Below are positions 1 to 64,000 of a DNA stretch of 64,000 nucleotides, in pieces (positions within the stretch are counted from its first letter, which is position 1; every line of letters begins with the position of its first letter). Below the pieces are notes generated by a model. That model saw only the letters and a program-made list of their open reading frames with translations. It was not told the origin of the DNA and did no database searches. The DNA is from Centipeda artemidis DSM 19719. Lineage in GTDB: Bacteria > Bacillota > Negativicutes > Selenomonadales > Selenomonadaceae. Made by a program: the position numbers and the translations under genes. Where the stretch lies: contig NZ_AUFU01000010.1 of assembly GCF_000426665.1 (NCBI RefSeq), positions 1-64,000 of the forward strand. Reading direction: 5' to 3'.

Positions 1-309
1 AACGTCGTGAGACAGTTCGGTCCATATCCATCGCGGGCGCAAGATACATGAGGGAGGCTGCTCCTAGTACGAGAGGACCGGAGTGGACGAACCAACGGTG
101 TACCGGTTGTCCTGCCAAGGGCACGGCCGGGTAGCTGCGTTCGGAAGGGATAAACGCTGAAAGCATCTAAGCGTGAAGCCCGTCCCGAGATGAAGTATCT
201 CATCTTTTAAGAGAGTAAGACCCCTTGCAGAAGACGAGGTAGATAGGCTGGGCGTAGAAGTGCGGCAACGCATGCAGCTGACCAGTACTAATCGGTCGAG
301 GGCTTGATT
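1..309 (+). rRNA. 23S ribosomal RNA, 3' end (partial)
   Basis: This is the distal part of domain VI of 23S rRNA; the rest lies before the window. The universally conserved sarcin-ricin loop (AGTACGAGAGGACC) is at 66-79, the site of elongation-factor binding. The sequence ends near 309, after the conserved ACTAATCGGTCGAGGG stretch. No protein is expected here. The exact 3' end is estimated from family knowledge, not from a processing signal. Confidence 0.97.
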
Positions 310-415
310 TATTGATGGAAAGTGCGCAGCACTTTCCATGATGACAGGTTATTTCGCAACTAATTTGCAAAGAGTTTCTTCTGTCTAGTTTTGAGTGAGC
401 AAAAGTTTACTCAAG
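310..415 (+). other. 23S-5S internal transcribed spacer
   Basis: About 105 bases separate the end of 23S from 5S. No tRNA lies in this spacer; the tRNAs are after 5S. It contains AGTGCGCAGCACTTTCC-type inverted segments (around 319-338) that could form part of a processing stem, but nothing else is recognisable. Confidence 0.6.
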
Positions 416-534
416 TATGCGGTGATGATGCCCGGACGGTTCCACCTGTTCCCATTCCGAACACAGCAGTTAAGCGTCCGCAGGCCGAGGGTACTTCGTT
501 GGAGACGACGTGGGAGAGTAGGTAGTTGCCGCAA
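416..534 (+). rRNA. 5S ribosomal RNA
   Basis: A complete 5S rRNA of about 118 bases. The conserved core CCCATTCCGAACACAG lies at 450-465, followed by the loop that includes GGGAGAGTAGGT. The ends are set by helix I: TGCGG at 418-422 pairs with CCGCA at 529-533. It is co-transcribed with 23S and the two tRNAs downstream. End positions are uncertain by a few bases. Confidence 0.95.
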
Positions 535-585
535 TGGGACTCGTGAATCGCGTGGTTCACGAGTTCTTTTACAAAATATTATAAC

Positions 586-662
586 GGCGGCTTTGGTGAA
601 GCGGTTAACACACTGGATTGTGGCTCCAGCATGCATGGGTTCGATCCCCATAAGTCGCCCCA
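586..662 (+). tRNA. tRNA-His (anticodon GTG)
   Basis: The cloverleaf folds with an eight-base-pair acceptor stem, 586-593 with 652-659. Base 586 is the genome-encoded G-1, opposite C73 at 659, the hallmark identity element of tRNA-His. The anticodon loop reads TTGTGGC with anticodon GTG. The T arm contains GGTTCGATCC. The CCA end is encoded (660-662). It sits between 5S rRNA and tRNA-Trp with one base between the tRNAs. Confidence 0.96.
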
Positions 663-663
663 T

Positions 664-739
664 AGGGGTATAGCTCAACTGGTAGAGCAACGGTCTCCAA
701 AACCGTAGGTTGTGAGTTCAAGTCTTACTGCCCCTGCCA
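664..739 (+). tRNA. tRNA-Trp (anticodon CCA)
   Basis: The acceptor stem is AGGGGTA (664-670) with TGCCCCT (729-735), the discriminator is G736 and CCA is encoded at 737-739. The anticodon stem ACGGT/ACCGT encloses CTCCAAA, giving anticodon CCA for tryptophan. It is the last gene of the rRNA operon and is followed by a terminator. Confidence 0.96.
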
Positions 740-748
740 TTGAAATTT

Positions 749-780
749 ACCGTATTGCTCTTGCGATACGGTCTTTTTTA
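749..780 (+). terminator. rRNA/tRNA operon terminator
   Basis: The hairpin ACCGTAT (749-755) / ATACGGT (766-772) is followed by a T tract (774-779). It lies ten bases after the CCA end of tRNA-Trp, so it most likely ends the rRNA operon. Confidence 0.85.
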
Positions 781-793
781 TGTTCTTTTTTCC

Positions 794-822
794 TTGTCAA
801 AGATTCAATAATAGTGTAGAAT
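794..822 (+). promoter_or_regulatory. Promoter for the 185-aa secreted protein
   Basis: TTGTCA (794-799), a 17-base spacer and TAGAAT (817-822) match a housekeeping sigma promoter. The start codon is about 55 bases downstream. Confidence 0.65.
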
Positions 823-877
823 GACACATGTGCAAAACTGCATATACTTATTGTGAATCTAAGGAGGAGATATACTC

Positions 878-1435
878 ATGAAGAGATTTGTCCAAATGGT
901 GCTTGTGCTCTGCCTCACGCTGTTAGCCGCGCAGGCAGGAGCGTCCCCTTATTCCGACAAGGTGACACTTCCCGAGGGGGCTGTCATTACGAATGTGAAC
1001 CGTTTGGCTGTCGGGGCTCCTCTCTATGTACAGGTGGAGGATACTTCGCCGTCACTTGAGATTTTGACGCAGATTGTCTCGGATGCGAGCCGTATCACAC
1101 GTGCGAATATTGTTCCCTATGATATGGTCGTCAAGGGAATTCAGGAGTCGAAGGGGGTTGATCTTAAGACGCTCCCCCGCCGCGATGCTGCAAAGATCTT
1201 TAAGGAGAATGTTGCGGACTATGCGGACGCCTATATTATTCTGACTGTAGCAAACAACAGCCGGACGACGTTCTTCTTTGATGTTTACCGCTCCGGTTCG
1301 AACGATCTCCTCTACACCTATGAGGTTCGTGCGAACAAGTCGGACGGCAATACGGTTGCGACGTTCTCCAGCCTTTCCGAGCAGTTCTATAAGAATTGGC
1401 AGCGTTCGGTCGAAGAGCAGAATAAAGGAAAATAA
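878..1435 (+). CDS. Secreted protein of unknown function (185 aa)
   Basis: I do not recognise the family. The start is set by a strong Shine-Dalgarno AAGGAGGAG at 861-869, nine bases before ATG 878. Residues 1 to about 23 are a classical signal peptide (Lys-Arg, hydrophobic core, Ala-Gly-Ala-Ser), so the protein is exported to the periplasm or outer membrane; no lipobox cysteine is present. The mature part is about 160 residues with alternating hydrophobic strands (ITNVNRLAVG, AYIILTVAN, FFFDVYRSG) and a conserved-looking aromatic C-terminal half. This is compatible with a small alpha/beta periplasmic domain. It is a single-gene unit between its own promoter and a strong terminator (1452-1488). 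Function is unknown. Confidence 0.8.
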   Translation: MKRFVQMVLVLCLTLLAAQAGASPYSDKVTLPEGAVITNVNRLAVGAPLYVQVEDTSPSLEILTQIVSDASRITRANIVPYDMVVKGIQESKGVDLKTLPRRDAAKIFKENVADYADAYIILTVANNSRTTFFFDVYRSGSNDLLYTYEVRANKSDGNTVATFSSLSEQFYKNWQRSVEEQNKGK

Positions 1436-1451
1436 GATTATTGTACGTTGC

Positions 1452-1488
1452 GAGAGATTGCTGCACTTCTGTGCGGCAGTCTCTCTTT
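1452..1488 (+). terminator. Strong intrinsic terminator
   Basis: A 15-base-pair stem GAGAGATTGCTGCAC (1452-1466) / GTGCGGCAGTCTCTC (1471-1485), with one wobble and a TTCT loop, is followed by T-rich DNA. It ends the secreted-protein gene. Confidence 0.9.
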
Positions 1489-1543
1489 ATTATTTTATAG
1501 ATCTCAAAAAAATTCAATTTTTATCCTGTACAATAACCATACC

Positions 1544-1723
1544 TACCGGATAGAAAATTACCGGGCGGACGATGGGAGGGCGCCCTCAAAAAACTACCTT
1601 GCAAAGTTGAAAAACGTCGATGAAGGAGCCTATAAAGTCTTGAAAACCATAAGAAATTTGAAACCAAGAAAGATCGATAATATTTTTTACGTAAATTATC
1701 TTGCCTCCCTGAAAAAAATATGA
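1544..1723 (+). pseudogene. Probable remnant of a HigB/RelE-type toxin gene (type II toxin-antitoxin)
   Basis: An open frame just after the terminator encodes YRIENYRADDGRAPSKNYL and continues to KVLKTIRNLK. This resembles the N-terminal half of phage-derived Gp49/HigB-type toxins (family pattern: Tyr, a charged patch, D/N-G-R-x-P, then a leucine-rich helix). No ATG or RBS precedes it, and the frame stops at 1723 after about 60 residues against a usual 100-120, so the RNase-core C-terminus is missing. No antitoxin follows. AT content rises here relative to the neighbours, which fits acquired, decaying DNA. The sepF promoter overlaps its 3' end. Similarity is judged by eye, so the assignment is tentative. 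Confidence 0.4.
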
Positions 1724-1729
1724 TAAGAT
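1701..1729 (+). promoter_or_regulatory. sepF promoter
   Basis: TTGCCT (1701-1706), 17 bases, then TAAGAT (1724-1729). It lies within the end of the toxin-gene remnant, about 70 bases before the sepF start. Confidence 0.6.
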
Positions 1730-1799
1730 GACTGCGTTGTTAGGATGAATACTTGTCACTAAATACGGTGAGTACATTTGCTAAGGAAGGAAGAGATAA

Positions 1800-2345
1800 A
1801 TGGGTGAAAATTCATTCTTTTCCCGCATGAAAGATACATTTTCAAGCGTGGTGAACTCATTTATGCCGATGATGGAAGAAGAGTTTGAAGAGGAGATTGC
1901 GCAGGAGCGCGCTTCTCAGAAGGCGGAGATGCGGCGGGAGACATCTGCGCTGCGGGAGCGTCGGGTCGCTAATGGTGGAACGGTCTCATATGACACCTCT
2001 TCCTATGGCGCAGGGACTTCCGCCTCGGCGATGCATACGACCTCTACCGGGGATTCCGGTACGCAGTTCACTGTCCATACGACGAAGGTTGCGGAGCTGA
2101 AGGTTCGTATTCATCGTCCGCGTCGCTATGACGATGCTGCGCCTGCCGTGGTTCAGCTCAAACAGGGAATTGCGATCGCGGTTAATTTCGACTGTATGAA
2201 TGAACCTGAGCGCCGCCGTGTCTGCGACTTCCTGAACGGCGCCTGCTATGTTCTGCATGGTTCGGCACGTGTCATTTCGAGCACGATCATTCTCTACGCA
2301 CCGAAGGGCGTGGACGTGAGTGAAGCAATGACCATGGCAAAGTAA
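1800..2345 (+). CDS. sepF: Cell division protein SepF
   Basis: SepF is an FtsZ-binding membrane anchor that aligns FtsZ filaments at the septum of Gram-positive and related bacteria. The 181-residue protein has the usual three parts: an N-terminal amphipathic segment (about residues 4-20, FFSRMKDTFSSVV) that would insert in the membrane, an acidic then Ser/Thr-rich low-complexity linker (about 25-90), and the C-terminal SepF domain (about 95-175). The latter contains the RPRRYDDA and IAVNFDCMNEPERRRVCDFL segments and the glycine-containing dimer region near HGSARVISSTI. The start ATG is preceded by AAGGAAGGAAGAG. It has its own promoter and stands alone here, outside the ylm cluster where sepF is usually found in Firmicutes. 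Confidence 0.9.
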   Translation: MGENSFFSRMKDTFSSVVNSFMPMMEEEFEEEIAQERASQKAEMRRETSALRERRVANGGTVSYDTSSYGAGTSASAMHTTSTGDSGTQFTVHTTKVAELKVRIHRPRRYDDAAPAVVQLKQGIAIAVNFDCMNEPERRRVCDFLNGACYVLHGSARVISSTIILYAPKGVDVSEAMTMAK

Positions 2346-2424
2346 TTTTACGATATTGTTTATGTACACGGAGAGACGATGTTCGCTCCGTGTTTTTGTT
2401 TGCAAAGAAATTTTTTCCGAAGCG

Positions 2425-2453
2425 TTGTTTTACATCTGTTCTTATGTTATAAT
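2425..2453 (+). promoter_or_regulatory. rpsB promoter
   Basis: TTGTTT (2425-2430), 17 bases, TATAAT (2448-2453). It leaves a leader of about 95 bases before rpsB. Confidence 0.7.
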
Positions 2454-2556
2454 ACTCGGCAGTGTGAAAAAGCACGCGATTCCGATAGCCAACCTGTGCT
2501 GCTGATGCGGTGGTATGGCACATGAGGAACGCGGAAGAACAACAGGAGGTATATTC

Positions 2557-3267
2557 ATGGCAGTCATTTCTATGAAGCAGCTTTTGGAGGCAGGCGTCCA
2601 CTTCGGACACCAGACGCGCCGCTGGAACCCGAAGATGGCGCGTTACATCTTCACGGAGCGCAACGGCATCTACATCATCGATCTGCAGAAGACGGTGCGC
2701 AAGGTGGATGAGGCGTACAACTTCCTTCGCAGTGTTGCGCAGGAAGGAAAGTCCGTACTCTTCATCGGTACGAAGAAGCAGGCGCAGGAAGCGATCCGCG
2801 AGGAAGCTCTGCGTGCGAATATGTTCTATGTCAACGAGCGCTGGCTCGGCGGCATGATGACGAACTTCCAGACCATTCAGCGCCGTATTCACCGTCTCAA
2901 GGAGCTTGAGGCGATGGAGGAGAACGGGACGTTCGAGGTTCTGACGAAGAAGGAAGTGCAGGGACTGCGCCACGAGATGGAGAAGCTCGAGCGCTATCTC
3001 GGCGGAATCAAGGATATGAACCGTCTGCCGGGTGCACTCTTTGTCGTTGACCCGCGCAAGGAGCGGATTGCGGTCGCCGAGGCACGCAAGCTCAATATCC
3101 CCATCGTGGCGATTGTCGATACAAACTGCGATCCGGACGAGATCGACTATGTGATCCCCGGAAACGACGATGCGATCCGCGCGGTGAAGCTCCTCACGGG
3201 CTGTATGGCAGACGCTGTGCTCGAGGGCAATCAGGGCGGCGCAGCGGAAGAAGCTGCGGCTGAGTAA
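2557..3267 (+). CDS. rpsB: 30S ribosomal protein S2
   Basis: S2 binds the head-body junction of the small ribosomal subunit and is needed for S1 recruitment in many bacteria. The start at 2557 is chosen because ACAGGAGGT (2542-2550) sits just upstream and the protein then begins [19 protein letters not shown], the conserved S2 N-terminus; an upstream in-frame ATG at 2515 lacks a ribosome site. At 236 residues it is of normal length. Conserved blocks include [36 protein letters not shown] and the [13 protein letters not shown] region near the C-terminus. It is the first gene of the classic rpsB-tsf-pyrH-frr series, with a partial terminator before tsf. Confidence 0.98.
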
Positions 3268-3280
3268 GGAATAAAGAGGG

Positions 3281-3312
3281 GGGTAAGGGAGTGTTATCCC
3301 TTGCCCTTTTTT
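3281..3312 (+). terminator. rpsB-tsf intergenic terminator/attenuator
   Basis: GGGTAAGGGA (3281-3290) pairs with TCCCTTGCCC (3297-3306), followed by TTTTTT (3307-3312). Its position between rpsB and tsf suggests partial termination that sets the S2 to EF-Ts ratio. Confidence 0.8.
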
Positions 3313-3345
3313 GATGAAGGCGATCAATGCAATAGGAGGCATACA

Positions 3346-4215
3346 ATGGCAACAATTAGTGCTGCAATGGTAAAGGAACTGCGCGAGCGTACGGGCGCAG
3401 GAATGATGGATTGCAAGAAGGCGCTCGCTGAGACGGGCGGAGACATGCAGAAGGCGATCGACTACCTGCGTGAAAAGGGAATTGCAAAGGCGGAGAAGAA
3501 GGCCGGCCGCGTTGCGGCTGAGGGGGCTGTGACGGCGTATCTCTCGGCTGATGCGAAGGTTGGCGTGATCGTTGAGATCAACTGCGAGACGGACTTTGCG
3601 GCGGGCAACGAGCAGTTCCGTGCGCTCAGTGCAAAGGTCGCAAAGCATATCGCTGAGACCGATCCCGCAGATCTCGACGCGCTGAATGGAAGCACTCTTG
3701 ACGGCAAGGACGTCGCTGCCCTCATCACGGAGGCGACGGCAACGATCGGTGAGAAGATTTCCCTGCGCCGATTTGCACGCTATGAGAGTACAGGGCGTGT
3801 TGCGACCTATATCCATATGGGCGGCAAGATCGGCGTGCTCGTAGAGCTCACGGGCGGCGATGAGCAGCTCGGCAAGGATATCGCGATGCAGATTGCGGCG
3901 GCGATGCCTCTGGCGATCGACCGTTCCGGCGTGACGGCGGATCACATCGAGCACGAGAAGGAAGTGCTGCGCAAGCAGGCGCTCGAAGAGGGCAAGCCCG
4001 AAAAGATCATCGAGAAGATGGTCGAGGGGCGCATCAATAAGTTCTACGAGGAAGTCTGCCTGCTCGAGCAGAAATTCGTGAAGGATCCCGAGAAGAAGAT
4101 CTCCGAGGTGCTCGGAGATGTTCAAGTTAAAGCGTTCACACGGTTCCAGCTGGGCGAGGGCATCGAGAAGAAGCAGGAAGATTTTGCTGCTGAAGTTGCT
4201 GCACAGATGCAGTAA
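3346..4215 (+). CDS. tsf: Translation elongation factor Ts
   Basis: EF-Ts is the nucleotide-exchange factor that recycles EF-Tu-GDP to EF-Tu-GTP in the cytoplasm. The start at 3346 follows TAGGAGGC (3333-3340) and gives [20 protein letters not shown], the expected N-terminal UBA-like domain with the MDCKKALAE motif. The core has the [12 protein letters not shown] signature (about residues 79-90), which in the family reads TDFVARN; Gly replaces the usual Arg. Length, 289 residues, is typical. It lies between rpsB and pyrH, each side separated by a terminator-like hairpin. Confidence 0.98.
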
Positions 4216-4228
4216 TAGACCGAGAAGG

Positions 4229-4255
4229 AGAGCTGCCTGCCGGCAGCTCTTTTTT
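4229..4255 (+). terminator. tsf terminator
   Basis: AGAGCTGCC (4229-4237) pairs with GGCAGCTCT (4242-4250), followed by TTTTT. It separates tsf from pyrH. Confidence 0.88.
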
Positions 4256-4290
4256 GCAGAGATAAAGCGGATTTTTTTAGAAATCTATGC

Positions 4291-4296
4291 TATAAT
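4291..4296 (+). promoter_or_regulatory. Probable -10 element of the pyrH operon promoter
   Basis: A perfect TATAAT (4291-4296) lies 35 bases before the pyrH start and just after the tsf terminator. No good -35 hexamer is visible at the right distance, so only the -10 is given. Confidence 0.5.
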
Positions 4297-4331
4297 GTCG
4301 CAGAGTAGAGAGCGTGACAGGAGGAATCATC

Positions 4332-5057
4332 TTGGATGCGAAATATCGCCGTATCGTTTTGAAACTCAGCGGGGAAGCCCTTGCGGGCGAGCAGGGATTC
4401 GGCATCAATCCCTCTGTGGTCGAAGAGATTGCCGCACAGATCAAGAAGGTGCGCGATCACGGCATCGATGTTGCGATTGTTGTCGGTGGCGGTAATATCT
4501 GGCGCGGGCTTTCGGGCAGTGCTAAGGGCATGGATCGTGCGACTGCGGACTACATGGGCATGATGGCGACGGTGATGAACGCTCTTGCCCTGCAGGATGC
4601 GCTTGAGAAACAGGACGTCGATACGCGCGTACAGAGCGCGATCGAGATGCGTCAGGTCGCGGAGCCGTACATTCGCCGCCGTGCGATTCGCCACATGGAG
4701 AAGGGGCGTGTCGTGATCTTTGGCGCGGGGACGGGTAATCCATACTTTTCGACGGATACGACGGCGGCGCTGCGTGCCGCAGAGATTGAAGCAGACGTGA
4801 TCCTCATGGCGAAAAAGGGAACGGACGGCATCTATGATTCCGATCCAAACAAAAATCCGAATGCAAAGCGGTTTGAGAAGCTGGCCTATATCGATATTCT
4901 GCAAAAGGGGCTTGCAGTCATGGATGCAACGGCAACGAGCCTGTGTATGGATAATAAGATTCCCATTGTTGTGTTCAGCATGGATCGCTATGAGAACATT
5001 GCACGCGCTTCGTTTGGAGAGGCGATTGGAACGACTGTAGGAGGCGAAGCAAAATGA
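4332..5057 (+). CDS. pyrH: Uridylate kinase (UMP kinase)
   Basis: PyrH phosphorylates UMP to UDP with ATP and is the hexameric bacterial enzyme of the amino-acid-kinase fold. I choose the TTG at 4332 because AGGAGGA (4319-4325) lies seven bases before it. The upstream in-frame GTG at 4314 has the ribosome site inside its own first codons. The protein, 241 residues, shows KLSGEALAG near the N-terminus (phosphate-binding loop), [22 protein letters not shown] and the [12 protein letters not shown] lid region. It overlaps frr by four bases (ATGA), so the two are translationally coupled. Confidence 0.97.
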
Positions 5058-5611
5058 TCAAGGAGATTCTTTCAAAGCACGAAACGAGCATGACGAAAGC
5101 GATCGAATCGCTGCGCCGCGAGTTCTCCTCGCTGCGGGCGGGGCGCGCGACGCCGAATCTCCTCGACAAGGTGATGGTGCCGTATTATGGCACGCCGACA
5201 TCGGTCAATCAGCTGGCGAAGGTGACAGTGCCGGAGCCGCACATGATCGTTATCACGCCGTGGGAAAAATCCGTCCTGCACGATATCGAGATCGCGATTT
5301 CCAAATCGGATCTCGGACTTTCACCAAACTCCGACGGCAATGTGATTCGCCTTGCGATTCCTCAGCCGACGCAGGAGCGACGGAAGGAACTCATCAAGAC
5401 AGTCGGGAAAAAGACGGAAGAGGCGAAGGTCGCTCTGCGTAATATCCGCCGCGATGCGAACGAGGCGATCAAAAAACTTGAGAAGGATAAGGAAATCAAC
5501 GAGGACGAATCTAAGCGCGGTCAGGAATCCGTGCAGAAGCTTGTGGATAAATTCGTGAAGCAGATGGAAGAGATGCGCGCCGCGAAGGAAAAAGAGGTTA
5601 TGGAGATCTGA
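5054..5611 (+). CDS. frr: Ribosome recycling factor
   Basis: RRF works with EF-G to split the post-termination ribosome. The 185-residue length and the whole pattern are standard: the long three-helix bundle and the small beta domain ([59 protein letters not shown]). The start overlaps the pyrH stop and the stop overlaps the next gene's ATG (TGATG at 5609-5613), giving three coupled cistrons. Confidence 0.98.
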
Positions 5612-5844
5612 TGCCAGCCGTCTATGAAGGGCGCCCTTGGGCAGATGTACAAATGGAACTCGATGCCGCAGGAATCTCCTATGCGCTGTGTCAAACGTGC
5701 GCGCCCCGGGATTTTTTCAAAACGGATGTACGGCAGCCTTATGTTGTTCGGACACGAGAGCTGCATGGAGTATTCGAAGTGACACTTGCTTTCGCTCCGA
5801 AACGAAGTCTTTCACTTGCAGAAGATGATGAGATACGCTGCTAA
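5611..5844 (+). CDS. Small protein of unknown function coupled to frr (77 aa)
   Basis: I do not recognise this protein. Its ATG shares a base with the frr stop, so it is probably translated by re-initiation. It is soluble, without signal peptide or membrane segment, and reads like a compact alpha/beta domain: a short helix (WADVQMELDAAGI), then strands (YVVRTREL, FEVTLAFAP). Two cysteines lie four residues apart (CQTC), with no second pair to make a zinc site. Codon use resembles the neighbours. It is followed by a GC-rich hairpin. The frr-linked position suggests a housekeeping role, but this is inference. Confidence 0.7.
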   Translation: MPAVYEGRPWADVQMELDAAGISYALCQTCAPRDFFKTDVRQPYVVRTRELHGVFEVTLAFAPKRSLSLAEDDEIRC

Positions 5845-5858
5845 GCGGAAAAGCATTA

Positions 5859-5888
5859 CCCCTTCCGGCAAAGCCGGAGGGGGATTTT
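5859..5888 (+). terminator. Hairpin after the pyrH-frr operon
   Basis: CCCCTTCCGGC (5859-5869) pairs with GCCGGAGGGG (5873-5882), followed by a short TTTT. It may end the operon only partly, since uppS has no obvious promoter. Confidence 0.65.
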
Positions 5889-5936
5889 GGCAGTGAGATA
5901 CAGAGAAGTGGAACCTCTAAGGGGAGACGGAGCGCC

Positions 5937-6725
5937 ATGTGGAAAAAGATTTTTGGCGGTGGGGCAACGGATGCCGCTTCGCACGATACCTCGCCGATAT
6001 GTGCGGTTCGTTGTGAAAATATGCCGCATCATGTCGCTATTGTTATGGATGGTAATGGTCGCTGGGCAAAGGCGCAGGGGCTTTCACGGTCAGCGGGACA
6101 TGAGGCGGGCGTGCGCACGCTCAAGCGTATTGTACGTGCGGCGTCCGATATGGGGATCGAGGTACTCACGGTATATGCGTTTTCAACGGAGAACTGGAAG
6201 CGACCTCCGATAGAGGTGGATTTCCTCATGCGTCTCTTTGATTCGTTCCTCCAAAAGGAAATTGAAGAGATGCACCGGGAGAATGTACGGATTCATTTCA
6301 TAGGGCGACGCGACCGTTTCGGTGATCGATTTCGACGTCGGATGCAGGAAGCAGAGAACCTCATGGCAAATAATACAGGGCTTCGATTTAATGTCGCGGT
6401 GAACTACGGCGGTCAGGATGAGATCCTGCGTGCGGCACATAGTCTTGCTGAACGCGTTGCCTCGGGGCAGCTTACCCCGGAGGATATTGATGAGACTGCG
6501 TTCTCAAATGAATTGGATACGGCGGGAGATCCGCCCGTTGATCTGTTCATTCGAACGAGCGGGGATCTGCGTTTGAGCAATTTTCTTCTATGGCAGTCTG
6601 CCTATGCTGAGTTCTACTTTACGGATACGCTGTGGCCGGATTTTACGCCGGATCACCTTGCGGCGGCAGTGGAGGACTTCGCGGGCAGAACACGCCGATT
6701 CGGAGGGCTCACCGCAGAGGATTAG
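5937..6725 (+). CDS. uppS: Isoprenyl transferase (undecaprenyl diphosphate synthase)
   Basis: The cis-prenyltransferase extends farnesyl diphosphate with isopentenyl diphosphate to make the C55 lipid carrier of cell-wall and LPS synthesis. MDGNGRWAK at residues 37-45 holds the catalytic Asp. YAFSTENWKRP and the C-terminal RTSGDLRLSNFLLWQ and YFTDTLWPDF motifs complete the family pattern. At 262 residues it is slightly longer than usual, owing to about 25 extra N-terminal residues. AAGGGGAG precedes the ATG. It starts the uppS-cdsA-rseP-ispG-proS series. Confidence 0.97.
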   Translation: MWKKIFGGGATDAASHDTSPICAVRCENMPHHVAIVMDGNGRWAKAQGLSRSAGHEAGVRTLKRIVRAASDMGIEVLTVYAFSTENWKRPPIEVDFLMRLFDSFLQKEIEEMHRENVRIHFIGRRDRFGDRFRRRMQEAENLMANNTGLRFNVAVNYGGQDEILRAAHSLAERVASGQLTPEDIDETAFSNELDTAGDPPVDLFIRTSGDLRLSNFLLWQSAYAEFYFTDTLWPDFTPDHLAAAVEDFAGRTRRFGGLTAED

Positions 6726-6740
6726 CATAGGAGGCTGTCT

Positions 6741-7562
6741 TTGATTACACGCATTATTTCCGGTATCGTCGGCATCGGTTTGTCTGCCTATGTCATTCAG
6801 GAGGGGGGGCGAACGTTTGGGATTGCGGCGGCAGTCCTTGCCCTGCTCGCTTGGATTGAGTTTACACGAGCATTTTCGCATCGCGGAGGTAACCCAACGC
6901 TTTTTACAGGCGTGCTTGGTATCGCCGGGATCCTGTACGGCGCTTTTTATGGTCAGCACGATTTTATTTTGCTTTCCATTATGGCGGCGACGCTGCTTGC
7001 CGCGCTTAGCTGTGTACTCCTGCGTGGGGATGTATCCGTTCCGGACGTTGGGATCTCCATCGCGGGGATCTGCTATATTGGACTGCCGTTTGCGCATCTC
7101 ATGATGCTGCGGCAGCTCTCAGGGAACCTGTATACGACACCTATTGGAACGTTTGACCTTGGCACGGCGATGGTATGGGTCATGTTTATTGGAACATGGG
7201 CCAGTGACAGCTTTGCCTATTTCGCCGGAAATGCGTTTGGCTCCCATAGACTTGCACCTGCAATTAGCCCGAATAAAACAATCGAGGGCTTTGTTGGAGG
7301 GCTTCTCGGCACGGTAGGCGTAGTCGTTGGGCTTGGATATTTCCTGCATTTTCCGCTCGAATATATGGCGGGGCTCGGCTGTGCGATCGCGATTCTCGGC
7401 ACGCTCGGCGATCTTGTGGAATCCATGATGAAACGCCATACGGGCATCAAGGACTCGGGTGCGATCATCCCCGGACACGGCGGCGTATGGGATCGGTTTG
7501 ACAGCGTGCTGTTTACGGCGCCGCTCGTTTACTATTATACGATTTACTTTGTGCTTCGATAA
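6741..7562 (+). CDS. cdsA: Phosphatidate cytidylyltransferase
   Basis: CdsA makes CDP-diacylglycerol from phosphatidic acid and CTP in the inner membrane, the branch point of phospholipid synthesis. The TTG start is supported by AGGAGG at 6729-6734. The protein is very hydrophobic, with seven or eight membrane segments, and ends with the signature around SMMKRHTGIKDSGAIIPGHGG and WDRFDS. Its 273 residues are normal. It follows uppS by 15 bases. In many Firmicutes dxr lies next; here rseP follows after only 24 bases. Confidence 0.96.
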   Translation: MITRIISGIVGIGLSAYVIQEGGRTFGIAAAVLALLAWIEFTRAFSHRGGNPTLFTGVLGIAGILYGAFYGQHDFILLSIMAATLLAALSCVLLRGDVSVPDVGISIAGICYIGLPFAHLMMLRQLSGNLYTTPIGTFDLGTAMVWVMFIGTWASDSFAYFAGNAFGSHRLAPAISPNKTIEGFVGGLLGTVGVVVGLGYFLHFPLEYMAGLGCAIAILGTLGDLVESMMKRHTGIKDSGAIIPGHGGVWDRFDSVLFTAPLVYYYTIYFVLR

Positions 7563-7586
7563 TCACGGCATCATAAAGGAGACCCG

Positions 7587-8627
7587 ATGTTAGAGAAGAT
7601 TGTTGCAACGATTTTTGTATTTGGACTCTTGGTGTTTGTCCATGAATTGGGACATTTTATCACGGCGAAACTGACGGGGATGCGCGTCGATGAGTTTGCT
7701 ATCGGTTTTGGACCGCGGCTCCTGAGTTTCCGCTATGGGGAGACAGTTTATTCTATCCGTATTGTACCGCTCGGCGGGTTCAACGATATTGCAGGAATGA
7801 CGCCCGATGACAACGAGGCGGGGGAGCGCGGCTACTGCCGCAAACCGATTCTGTCGCGCATGTTCGTGATCCTTGCAGGTTCTGCGATGAACCTCATTCT
7901 GCCCGTTGTGCTCTTTTTTGGAATTTTCTTCTTTGCGGGGGTACAGACGCCGAATCCCGCGCCGGTGCTCGGCACAGTGCTTGCAGATCAGCCTGCGGCG
8001 CAGGCGGGGCTCTTGCCGCAGGATCGCATTGTTGCGATTGATGGGAAGCCGGTGGAGACGTGGCAGTCGATGGTCGAGATGATTCGCGGGAATCAAGGAA
8101 ATGTTCCCCTCACGATGCAGATTGACCGTGCGGGGCAGAATCTGACCGTCAGCGTAACGCCGCGTTACGATGCGGCGCAGAATCGCGGCTACATTGGCAT
8201 CGTCAACGCCTTTGACAGCACATACCCGGGCTTTTTCCAGTCCCTTACAATGGCCGTTGAGCGAACAGGCATGATCATCGTGATGATGCTCGACGCACTG
8301 TACCGCATCATCCTCGAGCTCTCCGGCTCGGAGCTTGCGGGACCGATCGGCGTTGCACAGATGGCAGGCGAGGTTGCGGAGATGGGCATTGTGCCGCTGC
8401 TGAACTTTGCGGCGCTCCTTAGTCTCAACCTCGGCATCATCAATCTGCTGCCGGTACCCGCGCTCGACGGCGGGCATTTCCTCACGCTCTGCGTCGAGGC
8501 GGTGCGCGGAAAGCCGCTGAGTCCGAAGGTAATGCACTATATTCAAAATGCGGGTGTTGGGCTCATCATCTTGCTCATGCTGCTCGCCATGAAAAATGAT
8601 GTCGTCCGTATCTTTGCAGGAGGCTGA
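7587..8627 (+). CDS. rseP: Site-2 protease RseP (intramembrane zinc metalloprotease)
   Basis: This M50 protease cleaves anti-sigma factors or signal-peptide remnants within the membrane. HELGH at residues 19-23 holds two zinc ligands and the catalytic Glu. A PDZ domain spans about 115-190 (VLADQPAAQAGLLPQDRIV). The second zinc site is near the C-terminus in NLLPVPALDGGHF, where Asp is the third ligand. At 346 residues it is the short, single-PDZ form typical of Firmicutes. It is read together with ispG, whose ribosome site AGGAGG lies within the rseP 3' end. Confidence 0.96.
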   Translation: MLEKIVATIFVFGLLVFVHELGHFITAKLTGMRVDEFAIGFGPRLLSFRYGETVYSIRIVPLGGFNDIAGMTPDDNEAGERGYCRKPILSRMFVILAGSAMNLILPVVLFFGIFFFAGVQTPNPAPVLGTVLADQPAAQAGLLPQDRIVAIDGKPVETWQSMVEMIRGNQGNVPLTMQIDRAGQNLTVSVTPRYDAAQNRGYIGIVNAFDSTYPGFFQSLTMAVERTGMIIVMMLDALYRIILELSGSELAGPIGVAQMAGEVAEMGIVPLLNFAALLSLNLGIINLLPVPALDGGHFLTLCVEAVRGKPLSPKVMHYIQNAGVGLIILLMLLAMKNDVVRIFAGG

Positions 8628-8635
8628 CCGCCCTT

Positions 8636-9715
8636 ATGCCCACATATGAACGCCGAAAGACACGGCAAATAAAAATCGGGAGCATTCCTATCGGCGGCGG
8701 TGCCCCCATCTCCGTGCAGTCGATGTGCAATACCAAGACCACGGACACGGAAGCAACCGTACAGCAGATCCGCGAACTCGCGGCGGCGGGCTGTGACATC
8801 GTGCGCGTCGCCGTGCCGGATATGGCTGCGGCGCAGAATCTCGGGAATATTATCCGTCAGGTCAAGACGCCGCTCGTTGCGGACATTCACTTCGACTATA
8901 AGCTCGCGCTCGAGGCGATGAAGCAGGGCATTGCCGCACTGCGCATCAATCCCGGCAACATCGGCGGGACGGAGCGCGTCAAGAAGGTGGTCGCAGCAGC
9001 GCGCGAGGGCAGCATCCCAATTCGCATCGGCGTCAATGCCGGATCGCTCGACCATAAGATGCTCAAACAATACGGCGGCGTCACGGCAGAGGCACTTGTC
9101 GCGTCCGCAATGGAGCATGTGCGTGTCCTTGAGGAACTCGATTTTTACGATATGAAGATCTCGCTCAAGGCGCATGATGTCCCGCTCACTCTTGCGGCAT
9201 ACCGGCTGATGAGCGAGCGCGTGGACTACCCGCTGCATCTCGGTATCACGGAGGCGGGAACGGCGGGGACGGGCATCATCAAGTCCTCGGTCGGCGTCGG
9301 CGCGCTTCTCGCGGAGGGCATCGGCGATACGATCCGCATCTCGCTCACGGGCGATCCCGTCGTCGAGGTGCGTACGGCGAACGAGATTTTGAAGGCACTC
9401 GGGCTCAAGGAATACGGTCCCACACTCGTCGCCTGTCCGACCTGCGGGCGCACGAGCATCAATCTCGTGGAGATTGCCGAAAAGGTGGAAGAACGGCTGC
9501 GCGGTATGGAGGATCCCATCGAGGTCGCCGTCATGGGGTGCGTCGTCAACGGCCCCGGCGAAGCGCGCGGCGCGGATGTCGGCATCGCGGGCGGCAACGG
9601 CGAGGGGCTGATCTTCCGCAAGGGAGAAGTCGTGCGCAAGGTGAACGAAGAGGAACTGCTGTCCGAGCTGTTTAAGGAAATAGACGCGATATTGGAGGAA
9701 CGCAAGCAATCATGA
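8636..9715 (+). CDS. ispG: 4-hydroxy-3-methylbut-2-enyl diphosphate synthase
   Basis: IspG (GcpE) is the [4Fe-4S] enzyme of the penultimate MEP-pathway step, making HMBPP from MEcPP. The N-terminal TIM barrel contains SVQSMCNTKT and LRINPGNIGG; the C-terminal cluster domain has CPTCGRTSINL and MGCVVNGPGEA, supplying the three cysteines. The length, 359 residues, is that of the short bacterial form. The start overlaps the rseP end region, and its own stop overlaps proS by four bases (ATGA). Confidence 0.97.
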   Translation: MPTYERRKTRQIKIGSIPIGGGAPISVQSMCNTKTTDTEATVQQIRELAAAGCDIVRVAVPDMAAAQNLGNIIRQVKTPLVADIHFDYKLALEAMKQGIAALRINPGNIGGTERVKKVVAAAREGSIPIRIGVNAGSLDHKMLKQYGGVTAEALVASAMEHVRVLEELDFYDMKISLKAHDVPLTLAAYRLMSERVDYPLHLGITEAGTAGTGIIKSSVGVGALLAEGIGDTIRISLTGDPVVEVRTANEILKALGLKEYGPTLVACPTCGRTSINLVEIAEKVEERLRGMEDPIEVAVMGCVVNGPGEARGADVGIAGGNGEGLIFRKGEVVRKVNEEELLSELFKEIDAILEERKQS

Positions 9716-11424
9716 GAGCAACGAATCTTTATGCGCCGACCCTTAGAAATACGCCCGCCGAGGCGGAGATCGCAAGCCACCGGCTCATGTATCGGGCGGG
9801 GCTCATCCGTAAATCCGCGGGCGGTATGTATACCTATCTGCCTCTGGCGTGGCGCACGCTCCGCAAGATCGAGCAGATCATCCGTGAGGAGATGGATGCG
9901 GCGGGCGGTCAGGAGATCATGATGCCGATTCTTCAGCCCGCCGAACTGTGGGAAGAGAGCGGGCGTTGGGGGGCATACGGCGCGGAGATGATGCGCATCA
10001 AGGATCGCCACGAGCGCGCGTTCTGCCTCGGCCCCACGCATGAGGAGATGATCACGGCACTCGTGCGCGACGAACTGCGCTCCTATAAGCAGCTCCCCGT
10101 GATGCTCTATCAGATTCAGGATAAATTCCGCGACGAGCGCCGCCCGCGGTTCGGCATCATGCGCAGCCGCGAGTTCATCATGCAGGATCTCTACTCCTTT
10201 GATAAGGACGTCGAGGGAATGCACGAATCCTACCGCAAGATGTACGAGGCGTATACGAATGTCTTTACGCGCTGCGGACTGAACTTCCGCGCGGTGGAGG
10301 CGGACTGCGGCGCGATCGGCGGCGGACGTTCCGAGGAATTCACCGTGCTCGCGCCCGAGGGTGAGTCGCGCATTGCCTGCTGTGATGCATGCAGCTATGC
10401 GGCGAGCGATGAGAAGGCGCAGCTGCGTCCCCTCGACGCGCCGGATGAGGCGGAACTTCCCCTTGAGAAGGTCTCGACCCCGCACACGAGCACGATCGCA
10501 TTGCTCGCGGAGTTCCTCAAGATTCCCGTCGAAAAGACGATCAAGGCGGTAGCGTATCAGACGGAGGAGGACGTGCTCGTTCTCGCCTTCCTGCGCGGCG
10601 ATCACGAGGTCAACGAGGTGAAACTCGCGAACGCCGTGCCGGGCGCTCGAGAGCTGCGCATGGCGGATGAAGCCGCCATCCGTGCAGCGGGGGGATGCCC
10701 CGGTTTTATGAGTCCCATCGGCATCAAGGAGGGGACGCATATCGTCGTTGACGAGACGGCAATGCGGATGAAGAACGCCGTCTCGGGGGCGAACGAACAG
10801 GACTATCACTATACAAACGTCAATCCTGTCCGTGATTTCGTCCACGTGACAGTAGCCGATATTCGTCTCGTCGCCGAGGGGGATCTCTGCCCCGCTTGCC
10901 GCGAGGGGCATCTCCACATCAGCCGGGGCATTGAGGCGGGACAGATCTTTGCGCTCGGGACGAAGTACAGTGAGGCAATGCAGGCGAACTTCCTCGATGT
11001 CGACGGCAAACTCAAGCCCCTGCAGATGGGGTGCTACGGCATCGGTGTCGGGCGTACCATGGCTGCCGCCATTGAGCAGAACCACGACGAGCACGGCATT
11101 ATTTGGCCGCGCGCGATTGCGCCCTATGAAGTCGTCGTCGTTGCCGTCAATGCAAAGGTGGAAGAACAGCTCGCCTATGCCGAGGAGATCTATGAGGAAC
11201 TGCGCGCGGCGGGCATCGATGTCCTGCTGGACGACCGCAGGGAACGCGCGGGCGTCAAGTTCAACGACTGCGACCTCATCGGATACCCCGTGCGCATCGC
11301 CATCGGTCCGAAGACGATCGAAAACGGCTCGATAGAGGTTAAGCTGCGCCGTACGGGCGAACTTGTGAACTTTGCACGCGATACCTACCTCAAAGGCGTC
11401 CGCGATATGCTTGCGGCGCTTTGA
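9712..11424 (+). CDS. proS: Prolyl-tRNA synthetase
   Basis: Class II aminoacyl-tRNA synthetase charging tRNA-Pro. Motif 1 and 2 regions are visible (MMPILQPAELWEESGRW; FRDERRPRFGIMRSREFIMQDLY), then a YbaK-like editing insertion (about residues 240-390), the motif 3 region GCYGIGVGRTMAAAIEQ and an anticodon-binding C-terminal domain. This is the bacterial (prokaryote-type) form, and 570 residues is the usual length. No T-box leader is present, because the gene starts inside the ispG stop codon. Confidence 0.98.
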   Translation: MRATNLYAPTLRNTPAEAEIASHRLMYRAGLIRKSAGGMYTYLPLAWRTLRKIEQIIREEMDAAGGQEIMMPILQPAELWEESGRWGAYGAEMMRIKDRHERAFCLGPTHEEMITALVRDELRSYKQLPVMLYQIQDKFRDERRPRFGIMRSREFIMQDLYSFDKDVEGMHESYRKMYEAYTNVFTRCGLNFRAVEADCGAIGGGRSEEFTVLAPEGESRIACCDACSYAASDEKAQLRPLDAPDEAELPLEKVSTPHTSTIALLAEFLKIPVEKTIKAVAYQTEEDVLVLAFLRGDHEVNEVKLANAVPGARELRMADEAAIRAAGGCPGFMSPIGIKEGTHIVVDETAMRMKNAVSGANEQDYHYTNVNPVRDFVHVTVADIRLVAEGDLCPACREGHLHISRGIEAGQIFALGTKYSEAMQANFLDVDGKLKPLQMGCYGIGVGRTMAAAIEQNHDEHGIIWPRAIAPYEVVVVAVNAKVEEQLAYAEEIYEELRAAGIDVLLDDRRERAGVKFNDCDLIGYPVRIAIGPKTIENGSIEVKLRRTGELVNFARDTYLKGVRDMLAAL

Positions 11425-11459
11425 GGGCAGAGGGGGCACCGCAGTTTTCTGCGGACGTA

Positions 11460-11488
11460 TTGAAAACACCGCATGTAATTGATATAAT
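11460..11488 (+). promoter_or_regulatory. Promoter for the hsp20-cheR region
   Basis: TTGAAA (11460-11465), 17 bases, TATAAT (11483-11488). No CIRCE (TTAGCACTC-N9-GAGTGCTAA) repeat is seen around it, so HrcA control is not indicated. Confidence 0.75.
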
Positions 11489-11531
11489 GATCGTGTCGAA
11501 ATAAATGTTGACTGACTTGGAGGTGGCTGCT

Positions 11532-11978
11532 ATGATTCGCCCATTGCCGTTCAATTTGAAAGAGAACGCTGAGAAGGGACAAGAGATGCTTGGCAAGGTG
11601 CTGGAAGCGATCGTGGATCATTCCTTTAACCCGTTGGATAAGGTCGGCGGCATGATCTTCCCGTTTCGTGTCGATGTGATCGACTGCGAGAACCGCTATG
11701 AACTCTTCGCGGAGCTGCCCGGTTTTTCGAAGGCGGCGATACAGGTAACGGTACACGAAGGCGGTCGGCTTAAAATCAGGGCGGAGCGCGATGACACGGA
11801 CTTTGCCGATGCTAAATTCCTCTGCCGTGAGCGCAAGAAGGGCGTCTTTGAACGCGTTTTCTTCGTGGATGATATTGAGGAAAACGGGATCACGCTGTCG
11901 TATGAGAACGGTATCCTGCATGTGATTGTACCCAAGCTCGAGGAGACGAGCAGCTGCCGTGTCTTTACGGTTCAGTGA
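11532..11978 (+). CDS. Small heat-shock protein, Hsp20/alpha-crystallin family
   Basis: ATP-independent holdase chaperone. The start at 11532 is chosen because GGAGG (11519-11523) is eight bases upstream; an earlier ATG at 11505 has no ribosome site. The 148-residue protein has a variable N-terminus, then the alpha-crystallin domain from about residue 45 (FRVDVIDCENRYELFAELPG) to GILHVIVPKLEE. The usual C-terminal I-x-I anchor is not obvious: the sequence ends SCRVFTVQ. It is followed after 36 bases by cheR and may be co-transcribed with it. Confidence 0.9.
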   Translation: MIRPLPFNLKENAEKGQEMLGKVLEAIVDHSFNPLDKVGGMIFPFRVDVIDCENRYELFAELPGFSKAAIQVTVHEGGRLKIRAERDDTDFADAKFLCRERKKGVFERVFFVDDIEENGITLSYENGILHVIVPKLEETSSCRVFTVQ

Positions 11979-12014
11979 GAGTGATTCGTGTAGGGGATTT
12001 TTGGAGGGAATTGT

Positions 12015-12803
12015 ATGGCCGAAGATCGGGACTGGGAGATTTTTAAGCAGAAATTAAAGGCGAAGACAGAGATCGATCTCGACCTTTATAAAGAACCGCA
12101 GATGAAGCGGCGCATCAATAATTTGATCACGCGCGCGGGACATAAATCCTGCACAGAATACTTTGACCATGTGTGTGGAGATAAGGATGAATTTGCGGCA
12201 TTCATCGAGTATCTGACCATCAACGTGTCGGAGTTTTTCCGCACGCCGGAGAAGTTCAGCAAGCTCGAGACGGATGTCATTCCCGATCTCCTGAAGCGCT
12301 CGCCGAAGCTCAACATTTGGAGTGCGGGATGCTCGATTGGGGCAGAGCCGTATTCGCTTGCGATCATCATGAAGGAGATGACGCCGGGAACGAAGCACCG
12401 CATCCTTGCATCCGATCTCGACATCGAAATTCTCGCAAAGGCAAAGCGGGGCGTCTACACAGCGGACGAGATCAAGAGCATGGCGCCGGAGCGTCGCCGC
12501 AAGTATTTCAACGAGGAAGGGGAGCTCTTTGCCGTAAAGCCGGAGATCAAGAGCATGATCGAATTCAAGCGGCACAATCTCCTGCAGGATAAGTTCGAGA
12601 CGGGCTTCGACCTCATTCTCTGCCGCAATGTCGTGATCTACTTCACGGATGAGGCAAAGGATCAGCTTTATCGGCATTTCTTTGACGCGCTCAAACCGGG
12701 CGGAATTCTCTTTGTCGGTGCGACGGAATCAATCCTGAATTTCCGCAAGATGGGCTATACGAGCTTCCAGCCGTTCTTTTATCAGCGGCCGCTTGAGTCG
12801 TGA
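12015..12803 (+). CDS. cheR: Chemotaxis protein methyltransferase CheR
   Basis: CheR methylates glutamates of chemoreceptors using S-adenosylmethionine. The N-terminal helical domain (residues 1-75) ends with the conserved NVSEFFR (70-76). The SAM-binding loop is WSAGCSIGAEPYSLA (102-116). FDLILCRNVVIYFT and GGILFVGATES complete the Rossmann fold. At 262 residues it is a plain CheR with no TPR tail. No other che genes adjoin it, although three chemoreceptor genes lie elsewhere in this window. Its stop overlaps the next gene's GTG by four bases. Confidence 0.95.
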   Translation: MAEDRDWEIFKQKLKAKTEIDLDLYKEPQMKRRINNLITRAGHKSCTEYFDHVCGDKDEFAAFIEYLTINVSEFFRTPEKFSKLETDVIPDLLKRSPKLNIWSAGCSIGAEPYSLAIIMKEMTPGTKHRILASDLDIEILAKAKRGVYTADEIKSMAPERRRKYFNEEGELFAVKPEIKSMIEFKRHNLLQDKFETGFDLILCRNVVIYFTDEAKDQLYRHFFDALKPGGILFVGATESILNFRKMGYTSFQPFFYQRPLES

Positions 12804-13714
12804 CGGCGGCGGAGCAGCTCGTGCTCCTGCAGCGCCAAATCGCGTGGGCGGCGGAAAAGACGGCGTTTTACCGCGACGCGTTTGCGCGCGCGCGCGTTTG
12901 CGCGGGCGATGTGCATACGCCGGCGGATATGAATCGTCTGCCGCTCTTGGAGCGTGCGGCATGGGAAGGGGCGGGCGCCCCTTTTTTCATGCTCGCACTG
13001 CCGCTCTCGGGGCTGATGCGCATGAGCCTCTTGCGGGATTCGGCACATGAGCGCGGTATCTTTCATTGCTGTACGCAGGAAGACGTCGCCCGCCGGGTTC
13101 GGTCGGCGGCGCAGATGCTTTCGGCGGCGGGGATCAATCGTGCGAGCAACGTGCTTCTCGTCGGAGATTTTACCGACAGCAGAATGCTTGACCTTCAATA
13201 TGCGCTGGATACACTCGGGGCTATGACCATGCCGATTGGGACGGATGCGTCGGCGGCGGACATCGATCGGATATTAAGCGTCATCGTGCCGGATACCGTC
13301 ATTGTGTGGGAGAACCTTCTTTCACCTGTCGCGGCAGCATTGCAGGAAAAGCAGATTATGCTGCATCGGCTCGTCACCGTCGGTGCGCGGGTTATGCCGC
13401 AGGAGGAAACGCGTGCGATTTCCGGAAATTTTGCGAGAGGGCACGTACATCTCTATACCGACGCTCTACTTGGGGCATTGATCGCGGGCGGTGCGATCGG
13501 CGGCATGCGGATCGATGCGGAACAATTTTTTGCAGAAGCCCTCGATGCTGCGGGCGCAGGGCATACGGAGGACGGCGCCGCAGGGGAACTCGTTCTCTCG
13601 ACGATTGCAGCGGAGGCCATGCCCGTTCTGCGGTATCGTACGGGAAGAGCGGTGCGGTTCGTGCGGCGCGCCGCAAGCGGCAGCACATCTGAATTATACA
13701 TCACGGAGGGATGA
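12800..13714 (+). CDS. Degenerate adenylate-forming-enzyme homologue (PaaK-like), function unknown
   Basis: The 304-residue product resembles phenylacetate-CoA-ligase-type adenylating enzymes but appears catalytically dead. It begins like PaaK (RQIAWAAEKTAFYRDAF, then PADMNRLPLLER) and near the C-terminus keeps MPVLRYRTGRAVRFV, matching the family's P-x-x-R-Y-R-T-G-D, with Asp replaced by Arg. Where the ATP-binding S-S-G-T-T-G-K-P loop belongs there is LLRDSAHERGIFHCCTQED, so the loop is lost. The family is about 430 residues; the C-terminal lid is missing. The GTG start overlaps cheR and the stop overlaps pyrF, so it is an intact, coupled cistron, not a decaying gene. The resemblance is judged by eye. 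Confidence 0.6.
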   Translation: MTAAEQLVLLQRQIAWAAEKTAFYRDAFARARVCAGDVHTPADMNRLPLLERAAWEGAGAPFFMLALPLSGLMRMSLLRDSAHERGIFHCCTQEDVARRVRSAAQMLSAAGINRASNVLLVGDFTDSRMLDLQYALDTLGAMTMPIGTDASAADIDRILSVIVPDTVIVWENLLSPVAAALQEKQIMLHRLVTVGARVMPQEETRAISGNFARGHVHLYTDALLGALIAGGAIGGMRIDAEQFFAEALDAAGAGHTEDGAAGELVLSTIAAEAMPVLRYRTGRAVRFVRRAASGSTSELYITEG

Positions 13715-14430
13715 ACGTGGCGGACGAGAGACTGATTGCGGCGCTGGACGTTCCGACGCGGGCGGCGGCGGAGCGCCTTGTCACGCGTTTGGGGAGCAGC
13801 GTCGGATACTATAAGGTCGGCATGGAGCTTTTCTATGCGCTTGGCGGGGAGATTGTCACATGGCTGAAGGAACGCGATAAGAAGGTTTTTCTCGACCTCA
13901 AGCTCCACGATATTCCGAATACGGCGGCGCAGGGGCTTTGCTCGCTCCTGCGCCTGCGTCCGGATCTGCTCAACGTCCACACGGCGGGCGGCCTGCGCAT
14001 GATGCGAACGGCTGCCGAAGCCCTGCGCAGGGCTTCGGAGGAGCAGGGCGTACCATGCCCGAAGCTCATCGGCGTGACCGTACTCACGAGTATGGACGCT
14101 GCGGATTGGACGGGACTTGGACATGTGGGCACGATTGAGGAAGCGGTGCTTCGCCGTGCGCAGCTTGCGCAGGAGGCGGGACTCGACGGTGTTGTGGCAT
14201 CGCCGCAGGAAACGGCGCGTATTCGGCGTGCATGCGGGGCCGGTTTTCTCATCGTGACGCCGGGCATCCGTCCCGCAGGCGTATCGAATGACGATCAGCG
14301 GCGCGTGACGACGCCGGCGGAGGCGATCCACGCGGGAGCCTCGCATATCGTCGTGGGGCGTGCGATCTCAGGCGCGCAGGATCCGCGCGCGGCGGCGGAG
14401 CATATTTTACGAGAGATGGAGGAAGCATGA
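13711..14430 (+). CDS. pyrF: Orotidine 5'-phosphate decarboxylase
   Basis: PyrF converts OMP to UMP, the last step of de novo pyrimidine synthesis. The catalytic block DLKLHDIPNT is at residues 62-71 and holds the Asp-Lys-x-x-Asp array with Lys64. ALDVPT near the N-terminus, GLDGVVASPQE and TPGIRPAG complete the family-1 pattern. At 239 residues it is standard. It overlaps the upstream PaaK-like gene and pyrE by four bases each. No PyrR-type attenuator or pyr-box leader is seen. Confidence 0.97.
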   Translation: MNVADERLIAALDVPTRAAAERLVTRLGSSVGYYKVGMELFYALGGEIVTWLKERDKKVFLDLKLHDIPNTAAQGLCSLLRLRPDLLNVHTAGGLRMMRTAAEALRRASEEQGVPCPKLIGVTVLTSMDAADWTGLGHVGTIEEAVLRRAQLAQEAGLDGVVASPQETARIRRACGAGFLIVTPGIRPAGVSNDDQRRVTTPAEAIHAGASHIVVGRAISGAQDPRAAAEHILREMEEA

Positions 14431-15005
14431 TGACGCAAGAGGAAGTACGCGGTCTGCTGCTCGAAACGGGCGCGATTATGGAGGGACATTTTCTCCTGAC
14501 ATCGGGACGGCACAGCGCGCAGTATGTGGAGAAATTCAACGTGCTGCAGCATCCGCTGCATACGCAGCATCTCTGCGAAGCGATGGCGGAGAAGTTCAAA
14601 AACACCGGGATAGAGACCGTGGTCGGCCCCATGACGGGCGGCATCCTGCTTGCGCATGAAACGGGCAAGGCGCTCGGTACGCGTGCGATCTTCACGGAGC
14701 GTGTGGCGGGGCGCATGACGTTCCGCCGCGGCTTTACACTCCGTCCGGGAGAGCGTGTGCTCATCGTTGAGGACATCGTGACGACGGGCGGATCCATTAA
14801 AGAGGTCATTGATGTTGTAAAGTCTCTCGGCGCCGTTCCGGTCGCCGTCTCTATGCTGGTTGACCGCAGCGGAGGCAAGGCGGACTTCGGCGATGTGCCG
14901 AAAACGGCGCTCCTCACGATGGACGTGGAGAGCTATGCGCCCGAGGAATGCCCGCTTTGCAGAGAGGATGTTCCCATGACCAAGCGCGGACGCACGGGGA
15001 AATAG
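14427..15005 (+). CDS. pyrE: Orotate phosphoribosyltransferase
   Basis: PyrE joins orotate to PRPP to give OMP, the substrate of the upstream pyrF. The PRPP-binding motif VLIVEDIVTTGGS lies at residues 111-123. The N-terminal GHFLLTSGRHSAQYVEKF block is typical of the short (about 190-residue) clade. Two ATGs are adjacent at 14427 and 14430; either could be used. The C-terminus has a small Cys-containing tail (CPLCRED) that looks partly metal-binding but has only one pair of cysteines. Confidence 0.97.
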   Translation: MMTQEEVRGLLLETGAIMEGHFLLTSGRHSAQYVEKFNVLQHPLHTQHLCEAMAEKFKNTGIETVVGPMTGGILLAHETGKALGTRAIFTERVAGRMTFRRGFTLRPGERVLIVEDIVTTGGSIKEVIDVVKSLGAVPVAVSMLVDRSGGKADFGDVPKTALLTMDVESYAPEECPLCREDVPMTKRGRTGK

Positions 15006-15017
15006 GGCAGCAGACGG

Positions 15018-15710
15018 ATGGCAGATTCATACACGGAGAAGGTGGACGCCGCTCTTGCGGATTGGCCGAAATTACAGGAGCTCCCGCAGGAAATCGCGGG
15101 CTTCCGACGCAGCTGTGAGCGGAGGCAAGAGGACGCGCAGTATGAGTTCTTTCGCTATGATCATGCAGATCTGCACCGTGCCGCGATCGGATTTTACGAT
15201 GCAGTGACCGATTCGTATAAACTGCGCGTGCAGATCGGCGTTGTGAGCTATGCGCTGCCGTCCTTCGTCTGTAAGGAACTGGGGCGCTTTGGGGACGAGC
15301 TGGATGTCTATCTGCCGCGCGTGATGGAGGATCTTCTCGCAGAAACGCTGCATACACAGGAGCTGCAGACGATCTGTGATGCGGTTCTCGCGTGGGAGTA
15401 TGGAGCGGCGCTGCCGGAGGAATGCGAGGGCTTTGTGCTCTTTATTCGTCCCAAATCCCCTGCGGCACTGACGAACGGCTCCTATCTCGTCATTGACTAT
15501 GTAGACTTTTCGCAGGAGAGCGACGTCGGTATTTACTACAATTTTTATCGCGATGAGTTTTTTTGCGAGTATCATATCTGGGGTATGCCGTACGTCAGTT
15601 ATGATTTTGACGCGGTGGATCTCGAAGAGTTGGAACAGCGGCTCAAGCTGTACCTGGTGCGCTATCTCAAGATGGTGGCGGCGGAGGCGGCAAAAGGACG
15701 CCCCGCATAA
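15018..15710 (+). CDS. Protein of unknown function (230 aa) in the pyrFE operon
   Basis: I do not recognise a family. The protein is cytoplasmic, acidic and without membrane segments. The N-terminal half is mainly helical (EKVDAALADWPKLQEL, PRVMEDLLAETLHTQELQTI). The C-terminal half has aromatic-rich beta strands (GSYLVIDYVDFSQES, VGIYYNFYRDEFF, IWGMPYVSYDF). It starts 12 bases after pyrE, and its stop shares a base with the next ATG (TAATG), so it is translated with the PLP enzyme downstream. Codon use is like its neighbours. Its conserved operon position hints at a partner of the PLP enzyme, but this is inference. Confidence 0.7.
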   Translation: MADSYTEKVDAALADWPKLQELPQEIAGFRRSCERRQEDAQYEFFRYDHADLHRAAIGFYDAVTDSYKLRVQIGVVSYALPSFVCKELGRFGDELDVYLPRVMEDLLAETLHTQELQTICDAVLAWEYGAALPEECEGFVLFIRPKSPAALTNGSYLVIDYVDFSQESDVGIYYNFYRDEFFCEYHIWGMPYVSYDFDAVDLEELEQRLKLYLVRYLKMVAAEAAKGRPA

Positions 15711-16975
15711 TGTTTTGTGAAAGAGAGGAAGACGTGCAGAAAGAGCGGTTGCAGTCACTGCGCGGCGATGTACTCAGGCGTGCGGAGGAGCAGTTCCTAC
15801 GCATCGACGGCATTGCGGAGTATAATACGAAAAAGGTGCTCGACGCCATGCGCGAATGCCGTGTGTCGGATGCGCATTTTGGGGTGAGCTTCGGCTATGC
15901 ATACAGCGATCTCGGGCGGGAGAAGCTGGACGAGCTCTATGCGCGTGTATTCGGTGCAGAGCGCGCTCTCGTGCGGACACAGTTTGTCTCGGGAACACAT
16001 GCGCTCGCCACGGTGCTGTTCGGACTCCTGCGTCCCGGAGACGGGCTTGTCTCCATTACGGGAACGCCCTATGATACCATGCAGACGGTCATCGGTTATG
16101 CGCACGAGAGCACCGGATCGCTGAAGGAATTTGGCATCAAATACGACGAACTCCCCATGCAGGACGGCGGCGTTGACCTTGCAGGAATTTCCCGTGTAAT
16201 TACGCCCGAGACGAAGGTGGCGCTCATTCAGCGCTCACGCGGGTACAGCGAGCGCCGCCCGCTCAGCATCGCGGACATCCGGGAGATCACTGCGCGCGTG
16301 AAAGCGGCGAATCCCGGATGTATCTGTTTCGTGGACAACTGCTACGGCGAATTCGTTGATACCTCTGAGCCGACTGACGTGGAGACCGTCGACATCATGG
16401 CAGGATCGCTCATCAAAAATCCCGGCGGCGGACTTGCGCCGACGGGCGGTTATATCGCAGGACGAAGCGACCTTGTGGAAGCTGCTTCCTATCGTCTCAC
16501 CGCGCCCGGCATGGGGGATGAGCTCGGGGCGAGTCTCACATCGAATCGACTGATCTTTCAAGGGCTGTTTCTCGCACCGCATATTGTGGCGCAGGCGCTC
16601 AAGGGCGCAGTCTTTGCCGCTGGGATCTTTGAGGGCTTGGGGTTTCGGACATTTCCCAGCTTTATGGAGGAACGCGGCGACATCATTCAGGCGGTCATCC
16701 TTGGAGATGCGGAGCGGATGAAGGCATTTGCACGCGCGATACAGGCAACGTCACCCGTAGATTCGTTCGCTGCGCCCGAGCCGTGGGATATGCCCGGCTA
16801 CGCCGATCAGATCATCATGGCGGCAGGGACATTTGTACAGGGGGCATCCATTGAGTTGAGCGCGGACGGTCCGATGCGCGCGCCGTACTGCATTTATTTG
16901 CAGGGCGGTCTGACCTTCGAACACGCGGCACTCGCCGTGATGGCGGCAGCGGAGGCGGTTACGGCATCGTTATGA
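15710..16975 (+). CDS. Methionine gamma-lyase-family PLP protein ('aluminium resistance' family)
   Basis: This family (B. subtilis YnbB) is a fold-type I PLP enzyme related to cystathionine/methionine gamma-lyase; its true substrate is not established. It has the family start YNTKKVLDAMRE and HFGVSFGYAYSDLGREKLD. The cofactor region is RTQFVSGTHALATVLFGLLRPGD (split here at about residue 89). The putative Schiff-base lysine is Lys236 in SLIKNPGGGLAPTGGYIAG. At 421 residues it is full length. It ends the pyrF-pyrE-unknown-PLP series with overlapping or very close genes. Confidence 0.9.
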   Translation: MFCEREEDVQKERLQSLRGDVLRRAEEQFLRIDGIAEYNTKKVLDAMRECRVSDAHFGVSFGYAYSDLGREKLDELYARVFGAERALVRTQFVSGTHALATVLFGLLRPGDGLVSITGTPYDTMQTVIGYAHESTGSLKEFGIKYDELPMQDGGVDLAGISRVITPETKVALIQRSRGYSERRPLSIADIREITARVKAANPGCICFVDNCYGEFVDTSEPTDVETVDIMAGSLIKNPGGGLAPTGGYIAGRSDLVEAASYRLTAPGMGDELGASLTSNRLIFQGLFLAPHIVAQALKGAVFAAGIFEGLGFRTFPSFMEERGDIIQAVILGDAERMKAFARAIQATSPVDSFAAPEPWDMPGYADQIIMAAGTFVQGASIELSADGPMRAPYCIYLQGGLTFEHAALAVMAAAEAVTASL

Positions 16976-17019
16976 TTTGACGGGCGAAGTGTACCGTTAT
17001 TATATCGGGGGGAACACAG

Positions 17020-18012
17020 ATGAATTATCGTCAATTAGGAAATCTCACCGTCTCGTCAGTAGGGCTTGGGTGCATGGGGATGAGCCATGCGTACGGTGCG
17101 CCCGCAGATAAGAAGGAGATGCATGCGCTGATTGCCGCGGCAGTCGACATGGGGATCACTCATTTCGATACGGCGGAGGTCTACGGTTCGCCCGACGATC
17201 CGCATGACAATGAGCGTCTCGTCGGTGCGGCGCTCGCGCCCTATCGGGAAAAGGCCGTCATTGCGACGAAGTTCGGCGTCTCGTTCGATATGTCGCTGCT
17301 CAAACAGGGGCGCAGCCCAATCGTGACGGATGCGCGTCCGGAGGTAATTCGTTCCTCTGTGGAGGGCTCACTGCGCCGGCTGGGCACGGATTACATCGAT
17401 CTCTACTATCAGCACCGCGTTGATCCCCAAATTCCCGTCGAGGAGGTTGCGGGCGTCATGGGAGAGCTCATCCGGGAGGGTAAGATTCTCCACTGGGGCA
17501 TCTCCGAGGCGACGGAGGAGGATATTCGCCGCGCACATGCGGTCTGTCCCTTGACGGCGGTGCAGAACCGCTACTCCATGATGGCGCGCGGCTATGAAAA
17601 GCTGTTCCCTGTGCTCGAGGAACTGAATATCGGCTTTGTCGCTTTTTCACCGTTTGCGAACGGCGTCCTCACCGGGGCATACGGCAAGGGTGATGCGTTC
17701 GATGCAAAGAACGACATGCGTGCGCGGATGCCGCAGTTTACACCCGAAGCGATGGAAGAGAATGCGGCGCTGCTCGAGCTCCTGCGCGGATTTGCGGAGG
17801 AAAAGGGCGCGACGAGCGGGCAGATCGCACTTGCGTGGATGCTCTGCAAGAAGCCGTACATCGCGCCGATCCCTGGGACGAGGAAGATCGTGCGTCTCAA
17901 GGAAAACGCGGGGGCTGCCGACATTGCACTCTCTGCCGCCGAGGTTGCGGCGATTGACGAGAAACTTTCCGATATGCCGATGTCTGCCGTGTTTGGAGGA
18001 TCGGGGTCATAA
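17020..18012 (+). CDS. Aldo/keto reductase
   Basis: An NADPH-dependent carbonyl reductase of the AKR superfamily (YhdN/AKR11-like). The catalytic tetrad is visible: Asp50 and Tyr55 in HFDTAEVYG, Lys84 in VIATKFGVS and His132 in DLYYQHRVDP. NADP-binding elements GSxxP-type (PIPGTRKIVRLKEN) occur near residue 290. At 330 residues it is standard. It has GGGGGGAAC before the start, and a long terminator follows. The physiological substrate cannot be told from the sequence. Confidence 0.95.
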   Translation: MNYRQLGNLTVSSVGLGCMGMSHAYGAPADKKEMHALIAAAVDMGITHFDTAEVYGSPDDPHDNERLVGAALAPYREKAVIATKFGVSFDMSLLKQGRSPIVTDARPEVIRSSVEGSLRRLGTDYIDLYYQHRVDPQIPVEEVAGVMGELIREGKILHWGISEATEEDIRRAHAVCPLTAVQNRYSMMARGYEKLFPVLEELNIGFVAFSPFANGVLTGAYGKGDAFDAKNDMRARMPQFTPEAMEENAALLELLRGFAEEKGATSGQIALAWMLCKKPYIAPIPGTRKIVRLKENAGAADIALSAAEVAAIDEKLSDMPMSAVFGGSGS

Positions 18013-18021
18013 GTGTTCAAT

Positions 18022-18076
18022 AAAAACCGGGCTGCCGTACTTGCATATAAAATGTAAGTACGGCAGCCCGGTTTTT
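18022..18076 (+). terminator. Long intrinsic terminator after the aldo/keto reductase
   Basis: A perfect or near-perfect 25-bp stem with ends AAAAACCGGG (from 18022) and CCCGGTTTTT (to 18076) encloses a loop of about five bases near 18047-18051. The A/T symmetry makes it work on both strands. Confidence 0.92.
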
Positions 18077-18153
18077 CTCTATAGGAAACCTTTTCATACG
18101 GTATAGAAATTCCTCATGCGATTTCTTTATTCATGAATGATGTTCAATATTAA

Positions 18154-18225
18154 TATAGTCTACAACTATAGAAGTAAACTATATAAAAGAAGTATTTCAT
18201 TTTTTTTTCAAAAATGTGCTAGAAT
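18154..18225 (+). promoter_or_regulatory. ccm-nrf operon control region
   Basis: An extended -10, TGC-TAGAAT (18217-18225), lies 28 bases before ccmA; no good -35 is seen, which fits an activator-dependent promoter. Upstream, TATAGT (18154-18159) and ACTATA (18165-18170) form an inverted repeat with a five-base loop, and a further ACTATA follows at 18178-18183. No TTGAT-N4-ATCAA (FNR/CRP-type) box was found. Confidence 0.4.
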
Positions 18226-18252
18226 AAATTAAAGTTATGGAAGGAATAGATC

Positions 18253-18870
18253 ATGATTGAGATCCGATTCGAGGGAGTTGGTCAGGTATTTGACGGTCGA
18301 CAGGTATTAGGCAATCTGACCTGCGTCGTTCGCGGCGGGCAGATCACAGCGGTTGCGGGAGCGAACGGCAGCGGGAAATCGACGCTGCTTCGTCTCGCGG
18401 CACGGCTCATGCTCCCGACGTCCGGGACGGTGACAACGCTCCGTGACGGCGTGGCGGTGCGCGGGGCGGCGTACCGCGCGATGCTCGGCATGGCAACGCC
18501 GGAGATGGAACTCTACACGCGTCTCACGGTGCGGGAGAATCTTTCGTTCCTGCTCGGGGTGCGCGGCGTGCCACATGAAGAAGAGGTATTACACGAGCTC
18601 TTGGAGCGTGTCGGGCTTTCCCCGGACATTTTGCCGCGCACGGCGGGGCAGCTCTCGACGGGGATGCGCCAGCGTGTGCGGCTCGCCGTACTCTTCGGCA
18701 GTGACGCCGCGGTGTGGCTGCTTGATGAGCCGGGGCTCGCGCTCGACGACGCGGGACGCGCACTGCTCGGCGCCGAGGTACGGCGGGCAACGGAGCGCGG
18801 ACGGCTCGTTCTCTGGGCGACGAATGACCGCGAGGAGAAGGAGGCAGCAGATGCGTGCATCGAGCTTTGA
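18253..18870 (+). CDS. ccmA: Haem exporter ATP-binding protein CcmA
   Basis: CcmA is the ATPase of the CcmABC complex, which releases holo-CcmE during cytochrome c maturation. Walker A is GANGSGKST (residues 36-44), the ABC signature is LSTGMRQRVRLA (about 137) and Walker B is VWLLDEPG. At 205 residues it is the compact CcmA length. GGAAGGAATAG precedes ATG 18253. It overlaps ccmB by 20 bases and is the first gene of ccmABCEF-nrfHA. Confidence 0.93.
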   Translation: MIEIRFEGVGQVFDGRQVLGNLTCVVRGGQITAVAGANGSGKSTLLRLAARLMLPTSGTVTTLRDGVAVRGAAYRAMLGMATPEMELYTRLTVRENLSFLLGVRGVPHEEEVLHELLERVGLSPDILPRTAGQLSTGMRQRVRLAVLFGSDAAVWLLDEPGLALDDAGRALLGAEVRRATERGRLVLWATNDREEKEAADACIEL

Positions 18871-19507
18871 TGCGGCGTGCCGCGTCGCCTATAAGGAACT
18901 CCTCGACGGTGTGCGCCACCGCGCCGGCTATGTGACGATGGGGATGTTCGCGCTGACCGTGATTGCGTTCATGAGTATGTCGCTTGCGGGGGATATGCCG
19001 GATGCGCGGCAGGCGGCGACGCTCTACTGGATCGTGCTCTTCTTCGCGGCGACACTGCAGGGGGAACGGCTCTTTGCGGAGGAAGCGGCGGCGGGAACGC
19101 TGCTCTTCCTGCGGATCTACGTTCCGGCACAGGCGGTGCTGTTTGGAAAGATGGCGGCGCATCTTATCACGCTGCTCGTTCTATCTGTCCTTGTGATGCC
19201 GCTGGTCATTGTTCTGATGGACGCGATGTTCATGCTCGATGCAGCGTTTCTCGTTGTTCTCATTCTCGCACTTTGGGGGATGGCGGCGGCGGATACATTG
19301 CTTGCGGCAGTCGCGTCGTCTGCCAGCGTACGCGGAGGACTCGTCCCCGTGCTGCTGCTGCCGTCGATGCTGCCGATCCTCCTGCCAGCGATTGCGGTCA
19401 CGGCGGGATCGACTGAGACATCGCTGTTCGGCGGGATTTTACTTTATGATTTGGCGCTTACGGTAGGGGCGTCGATCCTGTTTGATGCTCTGTGGATCGA
19501 GTCGTGA
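18851..19507 (+). CDS. ccmB: Haem exporter permease CcmB
   Basis: CcmB is the membrane partner of CcmA. I set the start at ATG 18851 inside the ccmA 3' end because this gives the conserved cytoplasmic N-terminus (AYKELLDGVRHRAGY) and a 218-residue protein, the usual CcmB size; the frame is open much farther upstream only as overlap with ccmA. Six membrane helices can be counted, the first around GMFALTVIAFMSMSLAG. The family element EEAAAGTLLFLRIY (family E-x-x-x-G-T-L-E-x-L) follows the second helix. Confidence 0.9.
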   Translation: MRASSFDAACRVAYKELLDGVRHRAGYVTMGMFALTVIAFMSMSLAGDMPDARQAATLYWIVLFFAATLQGERLFAEEAAAGTLLFLRIYVPAQAVLFGKMAAHLITLLVLSVLVMPLVIVLMDAMFMLDAAFLVVLILALWGMAAADTLLAAVASSASVRGGLVPVLLLPSMLPILLPAIAVTAGSTETSLFGGILLYDLALTVGASILFDALWIES

Positions 19508-19524
19508 GGAAGGAGGAGAACCGT

Positions 19525-20136
19525 ATGTTGCTCGGCGCAATCGGTGTTTTGACACTCGCGGCGCTTTACACGATATTTTTTGTCGTTCCTCCTGCCGAGG
19601 GGCTCGGAGAATATGTGCGCATCGCGTTCTTTCACATTCCCGTGGCGTGGGTCTCGGTCATCGCGTTCTTTTACGCGGCGTATCGCGGCGGTCGCTATCT
19701 GCGGACACGCGATCTCGCGCACGATGCGGCGAGCGCACGCTCGGCGGTGCTTGGTCTCGTCTTTACGCTGCTCGCGACGGGGAGCGGAGCGATTTTTTCA
19801 AAACTTACATGGGGGGCATATTGGAACTGGGATCCGCGGCAGACAACCATCTTTGTCCTGCTCCTCATCTACGGCGCGTATGCGACGCTGCGCATGACCA
19901 TGCGCGATGAGCGCGCACGGGCGTCCGCGTCGGCGGTCTATGCACTCTTTTCCTTTATCTCCGTTCCGTTCCTCGTCTTTATCCTGCCGCGCATGTTCTT
20001 CTCGCTGCATCCGTCGCCCGTCATCAACGGCGCGGGACGGCTTGATATGGATACCGTCATGCTGGGGACGCTCTTGCTCTCCCTGCTCGACGCAACCCTC
20101 GTTTACGTTTGGCTGATGAAACGGAGGCTCACATGA
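19525..20136 (+). CDS. ccmC: Haem-handling membrane protein CcmC
   Basis: CcmC presents haem to CcmE through its periplasmic WWD domain. The start 19525 follows AAGGAGGAG (19509-19517). Six transmembrane helices are predicted. The tryptophan-rich WWD motif is here as TWGAYWNWDPRQT, and the two haem-ligand histidines are in FFHIPVAW and SLHPSPVI. The 203-residue length is normal for a short CcmC. It overlaps ccmE by four bases, leaving no room for ccmD. Confidence 0.95.
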   Translation: MLLGAIGVLTLAALYTIFFVVPPAEGLGEYVRIAFFHIPVAWVSVIAFFYAAYRGGRYLRTRDLAHDAASARSAVLGLVFTLLATGSGAIFSKLTWGAYWNWDPRQTTIFVLLLIYGAYATLRMTMRDERARASASAVYALFSFISVPFLVFILPRMFFSLHPSPVINGAGRLDMDTVMLGTLLLSLLDATLVYVWLMKRRLT

Positions 20137-20510
20137 AACGCACCTATCTCTTTATCGGATTAATTCTTGCTTTTATCGGATATGCGGGCTATTTCTTCGC
20201 GGACTCCGTGACCCCCTATGTCGGTATCGCGCAGGCGCGGGCGGCAACGCGCAGCGTGCAGGTCAAGGGGCTGCCGGATAAATCGGTTGCGGCACATATG
20301 GAGGATGACGCGTTTGTGTTCTCCATCGCCGACGAGGATACCGGCGAGACGATGCTCGTTCGCTACAAGGGCATCAAGCCCGACACTTTCGACGAGGCGT
20401 ATCATATCGTCGCCGTCGGCAAATATGCGGACGGTACGTTCAACGCGGATAAACTTCTCATCAAATGCCCGTCGAAGTACGAGTCGCAGAAGGGCAAGGT
20501 CACCGTATGA
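20133..20510 (+). CDS. ccmE: Haem chaperone CcmE, CxxxY variant
   Basis: CcmE is a periplasmic OB-fold protein, anchored by one N-terminal helix (residues 4-22), that carries haem covalently. In classical CcmE the haem is bound by a His in H-x-x-x-Y; here the motif is C112-PSK-Y116, so the ligand is Cys. The Cys form is known from Desulfovibrio-type 'System I*' operons that lack CcmH. Other conserved parts are VRYKGIKPDTFDEAYHIVAVG. The 125-residue protein starts at ATG 20133 after ACGGAGG. It is coupled to ccmC and ccmF by ATGA overlaps. Confidence 0.92.
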   Translation: MKRTYLFIGLILAFIGYAGYFFADSVTPYVGIAQARAATRSVQVKGLPDKSVAAHMEDDAFVFSIADEDTGETMLVRYKGIKPDTFDEAYHIVAVGKYADGTFNADKLLIKCPSKYESQKGKVTV

Positions 20511-22633
20511 TCGGAACCGTCTTTCTCGGCGCTGTTCTCCTTTTCTCCCTCGGCGCTGTGGTCTGCGAGCTGCAGGAGAAACGGAGCGAGGGCGATATTT
20601 GTGCCTATCTGGCGGGGGTCGCGTCGCTCGGGGCGGCGGCAGCGCTCTTTGCCGCGATCCTCACGGATGACTTCGGCTATGCCTACGTCGTTAGCTACTC
20701 GTCTATCGAGCTGCCGCTGCTCTATAAAATCTCGGCCTTTTGGGCTGGACAGCAGGGATCGTTTCTCCTATGGCTTGTCATTCATGCGCTCGTCGGCGCA
20801 CTGCTTGTGCGCCGCAGTGCGATGGGGCGGGCGGGACGCATCGTCTATCAGTTGCTCACGGCGCTCCTTGTGTTCCTCGTTTTGATCAAAAGCCCCTTCG
20901 CGTATGCGGAGACGATCGTGCCGGACGGCAACGGGATGAACCCGCTGCTGCAAGACCCATGGATGGCAGTGCACCCGCCGATCATCTTCATGGGCTACGC
21001 GCTGCTCGCCGTGCCGTTTGCCTACGCGCTTGAGAGCATGATCGCGGCGCCTTTAGACGGCAAGTTCCTTGCGCCGATGCGCCGCTGGGCGCTCGTTGCA
21101 TGGGCGTTCCTCGGCGCAGGCATCTTCATCGGCGGCTACTGGGCGTACAAGGTGCTCGGCTGGGGCGGCTACTGGGGCTGGGATCCCGTGGAGAACTCCT
21201 CCCTCGTGCCGTGGCTGCTCTCCTGTGTACTCATTCATCTGATCTCTGTGGCCCGTGCGCGGCGGGGCGCATACTACCTCGTCCACCTCGCGGCGATATT
21301 CTCCTACGCGTTCGTGCTCTACGGCACGTTCCTCACGCGCAGCGGCATCCTCGGCGATTTCTCCGTGCACTCGTTTGCAGGCTCTGACATCGGGTTCTAC
21401 ATCGCCATTGCCAACGGGCTTGTGCTCCTCGCGGGACTGGGGATTCTCGCCGCGCGGATTGAGCGCCTGCCGAAGGGCGATGTCTACGGAACGCACAAGA
21501 GCCGTGCGTTCTTCACACTCCTCGGGATGCTGCTCATCGTATTCATCACGGCGGTCGTATTCTTCGGCATGTCGATGCCGCTCATCTCGGGACTGATCGG
21601 CGAGAGCGCGGCGGTGGATACGAGCTACTATGTGCGGACGTCGCTGCCGATCGCGGTCGTGCTCGCGCTGCTCATGGGATTTGGGGTTCTGCTTCCTCAT
21701 GCGGAGGGGCGTGTCGTTCGACCCGTTTGGATCTTCGGCGTTACCGTGCTCGGCGGCATTGCCGCGGGACTTGCGGGCGTTACGGAGATTGCGCCGATCT
21801 TCCTCGCCGCGTTCGGGAGCTTTGCCGCGGCGGCGGCGGTTGCGGCGTTTCTAAGTCGCCGACTCGGAGGCGGCGGTCTCCTCGCCCATGCGGGGGCGGG
21901 GCTTGCGCTCCTCGCCTTCGTCCTTTCGGGCAGCGGCAGTCAAACGACGACCGTGACGCTTACGCCCGATGAGCCGCAGGAACTCTACGGACACACAGTC
22001 GTCTATCGCGGGCAGGCGTTCGCGGAGAGCGGCAAGGAAAAGTCCTACCGCTATGAGGTGGACGGCGCGGCGTGCGAAGCGGTGACAAAGCTCCGTGCGA
22101 ACGGCGAGGATGCGGCGAGAGAGCCGGCGATCGCGCGGACGCTCCTCGGTGACATCTATATCGCGCCGACGCCGACCTCGGCGGAGCGCGGCGAGATGAT
22201 CCTGCACCACAATCAGACCGCGATGGGTGTGGACGACTATGCCTTCCGATTTGAGAACATCGCCTATGAGCCGCAGGGCGGCGGCAAGACGCTCGTCACG
22301 GCGGATGTCGCCGTGACGGACGGCGAGACGGTCGAGACGGCGCAGCCGAGCATCCTTGCCACGGAGCGCGGCGGCACCTCGCAGCCCGTGGAGGTCATGG
22401 GCGGAAAGTTCCGGATCCGCCTCACGGGGGTCTCGGGAGACGATCGTGATATCCGTCTCGAACTCCTGCCCTCTGTGGATGAGGAAGCGGCGCTGCCGGT
22501 TGCCGCATCGGTCAGCACGAAGCCCGGAATATCGCTCCTCTGGCTCGCCTGCGTTCTCGTCGTTCTCGGCGGACTTACAGCGGCACGGCGGATGCCGCAG
22601 GGCAAAGGAGGTGGATCAGAACGTGAGTTTTAG
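20507..22633 (+). CDS. ccmF: Haem lyase/holocytochrome c synthetase CcmF
   Basis: CcmF transfers haem from CcmE to apocytochrome c. The start at 20507 overlaps the ccmE stop. The WWD motif WGGYWGWDPVENSSLVPWL is at about residues 219-237, and flanking histidines occur (VHPPIIFMGY; HLISVARARRG). About 14-15 membrane helices are present plus a periplasmic soluble domain at about 490-670 (TPDEPQELYGHTVVYRGQ). The length, 708 residues, is in the normal range. No ccmG, ccmH or ccmI follows; nrfH starts 27 bases downstream. Confidence 0.95.
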   Translation: MIGTVFLGAVLLFSLGAVVCELQEKRSEGDICAYLAGVASLGAAAALFAAILTDDFGYAYVVSYSSIELPLLYKISAFWAGQQGSFLLWLVIHALVGALLVRRSAMGRAGRIVYQLLTALLVFLVLIKSPFAYAETIVPDGNGMNPLLQDPWMAVHPPIIFMGYALLAVPFAYALESMIAAPLDGKFLAPMRRWALVAWAFLGAGIFIGGYWAYKVLGWGGYWGWDPVENSSLVPWLLSCVLIHLISVARARRGAYYLVHLAAIFSYAFVLYGTFLTRSGILGDFSVHSFAGSDIGFYIAIANGLVLLAGLGILAARIERLPKGDVYGTHKSRAFFTLLGMLLIVFITAVVFFGMSMPLISGLIGESAAVDTSYYVRTSLPIAVVLALLMGFGVLLPHAEGRVVRPVWIFGVTVLGGIAAGLAGVTEIAPIFLAAFGSFAAAAAVAAFLSRRLGGGGLLAHAGAGLALLAFVLSGSGSQTTTVTLTPDEPQELYGHTVVYRGQAFAESGKEKSYRYEVDGAACEAVTKLRANGEDAAREPAIARTLLGDIYIAPTPTSAERGEMILHHNQTAMGVDDYAFRFENIAYEPQGGGKTLVTADVAVTDGETVETAQPSILATERGGTSQPVEVMGGKFRIRLTGVSGDDRDIRLELLPSVDEEAALPVAASVSTKPGISLLWLACVLVVLGGLTAARRMPQGKGGGSEREF

Positions 22634-22660
22634 GAATATTTCAGAAGGGAGGAAGGAAAC

Positions 22661-23143
22661 ATGAATCTAAAGCAGCTTTTGGAACGGCACACGCTGCGCT
22701 GCATCGGCGGCGGATTTGTACTGGCGCTCATTGTCGTTGCCGGCGGGATGCTCATGGACAAAGCGTCGGCATCGCCCGCATTCTGCGGCATGTGTCATGC
22801 GATGCAGCATGAGTCCGCGACGCACGCCGTGTCCTCGCACCAAAAGATTGCCTGTGTGGAGTGTCATCTGCCGCACGACAACGTCGTCGTCTACTACTTT
22901 GAAAAAGGAAAGACGGGGATGCACGACACGCTCCATCAGGTGCTCGACGATTATCCCGTCCACATTAAGATCTCGGATCACGGTCGGGACATCGTGAATG
23001 ACAACTGCCTGCGCTGCCATACCGCAACCATGAGCGCCGTATGTGTGGACAAGGGCAAAGACGGCAGTGCGACCTGTACGAAGTGTCACAGCAGCATTGC
23101 GCATGGTTCCAATCCTTTGGAAGGAGGGATAAGAGTTGAGTAG
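22661..23143 (+). CDS. nrfH: Cytochrome c nitrite reductase small subunit NrfH
   Basis: NrfH is a membrane-anchored NapC/NirT-family tetraheme cytochrome that passes electrons from menaquinol to NrfA. One N-terminal membrane helix (about residues 14-32) is followed by four haem sites: C42GMCH (with Met48 close by, as in the unusual Met-ligated first haem of Desulfovibrio NrfH), C65VECH, C116LRCH and C139TKCH. It has 160 residues. The ribosome site is AGAAGGGAGGAAGG. Its stop lies inside the start region of nrfA. Confidence 0.95.
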   Translation: MNLKQLLERHTLRCIGGGFVLALIVVAGGMLMDKASASPAFCGMCHAMQHESATHAVSSHQKIACVECHLPHDNVVVYYFEKGKTGMHDTLHQVLDDYPVHIKISDHGRDIVNDNCLRCHTATMSAVCVDKGKDGSATCTKCHSSIAHGSNPLEGGIRVE

Positions 23144-24440
23144 CAAACAGAAAATCATCGCGGGGGTTGCCGGCGTCTGCGCCCTGTTCTTTGGATTCGT
23201 TGCCGTTCGTATCGGCGCGCAGCCGAACGATGCGAGTATGAAACTCGTCCAAATTTCCAAGGAGAACAACGCGCAGATTGGCAAAGAGGCGTACAAGGAT
23301 GCCTACCCGCTGCAGTACAACTCGTTCATGAAGAACAACATCGAGTCTCCGTCGCCCACAGGATACGGCGGCAGCATGGAAGGGAACTCGCATCTCGAAC
23401 ATCAGCCCGAGATGCTGGAGAATTTTAAGGGATATAAATTCTCCATCCAGTATGACGACGACCGCGGTCATACCTATGCGGGCTACGACCTCCTGCATAC
23501 GAAGCGTCTGCCGGGGCAGAAGGGCAGCTGTATCGTCTGCAAGGGCTCCTATATGTATGACGTCTGCTTCAAGGAGGACGGCTGGGCGTTTGCCTCCAAG
23601 CCGTTCATGGAAGTTGCGGAGAATATCTCGGACGATCAGTGGTTCGGATGCTCGACCTGCCACGATCCTGACACGATGGAGCTGCGCGTCTATCAGCAGG
23701 GATTCATCGAGTCCATGGCACGGCGCGGCATCGACGTGAACGCCGCGAGCCACAACGAGATGCGCGCCTACGTTTGCGGACAGTGCCATACGGAGTATTA
23801 CTTCACGGCTGAGGACGGCCGCGTGGCGCATCCCTATGAGAACGGTTTTGATGCCGAGGACGAGTACCGCTACTATCAGTCGGGGCAAGCGGGCGGATTC
23901 AAGGGCGACTGGCTGCATCCGGACTCCAAGACGATGATGCTTAAGGCGCAGCATCCGGACTTCGAGTCGTGGGCAACGAGCGTTCATGCGGACGCGGGCG
24001 TCACTTGCGTGGACTGCCATATGCCGTATATGCGTGACGACGGCAAGAAGTACACTTCGCACTGGATGACGAGTCCGCTCAAGACGACGAAGGAGTCCTG
24101 TCTCAAGTGTCACGACGAGAGCGAAGAGACGCTCGTCGCGCGTGTCAAGACCATTCACGACAACACGTTCCGGCTCCAGCGCATCGCGGGACAGACCGTC
24201 GCAAAGGCACATCTCACGATCAAAGCCGCGATGGAAGCGGGTGTTCCCGACGCTGCGCTTGAGGATGCACGGGCAAAAGTACGCGAAGCACAGTGGTACT
24301 GGGATTGGGTCGCAGCAGAGAACGGTGTCGGCTTCCACAACCCGGACAAGATGACGCGTACCGCAGGTCTCGCCATCGATCTCGCCCATCAGGCGATCGA
24401 GTCGGCAGAAGCCGCACGCTACGGATTCCAACCACTCTGA
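23136..24440 (+). CDS. nrfA: Ammonia-forming cytochrome c nitrite reductase NrfA
   Basis: NrfA reduces nitrite to ammonium with six electrons in the periplasm. It has the five expected haem sites: the catalytic C132IVCK with lysine as ligand, then C172STCH, C214GQCH, C291VDCH and C322LKCH. The TTG start (23136) is supported by AAGGAGGG at 23121-23128. An uncleaved or cleaved signal segment covers residues 6-27. The 434 residues are a little short for the family. No dedicated CxxCK haem lyase (NrfEFG) is adjacent, so the upstream CcmF would have to serve this site. Confidence 0.96.
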   Translation: MSSKQKIIAGVAGVCALFFGFVAVRIGAQPNDASMKLVQISKENNAQIGKEAYKDAYPLQYNSFMKNNIESPSPTGYGGSMEGNSHLEHQPEMLENFKGYKFSIQYDDDRGHTYAGYDLLHTKRLPGQKGSCIVCKGSYMYDVCFKEDGWAFASKPFMEVAENISDDQWFGCSTCHDPDTMELRVYQQGFIESMARRGIDVNAASHNEMRAYVCGQCHTEYYFTAEDGRVAHPYENGFDAEDEYRYYQSGQAGGFKGDWLHPDSKTMMLKAQHPDFESWATSVHADAGVTCVDCHMPYMRDDGKKYTSHWMTSPLKTTKESCLKCHDESEETLVARVKTIHDNTFRLQRIAGQTVAKAHLTIKAAMEAGVPDAALEDARAKVREAQWYWDWVAAENGVGFHNPDKMTRTAGLAIDLAHQAIESAEAARYGFQPL

Positions 24441-24452
24441 GAGCAGTTTAAG

Positions 24453-24492
24453 GCACAAAAAAAGAATCGCTTCGGCGATTCTTTTTTTGTGC
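24453..24492. terminator. Bidirectional terminator between nrfA and the TauE-like gene
   Basis: An 18-bp stem beginning GCACAAAAAAAGAATCGC (24453-24470) and mirrored at 24475-24492 has a TTCG tetraloop. A runs on one side and T runs on the other let it serve the two convergent genes. Confidence 0.93.
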
Positions 24493-24508
24493 GGTCAAAT
24501 CATCTCAC

Positions 24509-25306
24509 TCAAATCATGCCGCTCATCCAAATGAGCCGCAGCCCGAGCGCGAACATTGCGGCGGCAAGCAGGGTGAGAATCATCTTGGACTTTGCCTTCC
24601 GCGAGAGCGCCGCGCCAATCTGCGCACCGACTGCCGCACCGATCGAGATGCATATGGCGGGCGTCCAAATTACATGACCGAGCCACACATGACTGATCAC
24701 ACCGAATGCAGCGGAGGCGGCAAGGACGAAATGCGAAGTTGCCGTCGCCGCGTGCACGGGGAAATTCAGCAGATAGACCATCAGCGGCACATGAATCACG
24801 CCGCCGCCGATGCCAAAAATACTTGATAGGAATCCAACGCCAAGACTTGAACCGATACCAAGCGAGCGATTGAAGGTAAAATTGGCAGGCAGCTCATGCA
24901 CATCCACATGCGTCTTGTGCGTCGCATTCCAATACATCATGCACGCCATGATGAGCAGGAACGCTCCGAATGAAACGTAGAGCATCGGCCCCGTAAAATC
25001 GTCCACAATGTACGAGCCGAGGAAGGCACCGGGGAGTGTTGCAAGAGCAAACGGCACGGCGGCAGGGAAGTAGACCCTCTTTTGCCGTATATACGCTGCC
25101 GTTCCTGAGAGCGCATTCGCAAGGACGATCACGAGCGACGTTCCTGTAATTTGTGCTGCCGTGTGAAAATACGGATAGATCCCCCCGTCCGACAGGAAAA
25201 AGATGAAAATCGGCACACAGATGAGGCCCCCGCCGATGCCGACAAGCGTCCCGAACGTCCCGACAAATACCCCGAGGATAAGAAAGAGCAGAATATCAAT
25301 CCCCAT
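24509..25306 (-). CDS. TauE/SafE-family sulfite/anion exporter
   Basis: A polytopic inner-membrane permease of the TSUP family, which exports sulfite, sulfoacetate and related organic anions. The start at 25306 is chosen because GGGAGGG lies seven bases before it; an ATG seven codons earlier contains the ribosome site itself. At 265 residues it has about eight helices and the two repeated glycine-rich family motifs GTLVGIGGGLICVPIFIF and SIFGIGGGVIHVPLMVYLL. The substrate cannot be inferred. It is convergent with nrfA and divergent from cstA. Confidence 0.9.
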   Translation of the reverse strand: MGIDILLFLILGVFVGTFGTLVGIGGGLICVPIFIFFLSDGGIYPYFHTAAQITGTSLVIVLANALSGTAAYIRQKRVYFPAAVPFALATLPGAFLGSYIVDDFTGPMLYVSFGAFLLIMACMMYWNATHKTHVDVHELPANFTFNRSLGIGSSLGVGFLSSIFGIGGGVIHVPLMVYLLNFPVHAATATSHFVLAASAAFGVISHVWLGHVIWTPAICISIGAAVGAQIGAALSRKAKSKMILTLLAAAMFALGLRLIWMSGMI

Positions 25307-25362
25307 AAGAAAACCCTCCCAAAACATTGATGCTATTGACCATTATAGCACATAGGAATCGT

Positions 25363-25391
25363 TAGACAAGAGGACTTTCTTATGATAAAAT
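25363..25391 (+). promoter_or_regulatory. Promoter of the CstA-like gene
   Basis: TAGACA (25363-25368), 17 bases, TAAAAT (25386-25391). The leader to the cstA ATG is about 140 bases and carries two purine-rich ribosome-site-like stretches (25463-25469, 25472-25478) that are too far from that ATG to serve it. Confidence 0.6.
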
Positions 25392-25540
25392 AAAGCGGAA
25401 GGAGTCGATTTCGTATTGATATGTATTTTCATTCAGCGTGCTTCTTCAAAAATCGCAGAAGAAAGGAGGCGGGAGGAGAATTTGCCGGAAAGTCCGTTTG
25501 CATATCTTCGTGTATTCTTAAAAGAAAGAAGTGACAAGCA

Positions 25541-26977
25541 ATGGTTACATTTCTTGGCGCGCTCGCAACACTCATCATCGGCTATCTTGTCTACGGCGCA
25601 CTCGTAGACAAAGTATTCGGCCGTACGGGCGAGACCGCACCTGCCGTTCGGTTGGAGGACGGCGTGGACTACATTCCACTCCCAACGTGGAAGGTATTCC
25701 TCATTCAGCTGCTCAACATCGCAGGACTGGGCCCCATCTTCGGCGCACTCGCGGGCGCACTGTGGGGACCGAGCGTCTATCTGTGGATCGTCTTCGGTAC
25801 GATTTTTGCGGGCGGCGTCCACGACTTCCTCTCCGGTATGATATCGTTCCGTGAGGACGGTAAGAGCATCTCGGAGATTGTCGGGAAAAATTTGGGGCAC
25901 ATCATGCTCCAGGTTATGCGCGTATTCTCCATCGTCCTGCTCGTCCTCGTCGGCGTCGTCTTTATGACCGGCCCCGCGATGCTCCTTGCAAAACTTACGG
26001 GGCTTGAGATGCTCCTGTGGCTCGCGGTTATTTTCATCTACTACACGCTCGCGACGCTTCTGCCGATCGATCAGATCATCGCGCGTTTTTATCCGCTCTT
26101 CGGCATCTGTTTGATTGTCATGGCGCTCGGCATCATGGGCGGAATGCTCTTCGGCGTCGGCGGACATACCATGCCCGAGATGACGCTTGAGAACCTCCAT
26201 CCGAAAAATCTGCCCATCTGGCCGCTGCTCTTCATTACCGTTGCATGCGGCGCAGTCTCCGGATTCCATGCCACACAGTCTCCGATCATGGCGCGCTGCC
26301 TGAAGGATGAAAAGATGGGGCGTCCCGTATTCTACGGCGCGATGGTCGCCGAGGGTATCATCGCGCTTTGTTGGGCGGCCGCAGGCGTCACCTTCTACGA
26401 TAGTACAGCGGGACTTGGTGCCGCACTCAAAGAGGCAGGACCCGGCGGCGTTGTCTATGACATCTGCGTCGGATTCATGGGCGCGATCGGATTCGGCGGC
26501 GTGAGCATCGGTGCGATCCTTGCCATGCTTGGCGTCATCGCGTGTCCCATCACCTCGGGCGACACCGCGTTCCGCTCCGCGCGGCTGACCCTCGCCGACT
26601 GGTTGGATATCCCGCAAAAAGAGGCGTCGAAGCGTCTCATGATCGCCGTTCCCATGCTCGGCATCGGTCTTATCCTCTCGCAGATGGATTTTTCCATCAT
26701 TTGGAGATACTTCTCGTGGGCAAACCAGACCCTCGCCATGATTACGCTTTGGACGGGCACGGCATATCTCTATCTGCACAAACCCGGCTCCTACGCCTAC
26801 ATCATCGCCATGCTGCCCGCTATCTTCATGTCAGCGGTCACGACGACGTACATCCTGCAGGCGCCCGAGGGCTTTGGACTGCCGACCAATATCACCTATC
26901 CTGCCGGCATCGGCTTTGCCGTACTCTTTACCGCGCTCTTCTTCCGTGCATTTATCCTGCGCAAGAGAACTGCATGA
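25541..26977 (+). CDS. cstA: CstA/BtsT-family carbon starvation transporter
   Basis: Members of this family import pyruvate or peptides. The 478-residue protein is the short type, against about 700 in E. coli CstA. Roughly 12-13 membrane helices are visible. Family motifs include NIAGLGPIFGALAGALWGPSVYLW (here split at about residues 52-70), GTIFAGGVHDFLSGMIS and CGAVSGFHATQSPIMARC. The start codon ATG 25541 has only a weak ribosome site (AAGAAGTGA). A hairpin terminator follows at 27000. The substrate is not known. Confidence 0.92.
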   Translation: MVTFLGALATLIIGYLVYGALVDKVFGRTGETAPAVRLEDGVDYIPLPTWKVFLIQLLNIAGLGPIFGALAGALWGPSVYLWIVFGTIFAGGVHDFLSGMISFREDGKSISEIVGKNLGHIMLQVMRVFSIVLLVLVGVVFMTGPAMLLAKLTGLEMLLWLAVIFIYYTLATLLPIDQIIARFYPLFGICLIVMALGIMGGMLFGVGGHTMPEMTLENLHPKNLPIWPLLFITVACGAVSGFHATQSPIMARCLKDEKMGRPVFYGAMVAEGIIALCWAAAGVTFYDSTAGLGAALKEAGPGGVVYDICVGFMGAIGFGGVSIGAILAMLGVIACPITSGDTAFRSARLTLADWLDIPQKEASKRLMIAVPMLGIGLILSQMDFSIIWRYFSWANQTLAMITLWTGTAYLYLHKPGSYAYIIAMLPAIFMSAVTTTYILQAPEGFGLPTNITYPAGIGFAVLFTALFFRAFILRKRTA

Positions 26978-26999
26978 ACAACATTTCTTAAAAATACAG

Positions 27000-27034
27000 A
27001 GGCGCCCATGTTTGGATACCATGGGCGTCTTTTC
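27000..27034 (+). terminator. cstA terminator
   Basis: GGCGCCCATG pairs with CATGGGCGTC across a nine-base loop, followed by TTTT (27031-27034). Confidence 0.8.
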
Positions 27035-27058
27035 TATCGCACGTATGGAATACAATAG

Positions 27059-27087
27059 ATGACAAATATTTCTATTTATGCTACAAT
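27059..27087 (+). promoter_or_regulatory. Promoter of the YbjN-like gene
   Basis: ATGACA (27059-27064), 17 bases, TACAAT (27082-27087). Confidence 0.6.
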
Positions 27088-27147
27088 AACTTCGTCTTAG
27101 GACAGAATACGAATCTGTTCACGCAGCAATAAGGAGGCAAAATTTAC

Positions 27148-27651
27148 ATGGCAAGCAGCGAAGAGAAGGATTTGCAGAAAAAAGTACAGCAGAGTGCAGC
27201 AGGCGCGGACGTCCATGAGGGCGGCGCAAAGGCGGAGAAGTTCCAAAAATTCCTCAAGGAGAACGACATCAACTTCTTCGAGTCGCAGACCCTTGCCGAC
27301 GAGTTTCATACCACGATTTTCCGTTCGCGCATCGAGGCGAAGGGGCAGATCATGCCGATGGCGATCTTCATCGACGACAGTATCTTTACCATCATTCGCA
27401 CGCAGGTTGCAACGGGCATCAACGCGAAGAATATCGAGCGCATCAAGGATCATCTCAACGTACTCAACGCAGAATACAAGATCTTCAAATACTATCTCCG
27501 TGAGGACGGCAACATCTACCTCGACATCTGTGTGCCATTCGTTGACGAGACCTTTGACAGCCGCATGATTCAGACGCTTCTCCCGATCCTCGTACAACAG
27601 CTCGAGACCGTCTATGAGGATCTCATGGCAGTCGTCTGGGCAAAAGAATAA
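27148..27651 (+). CDS. YbjN-domain protein, function unknown
   Basis: The 167-residue soluble protein resembles the YbjN family, whose fold is like that of type III secretion chaperones and whose role in E. coli is linked to stress and motility. After a charged 30-residue N-terminus, the domain runs from KFQKFLKENDINFFES through MPMAIFIDDSIFTIIRTQV, a helix ending LNVLNAEYKIFKYYL and the strand GNIYLDICVPF, to a C-terminal helix ending EDLMAVVW. AAGGAGG precedes the ATG. It is flanked by its own promoter and terminator. The assignment rests on pattern only. Confidence 0.65.
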   Translation: MASSEEKDLQKKVQQSAAGADVHEGGAKAEKFQKFLKENDINFFESQTLADEFHTTIFRSRIEAKGQIMPMAIFIDDSIFTIIRTQVATGINAKNIERIKDHLNVLNAEYKIFKYYLREDGNIYLDICVPFVDETFDSRMIQTLLPILVQQLETVYEDLMAVVWAKE

Positions 27652-27673
27652 TCGATTATCACCTGACATTGGG

Positions 27674-27698
27674 AAGGGACTGCAGCGAGTCCCTTTTT
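27674..27698 (+). terminator. Terminator of the YbjN-like gene
   Basis: AAGGGACT (27674-27681) pairs with AGTCCCTT (27688-27695), ending in a T run. Confidence 0.85.
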
Positions 27699-27728
27699 CT
27701 ATGCACAGAATCCTATGATGCAGCCCTA

Positions 27729-27757
27729 TTGATTTCTCTCTCAAATCTCAGTACAAT
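27729..27757 (+). promoter_or_regulatory. Promoter of the polysaccharide deacetylase gene
   Basis: TTGATT (27729-27734), 17 bases, TACAAT (27752-27757), 25 bases before the start. Confidence 0.65.
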
Positions 27758-27781
27758 AAACACCGGCAAAGGAGGAACGGC

Positions 27782-28612
27782 ATGGATTTGAACAAACTCA
27801 TCGGCGGACGGCAATTTTGGACGATCATTGCCGTCCTTGCTATCCTCCTTGGCGCACTGCTCCTCCTTGCAAAACCGCAGGATAAATCCGAACCCGTGCC
27901 GATGCCCGCCGCGGATGATACACAGGTGCTCGTTCTCAACTACCATATGGTCAACTCCATGTTCATCTCGCTCGCTGTCGAGCCGGAGGACTTTGATTGG
28001 CAGATGAAATATCTTGTCGACCATGGCTATCATACCATCACCCCGGACGAACTCTATGACTCCCTCGCGGGCACGGGAAAACTCCCCGAACGTCCCGTCC
28101 TCATCACGTTCGACGACGGCTACGTCGATAACTACACGACTGCCTATCCTATCCTCAAAAAATACAATCTCAAAGCCACCATCTTCGTTGTCACCGGATT
28201 CCTCAGCAAACGCAAAGGATACCTCACATGGGATCAGCTCCGTGAAATGGAACAGCACGGCATCACCATAGAGTCCCATACCGTCACACACGCGCCGCTG
28301 CCCGAACTCTCTGACGACCGCATCCGAGAGGAACTCATCGAATCTAAAAAACATGCCGAACGCGAACTCGGACATCCCATCGAATTTATTGCCTACCCCA
28401 CGGGCGTCCACGACCTCCACATCGCGCAGATCGCACAGGAGGCAGGGTATAAAGGCGGATTTACCGTCAAATACAGCAACGTCGATCGGAACAGCAACGT
28501 CTTTGCCATGGAGCGTGTCCCTATCTTCCGCACCGCCAATACCAACAAAGACTTTACCGATCGTCTGCGCTATACGTCGAATATCACACAGTACGGATGG
28601 GTGAGGAATTAA
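27782..28612 (+). CDS. Membrane-anchored polysaccharide deacetylase (NodB family)
   Basis: A carbohydrate esterase family 4 enzyme that removes acetyl groups from an extracytoplasmic glycan (peptidoglycan or exopolysaccharide). One N-terminal helix (residues 12-30) anchors it. The metal-site motif TFDDGY is at 109-114, with the second motif H166-x3-H170 in SHTVTH. The later family segments are YPTG and the C-terminal GFTVKYS region. The length, 276 residues, is typical. AAAGGAGGA precedes ATG 27782. The genomic neighbours give no clear substrate. Confidence 0.92.
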   Translation: MDLNKLIGGRQFWTIIAVLAILLGALLLLAKPQDKSEPVPMPAADDTQVLVLNYHMVNSMFISLAVEPEDFDWQMKYLVDHGYHTITPDELYDSLAGTGKLPERPVLITFDDGYVDNYTTAYPILKKYNLKATIFVVTGFLSKRKGYLTWDQLREMEQHGITIESHTVTHAPLPELSDDRIREELIESKKHAERELGHPIEFIAYPTGVHDLHIAQIAQEAGYKGGFTVKYSNVDRNSNVFAMERVPIFRTANTNKDFTDRLRYTSNITQYGWVRN

Positions 28613-28663
28613 TGAGAATAATTCCCGATATTCAAAATAAAGATATAAAATTATGAAAAAGAC

Positions 28664-28692
28664 TTCTAAAAAATATGACATTATGTTATAAT
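28664..28692 (+). promoter_or_regulatory. Promoter of the first ompM-like gene
   Basis: TATAAT (28687-28692) with a weak -35 TTCTAA (28664-28669), 17-base spacer. Transcription should start near 28699, at GTTGAA, as in the second copy. Confidence 0.6.
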
Positions 28693-28698
28693 AACCGC

Positions 28699-28807
28699 GT
28701 TGAACCGATATGAGGAGCTGCATACGAGGGAACACGGATACTCGTCCTCCTGTATCGGATCAAGATTATTCTTTGATGGCGGGAACATCCCGCAAGGAGG
28801 AATTACC
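28699..28807 (+). promoter_or_regulatory. Structured 5' leader of the first ompM-like gene (candidate RNA switch)
   Basis: TCCTCCT (28745-28751) is complementary to the ribosome site AGGAGGA (28795-28801). Their pairing encloses two hairpins, ATCAAG/CTTTGAT (28759-28764/28771-28777) and GCGGGA/TCCCGC (28779-28784/28788-28793), in a tight three-way junction. Alternatively 28747-28758 pairs with 28705-28717 (12 pairs, one bulged A), freeing the ribosome site. The intervening loop GGAACACGGATA (28729-28740) is closed by CGAG/CTCG. The second porin gene has the same architecture. The pairings are seen in the sequence; the switching is inferred. Confidence 0.6.
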
Positions 28808-30133
28808 ATGAAGAAGACTCTGGCAGCAGCTCTCGCGGCGGCGCTCACGATCGGCGCGGCATCGACCACGTTCGCAGCGGCGAACCCCTTCTCCGACGTG
28901 CCTCGTGATCATTGGGCATACGACGCTGTGACGCAGCTCGCGGCAGACGGCGTTGTCGAGGGCTATGGTGACGGCACGTTCCGCGGTGACCGCAACATCA
29001 CGCGCTACGAGATGGCGCAGATGGTCGCAAAGGCGATGGCGAAGGGCGATATGTCCGCATCGGATCGTGCGCTTGTTGACCGTCTTGCCGCTGAGTTTGC
29101 AGATGAGCTTAACAACCTCGGTGTCCGTGTCTCCAACCTCGAGCGCAACGCGGATATGGTGAAATGGAACGGCAAACTTCGTTACACCTATACCAGCAAT
29201 CGCCACGATGTGACACACAGCAAAGTGAATAATGATGCACTTCTGTTCCGTCTCGAGCCGTCCGCTGAGGTCAACAGCCATTGGCATGTGAAGGCACGTC
29301 TTGATGCGACGACCAACATGAAGAACGATTCCGGGACAAATGGCAGCGATACGGTCACACTGAAGCGTGCTTATGCACAGGGCGACTATACGAACTTCCA
29401 GGTAAAACTCGGTAAGATCGGGCTTTCCTCTCCTGAGAGTAAGGTGCATCCGGGATCCGGCAACCTCCTTACCGATGAAGGCGCAAAATTCTCTGGCGCA
29501 GAGGTTACGTTCGGCAATAAGCTGCAGGCAACCGTACAGGCAGGCCGGTACGCTTTCGGAGGAAATAAGTACAATGGTACCATAAATCCGTTTGCCAGCG
29601 GGGATACCTCGAACTATCAGTCGATCGACCTTAAGTACATGAGCAGTAAGTGGTCGTTTGGTGCCGGTTATTTCCATCTCGGCTCCGAAAACTTCAAAGG
29701 TGCCGTTATACCGGGGCATCCCTATAAAAAAGACGGCAATGATGCTAAGGATGCGAACATTTGGCGCGTCTTTGCCGGGTATCGTTTCGATAAGAATAGT
29801 GCCCTTGGTGGATCCTATGCGAACAACGCAAAGGCGGACAACTTTGACAACGCTTATACGGTCGAGTACGACTATAAGGGAGCAAAGGCTTCCGATAAAG
29901 GGTCATGGGGCGCGTATGTCGCGTACCGTAAACTCGGCGCTTTTGCGGCGATCGCTCCGACGACAGACGGTGCAGGTTACAACCAAAAGGGAATTGAGGT
30001 CGGATTCGACTACGTTCCGTTCAAGAATGTCGTTTTGAAGGCAAAGTACTTCAACGGCAAGGATATGTATGTACCGGCAGGCAGTGACGATAAAGCGCAG
30101 AACCTCTTCGGGCGCGTAGAGTTCCTCTTCTAA
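28808..30133 (+). CDS. ompM: OmpM-like outer-membrane porin with SLH domain (first copy)
   Basis: Negativicute OmpM proteins are trimeric porins whose periplasmic SLH domain binds polyamine-modified peptidoglycan and tethers the outer membrane. The start at 28808 follows AAGGAGGAA and gives a signal peptide (residues 1-24, cleavage near TFAA). The SLH domain (about 26-85) reads NPFSDVPRDHWAYDAV and GYGDGTFRGDRNITRYEMAQMV. A coiled linker ends VSNLERNADMVKW, and a beta-barrel of alternating strands runs to the terminal RVEFLF with C-terminal Phe. 441 residues. It is followed by a terminator and a second, closely related copy. Confidence 0.92.
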   Translation: MKKTLAAALAAALTIGAASTTFAAANPFSDVPRDHWAYDAVTQLAADGVVEGYGDGTFRGDRNITRYEMAQMVAKAMAKGDMSASDRALVDRLAAEFADELNNLGVRVSNLERNADMVKWNGKLRYTYTSNRHDVTHSKVNNDALLFRLEPSAEVNSHWHVKARLDATTNMKNDSGTNGSDTVTLKRAYAQGDYTNFQVKLGKIGLSSPESKVHPGSGNLLTDEGAKFSGAEVTFGNKLQATVQAGRYAFGGNKYNGTINPFASGDTSNYQSIDLKYMSSKWSFGAGYFHLGSENFKGAVIPGHPYKKDGNDAKDANIWRVFAGYRFDKNSALGGSYANNAKADNFDNAYTVEYDYKGAKASDKGSWGAYVAYRKLGAFAAIAPTTDGAGYNQKGIEVGFDYVPFKNVVLKAKYFNGKDMYVPAGSDDKAQNLFGRVEFLF

Positions 30134-30153
30134 ATTACTTCCTGCGGCTATAG

Positions 30154-30196
30154 AAGAAAGTCCATGGCATCAGAACGGTGCCGTGGACTTTTTCTT
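30154..30196 (+). terminator. Terminator after the first ompM-like gene
   Basis: AAAGTCCATGGCA (30157-30169) pairs with TGCCGTGGACTTT (30179-30191), followed by T-rich DNA. Confidence 0.85.
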
Positions 30197-30262
30197 ATGG
30201 GAAAAACTATATTTAATAATTTTCGACTTTCTCAATAACTTTACAACAATAAAATTTAAGCT

Positions 30263-30291
30263 TTGCAAATATCAGATTCATATGATATAAT
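30263..30291 (+). promoter_or_regulatory. Promoter of the second ompM-like gene
   Basis: TTGCAA (30263-30268), 17 bases, TATAAT (30286-30291). Transcription should begin near 30298. Confidence 0.72.
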
Positions 30292-30297
30292 AGCCGC

Positions 30298-30409
30298 GTT
30301 GAATCTTGGTATAGGAGTTTTGATGTGAGGAAACAAGGATACTCCATCCTCCTGTATCGGATCAAGATTATTCTTTGATGGCGGGAACATCCCGCAAGGA
30401 GGAATTACC
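30298..30409 (+). promoter_or_regulatory. Structured 5' leader of the second ompM-like gene (candidate RNA switch)
   Basis: The 63 bases before the ATG match the first leader exactly, including TCCTCCT (30347-30353) and the ribosome site AGGAGGA (30397-30403). The upstream competing strand has diverged in sequence (30306-30317, against 28705-28717) but still pairs with 30349-30360 over 12 positions, using G-U pairs in place of C-G and A-U. The loop GAAACAAGGATA (30330-30341) differs from copy one at two positions and is closed by GAG/CTC. Retained pairing despite changed sequence is the main support. Confidence 0.6.
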
Positions 30410-31702
30410 ATGAAGAAGACTCTGGCAGCAGCTCTCGCGGCAGCGCTCACGATCGGCGCGGCATCGACCACGTTCGCGGCGGCGAACCCCTTCTCCGACG
30501 TGCCCCGTGACCACTGGGCATATGACGCCGTGACGCAGCTCGCAGCGGACGGCGTTGTCGAGGGCTACGGTGACGGTACGTTCCGCGGTGACCGCAACAT
30601 CACGCGCTATGAGATGGCGCAGATGGTTGCAAAGGCAATGGCAAAGGGGGATATGTCCGCATCGGATCGCGCACTCGTCGACCGCCTTGCCGCCGAGTTC
30701 GCAGACGAGCTCAACAACCTCGGCGTTCGCGTCTCCAACCTCGAGCGCAACGCGGATATGGTGAAGTGGACGGGCGAACTGCGTTATCGTTATTGGAGCC
30801 GTCGTAACGACCACAAGAACGACACAAAGGTCGCTCAAAAAGCAAACAAGGATCAGCTCCAGTTGCGCCTCTTCCCGACGGCGGAGATCAACGATCATTG
30901 GCATGTCAAAGCGCGTCTGACGGCTTCGAGTAATATGAAGACGGATGAGAGCGACAATGTCGTCCTTACCTATGCGTATGCGGACGGCGACTACGGCAAG
31001 TTCCATGTCCAGCTCGGTAAGATGCCGGTCTCCTCGAATGCCGATCAGGGGATCGTTATCGATGATTTCTTCTCGGGTGCACAGGTCTCCTATGGTGACA
31101 AGTGGTCTGTACTTGCAGAAGCGGGCCGCTGGAACCTTGACGATGCCAATAAGAATATTGCTGCAGCGACGGACAAAGCCGCCAACTATCAGGGCATCGA
31201 ACTCGGCTACCGCTCCGGCAAGCTCGTGCAGAGCGGCGTCGCCTATCGTCATTTCTCCAGCGAGGCATTCAAGAGCGCAGCCCTTTACAATAAGAACGGC
31301 GCGCCGCAGGACAAGGCCGATATCTGGTCGGTTGGCGCAAAGTACGCATTTGATAAGAATACTGCACTCAGCGCTGCCTATGCAAACAACACGAAGGCGG
31401 ACGAACTGAAGAAGGGTATGAGCTTCCAGTTCGACTACAAAGGCGCAGACAAGAGCAACATGGGGTCGTGGGGCGCTTATGTGGCGTATCGCCATATCGG
31501 TGCGAACGTAGGCCTTGCACCGACCTTCTCGACAGATCAGCTAACCTCTGTGACCACGAACGGTGCAAAGGGAATTGATCTCGGTCTCGGCTATATTCCG
31601 TTCAAGAATGTTCTGATGCAGGCACAGTATTTCAACGGCAAAGAGCTTAAGACGGACAACAAGGTTCAGACGCTCTACGGTCGCGTCAGCTTCTTCTTCT
31701 AA
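30410..31702 (+). CDS. ompM: OmpM-like outer-membrane porin with SLH domain (second copy)
   Basis: A paralogue of the preceding gene. The signal peptide, SLH domain and linker (first about 120 residues) are almost identical, with few DNA differences. The barrel is clearly different in loops and many strands (430 against 441 residues), though it keeps the final aromatic Phe (RVSFFF) needed for outer-membrane assembly. A conserved core, GSWGAYVAYR, lies near residue 355 in both. The pattern suggests tandem duplication with barrel divergence and continued exchange of the 5' part. Confidence 0.92.
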   Translation: MKKTLAAALAAALTIGAASTTFAAANPFSDVPRDHWAYDAVTQLAADGVVEGYGDGTFRGDRNITRYEMAQMVAKAMAKGDMSASDRALVDRLAAEFADELNNLGVRVSNLERNADMVKWTGELRYRYWSRRNDHKNDTKVAQKANKDQLQLRLFPTAEINDHWHVKARLTASSNMKTDESDNVVLTYAYADGDYGKFHVQLGKMPVSSNADQGIVIDDFFSGAQVSYGDKWSVLAEAGRWNLDDANKNIAAATDKAANYQGIELGYRSGKLVQSGVAYRHFSSEAFKSAALYNKNGAPQDKADIWSVGAKYAFDKNTALSAAYANNTKADELKKGMSFQFDYKGADKSNMGSWGAYVAYRHIGANVGLAPTFSTDQLTSVTTNGAKGIDLGLGYIPFKNVLMQAQYFNGKELKTDNKVQTLYGRVSFFF

Positions 31703-31753
31703 GACTGCTTGCTGTGCAAGTAAATTATCACTGTCCCGTCCGGGGATAGGATC

Positions 31754-31785
31754 AAAAAAAGAGTGCCAATCGGCACTCTTTTTTT
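31754..31785. terminator. Terminator after the second ompM-like gene
   Basis: AAAAAAAGAGTGCC (31754-31767) pairs with GGCACTCTTTTTTT (31772-31785). It is symmetric and could also stop minus-strand transcripts from the trp operon. Confidence 0.92.
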
Positions 31786-31898
31786 GTGTTCTTATTGACG
31801 CCGCATATTTTACCGTACTTTATTTTGGTCGGCTTTTCCGTGTTCTTGTGCAATGTTCAACATACCGTTAACGGAAGTTTCCGATTGACCATCCATCT

Positions 31899-32711
31899 TC
31901 AAAGAATTTCCTTCAGTACCCATGCGATGAGGTTTTCGCTGCACGGGACGCCGACACGGTCGGCAGCGGATTTTGCCTCTTCGGAGGCGTCGGCGGGCGC
32001 GATGCCGATGTCTGCCATGCGCAGGAGAACGGCGTCGTTCCCGTAGTCGCCGCACGCAACGACGCGGCGTCCGGCATAGGCGGGCATGGCACGCAGAACC
32101 TCCGCCATGTCGCCTTTGGACGTATGCGGCGCGACGTATTCCAGATAGTTCGCCTCGGAGTAGAACGAGGTCGAGATCTGATCAATGCCGAGTTCCTTTG
32201 CAAGCCGTTCGACAAAGGTTAGATTGACGGGAGCATCGTTGATGAAGAACTTGAGCCATGTTTCCTCCTCCACGTCACGCAGTGTGCAGTGCTTTACGTT
32301 GTAGAATTCGCCGTCCAGACGCGGATCGTCGTTTTCCTCCGGGCTGATGACGATGCAGTCCTCTGTGGTGTAGACCTCGACACAGGCACGCGGGAACTGG
32401 TAGAGCACACGCGCGGCGAAGTCACGCCAAATATCTCCGTCGAGTGTGCGCATCTCGAGCACCTTGTCTTCCTTCAAATCCTTCAGCATTGCGCCGTTGA
32501 AGAAGATGGCGGGCGCATTCACGGTGATGCCCTCAAGGTAGGGGAGTGCGGAACCGGGCGTGCGCCCTGTCGCGGGGGAAAATGCACCGCCGCGCGCGGT
32601 GAACTCGTTGATGGCGCGCAGATTTTCTTCTGAGATGATCTCATAGCGCGGGATGATCGTACCGTCGAGGTCGCTGATCAGGAGGATATCATCGTATCTT
32701 TTTTCATTCAT
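31899..32711 (-). CDS. HAD-superfamily phosphatase (Cof-type)
   Basis: A cytoplasmic sugar-phosphate or nucleotide phosphatase of the Cof/YidA group. The nucleophile motif is D14LDGT (DxDGT). The substrate cap occupies the middle (about 85-190). The C-terminal motif GDYGNDAVLLRMADIGIA supplies the Mg-binding Asp pair; the family often reads GDxxND. At 270 residues it is normal. Its start overlaps the trpG stop by four bases, so it ends a four-gene operon (101-aa protein, trpE, trpG, this gene). Its substrate is not known. Confidence 0.9.
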   Translation of the reverse strand: MNEKRYDDILLISDLDGTIIPRYEIISEENLRAINEFTARGGAFSPATGRTPGSALPYLEGITVNAPAIFFNGAMLKDLKEDKVLEMRTLDGDIWRDFAARVLYQFPRACVEVYTTEDCIVISPEENDDPRLDGEFYNVKHCTLRDVEEETWLKFFINDAPVNLTFVERLAKELGIDQISTSFYSEANYLEYVAPHTSKGDMAEVLRAMPAYAGRRVVACGDYGNDAVLLRMADIGIAPADASEEAKSAADRVGVPCSENLIAWVLKEIL

Positions 32712-33283
32712 AGCGCATGGATTTCCTTTAGATAATTTTCCATCATTTTTCGCCCGTCGGGCGTCAGGATCGACTCGGGGTGAAATTGGATGCCCTCGAT
32801 GGGGAGCGTCTTGTGACGTACACCCATGATCGTTCCGTCCGCCAGCTCGCTTGTGATCTCAAGTGCATCCGGTAATGAGGTGCGATCAATGATGAGAGAG
32901 TGGTAGCGTGCAACGGTCGTTTCCTGTGGTATATCGCGGTACAGCCCTGTGCCGCAGTGGCGGATGGGGGAGGACTTCCCGTGCACGATCTCCGCTGCGC
33001 GCACAACACGCCCGCCGAATACCTCGCCGATCGCCTGATGCCCGAGGCAGACGCCGAGGATGGGGAGCGCGCCGCCGAGTGTCCGTATGACTTCCTCAGT
33101 GATGCCCGCATCCTGCGGCAGTCCGGGTCCCGGGGAGATGATGATGCCGCTGCAGCCGCGCGCGCAAATTTCGTCCGGCGAAATCATGTCGTTGCGGACG
33201 ACCTCGATGTCGGCACCGATATTTCTGAGCAGCTGGTAGACGTTGTAGGTGAAGGAGTCGTAGTTGTCAAGCAAAAGCAGCAT
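32708..33283 (-). CDS. trpG: Anthranilate/aminodeoxychorismate synthase glutaminase subunit
   Basis: The class I glutamine amidotransferase releases ammonia from glutamine for TrpE (or PabB). The catalytic Cys79 is in GVCLGHQAIG; the His and Glu of the triad are in GIQFHPES near the C-terminus. PGPGLP forms the oxyanion region. At 191 residues it is standard. Such subunits often serve both tryptophan and folate synthesis. That may apply here, because a complete folate operon lies 10 kb away while no other trp or pab genes are in the window. It overlaps trpE by 17 bases. Confidence 0.94.
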   Translation of the reverse strand: MLLLLDNYDSFTYNVYQLLRNIGADIEVVRNDMISPDEICARGCSGIIISPGPGLPQDAGITEEVIRTLGGALPILGVCLGHQAIGEVFGGRVVRAAEIVHGKSSPIRHCGTGLYRDIPQETTVARYHSLIIDRTSLPDALEITSELADGTIMGVRHKTLPIEGIQFHPESILTPDGRKMMENYLKEIHAL

Positions 33284-34772
33284 TGTTCTCCACCTCCTCT
33301 ACCACCTGAAAGAGCGCCTTGGACTTCTGCAAAATTTCGAGATATTCCTTTTCCGGCACGGAATCATTCACAATGCCCGCACCCGAGCGGATGACCGCCG
33401 TGTCGTCGTTCTCGATGCACATGGTACGCAGGGTAATGCACATGTCCATGTTGCCGCGGAAATCCATATATCCGACCGTCCCCGCGTAGAACCCGCGCGG
33501 CGATTCTTCGAGTTCGTGAATGATCTCCATCGCGCGCAGTTTCGGTGCACCGCTGACTGTTCCGGCAGGGAATGCGGCGCGCAATACGTCCATCGGCGCA
33601 TAGGCGGGCGCGATCTCACCGACGACGCTGCTCACCATATGCGAGACATGTGAGAAGCGTTCGACTGCCATGAGCTTCGGTACGCGCACCGTCCCGGGCA
33701 CGCTGATGCGCCCGAGGTCGTTGCGTGCGAGATCGACGAGCATCGCGTGTTCGGCGCACTCCTTCTCATCTGCGCGGAGATCGGCGGCGAGTGCCGCGTC
33801 CTCTTCGTCCGTCTGCCCGCGTTTCCGCGTTCCCGCGATGGGGTAGGTATAGACTGTGCTCCCCGCGACCTTGATCAGCATCTCGGGCGACGCGCCGACG
33901 AGCTTCACCGTTCCGAAATTGTAGTAAAACATGTAGGGCGACGGGTTGACCTGCCGCAGCCGCCGGTAGAAGAGGAACGCGGGGCGCGTGATCTTCTCCG
34001 TAAAGCGGTAGGAGGGGACAACTTGGAAAATATCACCCGCGTAGATGTGCTTCTTTGCCCGCTCGATGATCTTGAGGAATTTTTCGGGCGGCGCCGCGTG
34101 CCGCGCCATAAAGTCTACGGGCGAAGATCGCTTCGAAAGGGGGGCTGAGGGCGGGGAGAAGGGGGCAGCAAGGCGCACGCGCATCTCCGCAATCCGTGTG
34201 CGGATCATGTCGTAGAGCTCTGCGGGATCGTCGCCCTCCTTGATGTCCGCGAGATAGTGCAGATGCGCGCTTCCCTTGAGCGCATCACAGACAACGAGCC
34301 AGCGGCACATCATGAACTGCCCGAGCAGATCCTCGCCGCCAAGCGCAACACCGCGCACGCGGTCAAAGGTCGCGGCGGTCTCATAGGTGAAATAGCCCGC
34401 AAGCCCACCGTGCACGAGCGGCAGAGGCTCTTCACCTGCAGGAACGGCGGGGGTGAATCGTGCGGCATACGTCTTCATCGTTTCATGCGGCGCGCCCTCG
34501 ACGACCTTCATCAGACCGTTCTCGTTGACGATCAGCTTATCGGCAAAGACCTGCACGCGCACGAACGGCTCGCCGCCGATGAAGGAGTAGCGTCCGAACT
34601 GCTGCTGCGTCGTATCGACGGACTCCATGATGTAGCCCTTTTTCTCGCCGACCAATTTATAGTAGACGGAAACAGGCGTATCCAGATCCATCGTCAGCTC
34701 CGTGGAGACGGTGATGAGATTTGCAGTTTTACTGTAGGATATGAAATCTTCTTTACGCGGCGTTAGTTTCAT
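33267..34772 (-). CDS. trpE: Anthranilate synthase component I
   Basis: TrpE makes anthranilate from chorismate and ammonia. The start at 34772 overlaps the upstream stop (ATGA). YIMESVDTTQQ corresponds to the LLES tryptophan-feedback element that separates TrpE from PabB, and QFGRYSFIGGEPF follows. The chorismate-binding core contains KHIYAGDIFQVVPSYRF, PIAGTRKRGQ, GTVSGAPKLRAMEI and AGIVNDSVPEKEYLE. 501 residues is normal. No trp attenuator leader peptide is seen; translation depends on the small upstream gene. Confidence 0.93.
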   Translation of the reverse strand: MKLTPRKEDFISYSKTANLITVSTELTMDLDTPVSVYYKLVGEKKGYIMESVDTTQQQFGRYSFIGGEPFVRVQVFADKLIVNENGLMKVVEGAPHETMKTYAARFTPAVPAGEEPLPLVHGGLAGYFTYETAATFDRVRGVALGGEDLLGQFMMCRWLVVCDALKGSAHLHYLADIKEGDDPAELYDMIRTRIAEMRVRLAAPFSPPSAPLSKRSSPVDFMARHAAPPEKFLKIIERAKKHIYAGDIFQVVPSYRFTEKITRPAFLFYRRLRQVNPSPYMFYYNFGTVKLVGASPEMLIKVAGSTVYTYPIAGTRKRGQTDEEDAALAADLRADEKECAEHAMLVDLARNDLGRISVPGTVRVPKLMAVERFSHVSHMVSSVVGEIAPAYAPMDVLRAAFPAGTVSGAPKLRAMEIIHELEESPRGFYAGTVGYMDFRGNMDMCITLRTMCIENDDTAVIRSGAGIVNDSVPEKEYLEILQKSKALFQVVEEVENNAAFA

Positions 34773-35074
34773 CCATTGATCTCCATGACGACGTCGCGCT
34801 CTTTCCGGCCGAGGATCCATCCGAGCACCTTCAGCTCCGCGTAGAGCATCTGCTGCTGTTCGCGGTTGTTCTCGCGGCTGAGCTTCAGCTGCTTGTACTG
34901 CTTGCGCCCGAGATTGTAGCGTGCGAGGATTTCCGCCTCGCTCCGCATCTTGTGCCTTCCGCCTGCGTGCATCCGTACGAGTTCTTCAACGTCCGCATCC
35001 GTATAGGTCGGCTCTTTTGGCGGAGCCGCCATTTGGCGAACGAGATTCGTGATGTCCTGATCGCTCATGTCCAT
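34769..35074 (-). CDS. Small protein of unknown function heading the trpEG operon (101 aa)
   Basis: I do not recognise it. The protein is highly charged and mostly helical. A negative N-terminus (MSDQDITNLVRQMA) is followed by TYTDADVEELVRMH, a GGRHKMRSEAEILARYNLG segment that resembles a short helix-turn-helix (split at about residues 53-71), and a long basic helix (RKQYKQLKLSRENNREQQQ). GGGAGC lies upstream of the ATG. Its stop overlaps trpE. DNA or RNA binding is possible from its make-up but is only inference. A TATAAT-type -10 is at 35104-35109 on the minus strand. Confidence 0.7.
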   Translation of the reverse strand: MDMSDQDITNLVRQMAAPPKEPTYTDADVEELVRMHAGGRHKMRSEAEILARYNLGRKQYKQLKLSRENNREQQQMLYAELKVLGWILGRKERDVVMEING

Positions 35075-35163
35075 AGAAGATGCTCCCTTCGTTACGTTCT
35101 ACAATTATATTGAAATTAGTTTTTGTGAACTGCCATACCGAGTGGTGCGGCTAAAATGTATGA

Positions 35164-36393
35164 TTATACGGCAGCGCTGCGTGCTTCAAGATATCTTATC
35201 ATCGCGTCGGCAACGTGCTTTGCGTCCTTGACGACCTGCACGACGTTCCAAGGGCCGAGGACGACGTCGCCTGCGGCAAATACGCCGTCGCGCTCCGTCA
35301 TGCCGTTCTCGTCGATCTTGACCAGCCCCTTCTCGTTGAGCGTGACGCCCTTCGTCGTACGCACAATTTTGTCCTTGACGCCCTGGCTCGCTGCGATGAC
35401 CGTGCTGTCAGCGGGGATAAGGTAGGGCGCGCCCTCACTGATGAGGTTTTGCTCCTCGTCAAAGACGCGGTCGTACATCATCGGCCCCTCCGGGGTGACG
35501 GAGTGAATACCCTTGGCATATTCAATTTCGCAGCCGTCCATGAGTGCGTACTCGAGCTCGCGCTCACTCGCGGAGATGCCGTTGCGCCGCGCGTAGATCG
35601 TGACGTATCGGCTGCCCTTGCGGATGGCAGTGCGCGCCACGTCCATTGCCGAGTTGCCCGAGCCGATGACCGCGACACGGTCGCCGAGGTGATAGACGTC
35701 CGGATTCTGGAGGTAGTTGACCGCATAGTGGCAGTTGCCAAGCGTCTCGCCGGGAATTTTAAGAGCCTTGGCGCGCCATGCGCCCGTCCCCATGAAGATC
35801 GCCTCGTACCCGTCGCGGAAGAGATCGTCCACGCGCAGCGCACTGCCGATGGTCGTGTTCGGACGGATGTGGATGCCGAGTGTTCGCAGCTTTTCTCCAT
35901 AGCGATCGATTGTGGAGGGCGGCAGACGGAAATCGGGGATGCCGTAGCGCAGCATACCGCCGATCTGCTGCATCCGCTCAAAGATCGTGACGCCGTATCC
36001 CTCCTGCGCGAGCTTCACCGCGACGACGATGCCCGCGGGACCCGCGCCGATGACGGCGACGTTGTGACCATTGTAGGACTTGCGCGTGAGAACGAGCTTA
36101 TCGAGGTAGGTGTCAGAGATGTAGTGCTCGATGCTCGAGATCTGGATCGGCGCGCCGCGCCGTCCCTGAATGCAGTTGCCCTCGCACTGCGCGTCGTGGT
36201 CGCAGACGAGGGAGCAGAAAACGCTCATCGGATTATTGTCGTAAAGCATTGCGCCTGCTTCGTTGATTTTCCCATCGAGGAAGAGACGGATCATCTCCGG
36301 GACGTTGGTTTGAACCGGGCATCCCTTGATGCGGCAGAGCGGCTTTTTACACTGGAGACAGCGGCGTGCCTCGTTGATGACATGAACAGCCAT
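35164..36393 (-). CDS. GltD-like NAD(P)-dependent Fe-S oxidoreductase
   Basis: This resembles the glutamate synthase small subunit and related electron-transfer flavoproteins (such as NfnB or the N-terminus of DPYD). The N-terminal domain carries two [4Fe-4S]-type cysteine sets: CLQCKKPLCRIKGCP (residues 12-26) and CSLVCDHDAQCEGNC (about 60-74). An FAD-binding GAGPAG follows at about 117-122 and an NADP-binding GSGNSA near 248. ATG end: FAAGDVVLGPWNVVQVV is the usual C-terminal FAD contact. At 409 residues it is slightly shorter than GltD. No gltB is adjacent, so its partner is unknown. Confidence 0.9.
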   Translation of the reverse strand: MAVHVINEARRCLQCKKPLCRIKGCPVQTNVPEMIRLFLDGKINEAGAMLYDNNPMSVFCSLVCDHDAQCEGNCIQGRRGAPIQISSIEHYISDTYLDKLVLTRKSYNGHNVAVIGAGPAGIVVAVKLAQEGYGVTIFERMQQIGGMLRYGIPDFRLPPSTIDRYGEKLRTLGIHIRPNTTIGSALRVDDLFRDGYEAIFMGTGAWRAKALKIPGETLGNCHYAVNYLQNPDVYHLGDRVAVIGSGNSAMDVARTAIRKGSRYVTIYARRNGISASERELEYALMDGCEIEYAKGIHSVTPEGPMMYDRVFDEEQNLISEGAPYLIPADSTVIAASQGVKDKIVRTTKGVTLNEKGLVKIDENGMTERDGVFAAGDVVLGPWNVVQVVKDAKHVADAMIRYLEARSAAV

Positions 36394-36443
36394 AGAAAGA
36401 TTCCTTTCGTTTGTTTCCTAAAATAATTGCATACACATGAGTA

Positions 36444-36471
36444 ATTATAACATACTTTCGGGATGATACAA
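36444..36471 (-). promoter_or_regulatory. Promoter of the GltD-like gene
   Basis: On the minus strand, TTGTAT (36471-36466), 16 bases, TATAAT (36449-36444). The start codon is about 50 bases downstream with AAAGGAATC before it. Confidence 0.65.
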
Positions 36472-36517
36472 AAGAGTTTTGCAGTGATTGATAATTACTT
36501 TTATGAGACTTAAAGAC

Positions 36518-36546
36518 TTGACAATAATATAAAATAGCGATAAGAT
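36518..36546 (+). promoter_or_regulatory. Promoter of the first chemoreceptor gene
   Basis: A consensus TTGACA (36518-36523), 17 bases and TAAGAT (36541-36546). It is a housekeeping-type promoter, not a flagellar sigma-28 type (TAAA-N15-GCCGATAA). Confidence 0.75.
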
Positions 36547-36606
36547 GCGCTGGAAAGATGAGCAGATAGATATAATTATTTCATGGGTCAAGGAGGGTGT
36601 GGTATT

Positions 36607-38613
36607 TTGCAATTCAAATCTATTAGGACAAAGTTTTTAGCGCTTGTTCTTCCTATCGTGCTCATCGGCTTCCTCGTGTTTTTTGGGGTCAGTTACAAGA
36701 CGGCAAGCGATATGCTCGATACAAATGCCGAGACAATTGGCGTCGGCATCGGAAAACAGGCGGGACTCGAGGTGCGGCGGGTTTTTGAAAGCAACAAAGC
36801 GCATTTGGAAGAAATGGCGTCCGACGACGCGTTTCTGCATGGGGATGATGCTGCAAAAATTGCCAAGATGAAGCAAGTGAAGCAGAATGCGCAGGTATTC
36901 TCTGTGATCTCTTATCTTGATATGACAGGGAAAGGGTTCAGCGTTGAAGGCGAACAGATCGAGCGTTCCGGTCGGGATTATTTCAAAAAAGTCATGCAAA
37001 CACAGCAGACCGTGATCTCAGAGCCGCTCATATCGGGGAGTACAGGAAAAGTTGCCACGGTCATTGCGGTTCCCGTGAAGGCGAACGGCACCGTTATCGG
37101 AGTGGTGACCGGAACGGTCAAGCTCTCGAATTTCAACGATGATCTTAAGAACCTTTTTGTGCACCGTACAGGTCATATGATGATTGCGGACGAATCCGGC
37201 ATTGTTATTATAGATCCGACGGATGAGTCGCAGGTTGGTAAACTTGATCTCAGCAAAGATATTCCAAACAAGCCGAATGGGGCGCCGCTTGTCGCGGGAT
37301 TTAAGGATGTCCTCGACAAGAACGATTCGACCGTTGTTCACTATGTGGATGGGAACGGCGAGGATCTGACGGCAATGCTCGTACCGGTGCAGCTTGACGG
37401 CCGCCGCTGGGTCGTGATCGGCGAGGTGGCGACGCGTGAGGTTCGTGAGGAAGCAAACAGTCTCCTCGGCATTCTCGCAGGGCTGACGCTCGTGATGCTT
37501 CTTCTCGTGTCGGGCATTGTCTTCATGATGACGAACAGCTTTGCCGTCAATATTAAAAAGGTGGTTCACGCATGTGATCTCCTGAATGACGGGGATCTGC
37601 GCGACAGACCGAAGACAATCACCTCGGAGGATGAGCTGGGGCAGCTCTCCGACGGCTTCATCAAGATGCGCAGGACGCTGCATGATCTCATCAACAATGT
37701 CCAGTCCCATGCCCTTGAGCTCTCTAAGTCGGCGGAAGCAGTATCGCATGCGTCGCAGCAGTCGGCGGATGCATCGACGCAGGTGGCGGACACCATCACG
37801 GAGATTGCTGCAGGTGCGGAGAAGCAGCATGAGTCGGCAGTCTCGGTGACGAACGCGGCGACGGCGATCTCGGAGCATACGGCGACGATGTCGGAGCGTG
37901 CGGAGGAAGTCGCCGCGGTCACGAACAATACCATCGAGCGCGTCCGCGAAGGGCGTCACTCGATTGACAAAGTCGTGAGCTACATGCAGCAGATCAAGAC
38001 CGGATCGGAGACGGTCGACGCCGCAATTACGGCGCTTGGAAAGAGCTCTGAGGAGATCAGCCACAGCGTTGACGTTATCGCGAGCATCGCGGAGCAGACA
38101 AACCTGCTCGCGCTCAACGCCGCCATCGAAGCGGCGCGTGCGGGTGAGCACGGGCGCGGATTTGCAGTCGTCGCCGAGGAAGTCCGCAAGCTCGCCGAAG
38201 AATCGGGCGAGTTCTCCAAGAAGATCTCGCAGACGATGCAGTCCGTGCAGTCCGATATGGAGCGCGCCATTGAGGCGGGCAGGCGCGGCGGTGAATACGT
38301 CAGCAACGGTCTGACCTCGGTGCAGACCGCGGATGAAGTATTCCAGTCGATTTCGGCTGCGATTCAGCAGCTTGATGCGGGCGTGAAGGGCATTACCGAC
38401 GGCATTCGTCAAATGGACAGCGAGACGCAGACGGTACGCGAGCAGATTGTCTCCGTGCAGGAGGTCAGCATGTCAAACGCGAGCGGTGTGCAGTCCGTTT
38501 CGGGCGCGGCGCAGGAACAGTCGGCATCGATGGAAGAGATCTCGGCAGAGACACGGACACTCTCGAATCTCGCGGATCAGCTTGCCGGGGAAACAAAGGT
38601 GTTCAAATTATAA
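36607..38613 (+). CDS. Methyl-accepting chemotaxis protein (first of a tandem pair)
   Basis: Transmembrane chemoreceptor. I choose TTG 36607 because AGGAGGG (36591-36597) lies nine bases upstream and the N-terminus then matches the paralogue at 38951 ([11 protein letters not shown]); an ATG at 36583 precedes the ribosome site. It has 668 residues: TM1 (about 8-30), a periplasmic dCache-type sensor (to about 285), TM2 (about 290-312), HAMP, methylation helices and the hairpin tip [21 protein letters not shown]. The C-terminus has no CheR-tethering pentapeptide. The ligand is unknown. Confidence 0.94.
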   Translation: MQFKSIRTKFLALVLPIVLIGFLVFFGVSYKTASDMLDTNAETIGVGIGKQAGLEVRRVFESNKAHLEEMASDDAFLHGDDAAKIAKMKQVKQNAQVFSVISYLDMTGKGFSVEGEQIERSGRDYFKKVMQTQQTVISEPLISGSTGKVATVIAVPVKANGTVIGVVTGTVKLSNFNDDLKNLFVHRTGHMMIADESGIVIIDPTDESQVGKLDLSKDIPNKPNGAPLVAGFKDVLDKNDSTVVHYVDGNGEDLTAMLVPVQLDGRRWVVIGEVATREVREEANSLLGILAGLTLVMLLLVSGIVFMMTNSFAVNIKKVVHACDLLNDGDLRDRPKTITSEDELGQLSDGFIKMRRTLHDLINNVQSHALELSKSAEAVSHASQQSADASTQVADTITEIAAGAEKQHESAVSVTNAATAISEHTATMSERAEEVAAVTNNTIERVREGRHSIDKVVSYMQQIKTGSETVDAAITALGKSSEEISHSVDVIASIAEQTNLLALNAAIEAARAGEHGRGFAVVAEEVRKLAEESGEFSKKISQTMQSVQSDMERAIEAGRRGGEYVSNGLTSVQTADEVFQSISAAIQQLDAGVKGITDGIRQMDSETQTVREQIVSVQEVSMSNASGVQSVSGAAQEQSASMEEISAETRTLSNLADQLAGETKVFKL

Positions 38614-38640
38614 TATTCACCATAGTATTATGATACAGCA

Positions 38641-38690
38641 GGGCTGCTGCACGAAATGTTTTTCAGCATATGTGCAGCAAGCCCTTTTTT
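38641..38690 (+). terminator. Terminator after the first chemoreceptor
   Basis: GGGCTGCTGCAC (38641-38652) pairs with GTGCAGCAAGCCC (38672-38684), followed by TTTTTT. Confidence 0.88.
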
Positions 38691-38859
38691 GATTTTGATC
38701 TTGAATACGGTATGTCGCAATAAATCGTTCAAGGACGCAGCGGTGTAGTTTCCTGTGAGGTCGGCATATGTTATTAAGGGATCGGGATGATGCAAATGTG
38801 TTCTATGAAGAATTTGAATATTTATTACCATTATATGTTAATAATTTAATTATGGTATG

Positions 38860-38888
38860 TCTTGTTAATGTTGGAAAAATATGATACG
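38860..38888 (+). promoter_or_regulatory. Promoter of the second chemoreceptor gene
   Basis: TTGTTA (38860-38865), 17 bases, TACGAT (38883-38888). The AT-rich 170 bases between the preceding terminator and this promoter (38691-38859) show no gene or clear motif. Confidence 0.5.
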
Positions 38889-38950
38889 ATTCATCGCAAT
38901 AGTAGTATGTGAATGGGAATCTATGTGGTTTTTTAAGGAGAGAAGGAAAA

Positions 38951-40957
38951 ATGCAGTTTAAGTCTATCAGGACGAAGTTTCTTGCCTTTGTCCTGCCCGT
39001 TGTGCTGATCGGTTTTCTCGTATTCTTTGGCGTGAGCTATAAGATGTCGAGCGGTATGCTCGACGAGAACGCCGCAACGATCGGCAAAGGCATCGGCAAG
39101 CAGGCGGCGCTCGAGGTGCAGCGTGTTTTCGGCATGAACGAGGTGCAGCTAGAGGCAATGGCGCGTGATGACTCCATGATCCATGGGGATGACGCCACAA
39201 AGCTCGCGAAGATGCAGGAGCTCAAGAGGGATACGGATGTATTCTCGAACATAGGCTACATCAATCTCGACGGCACCGGGTTCGATGTGGACAATAACGT
39301 CCTCAACCGTGCGGATCGCGAGTATTTTAAGAGGGCGGTACAGACACAGAAAACCGTCATTTCCGAGCCTGTCATCTCGTCGATTACGGGGAAGGTCGTT
39401 GTGGTCATCGCGGTTCCGGTGAAGGACAACGGCGTACTCAAGGGCATCATTGCGGGAACGGTCGGACTTTCGAACTTCGACGAGACGCTTGCTTCAATGG
39501 CGACATACAAGACGGGACAGCTCGTGGTCGCAGATGAGTCGGGACTCGTCATCATCCATCCGAACGAGCAGCAGCAGGTCGGCAAGCTTGACTTCAGCAA
39601 GGAAGTATCGAGTGTGAAGATTTCGCCGAGCCTTGTGACGGCGTTCAAGGAAGCCCTCGATAAGGATGCACCCGCAACAGCACACTATGAGCGCGAGTCC
39701 GGTGAGGAGATGACGGGAATTCTCGTTCCGGTACATCTCGAGGGGCGCCGCTGGGTCATCATGTCCGAGGCGTCGGACAACGAGATCCTCGCAAGCGCAC
39801 ATCATCTTCTTCTGATCCTTGCGGGGCTGACCATCGTGATGCTTCTTGCCATTTCGGCGATCATCTTCTTCATCTCCCATAATTTTGCGGAAGGCATCAA
39901 GCGCATTGTCCGCGTCTGCGAGATTCTGAACAGCGGCGATCTGCGTGAGATACCGAAGACCATTACGTCCCAAGACGAGATGGGGCAGCTCTCTGACGGG
40001 TTCATCCAAATGAGCCGCACGCTCAACAAGCTCATCAAGGGGATTCAGGCGAATGCGGGTGATCTCTCCGAATCAGCCGGGGCGCTGACGGATGCATCCC
40101 AGCAGTCGGCAGAGGCGTCGAACCACGTTGCTGTGTCTATCACGGAGATTGCGGAAGGCGTCGAGCGTCAGTCGGAGGCATCTCGCTCCGTATCAGAGGC
40201 CGCGGCGGCGATCTCGAATCATGCGGCGGAGATGTCCAAGCGTGCAGAGTCAGTGGCTCAGGTGACGAGCGATACGGTCGAGCGCGTCAACGAAGGACGC
40301 CGCTCCATCGATGAAGTCGTCAACTACATGCATCAGATCAAGACGGGATCGGAGACCATTGAAGGCGCGATCACGGCGCTCGGACGCAGCTCCGAGGAGA
40401 TCAGCCGCAGTGTCGACGTCATTGCGGGCATCGCGGAGCAGACAAACCTGCTCGCACTGAACGCCGCCATTGAAGCGGCGCGCGCGGGCGAGCATGGACG
40501 CGGCTTCGCGGTCGTTGCTGAGGAAGTCCGTAAGCTTGCCGAGGAGTCGGGAGAATTCTCTAAGAAGATTTCCCAGACGATGCAGTCCATCCAGGGCGAC
40601 ATGGATCGTGCGATGGAGGCAGGAAAGAGCGGCAGCGCAGATGTCGCGCGCGGGCTCGAGTCCGTACAGACAGCGGACGGCGTGTTCCAGTCCATCTATG
40701 ATGCGATTCAAGATCTCGGTGACGGGGTACAGGGCATCACGGCGGGCATCCAGCAGATGGAGGGCGAGACGCAGACGGTGCGCGCACAGGTCGAAGAGAT
40801 CCAAAAGGTCAGCACGGCGAATGCGGACAACGCACAGAACGTCTCTGCGGCGACCGAGGAGCAGTCGGCTTCCATGGAGGAGATCGCGGCGTCGACGCGG
40901 CGTCTCTCGAACCTTGCCGAAGAGCTTGCCGAGGAAACGAAAAAGTTCAAACTCTAA
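38951..40957 (+). CDS. Methyl-accepting chemotaxis protein (second of a tandem pair)
   Basis: This is a close paralogue of the receptor at 36607 with exactly the same length (668 residues) and domain order: TM1, dCache-type periplasmic sensor, TM2 (near [20 protein letters not shown]), HAMP, and signalling domain with [21 protein letters not shown]. The periplasmic domains differ most, which suggests different ligands. The start is ATG 38951 after AAGGAGAGAAGG. Each gene has its own promoter and terminator, so the pair is not an operon. Confidence 0.95.
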
Positions 40958-40975
40958 TACAAGCAGAGTTTTCAA

Positions 40976-41007
40976 AAACGGGGCATTGCACTTGCAGTGC
41001 CCCGTTT
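40976..41007 (+). terminator. Terminator after the second chemoreceptor
   Basis: AAACGGGGCA (40976-40985) pairs with TGCCCCGTTT (40998-41007), with further TTGCA/TGCAG pairing inside. The T tract is short. Confidence 0.8.
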
Positions 41008-41046
41008 GCTGTTGTATGATAGAGGATATACAAAGGAGGCGTTTTC

Positions 41047-42246
41047 ATGGGAAAAGCAATGATCATCGGCGCGGGCGGCGTGGCGAGCGTCGCCGTGCAT
41101 AAATGCTGCCAAAACCCGGAGGTGTTCGAGGAGATCCTCATCGCCTCGCGTACGAAGTCGAAATGCGATGCGCTCCAAGAGAAACTCGGCGGGGGCAGGA
41201 CGAAGATTCGGACGGCGGCGATCGATGCGGACGATGTGGCCGCGCTCACCGCGCTGATGCGGGAGTTCAAACCCGAGGTTGTGCTGAACCTCGCGCTTCC
41301 TTATCAAGATCTGCACATCATGGACGCGTGCCTTGCGGCGGGCGTACATTATGTGGACACGGCGAACTACGAGCCGGAGGACACGGCGAAGTTCGAATAC
41401 AGCTGGCAGTGGGCGTACCGCGACCGATTCCGCGACGCGGGGCTGACCGCATTGCTCGGGTCGGGCTTTGACCCTGGCGTAACGGGCGTATTCAGCGCGT
41501 ACGCACTGAAGCACGAGTTTGAGGAGATCAACTATATCGACATCCTCGACTGCAACGGCGGCGACCACGGCTATCCGTTTGCAACGAATTTCAATCCCGA
41601 GATCAATATCCGCGAGGTCTCCGCGAACGGCAGCTACTGGGAAAATGGAAAATGGGTCGAGACGAAGCCGATGGAGATCAAGCGCGTCTACGACTTCGCC
41701 GAGGTCGGGAAGAAGGATATGTACCTGCTCCATCACGAGGAACTCGAGTCCCTCGGGAAAAATATCAAGGGCATTCGCCGCATCCGCTTCTTTATGACGT
41801 TCGGCGAGAGCTATCTGACGCATCTGCGCTGTCTGGAGAACGTCGGCATGACGTCGATCGAGCCGATCGACTTCGAGGGACACAAGATCATTCCGCTCCA
41901 ATTTCTCAAGGCGGTGCTCCCCGATCCCGCAAGCCTCGGCCCGCGGACAAAGGGCAAGACAAACATCGGCTGTATCTTCCGCGGGAAGAAGGATGGAAAA
42001 GAGAAGAACTACTACCTCTACAATGTCTGCGACCACGAGGAATGTTACAAGGAAGTCGGCTCGCAGGCGGTCGCCTACACGACGGGCGTGCCCGCGATGA
42101 TCGGCGCGATGATGGTCATGACGGGCAAATGGAGAAAGCCGGGCGTCTACAACATCGAGGAGTTCGACCCCGATCCGTTCATGGACGCGCTGAACCGGTG
42201 GGGGCTGCCGTGGCAGGAGAACCGTAATCCTGTCTTGGTCGACTGA
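41047..42246 (+). CDS. Carboxy(nor)spermidine dehydrogenase, saccharopine dehydrogenase family
   Basis: The enzyme condenses putrescine with aspartate semialdehyde, using NADPH, to carboxyspermidine (the alternative spermidine pathway). The family assignment comes from the Rossmann start MIIGAGGVASVAVHKCC, VVLNLALPYQDLHIMDACL, GVHYVDTANYE and GSGFDPGVTGVFSAY. The choice of carboxyspermidine over saccharopine rests on the directly following nspC. At 399 residues it is typical. AAGGAGGC precedes the ATG. Its stop shares one base with nspC's ATG. Confidence 0.92.
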   Translation: MGKAMIIGAGGVASVAVHKCCQNPEVFEEILIASRTKSKCDALQEKLGGGRTKIRTAAIDADDVAALTALMREFKPEVVLNLALPYQDLHIMDACLAAGVHYVDTANYEPEDTAKFEYSWQWAYRDRFRDAGLTALLGSGFDPGVTGVFSAYALKHEFEEINYIDILDCNGGDHGYPFATNFNPEINIREVSANGSYWENGKWVETKPMEIKRVYDFAEVGKKDMYLLHHEELESLGKNIKGIRRIRFFMTFGESYLTHLRCLENVGMTSIEPIDFEGHKIIPLQFLKAVLPDPASLGPRTKGKTNIGCIFRGKKDGKEKNYYLYNVCDHEECYKEVGSQAVAYTTGVPAMIGAMMVMTGKWRKPGVYNIEEFDPDPFMDALNRWGLPWQENRNPVLVD

Positions 42247-43388
42247 TGGCGGCGCAGTGCGGAAAGCGGCGTCCCGAGTGGGCGGCGGTGCCGACGCCCT
42301 CCTATCTCGTCTATGAAGAGCTGCTGACGCACAATCTCGAAATCCTCAAGGGGCTTGCGGAGCGCACGGGGGCAAAGGTGCTGCTCGCGCAAAAATGCTT
42401 CTCGATGTATTATTACTATCCGCTCATCGGGCGGTATCTCGCGGGGACGACGGCGAGCGGAATCTACGAAGCGCGGCTCTCGCAGGAGGAGATGGGCAAG
42501 GAAAATCACGTCTTTAAGCCCGCCTATGAAGCGGAGGAAATCACTGCGCTCGCGGCGATCTGTGATCACATCGTGTTCAACTCCTTTTCCCAGTGGGAAC
42601 GATTCGGCGCGGCGGCACGCGCGCAGGGGGCATCCTGCGGCATCCGCATCAACCCGGAGTGCTCGACGCAGGAGCACGCGATCTACGATCCGTGCGCGCC
42701 CGGCTCGCGCCTCGGCGTGAAGATCGCGGAATTTCCGGAGACCCTGCCCGAGGGGATCGACGGTCTGCACTTTCACACGCTCTGCGAGCAGGGGGCGGAC
42801 GCGCTCGCCGTGACGCTCGCAGCGGTGGAGGAGAAGTTCGGGAACTATCTGCACGGGCTGAAATGGCTGAATTTTGGCGGCGGACATCACATCACGCGCG
42901 CGGATTACGACATCGCCCTGCTGGAAGAGTTGATTCGTCATGTGCAGGAGACCTACGACGTCGCCGTTTACCTTGAGCCGGGGGAGGCGGTCGCGCTGAA
43001 TGCGGGGTATCTCGCGGCGTCCGTGCTCGATGTGCGCGCGGACGGCAACGTGATCCTCAATACGTCCGCCGCCTGCCATATGCCCGACGTGATTGAGATG
43101 CCCTACCGTCCGCCCGTCGTCGGCGCGGGCGAAGCGGGGGAGAAGGCGCATACCTATACGCTCGCGGGGCCGACCTGTCTCGCGGGTGACACGATCGGGA
43201 CGTATTCGTTTGACGCGCCGCTCGCGCCGGGCGACCGCGTCGTGTTCGGCGATATGGCGATTTACACGATGGTGAAGAACAACACGTTCAACGGGATGCC
43301 GCTCCCGCACATCGTCGCCGTCGATCCGTCGGGTGCGTGGGAGATCGTGCGCTCCTTCGGCTATGAGGACTTTAAGATGCGGCTGTGA
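42246..43388 (+). CDS. nspC: Carboxynorspermidine/carboxyspermidine decarboxylase
   Basis: NspC, a PLP-dependent alanine-racemase-fold decarboxylase, converts carboxyspermidine to spermidine. Lys50 in VLLAQKCFSMYYYYPL is the expected Schiff-base lysine. Other conserved parts are GIRINPECSTQEHAIYDPC, DGLHFHTLCEQ, LNFGGGHHITRADYD and EPGEAVALNAGYL; CLAGDT supplies the active-site Cys of the partner subunit. 380 residues is normal. It is coupled to the dehydrogenase (TGATG). The folate operon begins 33 bases downstream. Confidence 0.95.
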   Translation: MAAQCGKRRPEWAAVPTPSYLVYEELLTHNLEILKGLAERTGAKVLLAQKCFSMYYYYPLIGRYLAGTTASGIYEARLSQEEMGKENHVFKPAYEAEEITALAAICDHIVFNSFSQWERFGAAARAQGASCGIRINPECSTQEHAIYDPCAPGSRLGVKIAEFPETLPEGIDGLHFHTLCEQGADALAVTLAAVEEKFGNYLHGLKWLNFGGGHHITRADYDIALLEELIRHVQETYDVAVYLEPGEAVALNAGYLAASVLDVRADGNVILNTSAACHMPDVIEMPYRPPVVGAGEAGEKAHTYTLAGPTCLAGDTIGTYSFDAPLAPGDRVVFGDMAIYTMVKNNTFNGMPLPHIVAVDPSGAWEIVRSFGYEDFKMRL

Positions 43389-43421
43389 GCGGTGTGGTGG
43401 GAATCAAAGGAGCATGAATCA

Positions 43422-44012
43422 ATGAAAAAGCAGACCCGGGGCGGAGCGCCCGATCTCCCGCGTGCGGCGGCGGCGATGCGGGAGTTCCTTGCGGCGTTGG
43501 GCGTTGACGCCATGTCCTGTGGGATGTCGGAGACGCCCACGCGGACGGCGGAGCTGTACGCGGAGCTCTTTGCGGGGCTGCGGAACGATCCCGCCGCGCT
43601 GTGGGCGGAGACGATGACCGAGGACACGGCGGGACTCGTCGCCGTGCGGGATATTCCCTTTTACTCCATGTGCGAGCATCATCTGCTCCCGTTCTTCGGG
43701 ACGGTCGATATTGTCTACCGTCCGCAGGGCGGGCGTGTGGCGGGGTTCGGCGTCTTTGCGCAGCTTGCCGCACTCTATGCGGCGCGACCGCAGCTGCAGG
43801 AGCGGTTGACGGCGCAGATCGCGGATGAGATCATGCGCGGGCTCGGGGCGGCGGGCGTGCTCGTCGTCGTTCGCGCGCGGCAGCTCTGCATGATGATGCG
43901 CGGGGAGCGCGCACATGGGACGCAGACGGTCACGGCGGAATGCCGCGGTGCGTTCCGGTCGGATGCGGCGGAGTCTGCCGCCGCGTGGCAGATGCTGGGA
44001 GTACATGAATGA
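43422..44012 (+). CDS. folE: GTP cyclohydrolase I
   Basis: FolE opens the folate pathway by converting GTP to dihydroneopterin triphosphate. The start 43422 follows AAAGGAGC. Zinc ligands are Cys84 and His87 in SMCEHHLLPF and a later Cys in RQLCMMMRG. GFGVFAQLAALYA replaces the family's typical GLSKLARIVEMYA, so the central helix is somewhat unusual. 196 residues. It overlaps folP by four bases. Confidence 0.93.
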   Translation: MKKQTRGGAPDLPRAAAAMREFLAALGVDAMSCGMSETPTRTAELYAELFAGLRNDPAALWAETMTEDTAGLVAVRDIPFYSMCEHHLLPFFGTVDIVYRPQGGRVAGFGVFAQLAALYAARPQLQERLTAQIADEIMRGLGAAGVLVVVRARQLCMMMRGERAHGTQTVTAECRGAFRSDAAESAAAWQMLGVHE

Positions 44013-44857
44013 CGGCAAAGAGAATCTATCGGTTTCGTGACGGAAAGAGCCTGACGCTCGGAGAGCGCACGCTCGTCATGGGGATTTTGAACGTGACGCC
44101 CGATTCGTTCTCGGACGGGGGGCGATGGAATACGCGGGAGCGCGCGCTCCGGCATATGGAAGAGATGGTACGGGACGGTGCGGACATCGTCGACGTCGGC
44201 GCGGAATCGAGCCGTCCCGGCTTTGTGCCGATGGGCGCCGCGGAGGAGATGGAGCGGCTGATGCCGCTGCTCGAAGCCGTCCTGCGGGAATGCCCCGTGC
44301 CCGTCTCCGTCGATACGTTCAAGGCGGAGACGGCGCGTGCGGCGCTCGCGGCGGGGGCGCACATCCTCAACGACATTTGGGGTCTGCAATACGCCGAAGA
44401 GCCGGGCGAAATGGCGCGCGCGGCGGCAGCGGCGAACGCGCCCGTCGTCGTCATGCACAATCAAAACGGCACGGAATACGACAGGGATATCATCGCGGCG
44501 ATGCGGGAATTTTTTACAGTCTCCATGGAAATTGCGGATGCGGCGGGGCTGTCTAGGGAGAACATTATCCTCGATCCCGGCATCGGCTTTGGCAAGACGC
44601 CCGCGGCGAATATGCATGTGATGCGGCGTATGGACGAGCTGATTTCCTATGACGGGGCGGACTATCCTCTGCTCCTCGGCGCGAGCCGCAAGAGCTTTAT
44701 CGGAGCGGCGCTTGACCTGCCCGTGGAGGAGCGCATGGAGGCGACAGGTGCGGCGTGCGTCCTCGGAATCCTGCGCGGTGCGTCTATTGTGCGCGTGCAT
44801 GATGTGAAGCCGATCGCGCGCATGTGCCGGATGACGGATGCGATATTGAGGGCGTAA
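44009..44857 (+). CDS. folP: Dihydropteroate synthase
   Basis: FolP joins the pterin diphosphate to p-aminobenzoate; it is the sulfonamide target. The TIM barrel has the two family signatures: GILNVTPDSFSDGG (residues 25-38) and DIVDVGAESSRPGF. DPGIGFGKT and LLGASRKSFIG contain the pterin- and PABA-site residues. 282 residues is typical. It lies in folE-folP-folB-folK/folA, with folB starting one base after its stop. Confidence 0.97.
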   Translation: MTAKRIYRFRDGKSLTLGERTLVMGILNVTPDSFSDGGRWNTRERALRHMEEMVRDGADIVDVGAESSRPGFVPMGAAEEMERLMPLLEAVLRECPVPVSVDTFKAETARAALAAGAHILNDIWGLQYAEEPGEMARAAAAANAPVVVMHNQNGTEYDRDIIAAMREFFTVSMEIADAAGLSRENIILDPGIGFGKTPAANMHVMRRMDELISYDGADYPLLLGASRKSFIGAALDLPVEERMEATGAACVLGILRGASIVRVHDVKPIARMCRMTDAILRA

Positions 44858-44858
44858 T

Positions 44859-45224
44859 ATGGATCGAATTTTTTTGCGCGGCATGACGTTCTCTGCATGT
44901 CACGGCGTGCTCCCGCATGAGCGCGAGAATTCGCAGCGATTTGTCGTGGATGCGGAGCTGCTGCTCGATTTGCACGAGGCGGGGGCGCGGGACGACCTTG
45001 ACGCGACGGCGAACTACGCGGAGCTCTATGAGATCGTGCGCGCCGTTGTGGAGGGCGCGCCGAAACGCCTCATCGAAGCCGTCGCCGAGGAGATCGCGGT
45101 GCGCGCTCTCGATGCGTTCCCGCGCGTACGCGCCGTGCGCGTGACCGTGCACAAGCCGGACGCACCGATCGGCGGCGTATTCGCCGATGTGGGCGTCGAT
45201 ATTGTGCGGCGTAGGGGACGGTGA
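44859..45224 (+). CDS. folB: Dihydroneopterin aldolase
   Basis: FolB cleaves dihydroneopterin to 6-hydroxymethyl-dihydropterin and glycolaldehyde. The 121-residue protein shows the family start (DRIFLRGMTFSACHGVLPHE), the central NYAELYEIVRAVVEGAPKRLIEAVAEEIA (in two halves) and the C-terminal VRVTVHKPDAPI. The catalytic Lys is in the last segment. It is coupled to the folK-folA gene by an overlap at 45221-45227. Confidence 0.95.
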   Translation: MDRIFLRGMTFSACHGVLPHERENSQRFVVDAELLLDLHEAGARDDLDATANYAELYEIVRAVVEGAPKRLIEAVAEEIAVRALDAFPRVRAVRVTVHKPDAPIGGVFADVGVDIVRRRGR

Positions 45225-45226
45225 CG

Positions 45227-46192
45227 ATGCAGACGGCATACATCGGGCTCGGGGCAAATCTCGGCGACCGCGGCGAGACGATGCGGGAGGCTCTGCGCCG
45301 CATCGCCGCGCATCCTCGGATGCGGCTTGCGGAGGTATCGGCGTTCTACGAGACGCCCCCGTGGGGAAAGACGGATCAGCCGTCCTTTCTCAATGCCGCT
45401 GCCTGCGTCACGTTTGACATGTCACCGCAGGAATTGCTTGAGGTACTGCAGGGGATAGAGCGCGATCTCGGCAGGGTGCGGCGCGAGCATTGGGGTGCAC
45501 GTACGATCGACCTTGATATCCTGCATATCGATGACGTGGAGACGGCGGGGGCGGAGCTTACACTGCCGCATCCCTACCTCTGCGAGCGCGCCTTTGTGCT
45601 CGTGCCGCTCGCAGAGATTGAGCCGCGCCTTGTCGTGCGCGGAAAGACGGTGACAGCGTGGTGTGCGGGAGTTGATACGTCCGGCATTGTGCGCGCGCCG
45701 GAGCTGGCCGCACCCTATCCGCTCGAACTCATCGCGGCGGTGGATGAGGATATGGGCATCGGGCGCGCGGGCGGACTGCTGACGTCCTGCGCCGAGGATA
45801 TGGCGCATTTCCGTGCGGAGACGACCGGGGGCATCGTCATCATGGGGCGGCGCACGATGAAGAGCCTGCCGGGCAAGCAGCCGCTCGCAGGACGGGAGAA
45901 CATCGTGCTCTCGCGGACGCTTGACCGCGCGGACGGCTTTCATATCGTACACGACCTCGCGGCGCTTTGGCATCTGCTCGGGCGGCTGGATTCCGATGCG
46001 GCGCGCCGCATCTTTGCGATTGGCGGGGAGGAATGTTACCGCGTGCTCCTGCCGTATGTGCATCGCGCGCATGTGACGCGTCTCATGGGCAGATACGGCG
46101 CGGATACCTTTCTGCCGCCGCTCACGGATTTTGCACGGACGGCGGCGCGCGCAGGAAAAGACTGTATCTTTGAAATTTACGACAGAATCTAG
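45227..46192 (+). CDS. folK: Fused HPPK-dihydrofolate reductase (FolK-FolA)
   Basis: Residues 1 to about 150 are a full 6-hydroxymethyl-dihydropterin pyrophosphokinase ([42 protein letters not shown]). Residues about 165-321 are a dihydrofolate reductase: [24 protein letters not shown] with the catalytic acid, [32 protein letters not shown] and THVTRL-like AHVTRLMG. The usual Pro-Trp before the catalytic acid is missing (LLTSC instead). ATG 45227 is preferred over GTG 45221 because AGGGG lies ten bases before it. The first and last enzymes flanking DHPS are thus made as one chain. Confidence 0.9.
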
Positions 46193-46202
46193 GAAGAATG
46201 CG

Positions 46203-46898
46203 ATGGCAAAAGCAATTTTTCAAAACGACTGGCAGGAGCTGCTTGCACCGGAGATGGCACAGCCGTATTACAGCGAGCTGCGCGCGTTTCTCATCCAGGA
46301 ATATCGAACGCGGCGCGTTTATCCCGATATGTATGCGATTTTCAATGCTATGCACTATACGAGTTTTGCCGATACGAAGGTTGTCATCCTTGGACAGGAT
46401 CCCTATCACGGCGACGGGCAGGCGCACGGGCTTTCGTTCTCCGTGCAGGTCGGGATTGCGCCGCCGCCGTCCCTGCTCAACATCTACAAGGAACTGCAGG
46501 ATGATCTCGGCATCGCGCCGCCGAACCACGGCTGTCTCATCCCGTGGGCGCGCCGCGGCGTGCTCCTCCTCAACACCGTGCTCACCGTCCGCGCACATGC
46601 GGCGGCGTCGCATCAGGGGCATGGCTGGGAGCAGTTCACGGATCACATCATCCGTCTGCTCGGCGCGCGGGAGCGTCCGCTGGCGTTCATCCTGTGGGGC
46701 AGTCCCGCACGGCGCAAGCGCGCGCTTATCACGAATCCCGCACATTTCATCGTCGAGTCGCCGCATCCGAGCCCGCTCTCGGCACACCGCGGATTCTTCG
46801 GCAGCCGCCCGTTCTCGCGCGTGAACGATTTCCTCGTACGCGCGGGTGAGACGCCGATCGAGTGGGCGCTGCCGCCGGCAGAGGAAATCAATGTATGA
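46203..46898 (+). CDS. ung: Uracil-DNA glycosylase (family 1)
   Basis: Ung removes uracil from DNA. The start at 46203 follows AGGAAG and gives the standard N-terminus. GQDPYHG at residues 64-70 contains the catalytic Asp66, and [17 protein letters not shown] contains the DNA-intercalating loop; [12 protein letters not shown] is also conserved. 231 residues is normal. It begins 10 bases after the folate operon and may be the operon's last gene. Confidence 0.97.
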
Positions 46899-46929
46899 AC
46901 GAAAGTCTCGTCTCGAAAGGAGCATCCAT

Positions 46930-48084
46930 ATGAATATCAAGGGAATGCGTCTCGTCTGCGCACTTGGACTCGTCTTTTGTCTCGGCGGCTGCGGCGCGCC
47001 GGGTGCGTCGTCGAAGGCATCTGCGGAGATGCCGCGCGGCATCGTACAGAAAAATCAGCCGAAGGACGGGCAGGCGGAGATCTATCTCGCGGGCGGATGC
47101 TTTTGGGGGACGGAGCTCTATACGAGTCTCGTGTACGGTGTCGTCTCCGCCGAGAGCGGCTATGCGAACGGCAAGACCGTGAACCCGACCTATGAGGAGG
47201 TATGCAGCGGCAGCGGACATGCGGAGACGGTGCATGTCGTCTACGATCCGCGCATTGTATCGCTCGACGAGCTGCTGAATGTGTTCTATGACTCGATTGA
47301 CCCGACGACGCAGGATCGGCAGGGCAACGACGTCGGGCGGCAGTACCGTTCGGGGATTTACTATGTGCCGAACGCGGACGGGAGCGAGACGGCGGACGAG
47401 CGCACGATCCGCGCATCGCTGGACGCGCTGCAAAAACGCATCGGCAAGCCGATCGCCGTTGAGATGGGCCCGATTGTGAATTTTTACCGCGCGGAGGAGG
47501 GGCATCAGGAATACCTCACAAAGAACCCGAACGGCTACTGCCACATCTCGCCCGCAAAGATCGCGGAGATGCGTGAAAAGCACGCCGCCGCGGAGAAAGC
47601 CGCCGCAGAGAAGCAGACGGCACAGCGTCCGAGCCGCACCTATGAAAAGCCGTCGGATGCGGAGCTGAAGGAAAAGCTGACGGATATGCAGTACGCGGTG
47701 ACGCAGGAAAAGGCGACCGAGCCGCCGTTCCGCAACGAATACGATCACGAGTTCCGCGCGGGCATCTACTGCGACATCACGACGGGCGAGCCGCTCTTTG
47801 TCTCGACGGACAAATATGACTCGGGCTGCGGATGGCCGGCGTTCTCGCGCCCCATCGACGATGCGCTCATCGCGGAGCATGAGGATCGCTCGTTCGGTAT
47901 GGTGCGCACGGAGGTCACGGCGGCGGGCAGCGGCGCGCATCTCGGGCATGTCTTTGACGACGGCCCGCAGGCGAGCGGCGGCCTGCGCTACTGCATCAAC
48001 AGCGCTTCCCTGCGCTTTATCCCGAAGGAGGACATGGAGGCGGAGGGCTACGGTGACTATCTCTATCTTCTTGAAAATCAATAA
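46930..48084 (+). CDS. msrAB: Bifunctional methionine sulfoxide reductase MsrA-MsrB lipoprotein
   Basis: The enzyme repairs both S- and R-methionine sulfoxides of envelope proteins. A lipoprotein signal with lipobox LGGC (Cys21) places it on the outside of the inner membrane or on the outer membrane. MsrA (about 50-205) has catalytic Cys57 in GGCFWGTE. MsrB (about 250-380) has [10 protein letters not shown] and the C-terminal [11 protein letters not shown] catalytic Cys. The usual MsrB zinc CxxC pairs are absent. The start ATG 46930 follows AAAGGAGC. 384 residues. No thioredoxin-like CcdA domain is fused, so the reductant is external. Confidence 0.94.
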
Positions 48085-48159
48085 AGCTCATAACTGTGCC
48101 GCTTCCGAGGATTGCGGCGCAGCGCTGTATTCTTGTTTCAATGGAAAGAAGATGTTTTT

Positions 48160-50148
48160 ATGAAAATGGAAAAGGGGAAAATTCTTGCGCGCCTGGTTTG
48201 CGGCGCACTGCTCGCGTCCGGTCATCACGCCTATGCTGCATCGGCAGCGGATGATGCGCAGGGCATGGACACCTACACGCTGGGGGACGTCGTTGTGACG
48301 GCGACTCGAAGCGAGAAGAACGATGTGGATGTTCCGGCGGCGACGACGGTGATCACGGCGGATGAGATCAAGGCGAGCGGAGCGGCACATGCGTCCGATG
48401 CGCTTGCACAGGTCAATGGATTTACATACAAATCCTTTGGCCCGAACGGTGCGTCGATGGGATCTATGACGAACGAGGTGAATCTGCGCGGCGTAAAGGG
48501 CGGCGCGCTTGTACTCATGAACGGCAATCCGATCTCGTGGCGCGGAAAATACAATCTCGATGCGATTCCGGCATCCGCTATCGAGCGCATTGAGGTTGTG
48601 AAGGGCAGCGGATCCGTGCTCTACGGCAGTGAAGCGGTGAGCGGCGTTGTCAATATCATCACGAAGCAGCACGTGCAGAACGAGGTTCATGCAGGATTCG
48701 GCAGCTATGGACAGCGCAGTGCCGGCATGAGCGTCGGGGATGACCGCTTCAGCGTGTATTATAACTACGATAAGTGGGGACATCAAAACGGGCTGACCTA
48801 TACGAATGTTGCTCAGACGCGGTTCAAGGGAGAAACGCGGACGGACATTCATGATGTAGAGAAGAAAAATCTTGGCATCGGCTATCATATCAACCCGCGT
48901 TTGGATTTCCTGTTCAATCTCTATGAATCCTCTGCGCGTTACCAACGCTATGTGATGGCGCGTCATGCGGGCAGCATCCCGCTGACCATCGGAGAGCCGT
49001 ATAACAACCGCAAATACGAGACGAAGCAGTACGTCACCCAGCTCAACTACCATGATGCAGATTGGAAAGGAAGTCTGTACTTTAATACGAGTACGATGGA
49101 ATTTGCGGGATCGGTGTACTTTAACGGAAGGGGCGGCGCGCGCACGCCGGACGGGTTCTACGATTCGCGCGAGAAAAATATGACCTACGGGCTGGATCTT
49201 CAGCGGACATGGCAGGTCAATGCTAAGGCGACGGCGATTCTCGGTGTCGATTTCGAGCATGAATATTATGCCGCGCTCCCGACGGTCGCGAGTAATAAGG
49301 ACGACCGATATTCCCGCAACAATTGGGGTATTTTCGGTCAGTGGGAGCAGCGCTTTGACGAGCGCAATACGGGGATCTTCGGTCTGCGCGAGACGTGGAC
49401 GACGGGCGCGGCGAAGCGGCAGAATTTCCACAATCTCAGCGCATCGGGACAGTGGCTGCATAAACTGAACGCCGAGAGCAGTCTCTATTTGAACATCAGT
49501 CAGTCGTTTGTCATGCCGACCTTCGCGCAGATGTACGGGGAGAACGGGCGGCAGCTGCCTGCATCCAATCTGCGTCCGCAGACGGGGGTTAATTACGAAA
49601 TCGGCTGGAAGAAATCGCACGGCGGACACATATGGAAAGCCGCACTCTTCCATATGAACGTTAAGGATAATATCACGGCAAAGGTGAATACGGGAAGAAC
49701 CGAATATCAATACACGAATGAGGATTTCCGCAATACGGGTGTGGAGCTCTCCGCGGATATTAGGGGGACACACGGATTTTCCTACAACTGGGGACTGACG
49801 TGGCAGAACCCGGAGACGAACAGCACGGCTGTTGCGGGCGGGTGGGACCGCGCGTTTGGCAAGATTCAGCTTACGGGCGGCATACACTATCAAAAAGGGA
49901 AATGGAACTCCGCACTCACGGCGTCCTATCTCGCCTCGCGCGTGCAGTCACCGTCGGCACAGCGTTCCTATGCGGCAAAGCCTTATCTGCTCACGACGTG
50001 GAACACAAGCTATGCGCCGGACGATCACAGTGAGATCAGTCTGCGGATTGACAATGTGCTCGACCGCAAGGATACGACGATGCACAGCGGAACAGTTTAT
50101 TATACGGCGCCTATCAATTATCTGCTGAGTTACAGCTACAGGTTCTAA
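48160..50148 (+). CDS. TonB-dependent outer-membrane receptor
   Basis: An active importer of a metal chelate, haem or cobalamin. A signal peptide covers residues 1 to about 28 (ending HAYAASA). A TonB-box-like segment (DTYTLGDVVVTATR) is followed by the plug domain, with ITADEIKASGAAHASDAL, VNLRGVKGGALVLMNG and IERIEVVKGSGSVLYGSEAVSGVVNIIT. The 22-strand barrel ends LLSYSYRF with terminal Phe. The start 48160 gives 662 residues. It is closest in style to CirA/BtuB-like receptors; the substrate cannot be determined. The downstream TIM-barrel gene is 39 bases away. Confidence 0.92.
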   Translation: MKMEKGKILARLVCGALLASGHHAYAASAADDAQGMDTYTLGDVVVTATRSEKNDVDVPAATTVITADEIKASGAAHASDALAQVNGFTYKSFGPNGASMGSMTNEVNLRGVKGGALVLMNGNPISWRGKYNLDAIPASAIERIEVVKGSGSVLYGSEAVSGVVNIITKQHVQNEVHAGFGSYGQRSAGMSVGDDRFSVYYNYDKWGHQNGLTYTNVAQTRFKGETRTDIHDVEKKNLGIGYHINPRLDFLFNLYESSARYQRYVMARHAGSIPLTIGEPYNNRKYETKQYVTQLNYHDADWKGSLYFNTSTMEFAGSVYFNGRGGARTPDGFYDSREKNMTYGLDLQRTWQVNAKATAILGVDFEHEYYAALPTVASNKDDRYSRNNWGIFGQWEQRFDERNTGIFGLRETWTTGAAKRQNFHNLSASGQWLHKLNAESSLYLNISQSFVMPTFAQMYGENGRQLPASNLRPQTGVNYEIGWKKSHGGHIWKAALFHMNVKDNITAKVNTGRTEYQYTNEDFRNTGVELSADIRGTHGFSYNWGLTWQNPETNSTAVAGGWDRAFGKIQLTGGIHYQKGKWNSALTASYLASRVQSPSAQRSYAAKPYLLTTWNTSYAPDDHSEISLRIDNVLDRKDTTMHSGTVYYTAPINYLLSYSYRF

Positions 50149-50187
50149 AGGGATAGACGCTGCAAAACGATTTAAGGGAGAATCGAA

Positions 50188-51162
50188 ATGGTGCAGCTCA
50201 TCAATGTTTCAAGTGCGGACTGCGACATCTGCAATCTGCCGGGCGGAACGCCGCAGGGCGTGGAGTCTCTTTTGCAGCGCTACGGGCTTGACGGCATTGA
50301 GTTTATGGTCTGCGATGCGAAGGACACGGGGCTTTTCCCCCGGCGCATCGTGCGCGGCATTCATCTGTGGTTTTACCCCTCTTGGATGCATTTTTGGCGC
50401 GGCAACGAGGAGCTGCTTGCGCGCGATTATGCACCAGAGCAGGTGCGCTGCATCTTCGGCGACTCGCGCGAGGAGTGGTTGACGCGCTTTCGTGATAACT
50501 TCCGCGTCGCGGGAGCGTGCGGGGCGGAGTACGCCGTTTTTCACGTCGCGCACGCGGGGCAGGGCGAGATCTTTGCGCGCAATTTTTTCTACGACGACAG
50601 GGATGTCGTCGAGGGGACGATCGAGGTTGTGCGCGAGCTCGTCTCGGCGCTGCCTCAGGAGTGTATGCTGCTCTATGAAAATCTCTGGTGGCCGGGACTG
50701 ACCTTTCGCGACCCCGCGCTCGCCGTGCGCCTCATTGAGGAGACACCGCACGAGCGGACGGGCTTTATGCTTGACACAGGGCATCTCATGAATACGAACT
50801 GGGATCTGCGCACGGAGGAGGAGGGCGTCGACTATGTGCTCGATACGATCGAGGGGCTTGCACGCTGCGACGAGGAGCTGGCCGCGCGCATCCGTGGGCT
50901 GCACCTGCATCAATCGCTCTCGGGGGCGCATGCGCGCACTGTGCAGGAGGCAGCGAGGCGCGGCGAGATGCCGGAGCGTCCGACGCCGCACGAGTCCATC
51001 GACTATGTGCTGCGCATCGACCGGCACGCGCCGCTCCATACAGCGCGTGCGCGAGAGATCGTCGACCGCGTGCGCCCGCAGTGGCTTGTCCATGAGTTTA
51101 TCCCCACGGATACGACGGACTGGGAGGAAAAACTCGCGGCGCAGACGGCGGCGATTCGGTGA
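50188..51162 (+). CDS. AP-endonuclease-2-type TIM-barrel protein (sugar isomerase-like)
   Basis: The 324-residue protein is of the xylose-isomerase-like TIM-barrel superfamily, which includes sugar isomerases/epimerases, endonuclease IV and some cobalt- or siderophore-linked enzymes. Metal-ligand-type residues appear in the expected order: DGIEFMVCD, YAVFHVAHAG, LLYENLWWPG (Glu), GFMLDTGHLMNT (Asp, His), IRGLHLHQSL and LVHEFIP. GGGAG lies before ATG 50188. Linkage to the TonB receptor suggests it acts on the imported ligand, but that is inference. Confidence 0.8.
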   Translation: MVQLINVSSADCDICNLPGGTPQGVESLLQRYGLDGIEFMVCDAKDTGLFPRRIVRGIHLWFYPSWMHFWRGNEELLARDYAPEQVRCIFGDSREEWLTRFRDNFRVAGACGAEYAVFHVAHAGQGEIFARNFFYDDRDVVEGTIEVVRELVSALPQECMLLYENLWWPGLTFRDPALAVRLIEETPHERTGFMLDTGHLMNTNWDLRTEEEGVDYVLDTIEGLARCDEELAARIRGLHLHQSLSGAHARTVQEAARRGEMPERPTPHESIDYVLRIDRHAPLHTARAREIVDRVRPQWLVHEFIPTDTTDWEEKLAAQTAAIR

Positions 51163-51201
51163 TGACTGTATGATAAAATATTAATTGTCTTATAAAGAGT
51201 C

Positions 51202-51230
51202 TTTTCATATATGGTGTTCTATGGTACAAT
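51202..51230 (+). promoter_or_regulatory. Promoter of the PAS chemoreceptor gene
   Basis: TTTTCA (51202-51207), 17 bases, TACAAT (51225-51230). Confidence 0.5.
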
Positions 51231-51275
51231 CTCTGAGAGAATGGGATGAGACTTTTGTCGTATGGAGGGATAAGA

Positions 51276-52385
51276 ATGGTAGGAAAGAATGCGGAGACGG
51301 CGCCGGAGATCGGCGGCGACGGGCTCTCTGCAGTGATTGATCGCCTTGTTGCGGGACATGAGAAAAATGAGCTGTTCGAGAAGATATCCGGCGGTACGCC
51401 TTATGCGGCGGAGCTGAACGAATTGATCGGGTGTGTCAACGAGGAGCTGGAGTATCAGCGGTTTCGGCTGCGTACGGTGAACGAAGCGGTGCACTCGGGC
51501 ATGTGGTACATGAAGATCAATGCGGACTTCAGCATCGCGTATGCCATATGGTCGGACGAGTTCCGCCGCATGGTCGGGTTCAAAGGAGAATCAGATTTTC
51601 CGAACAAGGTGGAGTCATGGAGCTCGCGTCTGCATCCGGAGGATGTGGATCACACGATCAGCTCGTTTACGAAATGCATTAAGGATCTGAGCGGTCACAC
51701 GCCGTACGACGTGGACTATCGGCTCAAAGTGCATGACGGCAGCTATCGCTGGTACCATGCGTCCGGCAACGTCGTGCGCGATAAGAACGGGCACCCCGAG
51801 GAGATTATCGGCGTCTTTGTCGATATCGACGCGGACAAAAAGAATAAGGAATCGCTGGAACAGAGCACGCAGAAGAAAGAGCAGTTCTATAAAGAACTGG
51901 GCACGATGCTGAGCAGTCTCTACGCATCCATCGACGGTATTACGGGCAGTGTGAGCGAGACGACGGAGCAGACCGTCGAGCTCTCGGGCGTCCAAGAGGA
52001 GATCACACAGGCAGCCGAGGATGCCTGCGGGCAGACGGAGAACACGCTCAAGATGACGGAACTCATCATGAACATCTCCAAGCAGACGAATCTCCTAGCG
52101 CTCAACGCATCCATCGAGGCGGCGCGCGCAGGCGAGGCGGGGCGCGGCTTTGCCGTCGTCGCCGAGGAGGTACGCAAGCTCGCGGACAGCAGCCGCGAGG
52201 CGACGGCGAAGATCGTGGAAGCCCTCGGGTCGATGCAGACGGCGACGAACAACATCGTCGATAAGATCAACTCGATCAGTCAATTGATCGAAAATCAGGC
52301 GTCGAATATGAAGGAGATCAGCGCATCCGTCGAAGAGGCGAAGGCGATGTCGAACAACATCGAGGAGCTTTCGCGGAACCTCTAA
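51276..52385 (+). CDS. Soluble PAS-domain methyl-accepting chemotaxis-type protein
   Basis: A cytoplasmic chemoreceptor with no membrane helix. After a short N-terminal region, a PAS domain (about residues 70-190) carries the PAS_3 pattern ([61 protein letters not shown], each under family-typical spacing). The signalling hairpin follows: [20 protein letters not shown] and [18 protein letters not shown]. The signalling domain is short, so the receptor class is unusual. The start 51276 follows GGAGGGA; 369 residues. It may sense intracellular redox state or a small ligand. Confidence 0.9.
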
Positions 52386-52400
52386 GTATAAGACTTTTGC

Positions 52401-52451
52401 AGGGGCTGTAACGAAATTGTGTTTTTGACACGTTTGTTGCAGCTCTTTTTT
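52401..52451 (+). terminator. Terminator after the PAS chemoreceptor
   Basis: An imperfect stem (AGGGGCTGTAACG... with ...CGTTTGTTGCAGCTC) ends in TTTTTT near 52445-52451. Confidence 0.7.
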
Positions 52452-52508
52452 GCGCACGTTACAACAAAAAAGAACTGGTCGATAAATAAAAAATATGGAA
52501 AAATACGG

Positions 52509-52537
52509 TTGAGTTTATGCATCTGCGCTCCTATAAT
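52509..52537 (+). promoter_or_regulatory. Promoter of the flavoprotein-pentahaem cytochrome operon
   Basis: TTGAGT (52509-52514), 17 bases, TATAAT (52532-52537), 33 bases before the start. Confidence 0.7.
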
Positions 52538-52570
52538 AGAGAATAACAGGAACAGAAAGGAGCGGATACG

Positions 52571-54319
52571 ATGGACAGCGAAAAGAACGGGACGCTCAGC
52601 CGTAGGAATTTTCTCAAGGGAAGCGCGCTCGCCTTTGGCGGCTTCGTCGCCGCGCCCGCCCTGCTCGCGGGGTGCGGGGAGAATCCGAACGATCGATTGA
52701 TCCCGCCTTCGCCTCCGGCGGAGCCCCCTCCGGCGCCCGCATGGCTCGGCACTGCGCCGGAGATCCCGGACGGCCGGATCGCGGAGGAACGCGCCGCGGA
52801 CGTTGTGATCGTCGGTGCGGGGCTCGCGGGACTCACTACCGCGCGCGCCGCATCCGAACACGGCGCGTCCGTGCTCGTCATGGAGCGGGCGAGCACATGG
52901 CAGTGCCGCAGCGGGCAGTACGGCACGATCGGCAACCGCTATCAGCGGGAACTCGGCATCACGTTCGACAAGAACGAAGCGATTCTCGAGAACATGAAGC
53001 AGATGGGCTATCGCTCGGATCAGCGCATGTGGAAATACTGGGCGGATCACAGCGGCGAGGATTTTGACTGGATGCTTGACCTTGCGCCCGCCGTCCATCT
53101 GATGAAGGAAACGGACACGGAGCTTGACCGCACGAAGATCAATCTCATGATGATGCACTATCCGCTGCCCGAGGGATACAACCGTGCAGAGGAGAACAGC
53201 CCGACCTATCCGACGGTCATGACGCTCCTGCCGAGTCAGGAACCGCTCCTCACGCTCGTCTATGAGAAATGCCTTGCGCAGGGGTGCAAATTCATCTTTG
53301 CGACGCGCGCGCAAAAACTCATCCGTGAGGACGCGGACGGGCGCGTTACGGCGGTCGTCGGCGAGGACATTCACGGAAAATTTGTCAAATGCACGGCGCG
53401 CAAGGCGGTCGTCCTCGCGACGGGAGACTACGGCAACAACAAGGAGATGATGTCGTATTTTGTGCCGTGGGCGGTCGATTATCTCAATGTGTTTCCGAAC
53501 CGCGACGCGTGGGACAGCCCCACGAATACGGGCGACGGGCACAAAATGGCGGCGTGGGTCGGCGGAAAAATCGAGGACGGACCTCACGCGCCCATGATTC
53601 ACACGCTCGGCGGGCCGCTTGGCGTGGACGCCTACCTGCTGCTGAACGACGACGGGAAGCGGTTCGTCAACGAGGACATCGGCGGACAGCAGCTCTCCTG
53701 CGCCATCTATCGGCAGCGCGGCGATTATGCGTGGCAGATATTCGATGCGAATTTTCCGAAGCAGCTCGGCGCGATGGGCGTATCGCACGGCAGCGTGAAC
53801 CACTGCGTCTCCGCTGCGGAGAATCCGAAGCTCCCGCCCGACTGCCAATGGGCGATCGGGCGCACCTCGTATACCTCTGTGGAGGATGTCGAGAAAACGC
53901 CCGGGATTGTGCGCGCGGATACGATCGAGGAGCTTGCCGCCGCGCTTGCGCCCGAACGCCCCGCCGTGCAGCGCACGATCCTCTCGGAGATCGCGCGCTA
54001 CAACGCGCTCGCTCATGCGCATCTCGATACGGACTTCGGCAAGGCGTCAAAACGGCTCTTCCCGATTGAAAAGCCGCCGTTCTACGCGGGCAAGATGCTC
54101 GGCGGCGCGCTCCTCGTCAACATGGGCGGACTGACCGTGAACCCCGAGGACGGCAACGTACTCGACAGGGGCTATCATGGCATCCCGGGGCTGTACGCCG
54201 TCGGCAACACGCAGGGCGGGCGGTTCGTCGGGGACTATCCCGTCGTGACGGCGGGTGTCAGTCACGCCTTTGCCCTCGTGTACGGGCGTCTCGTCGGCAA
54301 TGTCGTCGGAAAACTTTGA
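52571..54319 (+). CDS. Tat-exported FAD-dependent reductase (fumarate/urocanate reductase-like)
   Basis: A periplasmic flavoprotein of the fumarate reductase flavoprotein family (FAD_binding_2), which includes fumarate, urocanate, methacrylate and related enoate reductases. A twin-arginine signal is present (R11RNFLKG), followed by a lipobox-like LLAGC35. The FAD loop is VGAGLAGLTTA at 81-91. The C-terminal GGLTVNPEDGNVL and LYAVGNTQGGRFVGDYP contain cofactor contacts. It lacks N-terminal haem sites. 582 residues. AGAAAGGAGC precedes the ATG. A pentaheme cytochrome follows, so the electron donor is a separate subunit. The acceptor is unknown. Confidence 0.88.
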   Translation: MDSEKNGTLSRRNFLKGSALAFGGFVAAPALLAGCGENPNDRLIPPSPPAEPPPAPAWLGTAPEIPDGRIAEERAADVVIVGAGLAGLTTARAASEHGASVLVMERASTWQCRSGQYGTIGNRYQRELGITFDKNEAILENMKQMGYRSDQRMWKYWADHSGEDFDWMLDLAPAVHLMKETDTELDRTKINLMMMHYPLPEGYNRAEENSPTYPTVMTLLPSQEPLLTLVYEKCLAQGCKFIFATRAQKLIREDADGRVTAVVGEDIHGKFVKCTARKAVVLATGDYGNNKEMMSYFVPWAVDYLNVFPNRDAWDSPTNTGDGHKMAAWVGGKIEDGPHAPMIHTLGGPLGVDAYLLLNDDGKRFVNEDIGGQQLSCAIYRQRGDYAWQIFDANFPKQLGAMGVSHGSVNHCVSAAENPKLPPDCQWAIGRTSYTSVEDVEKTPGIVRADTIEELAAALAPERPAVQRTILSEIARYNALAHAHLDTDFGKASKRLFPIEKPPFYAGKMLGGALLVNMGGLTVNPEDGNVLDRGYHGIPGLYAVGNTQGGRFVGDYPVVTAGVSHAFALVYGRLVGNVVGKL

Positions 54320-54329
54320 GGAGGGGAGC

Positions 54330-54860
54330 ATGATGCGATTCTTATCCAAACTCAAACGGCCGCGCGTCCTCTTGATCCTCGTCATCTGCGCCGCAGCAGC
54401 AGGATTTGGCAGTCTCGCGCTGCTCTCGGCGATGAGCGCAAAACCCGCCTTTTGCGCGGTCTGCCACAATATGCAGCCCGAATACGACAGCTATACGCAC
54501 GACGGCTATCTCGCGAAGGCACATGCGGACATGGGCGTGACCTGCCACGACTGCCATGAGCCGACGCTCGCGCAGCAGATGAAGGAAGGATGGCTCTTCG
54601 TCACGGGCAATTACGAGAACCCCATGCCGAAGTACGGCTTCAAGAACGAGCTGTGTCTCTCCTGTCATGATTTCGAAGCGGTGAAGCGCGCGACCGCGCA
54701 CTACGGCAAGGAGAACCCGCACGATCCCGTCCATCTCGCGGGGAACGAGAATCCCCAGCAATGCATGGACTGCCACAGTATGCATCACAAGCAGTCGGCG
54801 AAGAAATGCAGCGCCTGCCATCCCGTGACTTGGAAGCTCTACGCGAGCTGGGAACAGTGA
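54330..54860 (+). CDS. NapC/NirT-type membrane-anchored pentahaem cytochrome c
   Basis: The protein probably takes electrons from menaquinol for the flavoprotein encoded just upstream. It has one N-terminal membrane helix (about residues 12-34) and five CxxCH sites: C42AVCH, C72HDCH, C109LSCH, C145MDCH and C160SACH. NapC/NrfH relatives commonly have four. ATG 54330 (or 54333) follows GAGGAGGGG. It has 176 residues and begins 11 bases after the flavoprotein stop. Its maturation would depend on the ccm genes at 18-22 kb. Confidence 0.9.
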   Translation: MMRFLSKLKRPRVLLILVICAAAAGFGSLALLSAMSAKPAFCAVCHNMQPEYDSYTHDGYLAKAHADMGVTCHDCHEPTLAQQMKEGWLFVTGNYENPMPKYGFKNELCLSCHDFEAVKRATAHYGKENPHDPVHLAGNENPQQCMDCHSMHHKQSAKKCSACHPVTWKLYASWEQ

Positions 54861-54931
54861 GCGCGGAACGGGACAATTTATCTATATGTAGATATAAACA
54901 AAAATAATTATTAAAAAGGTGAAAATATTAG

Positions 54932-54960
54932 TTGACAGGATACGTCTGCGGTGCTATGAT
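54932..54960 (+). promoter_or_regulatory. ahpC promoter
   Basis: Consensus TTGACA (54932-54937), 17 bases, TATGAT (54955-54960). Just upstream, AATAATTATT (54903-54912) is a perfect palindrome that resembles part of a PerR box (TTATAAT-N-ATTATAA), though it is not a full match. Confidence 0.75.
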
Positions 54961-55032
54961 AATTCCAACAAAAGGACATACCCAATCGGTCGGCATCGGC
55001 ACGGTTGGTTCAGCACAAAAGGAGGATTTTCA

Positions 55033-55614
55033 ATGTCTCAGATCAATAAGGAAATCAGCGATTTTAAGGTAGACGCGTTCCAGAAGAAGGAAGGCGCGGC
55101 GCAGGGTGAGTTCAAGCAGTACACGAAGGCAGACCTCAAGGGCAAGTGGAGCGTGTTCTTCTTCTATCCGGCGGACTTCACGTTCGTCTGCCCGACGGAG
55201 CTTGCGGATCTGCAGGAGCAGTACGCAGAGTTCCAAAAGCTCGGCTGCGAGATCTTCGGCGTCTCCTGCGATTCGCACTTCGTTCACAAGGCATGGCATG
55301 AGAGCTCCGAGCTCGTCGGCAAGCTCACCTATCCGATGCTCGCGGATCCGACGGCGAAGCTCGCACGCGACTTCGACGTCTACATCGAAGAGGACGGTCG
55401 TTCCGAGCGCGGCACGTTCGTCGTGAACCCCGAGGGCAAGATCGTTTCCTACGAGGTCAGCGCAGGCAACGTTGGACGCAACGCCGCAGAGCTTCTCCGC
55501 AAGGTGCAGGCGCTCCAGTTCGTCGCCGCGCACGGCGATGAGGTTTGCCCCGCACGCTGGAAGCCGGGCGAAAAGACGCTGAAGCCGAGCTTCGATCTCG
55601 TCGGCAAACTCTAA
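55033..55614 (+). CDS. ahpC: Peroxiredoxin AhpC
   Basis: A typical two-Cys peroxiredoxin that reduces hydrogen peroxide and organic peroxides. The peroxidatic Cys53 is in FTFVCPTEL and the resolving Cys (about 172) in EVCPARW. The start 55033 is set by GGAGGA (55021-55026); the frame is open through the leader without a ribosome site. 193 residues is standard. It is followed, 70 bases on, by an AhpF-like reductase, its expected partner. Confidence 0.97.
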   Translation: MSQINKEISDFKVDAFQKKEGAAQGEFKQYTKADLKGKWSVFFFYPADFTFVCPTELADLQEQYAEFQKLGCEIFGVSCDSHFVHKAWHESSELVGKLTYPMLADPTAKLARDFDVYIEEDGRSERGTFVVNPEGKIVSYEVSAGNVGRNAAELLRKVQALQFVAAHGDEVCPARWKPGEKTLKPSFDLVGKL

Positions 55615-55686
55615 GACGCTATATAGGGCACTTTGCGAGGGCGCTCGTAAAGTGCTTTTTTTCTATGAAAAGACAGGGGTGTACGG

Positions 55687-57318
55687 ATGGACAAAATGTA
55701 TGATGCGGTCATCGTCGGCGGCGGCCCTGCGGGACTCTCCGCCGCAATCTACCTCGCGCGTGCCAAATGCAAGGTGCTCGTCGTCGAGAAGGAAAAAACG
55801 GGCGGGCAGATCACCATCACCGCCGATGTCGTCAACTACCCGGGACTCGGGAAGATCAGCGGCGCGGAGCTCGCCGCGCAGATGGAACAGCAGGCGCGCG
55901 GATTCGGCGCGGAGTTCCTGTCCGCCGAGGTCATCGGGCTGAAGCTCGACCAAGACGTCAAGGAGGTCGAGACGACCGCAGGCACTGTCGAAGCGCTCAG
56001 CGTCATCCTCGCGACGGGCGCGAATCCGCGCAAGGTCGGTTTTGCAGGGGAGAAGCAGTTCCAAGGACGCGGCGTCGCGTACTGTGCGACCTGCGACGCG
56101 GAGTTTTTCACCGGGATGGACATCTTCGTTGTCGGCGGCGGCATGTCGGCGGTGGAGGAGAGCATGTTCCTCTCGCGCTACGGCAGATCGGTCACGATCC
56201 TCGTGCGCGGAGACAAGTTCCGCGCGCCGCAGACTGCGGTGGATGCACTCGCGAAGTATGAGAACGTCAACGTGCGGTTCAACACCGTCGTCGATGCTGT
56301 CGGCGGTGAGACGATGCTCTCTTATGCAGACATCCGCAACGATGTCACGGGGGAGACGCAGCATTTCACACCGAAGAGCGGCGAGACGTTCGGCGTGTTC
56401 GTATTTGCGGGCTATGTGCCGAACACGGGGCTGTTCCGCAATCTCGTCGCGCTGAACGAACAGGGCTACATCATCACCGATGAAAAGCAGGAGACGAACG
56501 TCAAGGGCGTATTCGCGGCGGGCGACGTCTGCATCAAGGAGCTGCGCCAAGTCGTGACAGCGGTCTCCGACGGCGCGGTCAGCGCGGTCGCGGCCGAGCG
56601 TCATGCGGCGGCGCTGCACGACCGTCTGCACCTGCCCGCATTCTCGCGTCCCGAGGTCGATACGGCGCGCCTCGAGCAGCGCAGGAGCTCGATCGAAAAA
56701 GATGCGGCGGAGGGGAACGAGACGAATTTTATCTCCGCAGAGATCCGTGCGCAGCTCGCCGCGGTGTTTGAGAAATTCGCCGCGCCCGTCAAGGTCGTCG
56801 GCCACTATGACGACGGCGACCTCTCGGCGGAGCTGCGCGGCTTTATGGAGGAGTTCGCGGGGCTGACGGACAAAGTGACCTACGAGGCGAAGGACGATGC
56901 CGCAGGTGAACCCGGCGTCGAGTTCGTGCGCGCGGACGGTACGCCGAGCGGCATCACGTTCCACGCGGTGCCGGGCGGACACGAATTCAACTCGTTCATC
57001 CTCGCGCTCTACAACGTCGCGGGACCCGGACAGGAACTGCGCCCCGAGACACAGGAAAAGATCGCGCGCATCACAAAAGAGGTGGACGTGAAGGTGCTCA
57101 TGTCGCTCTCCTGCACGATGTGTCCCGACGTGGTGGCCGCGGTACAGCGCATCGCGGCGGCGCGTGAGAACGTCCGCGCGGACATCTACGACATCCGCTA
57201 TTTCCCGGCGCTGAAGGAGAAGTACAGCGTTATGAGCGTTCCCTGCATGATCGTCGGGGAGGAGCTGCACTTCGGCAAGAAGAACATCGACGAGATCGCC
57301 GATATCCTGGCAGGCTGA
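55687..57318 (+). CDS. AhpF-like peroxiredoxin reductase with reversed domain order
   Basis: The protein should reduce AhpC. Residues 1 to about 310 are a thioredoxin-reductase-like flavoprotein: GGGPAG FAD loop (11-16), active site C133ATC136, GGGMSAVEES NAD loop and FAAGDV. Residues about 330-543 match the double-thioredoxin-fold N-terminal domain of AhpF: AQLAAVFEKF, GLTDKVTYE, GGHEFNSFILAL and the redox pair C476TMC479 in SLSCTMCPDVVAA. In normal AhpF this domain comes first; here it is at the C-terminus. 543 residues, a little longer than AhpF. It is adjacent to ahpC. Confidence 0.88.
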   Translation: MDKMYDAVIVGGGPAGLSAAIYLARAKCKVLVVEKEKTGGQITITADVVNYPGLGKISGAELAAQMEQQARGFGAEFLSAEVIGLKLDQDVKEVETTAGTVEALSVILATGANPRKVGFAGEKQFQGRGVAYCATCDAEFFTGMDIFVVGGGMSAVEESMFLSRYGRSVTILVRGDKFRAPQTAVDALAKYENVNVRFNTVVDAVGGETMLSYADIRNDVTGETQHFTPKSGETFGVFVFAGYVPNTGLFRNLVALNEQGYIITDEKQETNVKGVFAAGDVCIKELRQVVTAVSDGAVSAVAAERHAAALHDRLHLPAFSRPEVDTARLEQRRSSIEKDAAEGNETNFISAEIRAQLAAVFEKFAAPVKVVGHYDDGDLSAELRGFMEEFAGLTDKVTYEAKDDAAGEPGVEFVRADGTPSGITFHAVPGGHEFNSFILALYNVAGPGQELRPETQEKIARITKEVDVKVLMSLSCTMCPDVVAAVQRIAAARENVRADIYDIRYFPALKEKYSVMSVPCMIVGEELHFGKKNIDEIADILAG

Positions 57319-57427
57319 CGCCGCGCCCGCACGCCCCTGAGCAAGGCGTGTTTTGGAAAAGGGACGACTGATGTTTGCCGGTATCCATATGTTTTTGTGT
57401 ATGTATTTTAGCAAAGGAGAGTCCATC

Positions 57428-57961
57428 ATGGAGCTGAAGGGTTCACAAACGGAGAAGAATCTTTGGGCGGCGTTTGCCGGCGAGTCGGAGGCGCATACGA
57501 AGTATCTCTTTTATGCGTCGCAGGCAAGGAAGGACGGCTACGTCCAGATTTCCGATATCTTCAACGAGACGGCGGTCAACGAGAAGGCGCACGCGAAGAT
57601 TTGGTTCAAGCTTGTCGCCGGCATCGGCGATACGAAGGCGAACCTTGCCGCCGCGGCCGCAGGAGAGAACGAAGAGTGGACGAGCATGTACCCCGAATTC
57701 GCACGCGTGGCGCGCGCAGAAGGATTCGACAAGATCGCCCGCCTCTTCGACGCGGTTGGTAAGATTGAGCAGAGGCATGATACGCGCTACAAGCTTCTTC
57801 TCGAAAACGTCGAGGAGGGGCGCGTGTTCAAGCGCGACGAAAAGATCATCTGGCAGTGCCTCAACTGCGGCTATGTCTGCGAGAGCCCGCAGGCGCCGAT
57901 GAAGTGTCCGGTCTGCGAACATCCGCAGTCGTTCTTTCAGCAGGTCCTGCAGAACTACTGA
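57428..57961 (+). CDS. Rubrerythrin
   Basis: A non-haem diiron peroxidase of anaerobes, with rubredoxin as electron relay. The four-helix bundle carries the Glu/ExxH iron ligands (AGESEAHTKY, NEKAHAKIWF, EQRHDTRY). The C-terminal rubredoxin-like domain has CLNCGY and CPVCEHP. AAAGGAGAG precedes ATG 57428. 177 residues is typical. It lies with ahpC and the AhpF-like reductase in a peroxide-defence cluster. Confidence 0.95.
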   Translation: MELKGSQTEKNLWAAFAGESEAHTKYLFYASQARKDGYVQISDIFNETAVNEKAHAKIWFKLVAGIGDTKANLAAAAAGENEEWTSMYPEFARVARAEGFDKIARLFDAVGKIEQRHDTRYKLLLENVEEGRVFKRDEKIIWQCLNCGYVCESPQAPMKCPVCEHPQSFFQQVLQNY

Positions 57962-58121
57962 GGCGTGACGCGGGAAGACGTGACGCGGGATTTTGCGCCT
58001 AGCGTCGTCACTGCGAAAAATTCTGCGGTCGACGTAGGCTTTTGACTACTTCCACGTCACTTAGGGCTGCGTCACGATGCTGGATTTTCGCGCCTGGCGC
58101 CGTGATTTTAGACCATATGAA
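57962..58121 (+). repeat. Intergenic region with repeated GTGACG/CGTCAC motifs
   Basis: CGTGACGCGGGA occurs twice in tandem with a 15-base period (57964-57975, 57979-57990). The hexamer CGTCAC, inverse of GTGACG, recurs near 58005, 58054 and 58073. The region can therefore fold on itself. It is not coding. No TPP-riboswitch core (CTGAGA...) is seen although thiE follows. Confidence 0.55.
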
Positions 58122-58152
58122 AAGGAGCCGTTATACACGGCTCCTTGTTTTT
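58122..58152 (+). terminator. Hairpin terminator just before thiE
   Basis: AAGGAGCCGT (58122-58131) pairs with ACGGCTCCTT (58137-58146), then GTTTTT. It lies directly before the thiE ribosome site GAGGAG (58153-58158). Confidence 0.8.
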
Positions 58153-58165
58153 GAGGAGAACGTAT

Positions 58166-58861
58166 ATGTCCATGCGAAAGAATTTCGACCTGTCGGCTTA
58201 TCTTGTGATCGGTCCTGAGAATACGAACGGGCGGCCGGCTGCGCGTATCATCGCGGAGGCTGTGCGGGCCGGCTTTACCTTCGTTCAGATTCGCTCCAAG
58301 ACGGCTGAGGCGCGGGAGTTGATTGACCTTACACGCGCGGCGGCCGAGATTATCGCGGCGCAGGAAAAGTCCGAACGGGTCGCGCTCGTCGTCAACGACC
58401 GTCTCGACGTCGTGCTCGCCGCGCGGGACGCGGGGGTCAAGGTCGGCGGCATTCACGTCGGGCAGAGCGATATACCGCCCGAAATTTGCCGCAAATATCT
58501 CGGCGCGGACGCGATCGTCGGGCTCTCGGCGCGCACGTCCGCCCTCATCGACTATGTGCGCACTTGCGATACCTCCTGCGTCGATTATTTCGGCGCGGGA
58601 CCTCTGCACCCAACCGCGACGAAGCCCGATGCGGGACGTGACGCCGCGGGACACGTCGTGACGCGCACGATTGAAGAACTCGCGGAGCTGCACCGCGTGA
58701 GCCCGCTGCCCGTCGTCGTGGGCGGCGGGGTCAAGGCAGCCGATCTCCCCGCCCTGCGCGCGACAGGCGTCGAGGGCTTTTTCGTCGTCAGCACTATCGC
58801 GGGCGCGGCACATCCCTTTGCGGCGGCGGAGGAACTCGTTCACATTTGGCGCAGTGCGTAG
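58166..58861 (+). CDS. thiE: Thiamine phosphate synthase
   Basis: ThiE couples the pyrimidine and thiazole moieties to thiamine phosphate. The start 58166 is seven bases after GAGGAG. The TIM barrel shows FTFVQIRSKTAEARELIDL (family Q-x-R-x-K), LVVNDRLDVVLAARDAG with the Mg-site Asp, GGIHVGQSD, VGLSARTSA and DYFGAGPLHPTATKPDAG; PVVVGGGV and FFVVSTIAGA close the phosphate site. 231 residues. No other thi genes adjoin it. Confidence 0.94.
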   Translation: MSMRKNFDLSAYLVIGPENTNGRPAARIIAEAVRAGFTFVQIRSKTAEARELIDLTRAAAEIIAAQEKSERVALVVNDRLDVVLAARDAGVKVGGIHVGQSDIPPEICRKYLGADAIVGLSARTSALIDYVRTCDTSCVDYFGAGPLHPTATKPDAGRDAAGHVVTRTIEELAELHRVSPLPVVVGGGVKAADLPALRATGVEGFFVVSTIAGAAHPFAAAEELVHIWRSA

Positions 58862-58870
58862 AGATGCAGA

Positions 58871-59734
58871 TTATTTCTCGTAATACTTGAGCAAGGTCTG
58901 CGTTCCCTCTGTGCCGAGTCCTTTCTCCTCGAGGTCGCGCGCCTCGGTGAGCACCTGCATCAGGACGGGCAGCCTGAGACCGCAGCCGATGCCCGTCTCC
59001 GCGCCGATGCGCATATCCTTGATGAAGTGCTTGAGCATGAATCCCGGGGCAAAATTGCCGTCGAGCGCCATGCGTACCATATGCGACATCTGAAAGCTCG
59101 CCGCCGCACCGCCCGAGATGGAGGCAAAGACCTTTTCGACGTCCAGTCCCATTGTTTTCGCATAGGCAAACGCTTCGCATGCGCCCGCCAGCGCACCCGC
59201 AATGGCGATCTGGTTCGCCGCCTTGGTCTTTTGCCCTGCGCCCGCCGCGCCCTCGTAGATGATGTTCGACCCCATCGCGGCAAAGACGGGGCGCATCGCG
59301 TTGAACGCGTCTTCGTCTCCGCCGACGAGGATGTTCAGCGTGCCGGCGCGCGCGCCCATATCGCCGCCCGTGACGGGGGCGTCGAGCGCATAGATGCCGC
59401 GGTTTTTCGCCTCCTCGTAGATGCGCGCGGCGAGCGTAGGCGAGGAGGTCGTCATATCGGCGGTATATGCCCCCGGCGCGAGATTGTCGAGAATGCCGTC
59501 CGCACCGAGGTATAGTTCCTCGACATCGGCGGGATAGCCGACGATCGTGATGACCGCGTCTTGTCCCTTCGCGCACGCACCGGGCGTATCGCAGTAACGC
59601 GCACCGCGCGTGACGAGTGCGTCCGCCTTTGATTTCGTACGGTTGTAGACGCTCAGCTCGTAGCCGGCGTCCATGAGATGCCCCGCCATGGGCGCACCCA
59701 TCAGCCCGAGTCCGATAAAGCCGATCTTTTTCAT
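58871..59734 (-). CDS. garR: NAD(P)-dependent beta-hydroxyacid dehydrogenase (GarR/tartronate semialdehyde reductase-like)
   Basis: The dehydrogenase reduces tartronate semialdehyde or a related beta-hydroxyacid. The dinucleotide motif GFIGLGLMGAPMAGHLMDAG opens the protein; DAPVTGGDMGARAGTL is the substrate-binding signature; the catalytic Lys is in GAGQKTKAANQ (about residue 170). 287 residues is normal. AAAGGAGGA precedes the ATG. It is convergent with thiE, ending 10 bases from its stop. The exact substrate is not certain. Confidence 0.9.
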   Translation of the reverse strand: MKKIGFIGLGLMGAPMAGHLMDAGYELSVYNRTKSKADALVTRGARYCDTPGACAKGQDAVITIVGYPADVEELYLGADGILDNLAPGAYTADMTTSSPTLAARIYEEAKNRGIYALDAPVTGGDMGARAGTLNILVGGDEDAFNAMRPVFAAMGSNIIYEGAAGAGQKTKAANQIAIAGALAGACEAFAYAKTMGLDVEKVFASISGGAAASFQMSHMVRMALDGNFAPGFMLKHFIKDMRIGAETGIGCGLRLPVLMQVLTEARDLEEKGLGTEGTQTLLKYYEK

Positions 59735-59803
59735 CAGTAGTCCTCCTTTTCGTCTCCGCTTCGTCCTGTTCTCAGTGTAACAGGCGCACGCGGAACTGTC
59801 TAT

Positions 59804-59831
59804 AAAATCCTGCGGAACGGCAGGATTTTTT
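59804..59831 (+). terminator. Terminator-like hairpin in the garR / beta-CASP intergenic region
   Basis: AAATCCTGC pairs with GCAGGATTT, followed by TTTTTT ending near 59831. It lies between divergent genes, so it has no gene to end on the plus strand; it could be an attenuator in the leader of the downstream gene. Confidence 0.5.
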
Positions 59832-59893
59832 CATTTGATTTCGAATGTTATAAGACAAGACGAAGGCGGAATCAAAGCGAAGGGAGCATCCAT

Positions 59894-61504
59894 ATGCGGC
59901 TGGAATTTCTAGGGGCGGCGCACGTTGTCACGGGATCGTGCTATCTGCTCCATACGGGCGATCGCAAATATCTTGTGGACTGCGGCATGTATCAGGGGAC
60001 GCGCCGTCTGCGCGAGATGAACTATGAGCCGTTCCCGTTCAACCCTGCGGAGATCGAGGCGGTCTTTTTGACGCACGCGCACATCGACCACTGCGGGCGC
60101 ATCCCACAGCTCGTACGCGAGGGATTTCGCGGGAAAATCTACGCGACCAAGGCGACCTGCGACCTCGTGCGCATCATGCTCCCGGATTCGGCGCACATCC
60201 AAGAGAGCGACACGGAGATCATGAACCGCAAGAACGCGCGCCGCAGCGAGGCGCCGGTCATGCCGCTCTACACGCAGGCGGATGCCTTTGCCGCGCTCGA
60301 GCACTTCGAACCCGTGCCGTATCACGGCATGTTGAACGTAGACGACCTGCATCTGAAATATTACGATGCGGGGCATATCCTCGGCTCTGCAATTCTCGAG
60401 ATGACCGTGACGGAGAACGAACAGCAGACGAAAATCGTATTTTCGGGCGATCTCGGTCAGCCCAATCAACCCATCCTGCGCGATCCCGAGCCGATCGCGG
60501 GCGCAGATTTCCTGCTCGTCGAGTCCACCTACGGCGACCGCGTACACCGCGACTACGATAAGGAAACGGCGCTCCTCGAGGTCATCCGCGACACGATGGA
60601 TCGCGGCGGCAACGTCATCATCCCGTCCTTTGCCGTCGGCAGAACGCAGACACTGCTCTATTATTTTTACCGTCTCTGGAAGGCGGGACGGCTCGACGGC
60701 GACATCCCCATCATCATCGACAGCCCGCTCGCGATACAGGCGACGCGCGTATTTCTAAGCAACTACGAGGACTTTGACGAGGAGTCAATCGCGTTTTTTG
60801 GGAAAAACGGCAAGATTCCCGCGTTCCCTCAGGTGCGCATCGCCGAGTCCGCCGCGGACTCGCGCGCGCTGAACTCCGCCGAAGGCTCGGCGATTATCCT
60901 CTCGGCCTCCGGGATGGCGGATGCGGGGCGCGTCCTGCATCATTTGAAACACAATCTATGGCGTCCCGAATCGACCGTGCTCTTCGTCGGCTATCAGGCG
61001 GAGGGGAGCCTCGGGCGGCGGCTCGTCGACGGCATCAAGCGCGTGCGCGTCCTCGGCGAGGAGATCGCGGTCAAGGCGCAGATCAAGATGCTCGACGGAT
61101 TTTCTGCGCACGCGGATGCGGAGCAGATCGTCGACTGGATGCGCGCGCTCACCGCGCCGCGCCCGGCGAAGGTGTTCCTCGTGCACGGCGAGGGACACGC
61201 GCAGGAAGCGCTGCGCGAACGCATCAACGAGGAACTAGGGCTCGAGGTCTATGCGCCCTTCCTCGGCGATGCCGTAACGATCTCAGGGCGCAGCGCCGTC
61301 CTCATCCCCTCGCAGAGCGCCGCCGTCTCCGTCGAAGCGGAGATGGAGGACGTCATGCGCGACTTCGACGCCGAGTACCGGCAGCTGCGCAAGGCGATCA
61401 TCCGCACCGTCGTTCACCGCCCGCAGCTCATGGAACCCATCATCCGCACCATGCAAAAGGCGCGCACCTACTTCAAAAAACTCGCCGCACCGTATCAAAT
61501 CTAA
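59894..61504 (+). CDS. Beta-CASP metallo-beta-lactamase-fold nuclease
   Basis: The protein belongs to the CPSF73/RNase J-like group of RNA-processing nucleases. The zinc motif H61AHIDH66 follows a typical start (MRLEFLGAAHVVTGSCYLL). Further ligands occur in YDAGHILGSA and the FSGDLGQ segment. The beta-CASP part has SFAVGRTQTLLYYFYRLW, SASGMADAGRVLHHL and a C-terminal SAHADAEQIVDWM plus VHGE. 536 residues is the size of bacterial and archaeal CPSF-like proteins without RNase J's C-terminal domain. Its RNA targets are unknown. Confidence 0.92.
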   Translation: MRLEFLGAAHVVTGSCYLLHTGDRKYLVDCGMYQGTRRLREMNYEPFPFNPAEIEAVFLTHAHIDHCGRIPQLVREGFRGKIYATKATCDLVRIMLPDSAHIQESDTEIMNRKNARRSEAPVMPLYTQADAFAALEHFEPVPYHGMLNVDDLHLKYYDAGHILGSAILEMTVTENEQQTKIVFSGDLGQPNQPILRDPEPIAGADFLLVESTYGDRVHRDYDKETALLEVIRDTMDRGGNVIIPSFAVGRTQTLLYYFYRLWKAGRLDGDIPIIIDSPLAIQATRVFLSNYEDFDEESIAFFGKNGKIPAFPQVRIAESAADSRALNSAEGSAIILSASGMADAGRVLHHLKHNLWRPESTVLFVGYQAEGSLGRRLVDGIKRVRVLGEEIAVKAQIKMLDGFSAHADAEQIVDWMRALTAPRPAKVFLVHGEGHAQEALRERINEELGLEVYAPFLGDAVTISGRSAVLIPSQSAAVSVEAEMEDVMRDFDAEYRQLRKAIIRTVVHRPQLMEPIIRTMQKARTYFKKLAAPYQI

Positions 61505-61547
61505 TATATATGTATTAACAATATGAAAATATCAATATCTTGTATGT

Positions 61548-61624
61548 GTGTATGTGTCTGATACACTTGCATAGTTCTGACAAATACGTTAAAATAGGGA
61601 AGCCTAAAAAAGGCTTTCCTATTT
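61548..61624 (+). terminator. Inverted repeat and terminator between the nuclease and activase genes
   Basis: GTGTAT (61548-61553) and ATACAC (61561-61566) form an inverted repeat around seven bases. Further on, AAATAGGGAAGCCT (61592-61605) pairs with AGGCTTTCCTATTT (61611-61624), a terminator-like hairpin ending in ATTT. Confidence 0.7.
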
Positions 61625-61684
61625 AATATGCATCAATTGATGATACGGTTCAATTTGATACGAACAATGACAGGTGGTGTTACA

Positions 61685-64000
61685 TTGGAATCCCCATTTC
61701 GTGTTGGGGTTGACGTCGGATCGACGACGATCAAGCTGGTCGTGCTGGGCGAGGAGCATGAGATCCTCTACAAGAACTACGCGCGCCACTTCTCGGAGAT
61801 CGGCAGAGCCCTACAGGAAAACCTCACGCAGCTCAAGGAGATCGTCGGCACGTCGAAATTCTCGTTCGCGCTGACCGGCTCGGCGGGCATGGGCATCGCA
61901 CAGCGCATCGGACTGCCGTTCGTGCAGGAAGTCGTCGCGTGTGCTTCGGCGGTGCGCCGTCTCATCCCCGAGACGACGACGGCGGTGGAGCTCGGCGGCG
62001 AGGATGCGAAGATTACCTATTTCGGCGACGCGCCGGAGCAGCGCATGAACGGCGTCTGCGCGGGCGGCACGGGATCGTTCATCGATCACATGGCGTCGCT
62101 CCTCTCGACCGATCCCATCGGGCTGAACGCACTCGCCGAGAAGGGAAAGCGCGTCTACGCCATCGCTTCGCGCTGCGGCGTATTCGCCAAGACTGATATA
62201 CAGGCGCTCATGAATGACGGCGCGGAGAAAGCGGACATTGCGCTCTCCATCTTCCAAGCGGTCGTCAACCAGACCATCGGCAACCTCGCGCAGGGACGCC
62301 CCATCGACGGCAATGTCGCATTCCTCGGCGGACCTCTGCACTTTCTCCCCGAACTGAAAAGACGCTTTATCGAGACATTGAAACTCGACGCGGATCACGT
62401 CGTCGATGTGGATTACGGCAATTATTTCGTCGCGGTCGGCGCGGCGCTCTCGGATGATGCCCGGGCGATTGATATGCGGGAGATGCAGGAGTGTATTGCG
62501 CGTGCGGAGGAGGCGGCGGCAGCCGAGACGCGGACAGCGGACTTCACGCTGTTCCGCGATGCGGCGGACTACGCCGCGTTCAAGGCGCGACATGACCGCG
62601 ACAAGGTAAAACGCGCGGAGCTTGCGGACTACCGCGGCGCGATCTGCATCGGCATTGACGCCGGCTCAACGACGACGAAGCTCGTCGCGATCGGCAGCGA
62701 CAAGCAGCTCCTCTACACGTCCTACGGCAGCAATCACGGCTCGCCGCTCCAATCGGTCATCAGCGCCCTGCGCGAGTTTTACGCCGTTATGCCCGAGGGT
62801 GCGCATATTGCGGGCGCAATGACGACGGGCTACGGCGAGGCGATCGTCAAGGCGGCGCTCCACGCGGACGGCGGCGAGGTCGAGACCTTTGCCCATCTGC
62901 GCGCGGCGCAGGAGTTCTGCCCCGATGTCAGCTTCGTGCTCGACATCGGCGGTCAGGATATGAAGTGCTTCTTCGTGCAGGACGGCAGCGTCGGCAACAT
63001 CACGCTGAACGAAGCGTGCTCGGCGGGGTGCGGCTCCTTTATTCAAAATTTCGCCGAGGGACTGCATCTGACGCCCGGCGAGTTCGCGGCAAAGGCGATT
63101 GATGCTAAAGCTCCCGTGGATCTTGGCACGCGCTGCACCGTCTTTATGAACTCAAAGGTCAAACAGGCGCAGAAGGAGGGCGCGGAGGTCGCCGACATCT
63201 CGGCGGGCATTGCTCTTTCGGTCGTTAAGAATGCGCTCTTTAAGGTCATGCAGCTCAAGGACGTATCGACCCTCGGCGACAAGATCGTCGTGCAGGGCGG
63301 CACGTTCTACAACGACGCCGTTCTGCGCTCCCTAGAAAACATCCTCGGCAAGGACGTCATCCGCCCCGACATCGCGGGACTGATGGGCGCATACGGCGCG
63401 GCGATCCTCGCGCTTGAGACGGGGACAGAGACGTCGACGCTGCTCGGCGCGGAGCAGCTCGGGAATTTCGAGACCAAGACGAGCTCTTACCGCTGCGGCA
63501 AATGCGGGAATAAATGCCTCATCACCATGCAGCAGTTCCCGAACGGCGAGCGCTACTTCACGGGCAACCGCTGCGAGCGCGGCATCGGTGGCGAAAAACA
63601 CGAGGAGGACGCGCCGAACATCTACAAGTTCAAGTACCGCCGCGTGTTCAAGCATTACAAATCGCCCGCAGACCCGCGCCGCGGCAAGATCGGCATTCCT
63701 CGCACGCTCAACATGTACGAGGACTATCCGTTTTGGTTCACGTTCTTTGACACGCTCGGCTACGGCGTCGTTCTCTCCGGGAAATCCTCACCGCAGCTCT
63801 TTTATAAGGGCATGGCGACGATCCCGTCGGACTCGCTCTGCTACCCCGCAAAGCTCGCGCACGGGCACATCGTCGATCTCGTCGAAAAGGGCGTCACGAC
63901 GATATTCTACCCCTGCGAGCCGCACAATATGGACGACAAGCCCGGCAGCGGGGCAAACAACTTCAACTGCCCGATCGTTGCGTCCTACGCCGAGAATATT
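61685..64000 (+). CDS. Giant acyl-CoA dehydratase activase-family protein (BadF/BcrA/HgdC, partial)
   Basis: The frame stays open to the window edge. It contains two ASKHA-fold ATPase modules related to the activator of 2-hydroxyacyl-CoA dehydratases: VGVDVGSTTIKLVVLG at the start and IGIDAGSTTTKLVAIG about 320 residues later. The second is followed by FVLDIGGQDMKCFF, the [4Fe-4S] cysteines in ACSAGCGSF and GTRCTVF, and then a CGKCGNKC segment with a DUF2229-like region (GIPRTLNMYEDYPFW, PCEPHNMDD). Full-length relatives have about 1400 residues. TTG 61685 follows AGGTGG; an in-frame ATG at 61667 is the alternative. Confidence 0.9.
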   Translation, partial: MESPFRVGVDVGSTTIKLVVLGEEHEILYKNYARHFSEIGRALQENLTQLKEIVGTSKFSFALTGSAGMGIAQRIGLPFVQEVVACASAVRRLIPETTTAVELGGEDAKITYFGDAPEQRMNGVCAGGTGSFIDHMASLLSTDPIGLNALAEKGKRVYAIASRCGVFAKTDIQALMNDGAEKADIALSIFQAVVNQTIGNLAQGRPIDGNVAFLGGPLHFLPELKRRFIETLKLDADHVVDVDYGNYFVAVGAALSDDARAIDMREMQECIARAEEAAAAETRTADFTLFRDAADYAAFKARHDRDKVKRAELADYRGAICIGIDAGSTTTKLVAIGSDKQLLYTSYGSNHGSPLQSVISALREFYAVMPEGAHIAGAMTTGYGEAIVKAALHADGGEVETFAHLRAAQEFCPDVSFVLDIGGQDMKCFFVQDGSVGNITLNEACSAGCGSFIQNFAEGLHLTPGEFAAKAIDAKAPVDLGTRCTVFMNSKVKQAQKEGAEVADISAGIALSVVKNALFKVMQLKDVSTLGDKIVVQGGTFYNDAVLRSLENILGKDVIRPDIAGLMGAYGAAILALETGTETSTLLGAEQLGNFETKTSSYRCGKCGNKCLITMQQFPNGERYFTGNRCERGIGGEKHEEDAPNIYKFKYRRVFKHYKSPADPRRGKIGIPRTLNMYEDYPFWFTFFDTLGYGVVLSGKSSPQLFYKGMATIPSDSLCYPAKLAHGHIVDLVEKGVTTIFYPCEPHNMDDKPGSGANNFNCPIVASYAENI

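Follow-up and report, generated by a model that had tools for sequence, protein, structure and literature searches.

The window (the whole 64-kb stretch of DNA that was analysed) is part of contig C9 in a genome of 2.35 Mb with a listed completeness of 99.86%. Positions 18253-24440 are occupied by a tight run of genes on one strand, ccmA-B-C-E-F-nrfH-nrfA, in which the joints from ccmA to nrfA measure -20, +17, -4, -4, +27 and -8 bases. The features of the run and its borders are as follows.

18026..18072, + strand: terminator-like hairpin with a 20-pair stem, closing the gene upstream of ccmA (such hairpins are no more numerous in this region than expected by chance)
18253..18870, + strand: ccmA, ABC ATPase (PF00005, 86.7 bits; best NCBIfam match TIGR01189 ccmA, 115.6 bits, below the 131.6 cut-off)
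18851..19507, + strand: ccmB, permease (PF03379, 55.3 bits; 20-base overlap with ccmA)
19525..20136, + strand: ccmC, haem handling (PF01578, 76.2 bits; TIGR01191 ccmC, 96.4 bits, below cut-off; WNWD motif at residue 100)
20133..20510, + strand: ccmE, Cys-type haem chaperone of 125 aa (PF03100, 65.2 bits; resembles the solved CcmE 2kct)
20507..22633, + strand: ccmF, haem lyase of 708 aa (PF01578, 103.3 bits; alignment to the solved CcmF 6zmq)
22661..23143, + strand: nrfH, membrane quinol dehydrogenase subunit with four CxxCH (PF03264; TIGR03153, 106.7 bits, below the 134.2 cut-off)
23136..24440, + strand: nrfA, pentahaem ammonifying nitrite reductase (nitrite to ammonia) with a TTG start (PF02335, 359.5 bits; CIVCK and four CxxCH; best solved relatives the NrfA entries 2vr0, 2j7a and 1oah)
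23529..23543, + strand: CxxCK codons of haem site 1 in nrfA, read from the sequence (Lys codon 23541-23543)
24457..24489, no strand assigned: hairpin behind nrfA, a terminator by eye, absent from the list of the hairpin scan

The initial annotation had described one run of reduced ccm genes together with nrfHA, and both the coordinates and the Pfam matches bear this out, as do positions 22634-22660 for the 27 bases that it placed between ccmF and nrfH; its start of the operon at 20133 has to be corrected, because the run begins earlier, with ccmA, and includes ccmB and ccmC. All six joints were checked, and none leaves space for ccmD, ccmG, ccmH or ccmI inside the run, in agreement with the earlier statement that these genes are missing from the operon. 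Each Ccm and Nrf protein of the operon scored above its curated Pfam cut-off, while the scores below the NCBIfam equivalog cut-offs mark them as divergent members. A promoter scan of the operon region gave no signal above chance, and ccmABCEF-nrfHA are presumably co-transcribed. Among CcmF proteins with a named source, Selenomonas infelix (77% identity) and Centipeda periodontii (76%) have the closest, in a ranking from which the window's own record was possibly excluded; the ccm-nrf operons of these two species have the order and motifs of the host and differ by sequence divergence only, with CLQCK where the host has CIVCK. Behind nrfA and outside the operon lie a TauE/SafE-type exporter (window 24509-25327) and a CstA-like carbon starvation protein (25541-26977, by eye), and positions 28700-30133 and 30410-31702 hold tandem SLH-porin-type outer-membrane proteins (by eye) with near-identical N-terminal parts.

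The sole cysteine of CcmE is C112, in the context KCPSKYES, and the solved CcmE 2kct carries KCP at the matching position, so that the replacement of HxxxY by C112-PSK-Y had been read correctly. Of the 39 CcmE sampled in the family, 38 read CPSKY and one reads CPTKY, all being of the Cys type. System I*, with a Cys-type CcmE (mostly CPSKY) and without CcmH, is known from archaea, delta-proteobacteria, chloroflexi and firmicutes, and roughly one in three System I* bacteria does have CcmH, according to the accessible part of PMC3601427. Since System I* has been described already, the core of the present finding is of a known kind: it shares the Cys-type CcmE with CPSKY, the CcmABCEF proteins and the lack of CcmH with System I* as it occurs in Desulfovibrio desulfuricans and further bacteria (Allen 2006 and Goddard 2010, through the accessible parts of PMC3601427 and PMC9084895). 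The likeness to a Desulfovibrio-like Cys-type system without CcmH, proposed in the initial annotation, therefore gave the correct name, but it does not extend to CcmD, which other System I* bacteria carry; in Desulfovibrio ccmD is present and needed (PMC9084895, accessible part), whereas in the host ccmC and ccmE abut and a CcmD is not found at the locus, as in the rest of the family sample. Haem transfer would run through CcmABC, which would hand the haem to the Cys-type chaperone CcmE, and CcmE would hold it on C112, where covalent attachment is predicted.

Distribution in the host family was counted over 189 genomes with weak matches included (one CcmE, and the NrfA of genomes G042 and G048, were below cut-off), and sequences were sampled as 40 stretches from 39 family genomes. 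CcmE was present in 117 genomes and NrfA in 119; the two occurred together in 111/189, CcmE alone in 6, NrfA alone in 8 and neither in 64. The Fisher p of 5e-34 for this co-occurrence is descriptive only, because related genomes are not independent. As the Pfam cut-offs are passed and CcmE and NrfA are found together in so many genomes, the operon is not a product of chance, and the arrangement is common in the family and no local oddity. Of the 33 sampled stretches with CcmF and NrfH on one strand, 26 have NrfH behind CcmF, 15-659 nt away. At other loci nrfHA lies on the opposite side of ccm, or ccmF and ccmABCE are on separate contigs (L008/L149, L142, L143, L147, L148 and L156); this varied placement of nrfHA and ccmF in relatives indicates that the operon was repeatedly reshuffled with its gene set unchanged. 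The ccm operon of G042 and G048 lies near a CxxCH-only cytochrome of 176-182 aa, not near NrfHA. At L127, L128 and L016 a CxxCH-only cytochrome stands beside the ccm operon in place of NrfHA, and these loci lend themselves naturally to comparisons of CcmF specificity.

A third cytochrome, 51-56% identical to the ccm-side cytochrome of G042 and G048, is encoded in the window.

~54330..54857, + strand: NapC/NirT-type cytochrome with five CxxCH, a likely further client (PF03264, PF14537; gene start approximate)

It follows an FAD flavoprotein with a twin-arginine-like signal (by eye) within window positions 52571-54857, and the two are probably a periplasmic flavin reductase and its quinol-oxidising partner. 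A Ccm system dedicated to NrfHA alone is ruled out by this CxxCH-only cytochrome. A genome-wide scan for the CxxCH pattern gave 91 + 88 matches vs. 77 + 82 in the reversed control and, with the places listed for the first 100 matches only, was dropped.

The initial annotation had suggested that the genome be searched for ccmH, nrfE/ccsA and thioredoxin-like partners. The last of these searches led to a ResA-like lipoprotein and CcdA on contig C1, listed here with a lipoprotein of the window.

C1, 292140-292778: ccdA, single copy in the genome (profile search)
G000:C1, 292140-293228 (L114 8105-9415): ccdA together with the adjoining ResA-like thioredoxin lipoprotein
Window, 46924-48084: secreted fused MsrA-MsrB lipoprotein (PF01625 and PF01641; lipobox by eye)

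The ResA-like lipoprotein lies just upstream of CcdA and carries the thioredoxin motif WCPPC. Among solved proteins it is matched best by StoA and ResA, and it also matches 2yp6, 4hqz and 4hqs (listed as thioredoxin family proteins), which we take to be pneumococcal Etrx proteins. The MsrAB lipoprotein depends on a source of thiols outside the cytoplasm, of which the ResA-like/CcdA pair is an example.

CcdA was detected in 30 of the 189 family genomes, including all 14 of the host genus, and is rare elsewhere in the family. It is present in 25 and missing in 92 of the 117 genomes with CcmE, and also missing in 32 of the 55 genomes with CcmE and NrfA that are listed at 98% or more completeness; in draft genomes part of the absence may be incompleteness. 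Since most CcmE-bearing relatives lack CcdA, reduction by CcdA is not a general requirement. The route of thiol reduction had been called open in the initial annotation, which stands in that no general route through CcdA exists in the family, but the ResA-like lipoprotein with CcdA does provide a candidate in this genome. DsbA (PF01323) had no match in the host genome and matched in 52 of the 189 family genomes; of eight loci retrieved, seven were inspected, and six of these sequences begin cytoplasmic-looking, with no signal peptide, while one was translated in a wrong frame. The cytoplasmic-looking matches are presumably of the FrnE type. With no DsbA match, and so perhaps no periplasmic disulfide maker, the apocytochromes would be reduced by default: their thiols would stay reduced mainly since an anaerobe of this kind would form hardly any disulfides in the periplasm, or none, and the ResA-like lipoprotein and CcdA may assist the reduction here, although the family would not require them.

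The pair may alternatively serve MsrAB and not the cytochromes, to which we give only slightly less than an even chance. It would then be uninformative on the apocytochrome thiols, and this role is compatible with reduction by default. Consistent with MsrAB as the client are the presence of the secreted MsrAB in the window, the matches of the ResA-like protein to 2yp6, 4hqz and 4hqs, the family distribution of CcdA, which does not follow that of the Ccm system, and the MsrAB-CcdA pathways published for Streptococcus and Fusobacterium, in so far as those reports were accessible. However, MsrAB and the pair are not adjacent, being on contigs C9 and C1, respectively, and a single pair could serve both MsrAB and the cytochromes.

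CcmD binds CcmC only and aids the release of holo-CcmE, as described in the accessible parts of PMC9616876, PMC11868835 and PMC12077264. To judge from the part of PMC9084895 at hand, it is universally present in bacteria, and CcmABCEF without CcmD, CcmH and CcmI is Archaea-specific, with archaeal lipids suggested as the reason. The ccmC-ccmE joint was compared with an outgroup of 64 non-family loci, of which 43 with adjacent ccmC and ccmE were kept and 21, non-adjacent or missing one of the genes, were dropped. In the 43 loci, all from other bacterial phyla and with a Cys-type system, the gap is 91-989 nt long and encodes a small one-helix protein in 42 cases; in the 43rd, where bases are masked, the protein was seen by profile only. 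These gap proteins match CcmD_alt, PF20077 (seven tested) and TIGR04391 (six tested), partly below cut-off. In the family, ccmC and ccmE abut at -16 to +14 nt in 37/37 stretches, with start codons extrapolated by alignment.

A CcmD profile built from the 42 outgroup proteins recovered 42/42 in five-fold cross-validation, the lowest at 27.2 bits, and found three further matches of 57-60 bits in the remaining outgroup loci, the masked gap included. Across 625,511 bases from 56 family loci, with some genomes represented twice, its best match reached 9.6 bits and lay outside the operon, and the best in the 64-kb window was 3.0 bits. Because the profile recovers CcmD in the outgroup but not in the family, the protein carried by all comparable outgroup loci is missing at the locus in the family sample. 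The Pfam profile PF04995 (CcmD) also gave no match over the 189 genomes, but this zero was discounted because its control was positive in 2 of 14 genomes only and the CcmD of the System I* type is not recognised by it. Few columns of CcmB, CcmC and CcmE differ between family and outgroup; the clearest lies in the last helix of CcmC, where 41/44 outgroup sequences have Phe and most of the 47 family sequences have Ala, Val or Met, with no apparent tie to CcmD. What marks the variant is thus that, throughout the family sample, a bacterial ccm locus lacks CcmD, which suggests that the Ccm system may work independently of CcmD. The absence of ccmD had been listed in the initial annotation and holds at the locus; its weight was missed there, as the comparable Cys-type outgroup loci all carry CcmD. 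A literature search, judged by titles and the starts of abstracts, found no paper describing CcmD loss in the host family and none linking nrfA, Selenomonas and cytochrome c maturation.

The system could also be an ordinary System I*, in which CcmD was relocated elsewhere in the genome and the ResA-like/CcdA pair reduces the thiols. The kinship of the ResA-like protein with StoA and ResA and the presence of CcdA throughout the host genus would fit such a system, and CcdA is commoner with CcmE (25/117) than without (5/72; Fisher p 0.008, uncorrected for kinship). However, given the abutting genes in every sampled family stretch, relocation would need to be family-wide, no CcmD was found in the 56 family neighbourhoods or the 64-kb window, and most CcmE-bearing relatives are without CcdA; we therefore regard this explanation as unlikely. 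For a Ccm system that lacks CcmD, the streamlined CcmABCEF of Methanosarcina acetivorans offers a parallel, with the same protein set, no CcmH, no CcmD (in the host, at the locus) and a CxxxY CcmE, and archaeal CcmABCEF functions without CcmD, CcmH and CcmI (PMC9084895, accessible part). The archaeon differs in having CcmF1 and CcmF2 in place of the single CcmF of the host (same source). The host, unlike M. acetivorans, is a diderm bacterium, and its ccm genes share an operon with nitrite reductase.

The searches for ccmH and nrfE/ccsA found neither. CcmH gave no match in the host genome or in any of the 189 family genomes by profile search (control positive in E. coli and three others), and Cytochrom_C_asm (PF01578) matched only CcmC and CcmF in the host genome, where, at its listed completeness, no second lyase of the NrfE/CcsA type was detected. 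In the family, PF01578 was found in 121 of 189 genomes, with two matches in 107, one in 11 and three in 3. CcmF has a WWD motif and no CxxC of its own, and we take its histidines 156, 244, 288 and 461 to be the haem ligands; His 156, 244 and 288 align with His of the solved 6zmq, while 461 falls in an uncertain part of the alignment. The CxxCK site expected in NrfA is present as CIVCK at residue 132, beside the four CxxCH sites CSTCH, CGQCH, CVDCH and CLKCH, and one CxxCK with four CxxCH was found in 33/33 NrfA of the family sample.

As neither CcmH nor a second lyase was found in the genome, CcmF is the sole lyase detected for both CxxCK and CxxCH sites. Relatives with CxxCK clients and relatives with CxxCH-only clients share one CcmF lineage, so this single lineage would have to serve both motifs, as the gene content suggests. 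That one CcmF perhaps serves CxxCH and CxxCK had been put forward in the initial annotation, and it gains support from the lack of a second lyase in the genome, but the idea is not new: in Shewanella oneidensis, which is likewise without NrfEFG, CcmF is required for NrfA and appears to serve both motifs, on the evidence of the accessible part of PMC6976685. S. oneidensis differs in that CcmH and CcmI are present, CcmI being essential for NrfA (same source), whereas the host is without CcmH; systems with a dedicated CxxCK lyase (NrfEFG, NrfI) differ in having the second CcmF/CcsA-type protein that the host lacks. It is highly improbable that CcmF acts on CxxCH only, with haem 1 of NrfA empty or attached by an unrecognised enzyme: special CxxCK lyases are needed in E. 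coli and Wolinella (accessible parts of PMC12285233 and PMC3601427), but an unused CxxCK would decay and yet is kept in every sampled family NrfA, a third Cytochrom_C_asm match is missing in 118 of the 121 genomes having the domain, and the Shewanella precedent also argues against it. The available text of PMC12285233 assigns NrfHA maturation to System II, to which the host family looks like an exception.

From the observed gene content, motifs, profile-based absences and distribution, the locus is probably a maximally reduced System I* operon, CcmABCEF with NrfHA, without CcmH and, on the locus evidence, without CcmD, archaea-like, and with thiols reduced mainly by default. The observation made in the initial annotation is thereby confirmed and its interpretation partly supported. 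Whether the whole family uses CcmABCEF alone, with neither CcmD nor CcmD_alt nor CcmH, mostly without CcdA, and with a single CcmF acting on both CxxCH and CxxCK, we judge to be evenly balanced. If so, a diderm bacterium whose membranes are ordinary would have evolved on its own the set regarded as Archaea-specific, and archaeal lipids would become a less likely explanation for the loss of CcmD. The family gene content contradicts the assignment of NrfHA to System II (PMC12285233) and, at the locus, the universal presence of CcmD and the restriction of CcmABCEF to Archaea (PMC9084895), as these are worded in the accessible parts of the two papers. The operon holds the smallest bacterial Ccm set in this comparison, with a natural substrate in the same operon, and together with the relatives that have no CxxCK client (G042 and G048) it forms a test bed for the needs for CcmD, CcmH and a thiol reductase and for the acceptance of CxxCK by the lyase.

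Follow-up and report, generated by a model that had tools for sequence, protein, structure and literature searches.

Translational riboswitches and ribosomal protein leaders have in common two exclusive pairings, one of which hides the ribosome site, and an upstream strand that sequesters the anti-site strand. The Thermus slpA leader provides translational control of an SLH envelope protein, and its likeness to the leaders analyzed here lies in leader control, by description only. A further related element is Cyano-1, the motif of the cyanobacterial Yfr2 sRNAs (PMC8400943). Yfr2 has been described as consisting of a 12-nt loop of unknown function on a long stem with a bulge at position -4 (PMC2662882). 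In cyanobacteria, Yfr1 binds the 5' element of Yfr2 and targets porins, which it represses.

The leaders of the two ompM genes in the window (the whole 64,000-nucleotide stretch of DNA analyzed) resemble translational riboswitches and ribosomal protein leaders in these pairings, but differ from them in belonging to structural porin genes and in carrying a 5' arm that mimics the ribosome site. We regard it as probable that they represent a conserved cis-acting leader RNA of porin genes, in which a stem holds the anti-site strand and a loop is read by a trans-acting factor that sets the porin level. This leader is a new family within the known translational leaders, the novelty being its reach over porins of diderm Bacillota and the loop that it has in common with Yfr2. 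The original prediction knew of no described leader family with this layout; this still applies to the leader as a whole, in which Rfam detects no family at gathering score, but not to its apical hairpin, which carries the 12-nt loop of Cyano-1/Yfr2. A permissive Rfam search of the window leader returned only noise, such as Hammerhead_HH9 at 14.9 bits. OmpM is the outer-membrane tether and main porin of diderm Firmicutes. The OmpM structural study makes no mention of untranslated regions, promoters or sRNAs (PMC10628300), and a literature search on the regulation of OmpM or porin leaders, with most subscription journals outside its range, yielded nothing relevant.

The two ompM leaders of the window

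The window genes were assigned to OmpM by the SLH domain (Pfam) and a full-length match to the solved OmpM 8bys, with the signal peptide judged by eye from the N-terminus. The transcript of copy 1 is predicted to start at about 28699, and its start codon is at 28808. Both leaders are members of the training set of covariance model R1, so that the R1 scores given for them are not independent. The features, with the basis of each assignment in parentheses, are as follows.

28687..28692, + strand: predicted -10 box TATAAT of ompM copy 1 (sequence)
28700..28717 (28700-28703 and 28705-28717), + strand: 5' arm of the long stem P1 of copy 1, ribosome-site-like (pairs with 28747-28763 in the MFE fold; consensus fold of 13 genus leaders with compensatory pairs)
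28724..28745, + strand: conserved apical hairpin of copy 1, stem ACGAG/CTCGT, 12-nt loop GGAACACGGATA at 28729-28740 (model R1, 24.4 bits at 28713-28750, not independent)
28745..28758, + strand: 3' arm of P1 of copy 1, with the anti-ribosome-site TCCTCCT at 28745-28751 (sequence, complementarity, covariation)
28759..28777, + strand: helix ATCAAG/CTTTGAT of the closed state, copy 1 (2 of 4 scored pairs changed on both sides in 13 genus leaders)
28779..28793, + strand: hairpin P3 of copy 1, GCGGGA-ACA-TCCCGC, adjoining the ribosome site (97% paired; double changes at two pairs in 13 genus leaders)
28795..28801, + strand: ribosome site AGGAGGA of ompM copy 1 (sequence)
28808..30133, + strand: ompM copy 1, signal peptide, SLH domain and beta-barrel porin (Pfam SLH; PDB 8bys, E 2.5e-41)
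30286..30291, + strand: predicted -10 box of ompM copy 2 (sequence)
30308..30317, + strand: 5' arm of P1, second leader (fold)
30322..30348, + strand: conserved hairpin of the second leader, GATG-T-GAG [GAAACAAGGATA 30330-30341] CTC-CATC, with a bulge at -4 as in Yfr2 (model R1, 32.0 bits at 30314-30352, not independent; fold)
30347..30358, + strand: 3' arm of the second leader, with the anti-ribosome-site TCCTCCT at 30347-30353 (sequence, fold)
30381..30395, + strand: hairpin P3, second leader (sequence, fold, covariation in the genus)
30397..30403, + strand: ribosome site of ompM copy 2 (sequence)
30410..31702, + strand: ompM copy 2, SLH and weak Porin_4 (Pfam)

All stretches on which the original prediction was built are found where it placed them, namely TCCTCCT at 28745-28751, AGGAGGA at 28795-28801, ATCAAG/CTTTGAT at 28759-28764/28771-28777 and GCGGGA/TCCCGC at 28779-28784/28788-28793. 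The pairing of the 5' arm, 28705-28717, with 28747-28758 is likewise present, with its 12 pairs; the energy model bulges G28712, to which a bulge at A28713 is equivalent. In a dinucleotide-shuffle fold test, the leaders of copies 1 and 2 had z scores of -3.8 and -3.4, respectively, and 0 of 200 shuffles were as good in either case. Neither leader contains a terminator-like site.

From the anti-site strand into the region of the signal peptide (28745-28840 and 30347-30440) the two leaders have the same sequence, but their 5' arms and hairpin stems differ, as would be seen if recombination or gene conversion had a boundary within the ompM leader. Upstream of copy 1, its reading frame stays open as far as a TTG at 28700, such that the whole leader (28700-28807) is readable in frame; the ORF list contains no upstream in-frame extension of copy 2. 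Another contig of the same genome (L413, G000:C5:76400-82100) carries three further ompM paralogues, two of which have the hairpin in their leaders, and in the middle one the loop is decayed (GAAAATAAGGACA).

Exclusive pairings around the anti-ribosome-site strand

The idea of two mutually exclusive pairings around the anti-ribosome-site strand is backed by its complementarity, compared with shuffled sequences, and by compensatory changes in the arms and helices. Among 13 leaders of the window's genus, covariation proposed as a check was found in P1, the apical hairpin, the GCGGGA hairpin and the ATCAAG helix, but not in the helix between anti-site and site, which says nothing by itself in the genus because it hardly varies there. 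The GCGGGA hairpin and the ATCAAG helix of the compact junction originally predicted thus show compensatory changes within the genus, but neither of these helices belongs to the wider family; the widespread parts of the leader are the apical hairpin and the two long arms.

The arms were compared across 73 leaders of Selenomonadaceae and 67 leaders of other diderm Bacillota. A match to the -10 box at 5 or more of 6 positions is present in 61 of the 73 Selenomonadaceae leaders and lies 5' of the loop by a median of about 43 nt, which puts the 5' arm at the very start of the RNA. The 5' flank pairs with the 3' flank within the best 5% of shuffles in 50/73 and 46/67 leaders of the two sets, respectively. 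By the same measure, the 3' arm and the ribosome site of the same leader are complementary in 41/73 leaders of Selenomonadaceae (3.7 expected) and 22/67 leaders of the other diderm Bacillota (3.4 expected), kinship being ignored in both counts, and this complementarity is unexceptional in the other 32 and 45 leaders. In controls that used the 5' flank, coding DNA or DNA from further upstream, the count was 1 to 7 leaders, and the leader's own ribosome site beats swapped sites in complementarity to the 3' arm. CCCC occurs in the arm of 31 of the 64 leaders with a GGGGG site vs 3 of the 69 with GGAGG (Fisher p 2e-9, a value that ignores ancestry and base composition), and arm and ribosome site appear to change together between clades. 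When the 5' arm was blocked in silico, the mean opening of the site fell by 0.22 and 0.26 in two leader sets, compared with 0.04 and 0.13 in a control with the arms exchanged for their reverse complements. The leader was accordingly classed as a putative translational switch, with mutually exclusive helices, one of them over the ribosome site, and both supported by comparison.

An alternative explanation is that the element is only a protective 5' stem that stabilizes abundant porin mRNAs, like the E. coli ompA leader, the anti-site complementarity being a by-product. Its location at the extreme 5' end of mRNAs for abundant proteins is compatible with such a role, but an mRNA can be stable without a loop of fixed sequence and without an arm that follows the ribosome site from clade to clade, and we consider this explanation very unlikely.

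For the translational switch, the energy model favors the predicted open state by 8.2 kcal/mol in copy 1 and by 0.7 kcal/mol in copy 2, so that copy 1 may scarcely switch unaided, and copy 2 seems the more switchable of the two. The original expectation that pairing with the 5' end simply frees the ribosome site is not borne out: even in the predicted open state, other bases keep the copy 1 site about 70% paired, and in the MFE state, where the U-rich AUUCUUU just upstream pairs with it, it is about 30% unpaired. Temperature, one of the signals envisaged originally, was rejected along with the RNA thermometer, as the site opening predicted by the energy model is flat from 20 to 48 C.

The conserved hairpin and the genes behind it

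The apical loop of the ompM leader belongs to a conserved hairpin, RAG[GAAACANGGANA]CUY, whose fixed 12-nt loop sits on a longer stem; this stem is predicted to start close to the transcript's 5' end, and its 3' arm tends toward complementarity with the ribosome site of its own mRNA. From GTDB genomes, 79 ompM loci were chosen by protein similarity alone, one of which was cut off, leaving 78 leaders to be read. The strict loop pattern (GAAACANGGANA) is present in 66 of these, and the hairpin with a changed base in 8 more (L052, L055, L062, L064, L068, L069, L078 and L089), for a total of 74/78; it is absent from L035, L038, L050 and L086. Counts per loop position are circular, because the strict pattern fixed most positions, which does not affect the 66/78 and 74/78. 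The ompM leader L068 contains a second copy of AGGAAACA directly 5' of the hairpin (L068:1393-1436).

The three closing pairs are formed in 96-99% of the sequences. In the 62 training leaders, the stem shows 106 double-change cells vs 53.8 in shuffled alignments, and a covariation score of 0.335 vs 0.143 shuffled, with every slid version lower. For 85 distinct model-aligned hits, the score is 0.525 vs 0.183 shuffled, with slid controls far lower; this second alignment was fitted to the model and shares sequences with the training set. As far as these alignments indicate, the loop is strongly conserved and the predicted stem is variable, with compensation.

A covariance-model search, as suggested in the original prediction, was performed with model R1, built from 62 leaders, and found the hairpin in 168 of 200 genomes of the class Negativicutes (E <= 0.05) and in 71 of 398 genomes drawn evenly over the phylum (E <= 0.003). 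An exact-motif search matched 62 of the 398 phylum genomes, and the reversed pattern roughly ten. More than 120 viral contigs (L279-L358 and others) also contain the exact motif AGGAAACANGGANACT.

Outside Negativicutes, 81 of the 82 phylum matches examined precede an ORF with an exported-protein-like start (the exception is L157), and 36 of 37 further matches in the class lead into OmpM or another exported ORF. The distance from hairpin to ORF is mostly 60-120 nt, and about 260 nt in one family. Pfam identified SLH in 23, Porin_4 in 11, OMP_b-brl in 4 and SlpA_C in 1 of 77 downstream proteins, both window copies included, and most of the remaining proteins had no Pfam match at the threshold used. 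The proteins encoded downstream of the hairpin are mostly porin-like and exported.

Omp85 is a mark of an outer membrane. It was found in 56 of 57 hairpin-positive genomes (all except G461), in 0 of 16 hairpin-negative genomes outside Negativicutes, and also in seven Negativicutes genomes without an R1 match. This distribution, together with the exported-protein context, indicates that the hairpin goes with outer-membrane proteins. Five genomes of one Negativicutes genus (G258, G477, G558, G631 and G658; family f2, genus g31) encode Omp85 and lack hairpin matches; the absence of the hairpin from this genus could be a natural loss, and phyletic profiling could point to the partner. Part of family f151 is likewise without hairpin matches. 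As a feature of the majority of Negativicutes genomes and of porin leaders throughout the phylum, the hairpin offers a testable handle on the control of ompM.

The loop might instead be part of a small-molecule or ion riboswitch, with the 12 nucleotides and the closing pairs forming the binding pocket. Such a riboswitch needs no partner gene and therefore fits the phyletic pattern, and both the strong conservation of the loop on a variable stem and the cis position with an expression platform are as expected for one. We consider it unlikely, all the same, because the hairpin is very small for an aptamer, the genes behind it encode structural porins and do not belong to a single metabolic pathway, and a riboswitch would not ordinarily have a free sRNA copy, as this one would in cyanobacteria.

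Relationship to Yfr2 and the candidate partner

A permissive Rfam search connected one porin leader (L151) to Cyano-1 (RF01701), at 26.1 bits and E 0.0087 for 161 bases searched, and the Rfam Cyano-1 consensus loop GAAACAAGGAAA occurs letter for letter in several leaders from outside Negativicutes. When the Cyano-1 model was run over 80 Bacillota genomes, the best scores were obtained in hairpin-positive ones (G702, 33.9 bits; G708, 32.0; G336, 30.3; G541, 26.1). Where the downstream DNA was examined, the best sites lead into exported proteins, and most of the weaker ones coincide with R1 sites, apart from a T-box mimic (G213) and a small number of sites in genomes without the hairpin. The Rfam gathering threshold of 41 bits was reached in 0 of the 80 genomes, the best score of 33.9 bits being from a Negativicutes genome, and the window's own genome gave no match to the model at E <= 10. 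Because the scores are below this cutoff, the leader is not filed as a member of Cyano-1.

With Yfr2, as represented by the Rfam consensus and model, the leaders share the 12-nt loop GAAACAAGGAAA closed by at least three pairs, and the long interrupted stem. The -4 bulge of Yfr2 is present in the second window leader; 62% of ungapped sequences form the fourth stem pair, as do 88% of model-aligned hits, so that the leaders usually lack this bulge. Unlike in Yfr2, the conserved unpaired 5' element GUGUGAGGAG, which is complementary to Yfr1, is not general in porin leaders: no conserved UGUGAGGAG was found 5' of the stem in the leader sequences, and the second leader has TGTGAGGA only inside the hairpin. 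Furthermore, Yfr2 is a free sRNA in cyanobacteria, whereas the hairpin described here is part of a porin mRNA leader, mostly 60-120 nt before the start codon. The hairpin of the porin leaders and that of Yfr2 appear to be the same in loop and architecture, and their common descent is likely; since the similarity to Cyano-1 is below the cutoff and mainly confined to the hairpin, convergence on the loop is possible.

Porins are classic targets of sRNAs, and Yfr1 acts on porins as well as binding Yfr2. These precedents would fit a trans-acting sRNA that base-pairs with either the loop or the 5' arm, in the way Yfr1 pairs with the Yfr2 5' element and represses porins. Yfr1, however, contacts the 5' element of Yfr2 and not its loop, and that element is not conserved in porin leaders, which makes an sRNA a rather improbable partner.

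The GGA motifs that led to CsrA being suggested for Yfr2, although no CsrA homologue was found in cyanobacteria (PMC2662882), have a counterpart in the leaders, where two GGA motifs lie in and beside the loop. The hairpin as a CsrA (RsmA) site, with ANGGA motifs in the loop and CsrA repressing porin translation, is nevertheless the least probable of the explanations considered, hardly to be expected even though the window's own genome encodes CsrA: the A of GGA is not invariant, being replaced in GGC or GGG in six ompM leaders, and 21 of 57 hairpin-positive genomes, several single-contig near-complete genomes of families f159 and f168 among them, have no match to PF02599. CsrA was thereby excluded as an obligatory partner; it could still be a local co-regulator on a Selenomonas leader. 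An RRM protein was rejected as an obligatory partner as well, PF00076 being absent from the window's own genome and from most of the hairpin-positive genomes tested, including those of f159 and f168. Carriers of the hairpin without CsrA or RRM proteins already narrow the list of partners.

In the cis-acting leader that we favor, formation of the stem would allow the ribosome-site-like 5' arm to hold the anti-ribosome-site strand and so permit translation; with the stem opened or kept from forming, the 3' arm would fold onto the ribosome site, and translation would fall. The fixed loop would be the contact point of a trans-acting factor that shifts this balance and so sets the porin level. Most likely, this factor would be a protein conserved between diderm Bacillota and cyanobacteria, other than CsrA or an RRM protein, and Yfr2, a free cyanobacterial sRNA with this loop, would bind it and perhaps titrate it. 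Among the candidate partners, a conserved protein is our first choice, a small ligand the second and an sRNA the third.

More tentatively, a single ancient RNA-recognition system that predates the split of cyanobacteria and diderm Bacillota might read GAAACANGGANA, a possibility that we consider well short of probable. It would exert cis control over most major porin and OmpM mRNAs in diderm Bacillota, and in cyanobacteria the hairpin would have become a free sponge RNA, Yfr2, for the same factor. If so, the outer membrane would have a post-transcriptional regulator that acts across the whole envelope, with a novel RNA-binding protein or ligand. The comparison reopens the question of the purpose of the loop in Yfr2, an abundant cyanobacterial sRNA, and because the same loop precedes porin genes in another phylum, the partner can be sought in a genetically tractable strain of Veillonella.

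Several other matches to Cyano-1 were considered. The one on contig C18 of G213 is a false positive that overlaps the 3' end of a T-box (L401:36-269; mimic GUGGAAACGCGGAAACAC), and one in Thermotoga maritima, among the control genomes, appeared only with E up to 10 and was treated as chance. A Rhizobium leguminosarum plasmid contains an exact 20-nt match to the Cyano-1 consensus (GGTGGAAACAAGGAAACACT; L417:1501-1520), which, at E 2, may be due to chance and was set aside. This match is located 10 nt before a gene for a sugar-binding regulator, and 15 plasmid records of R. leguminosarum match.
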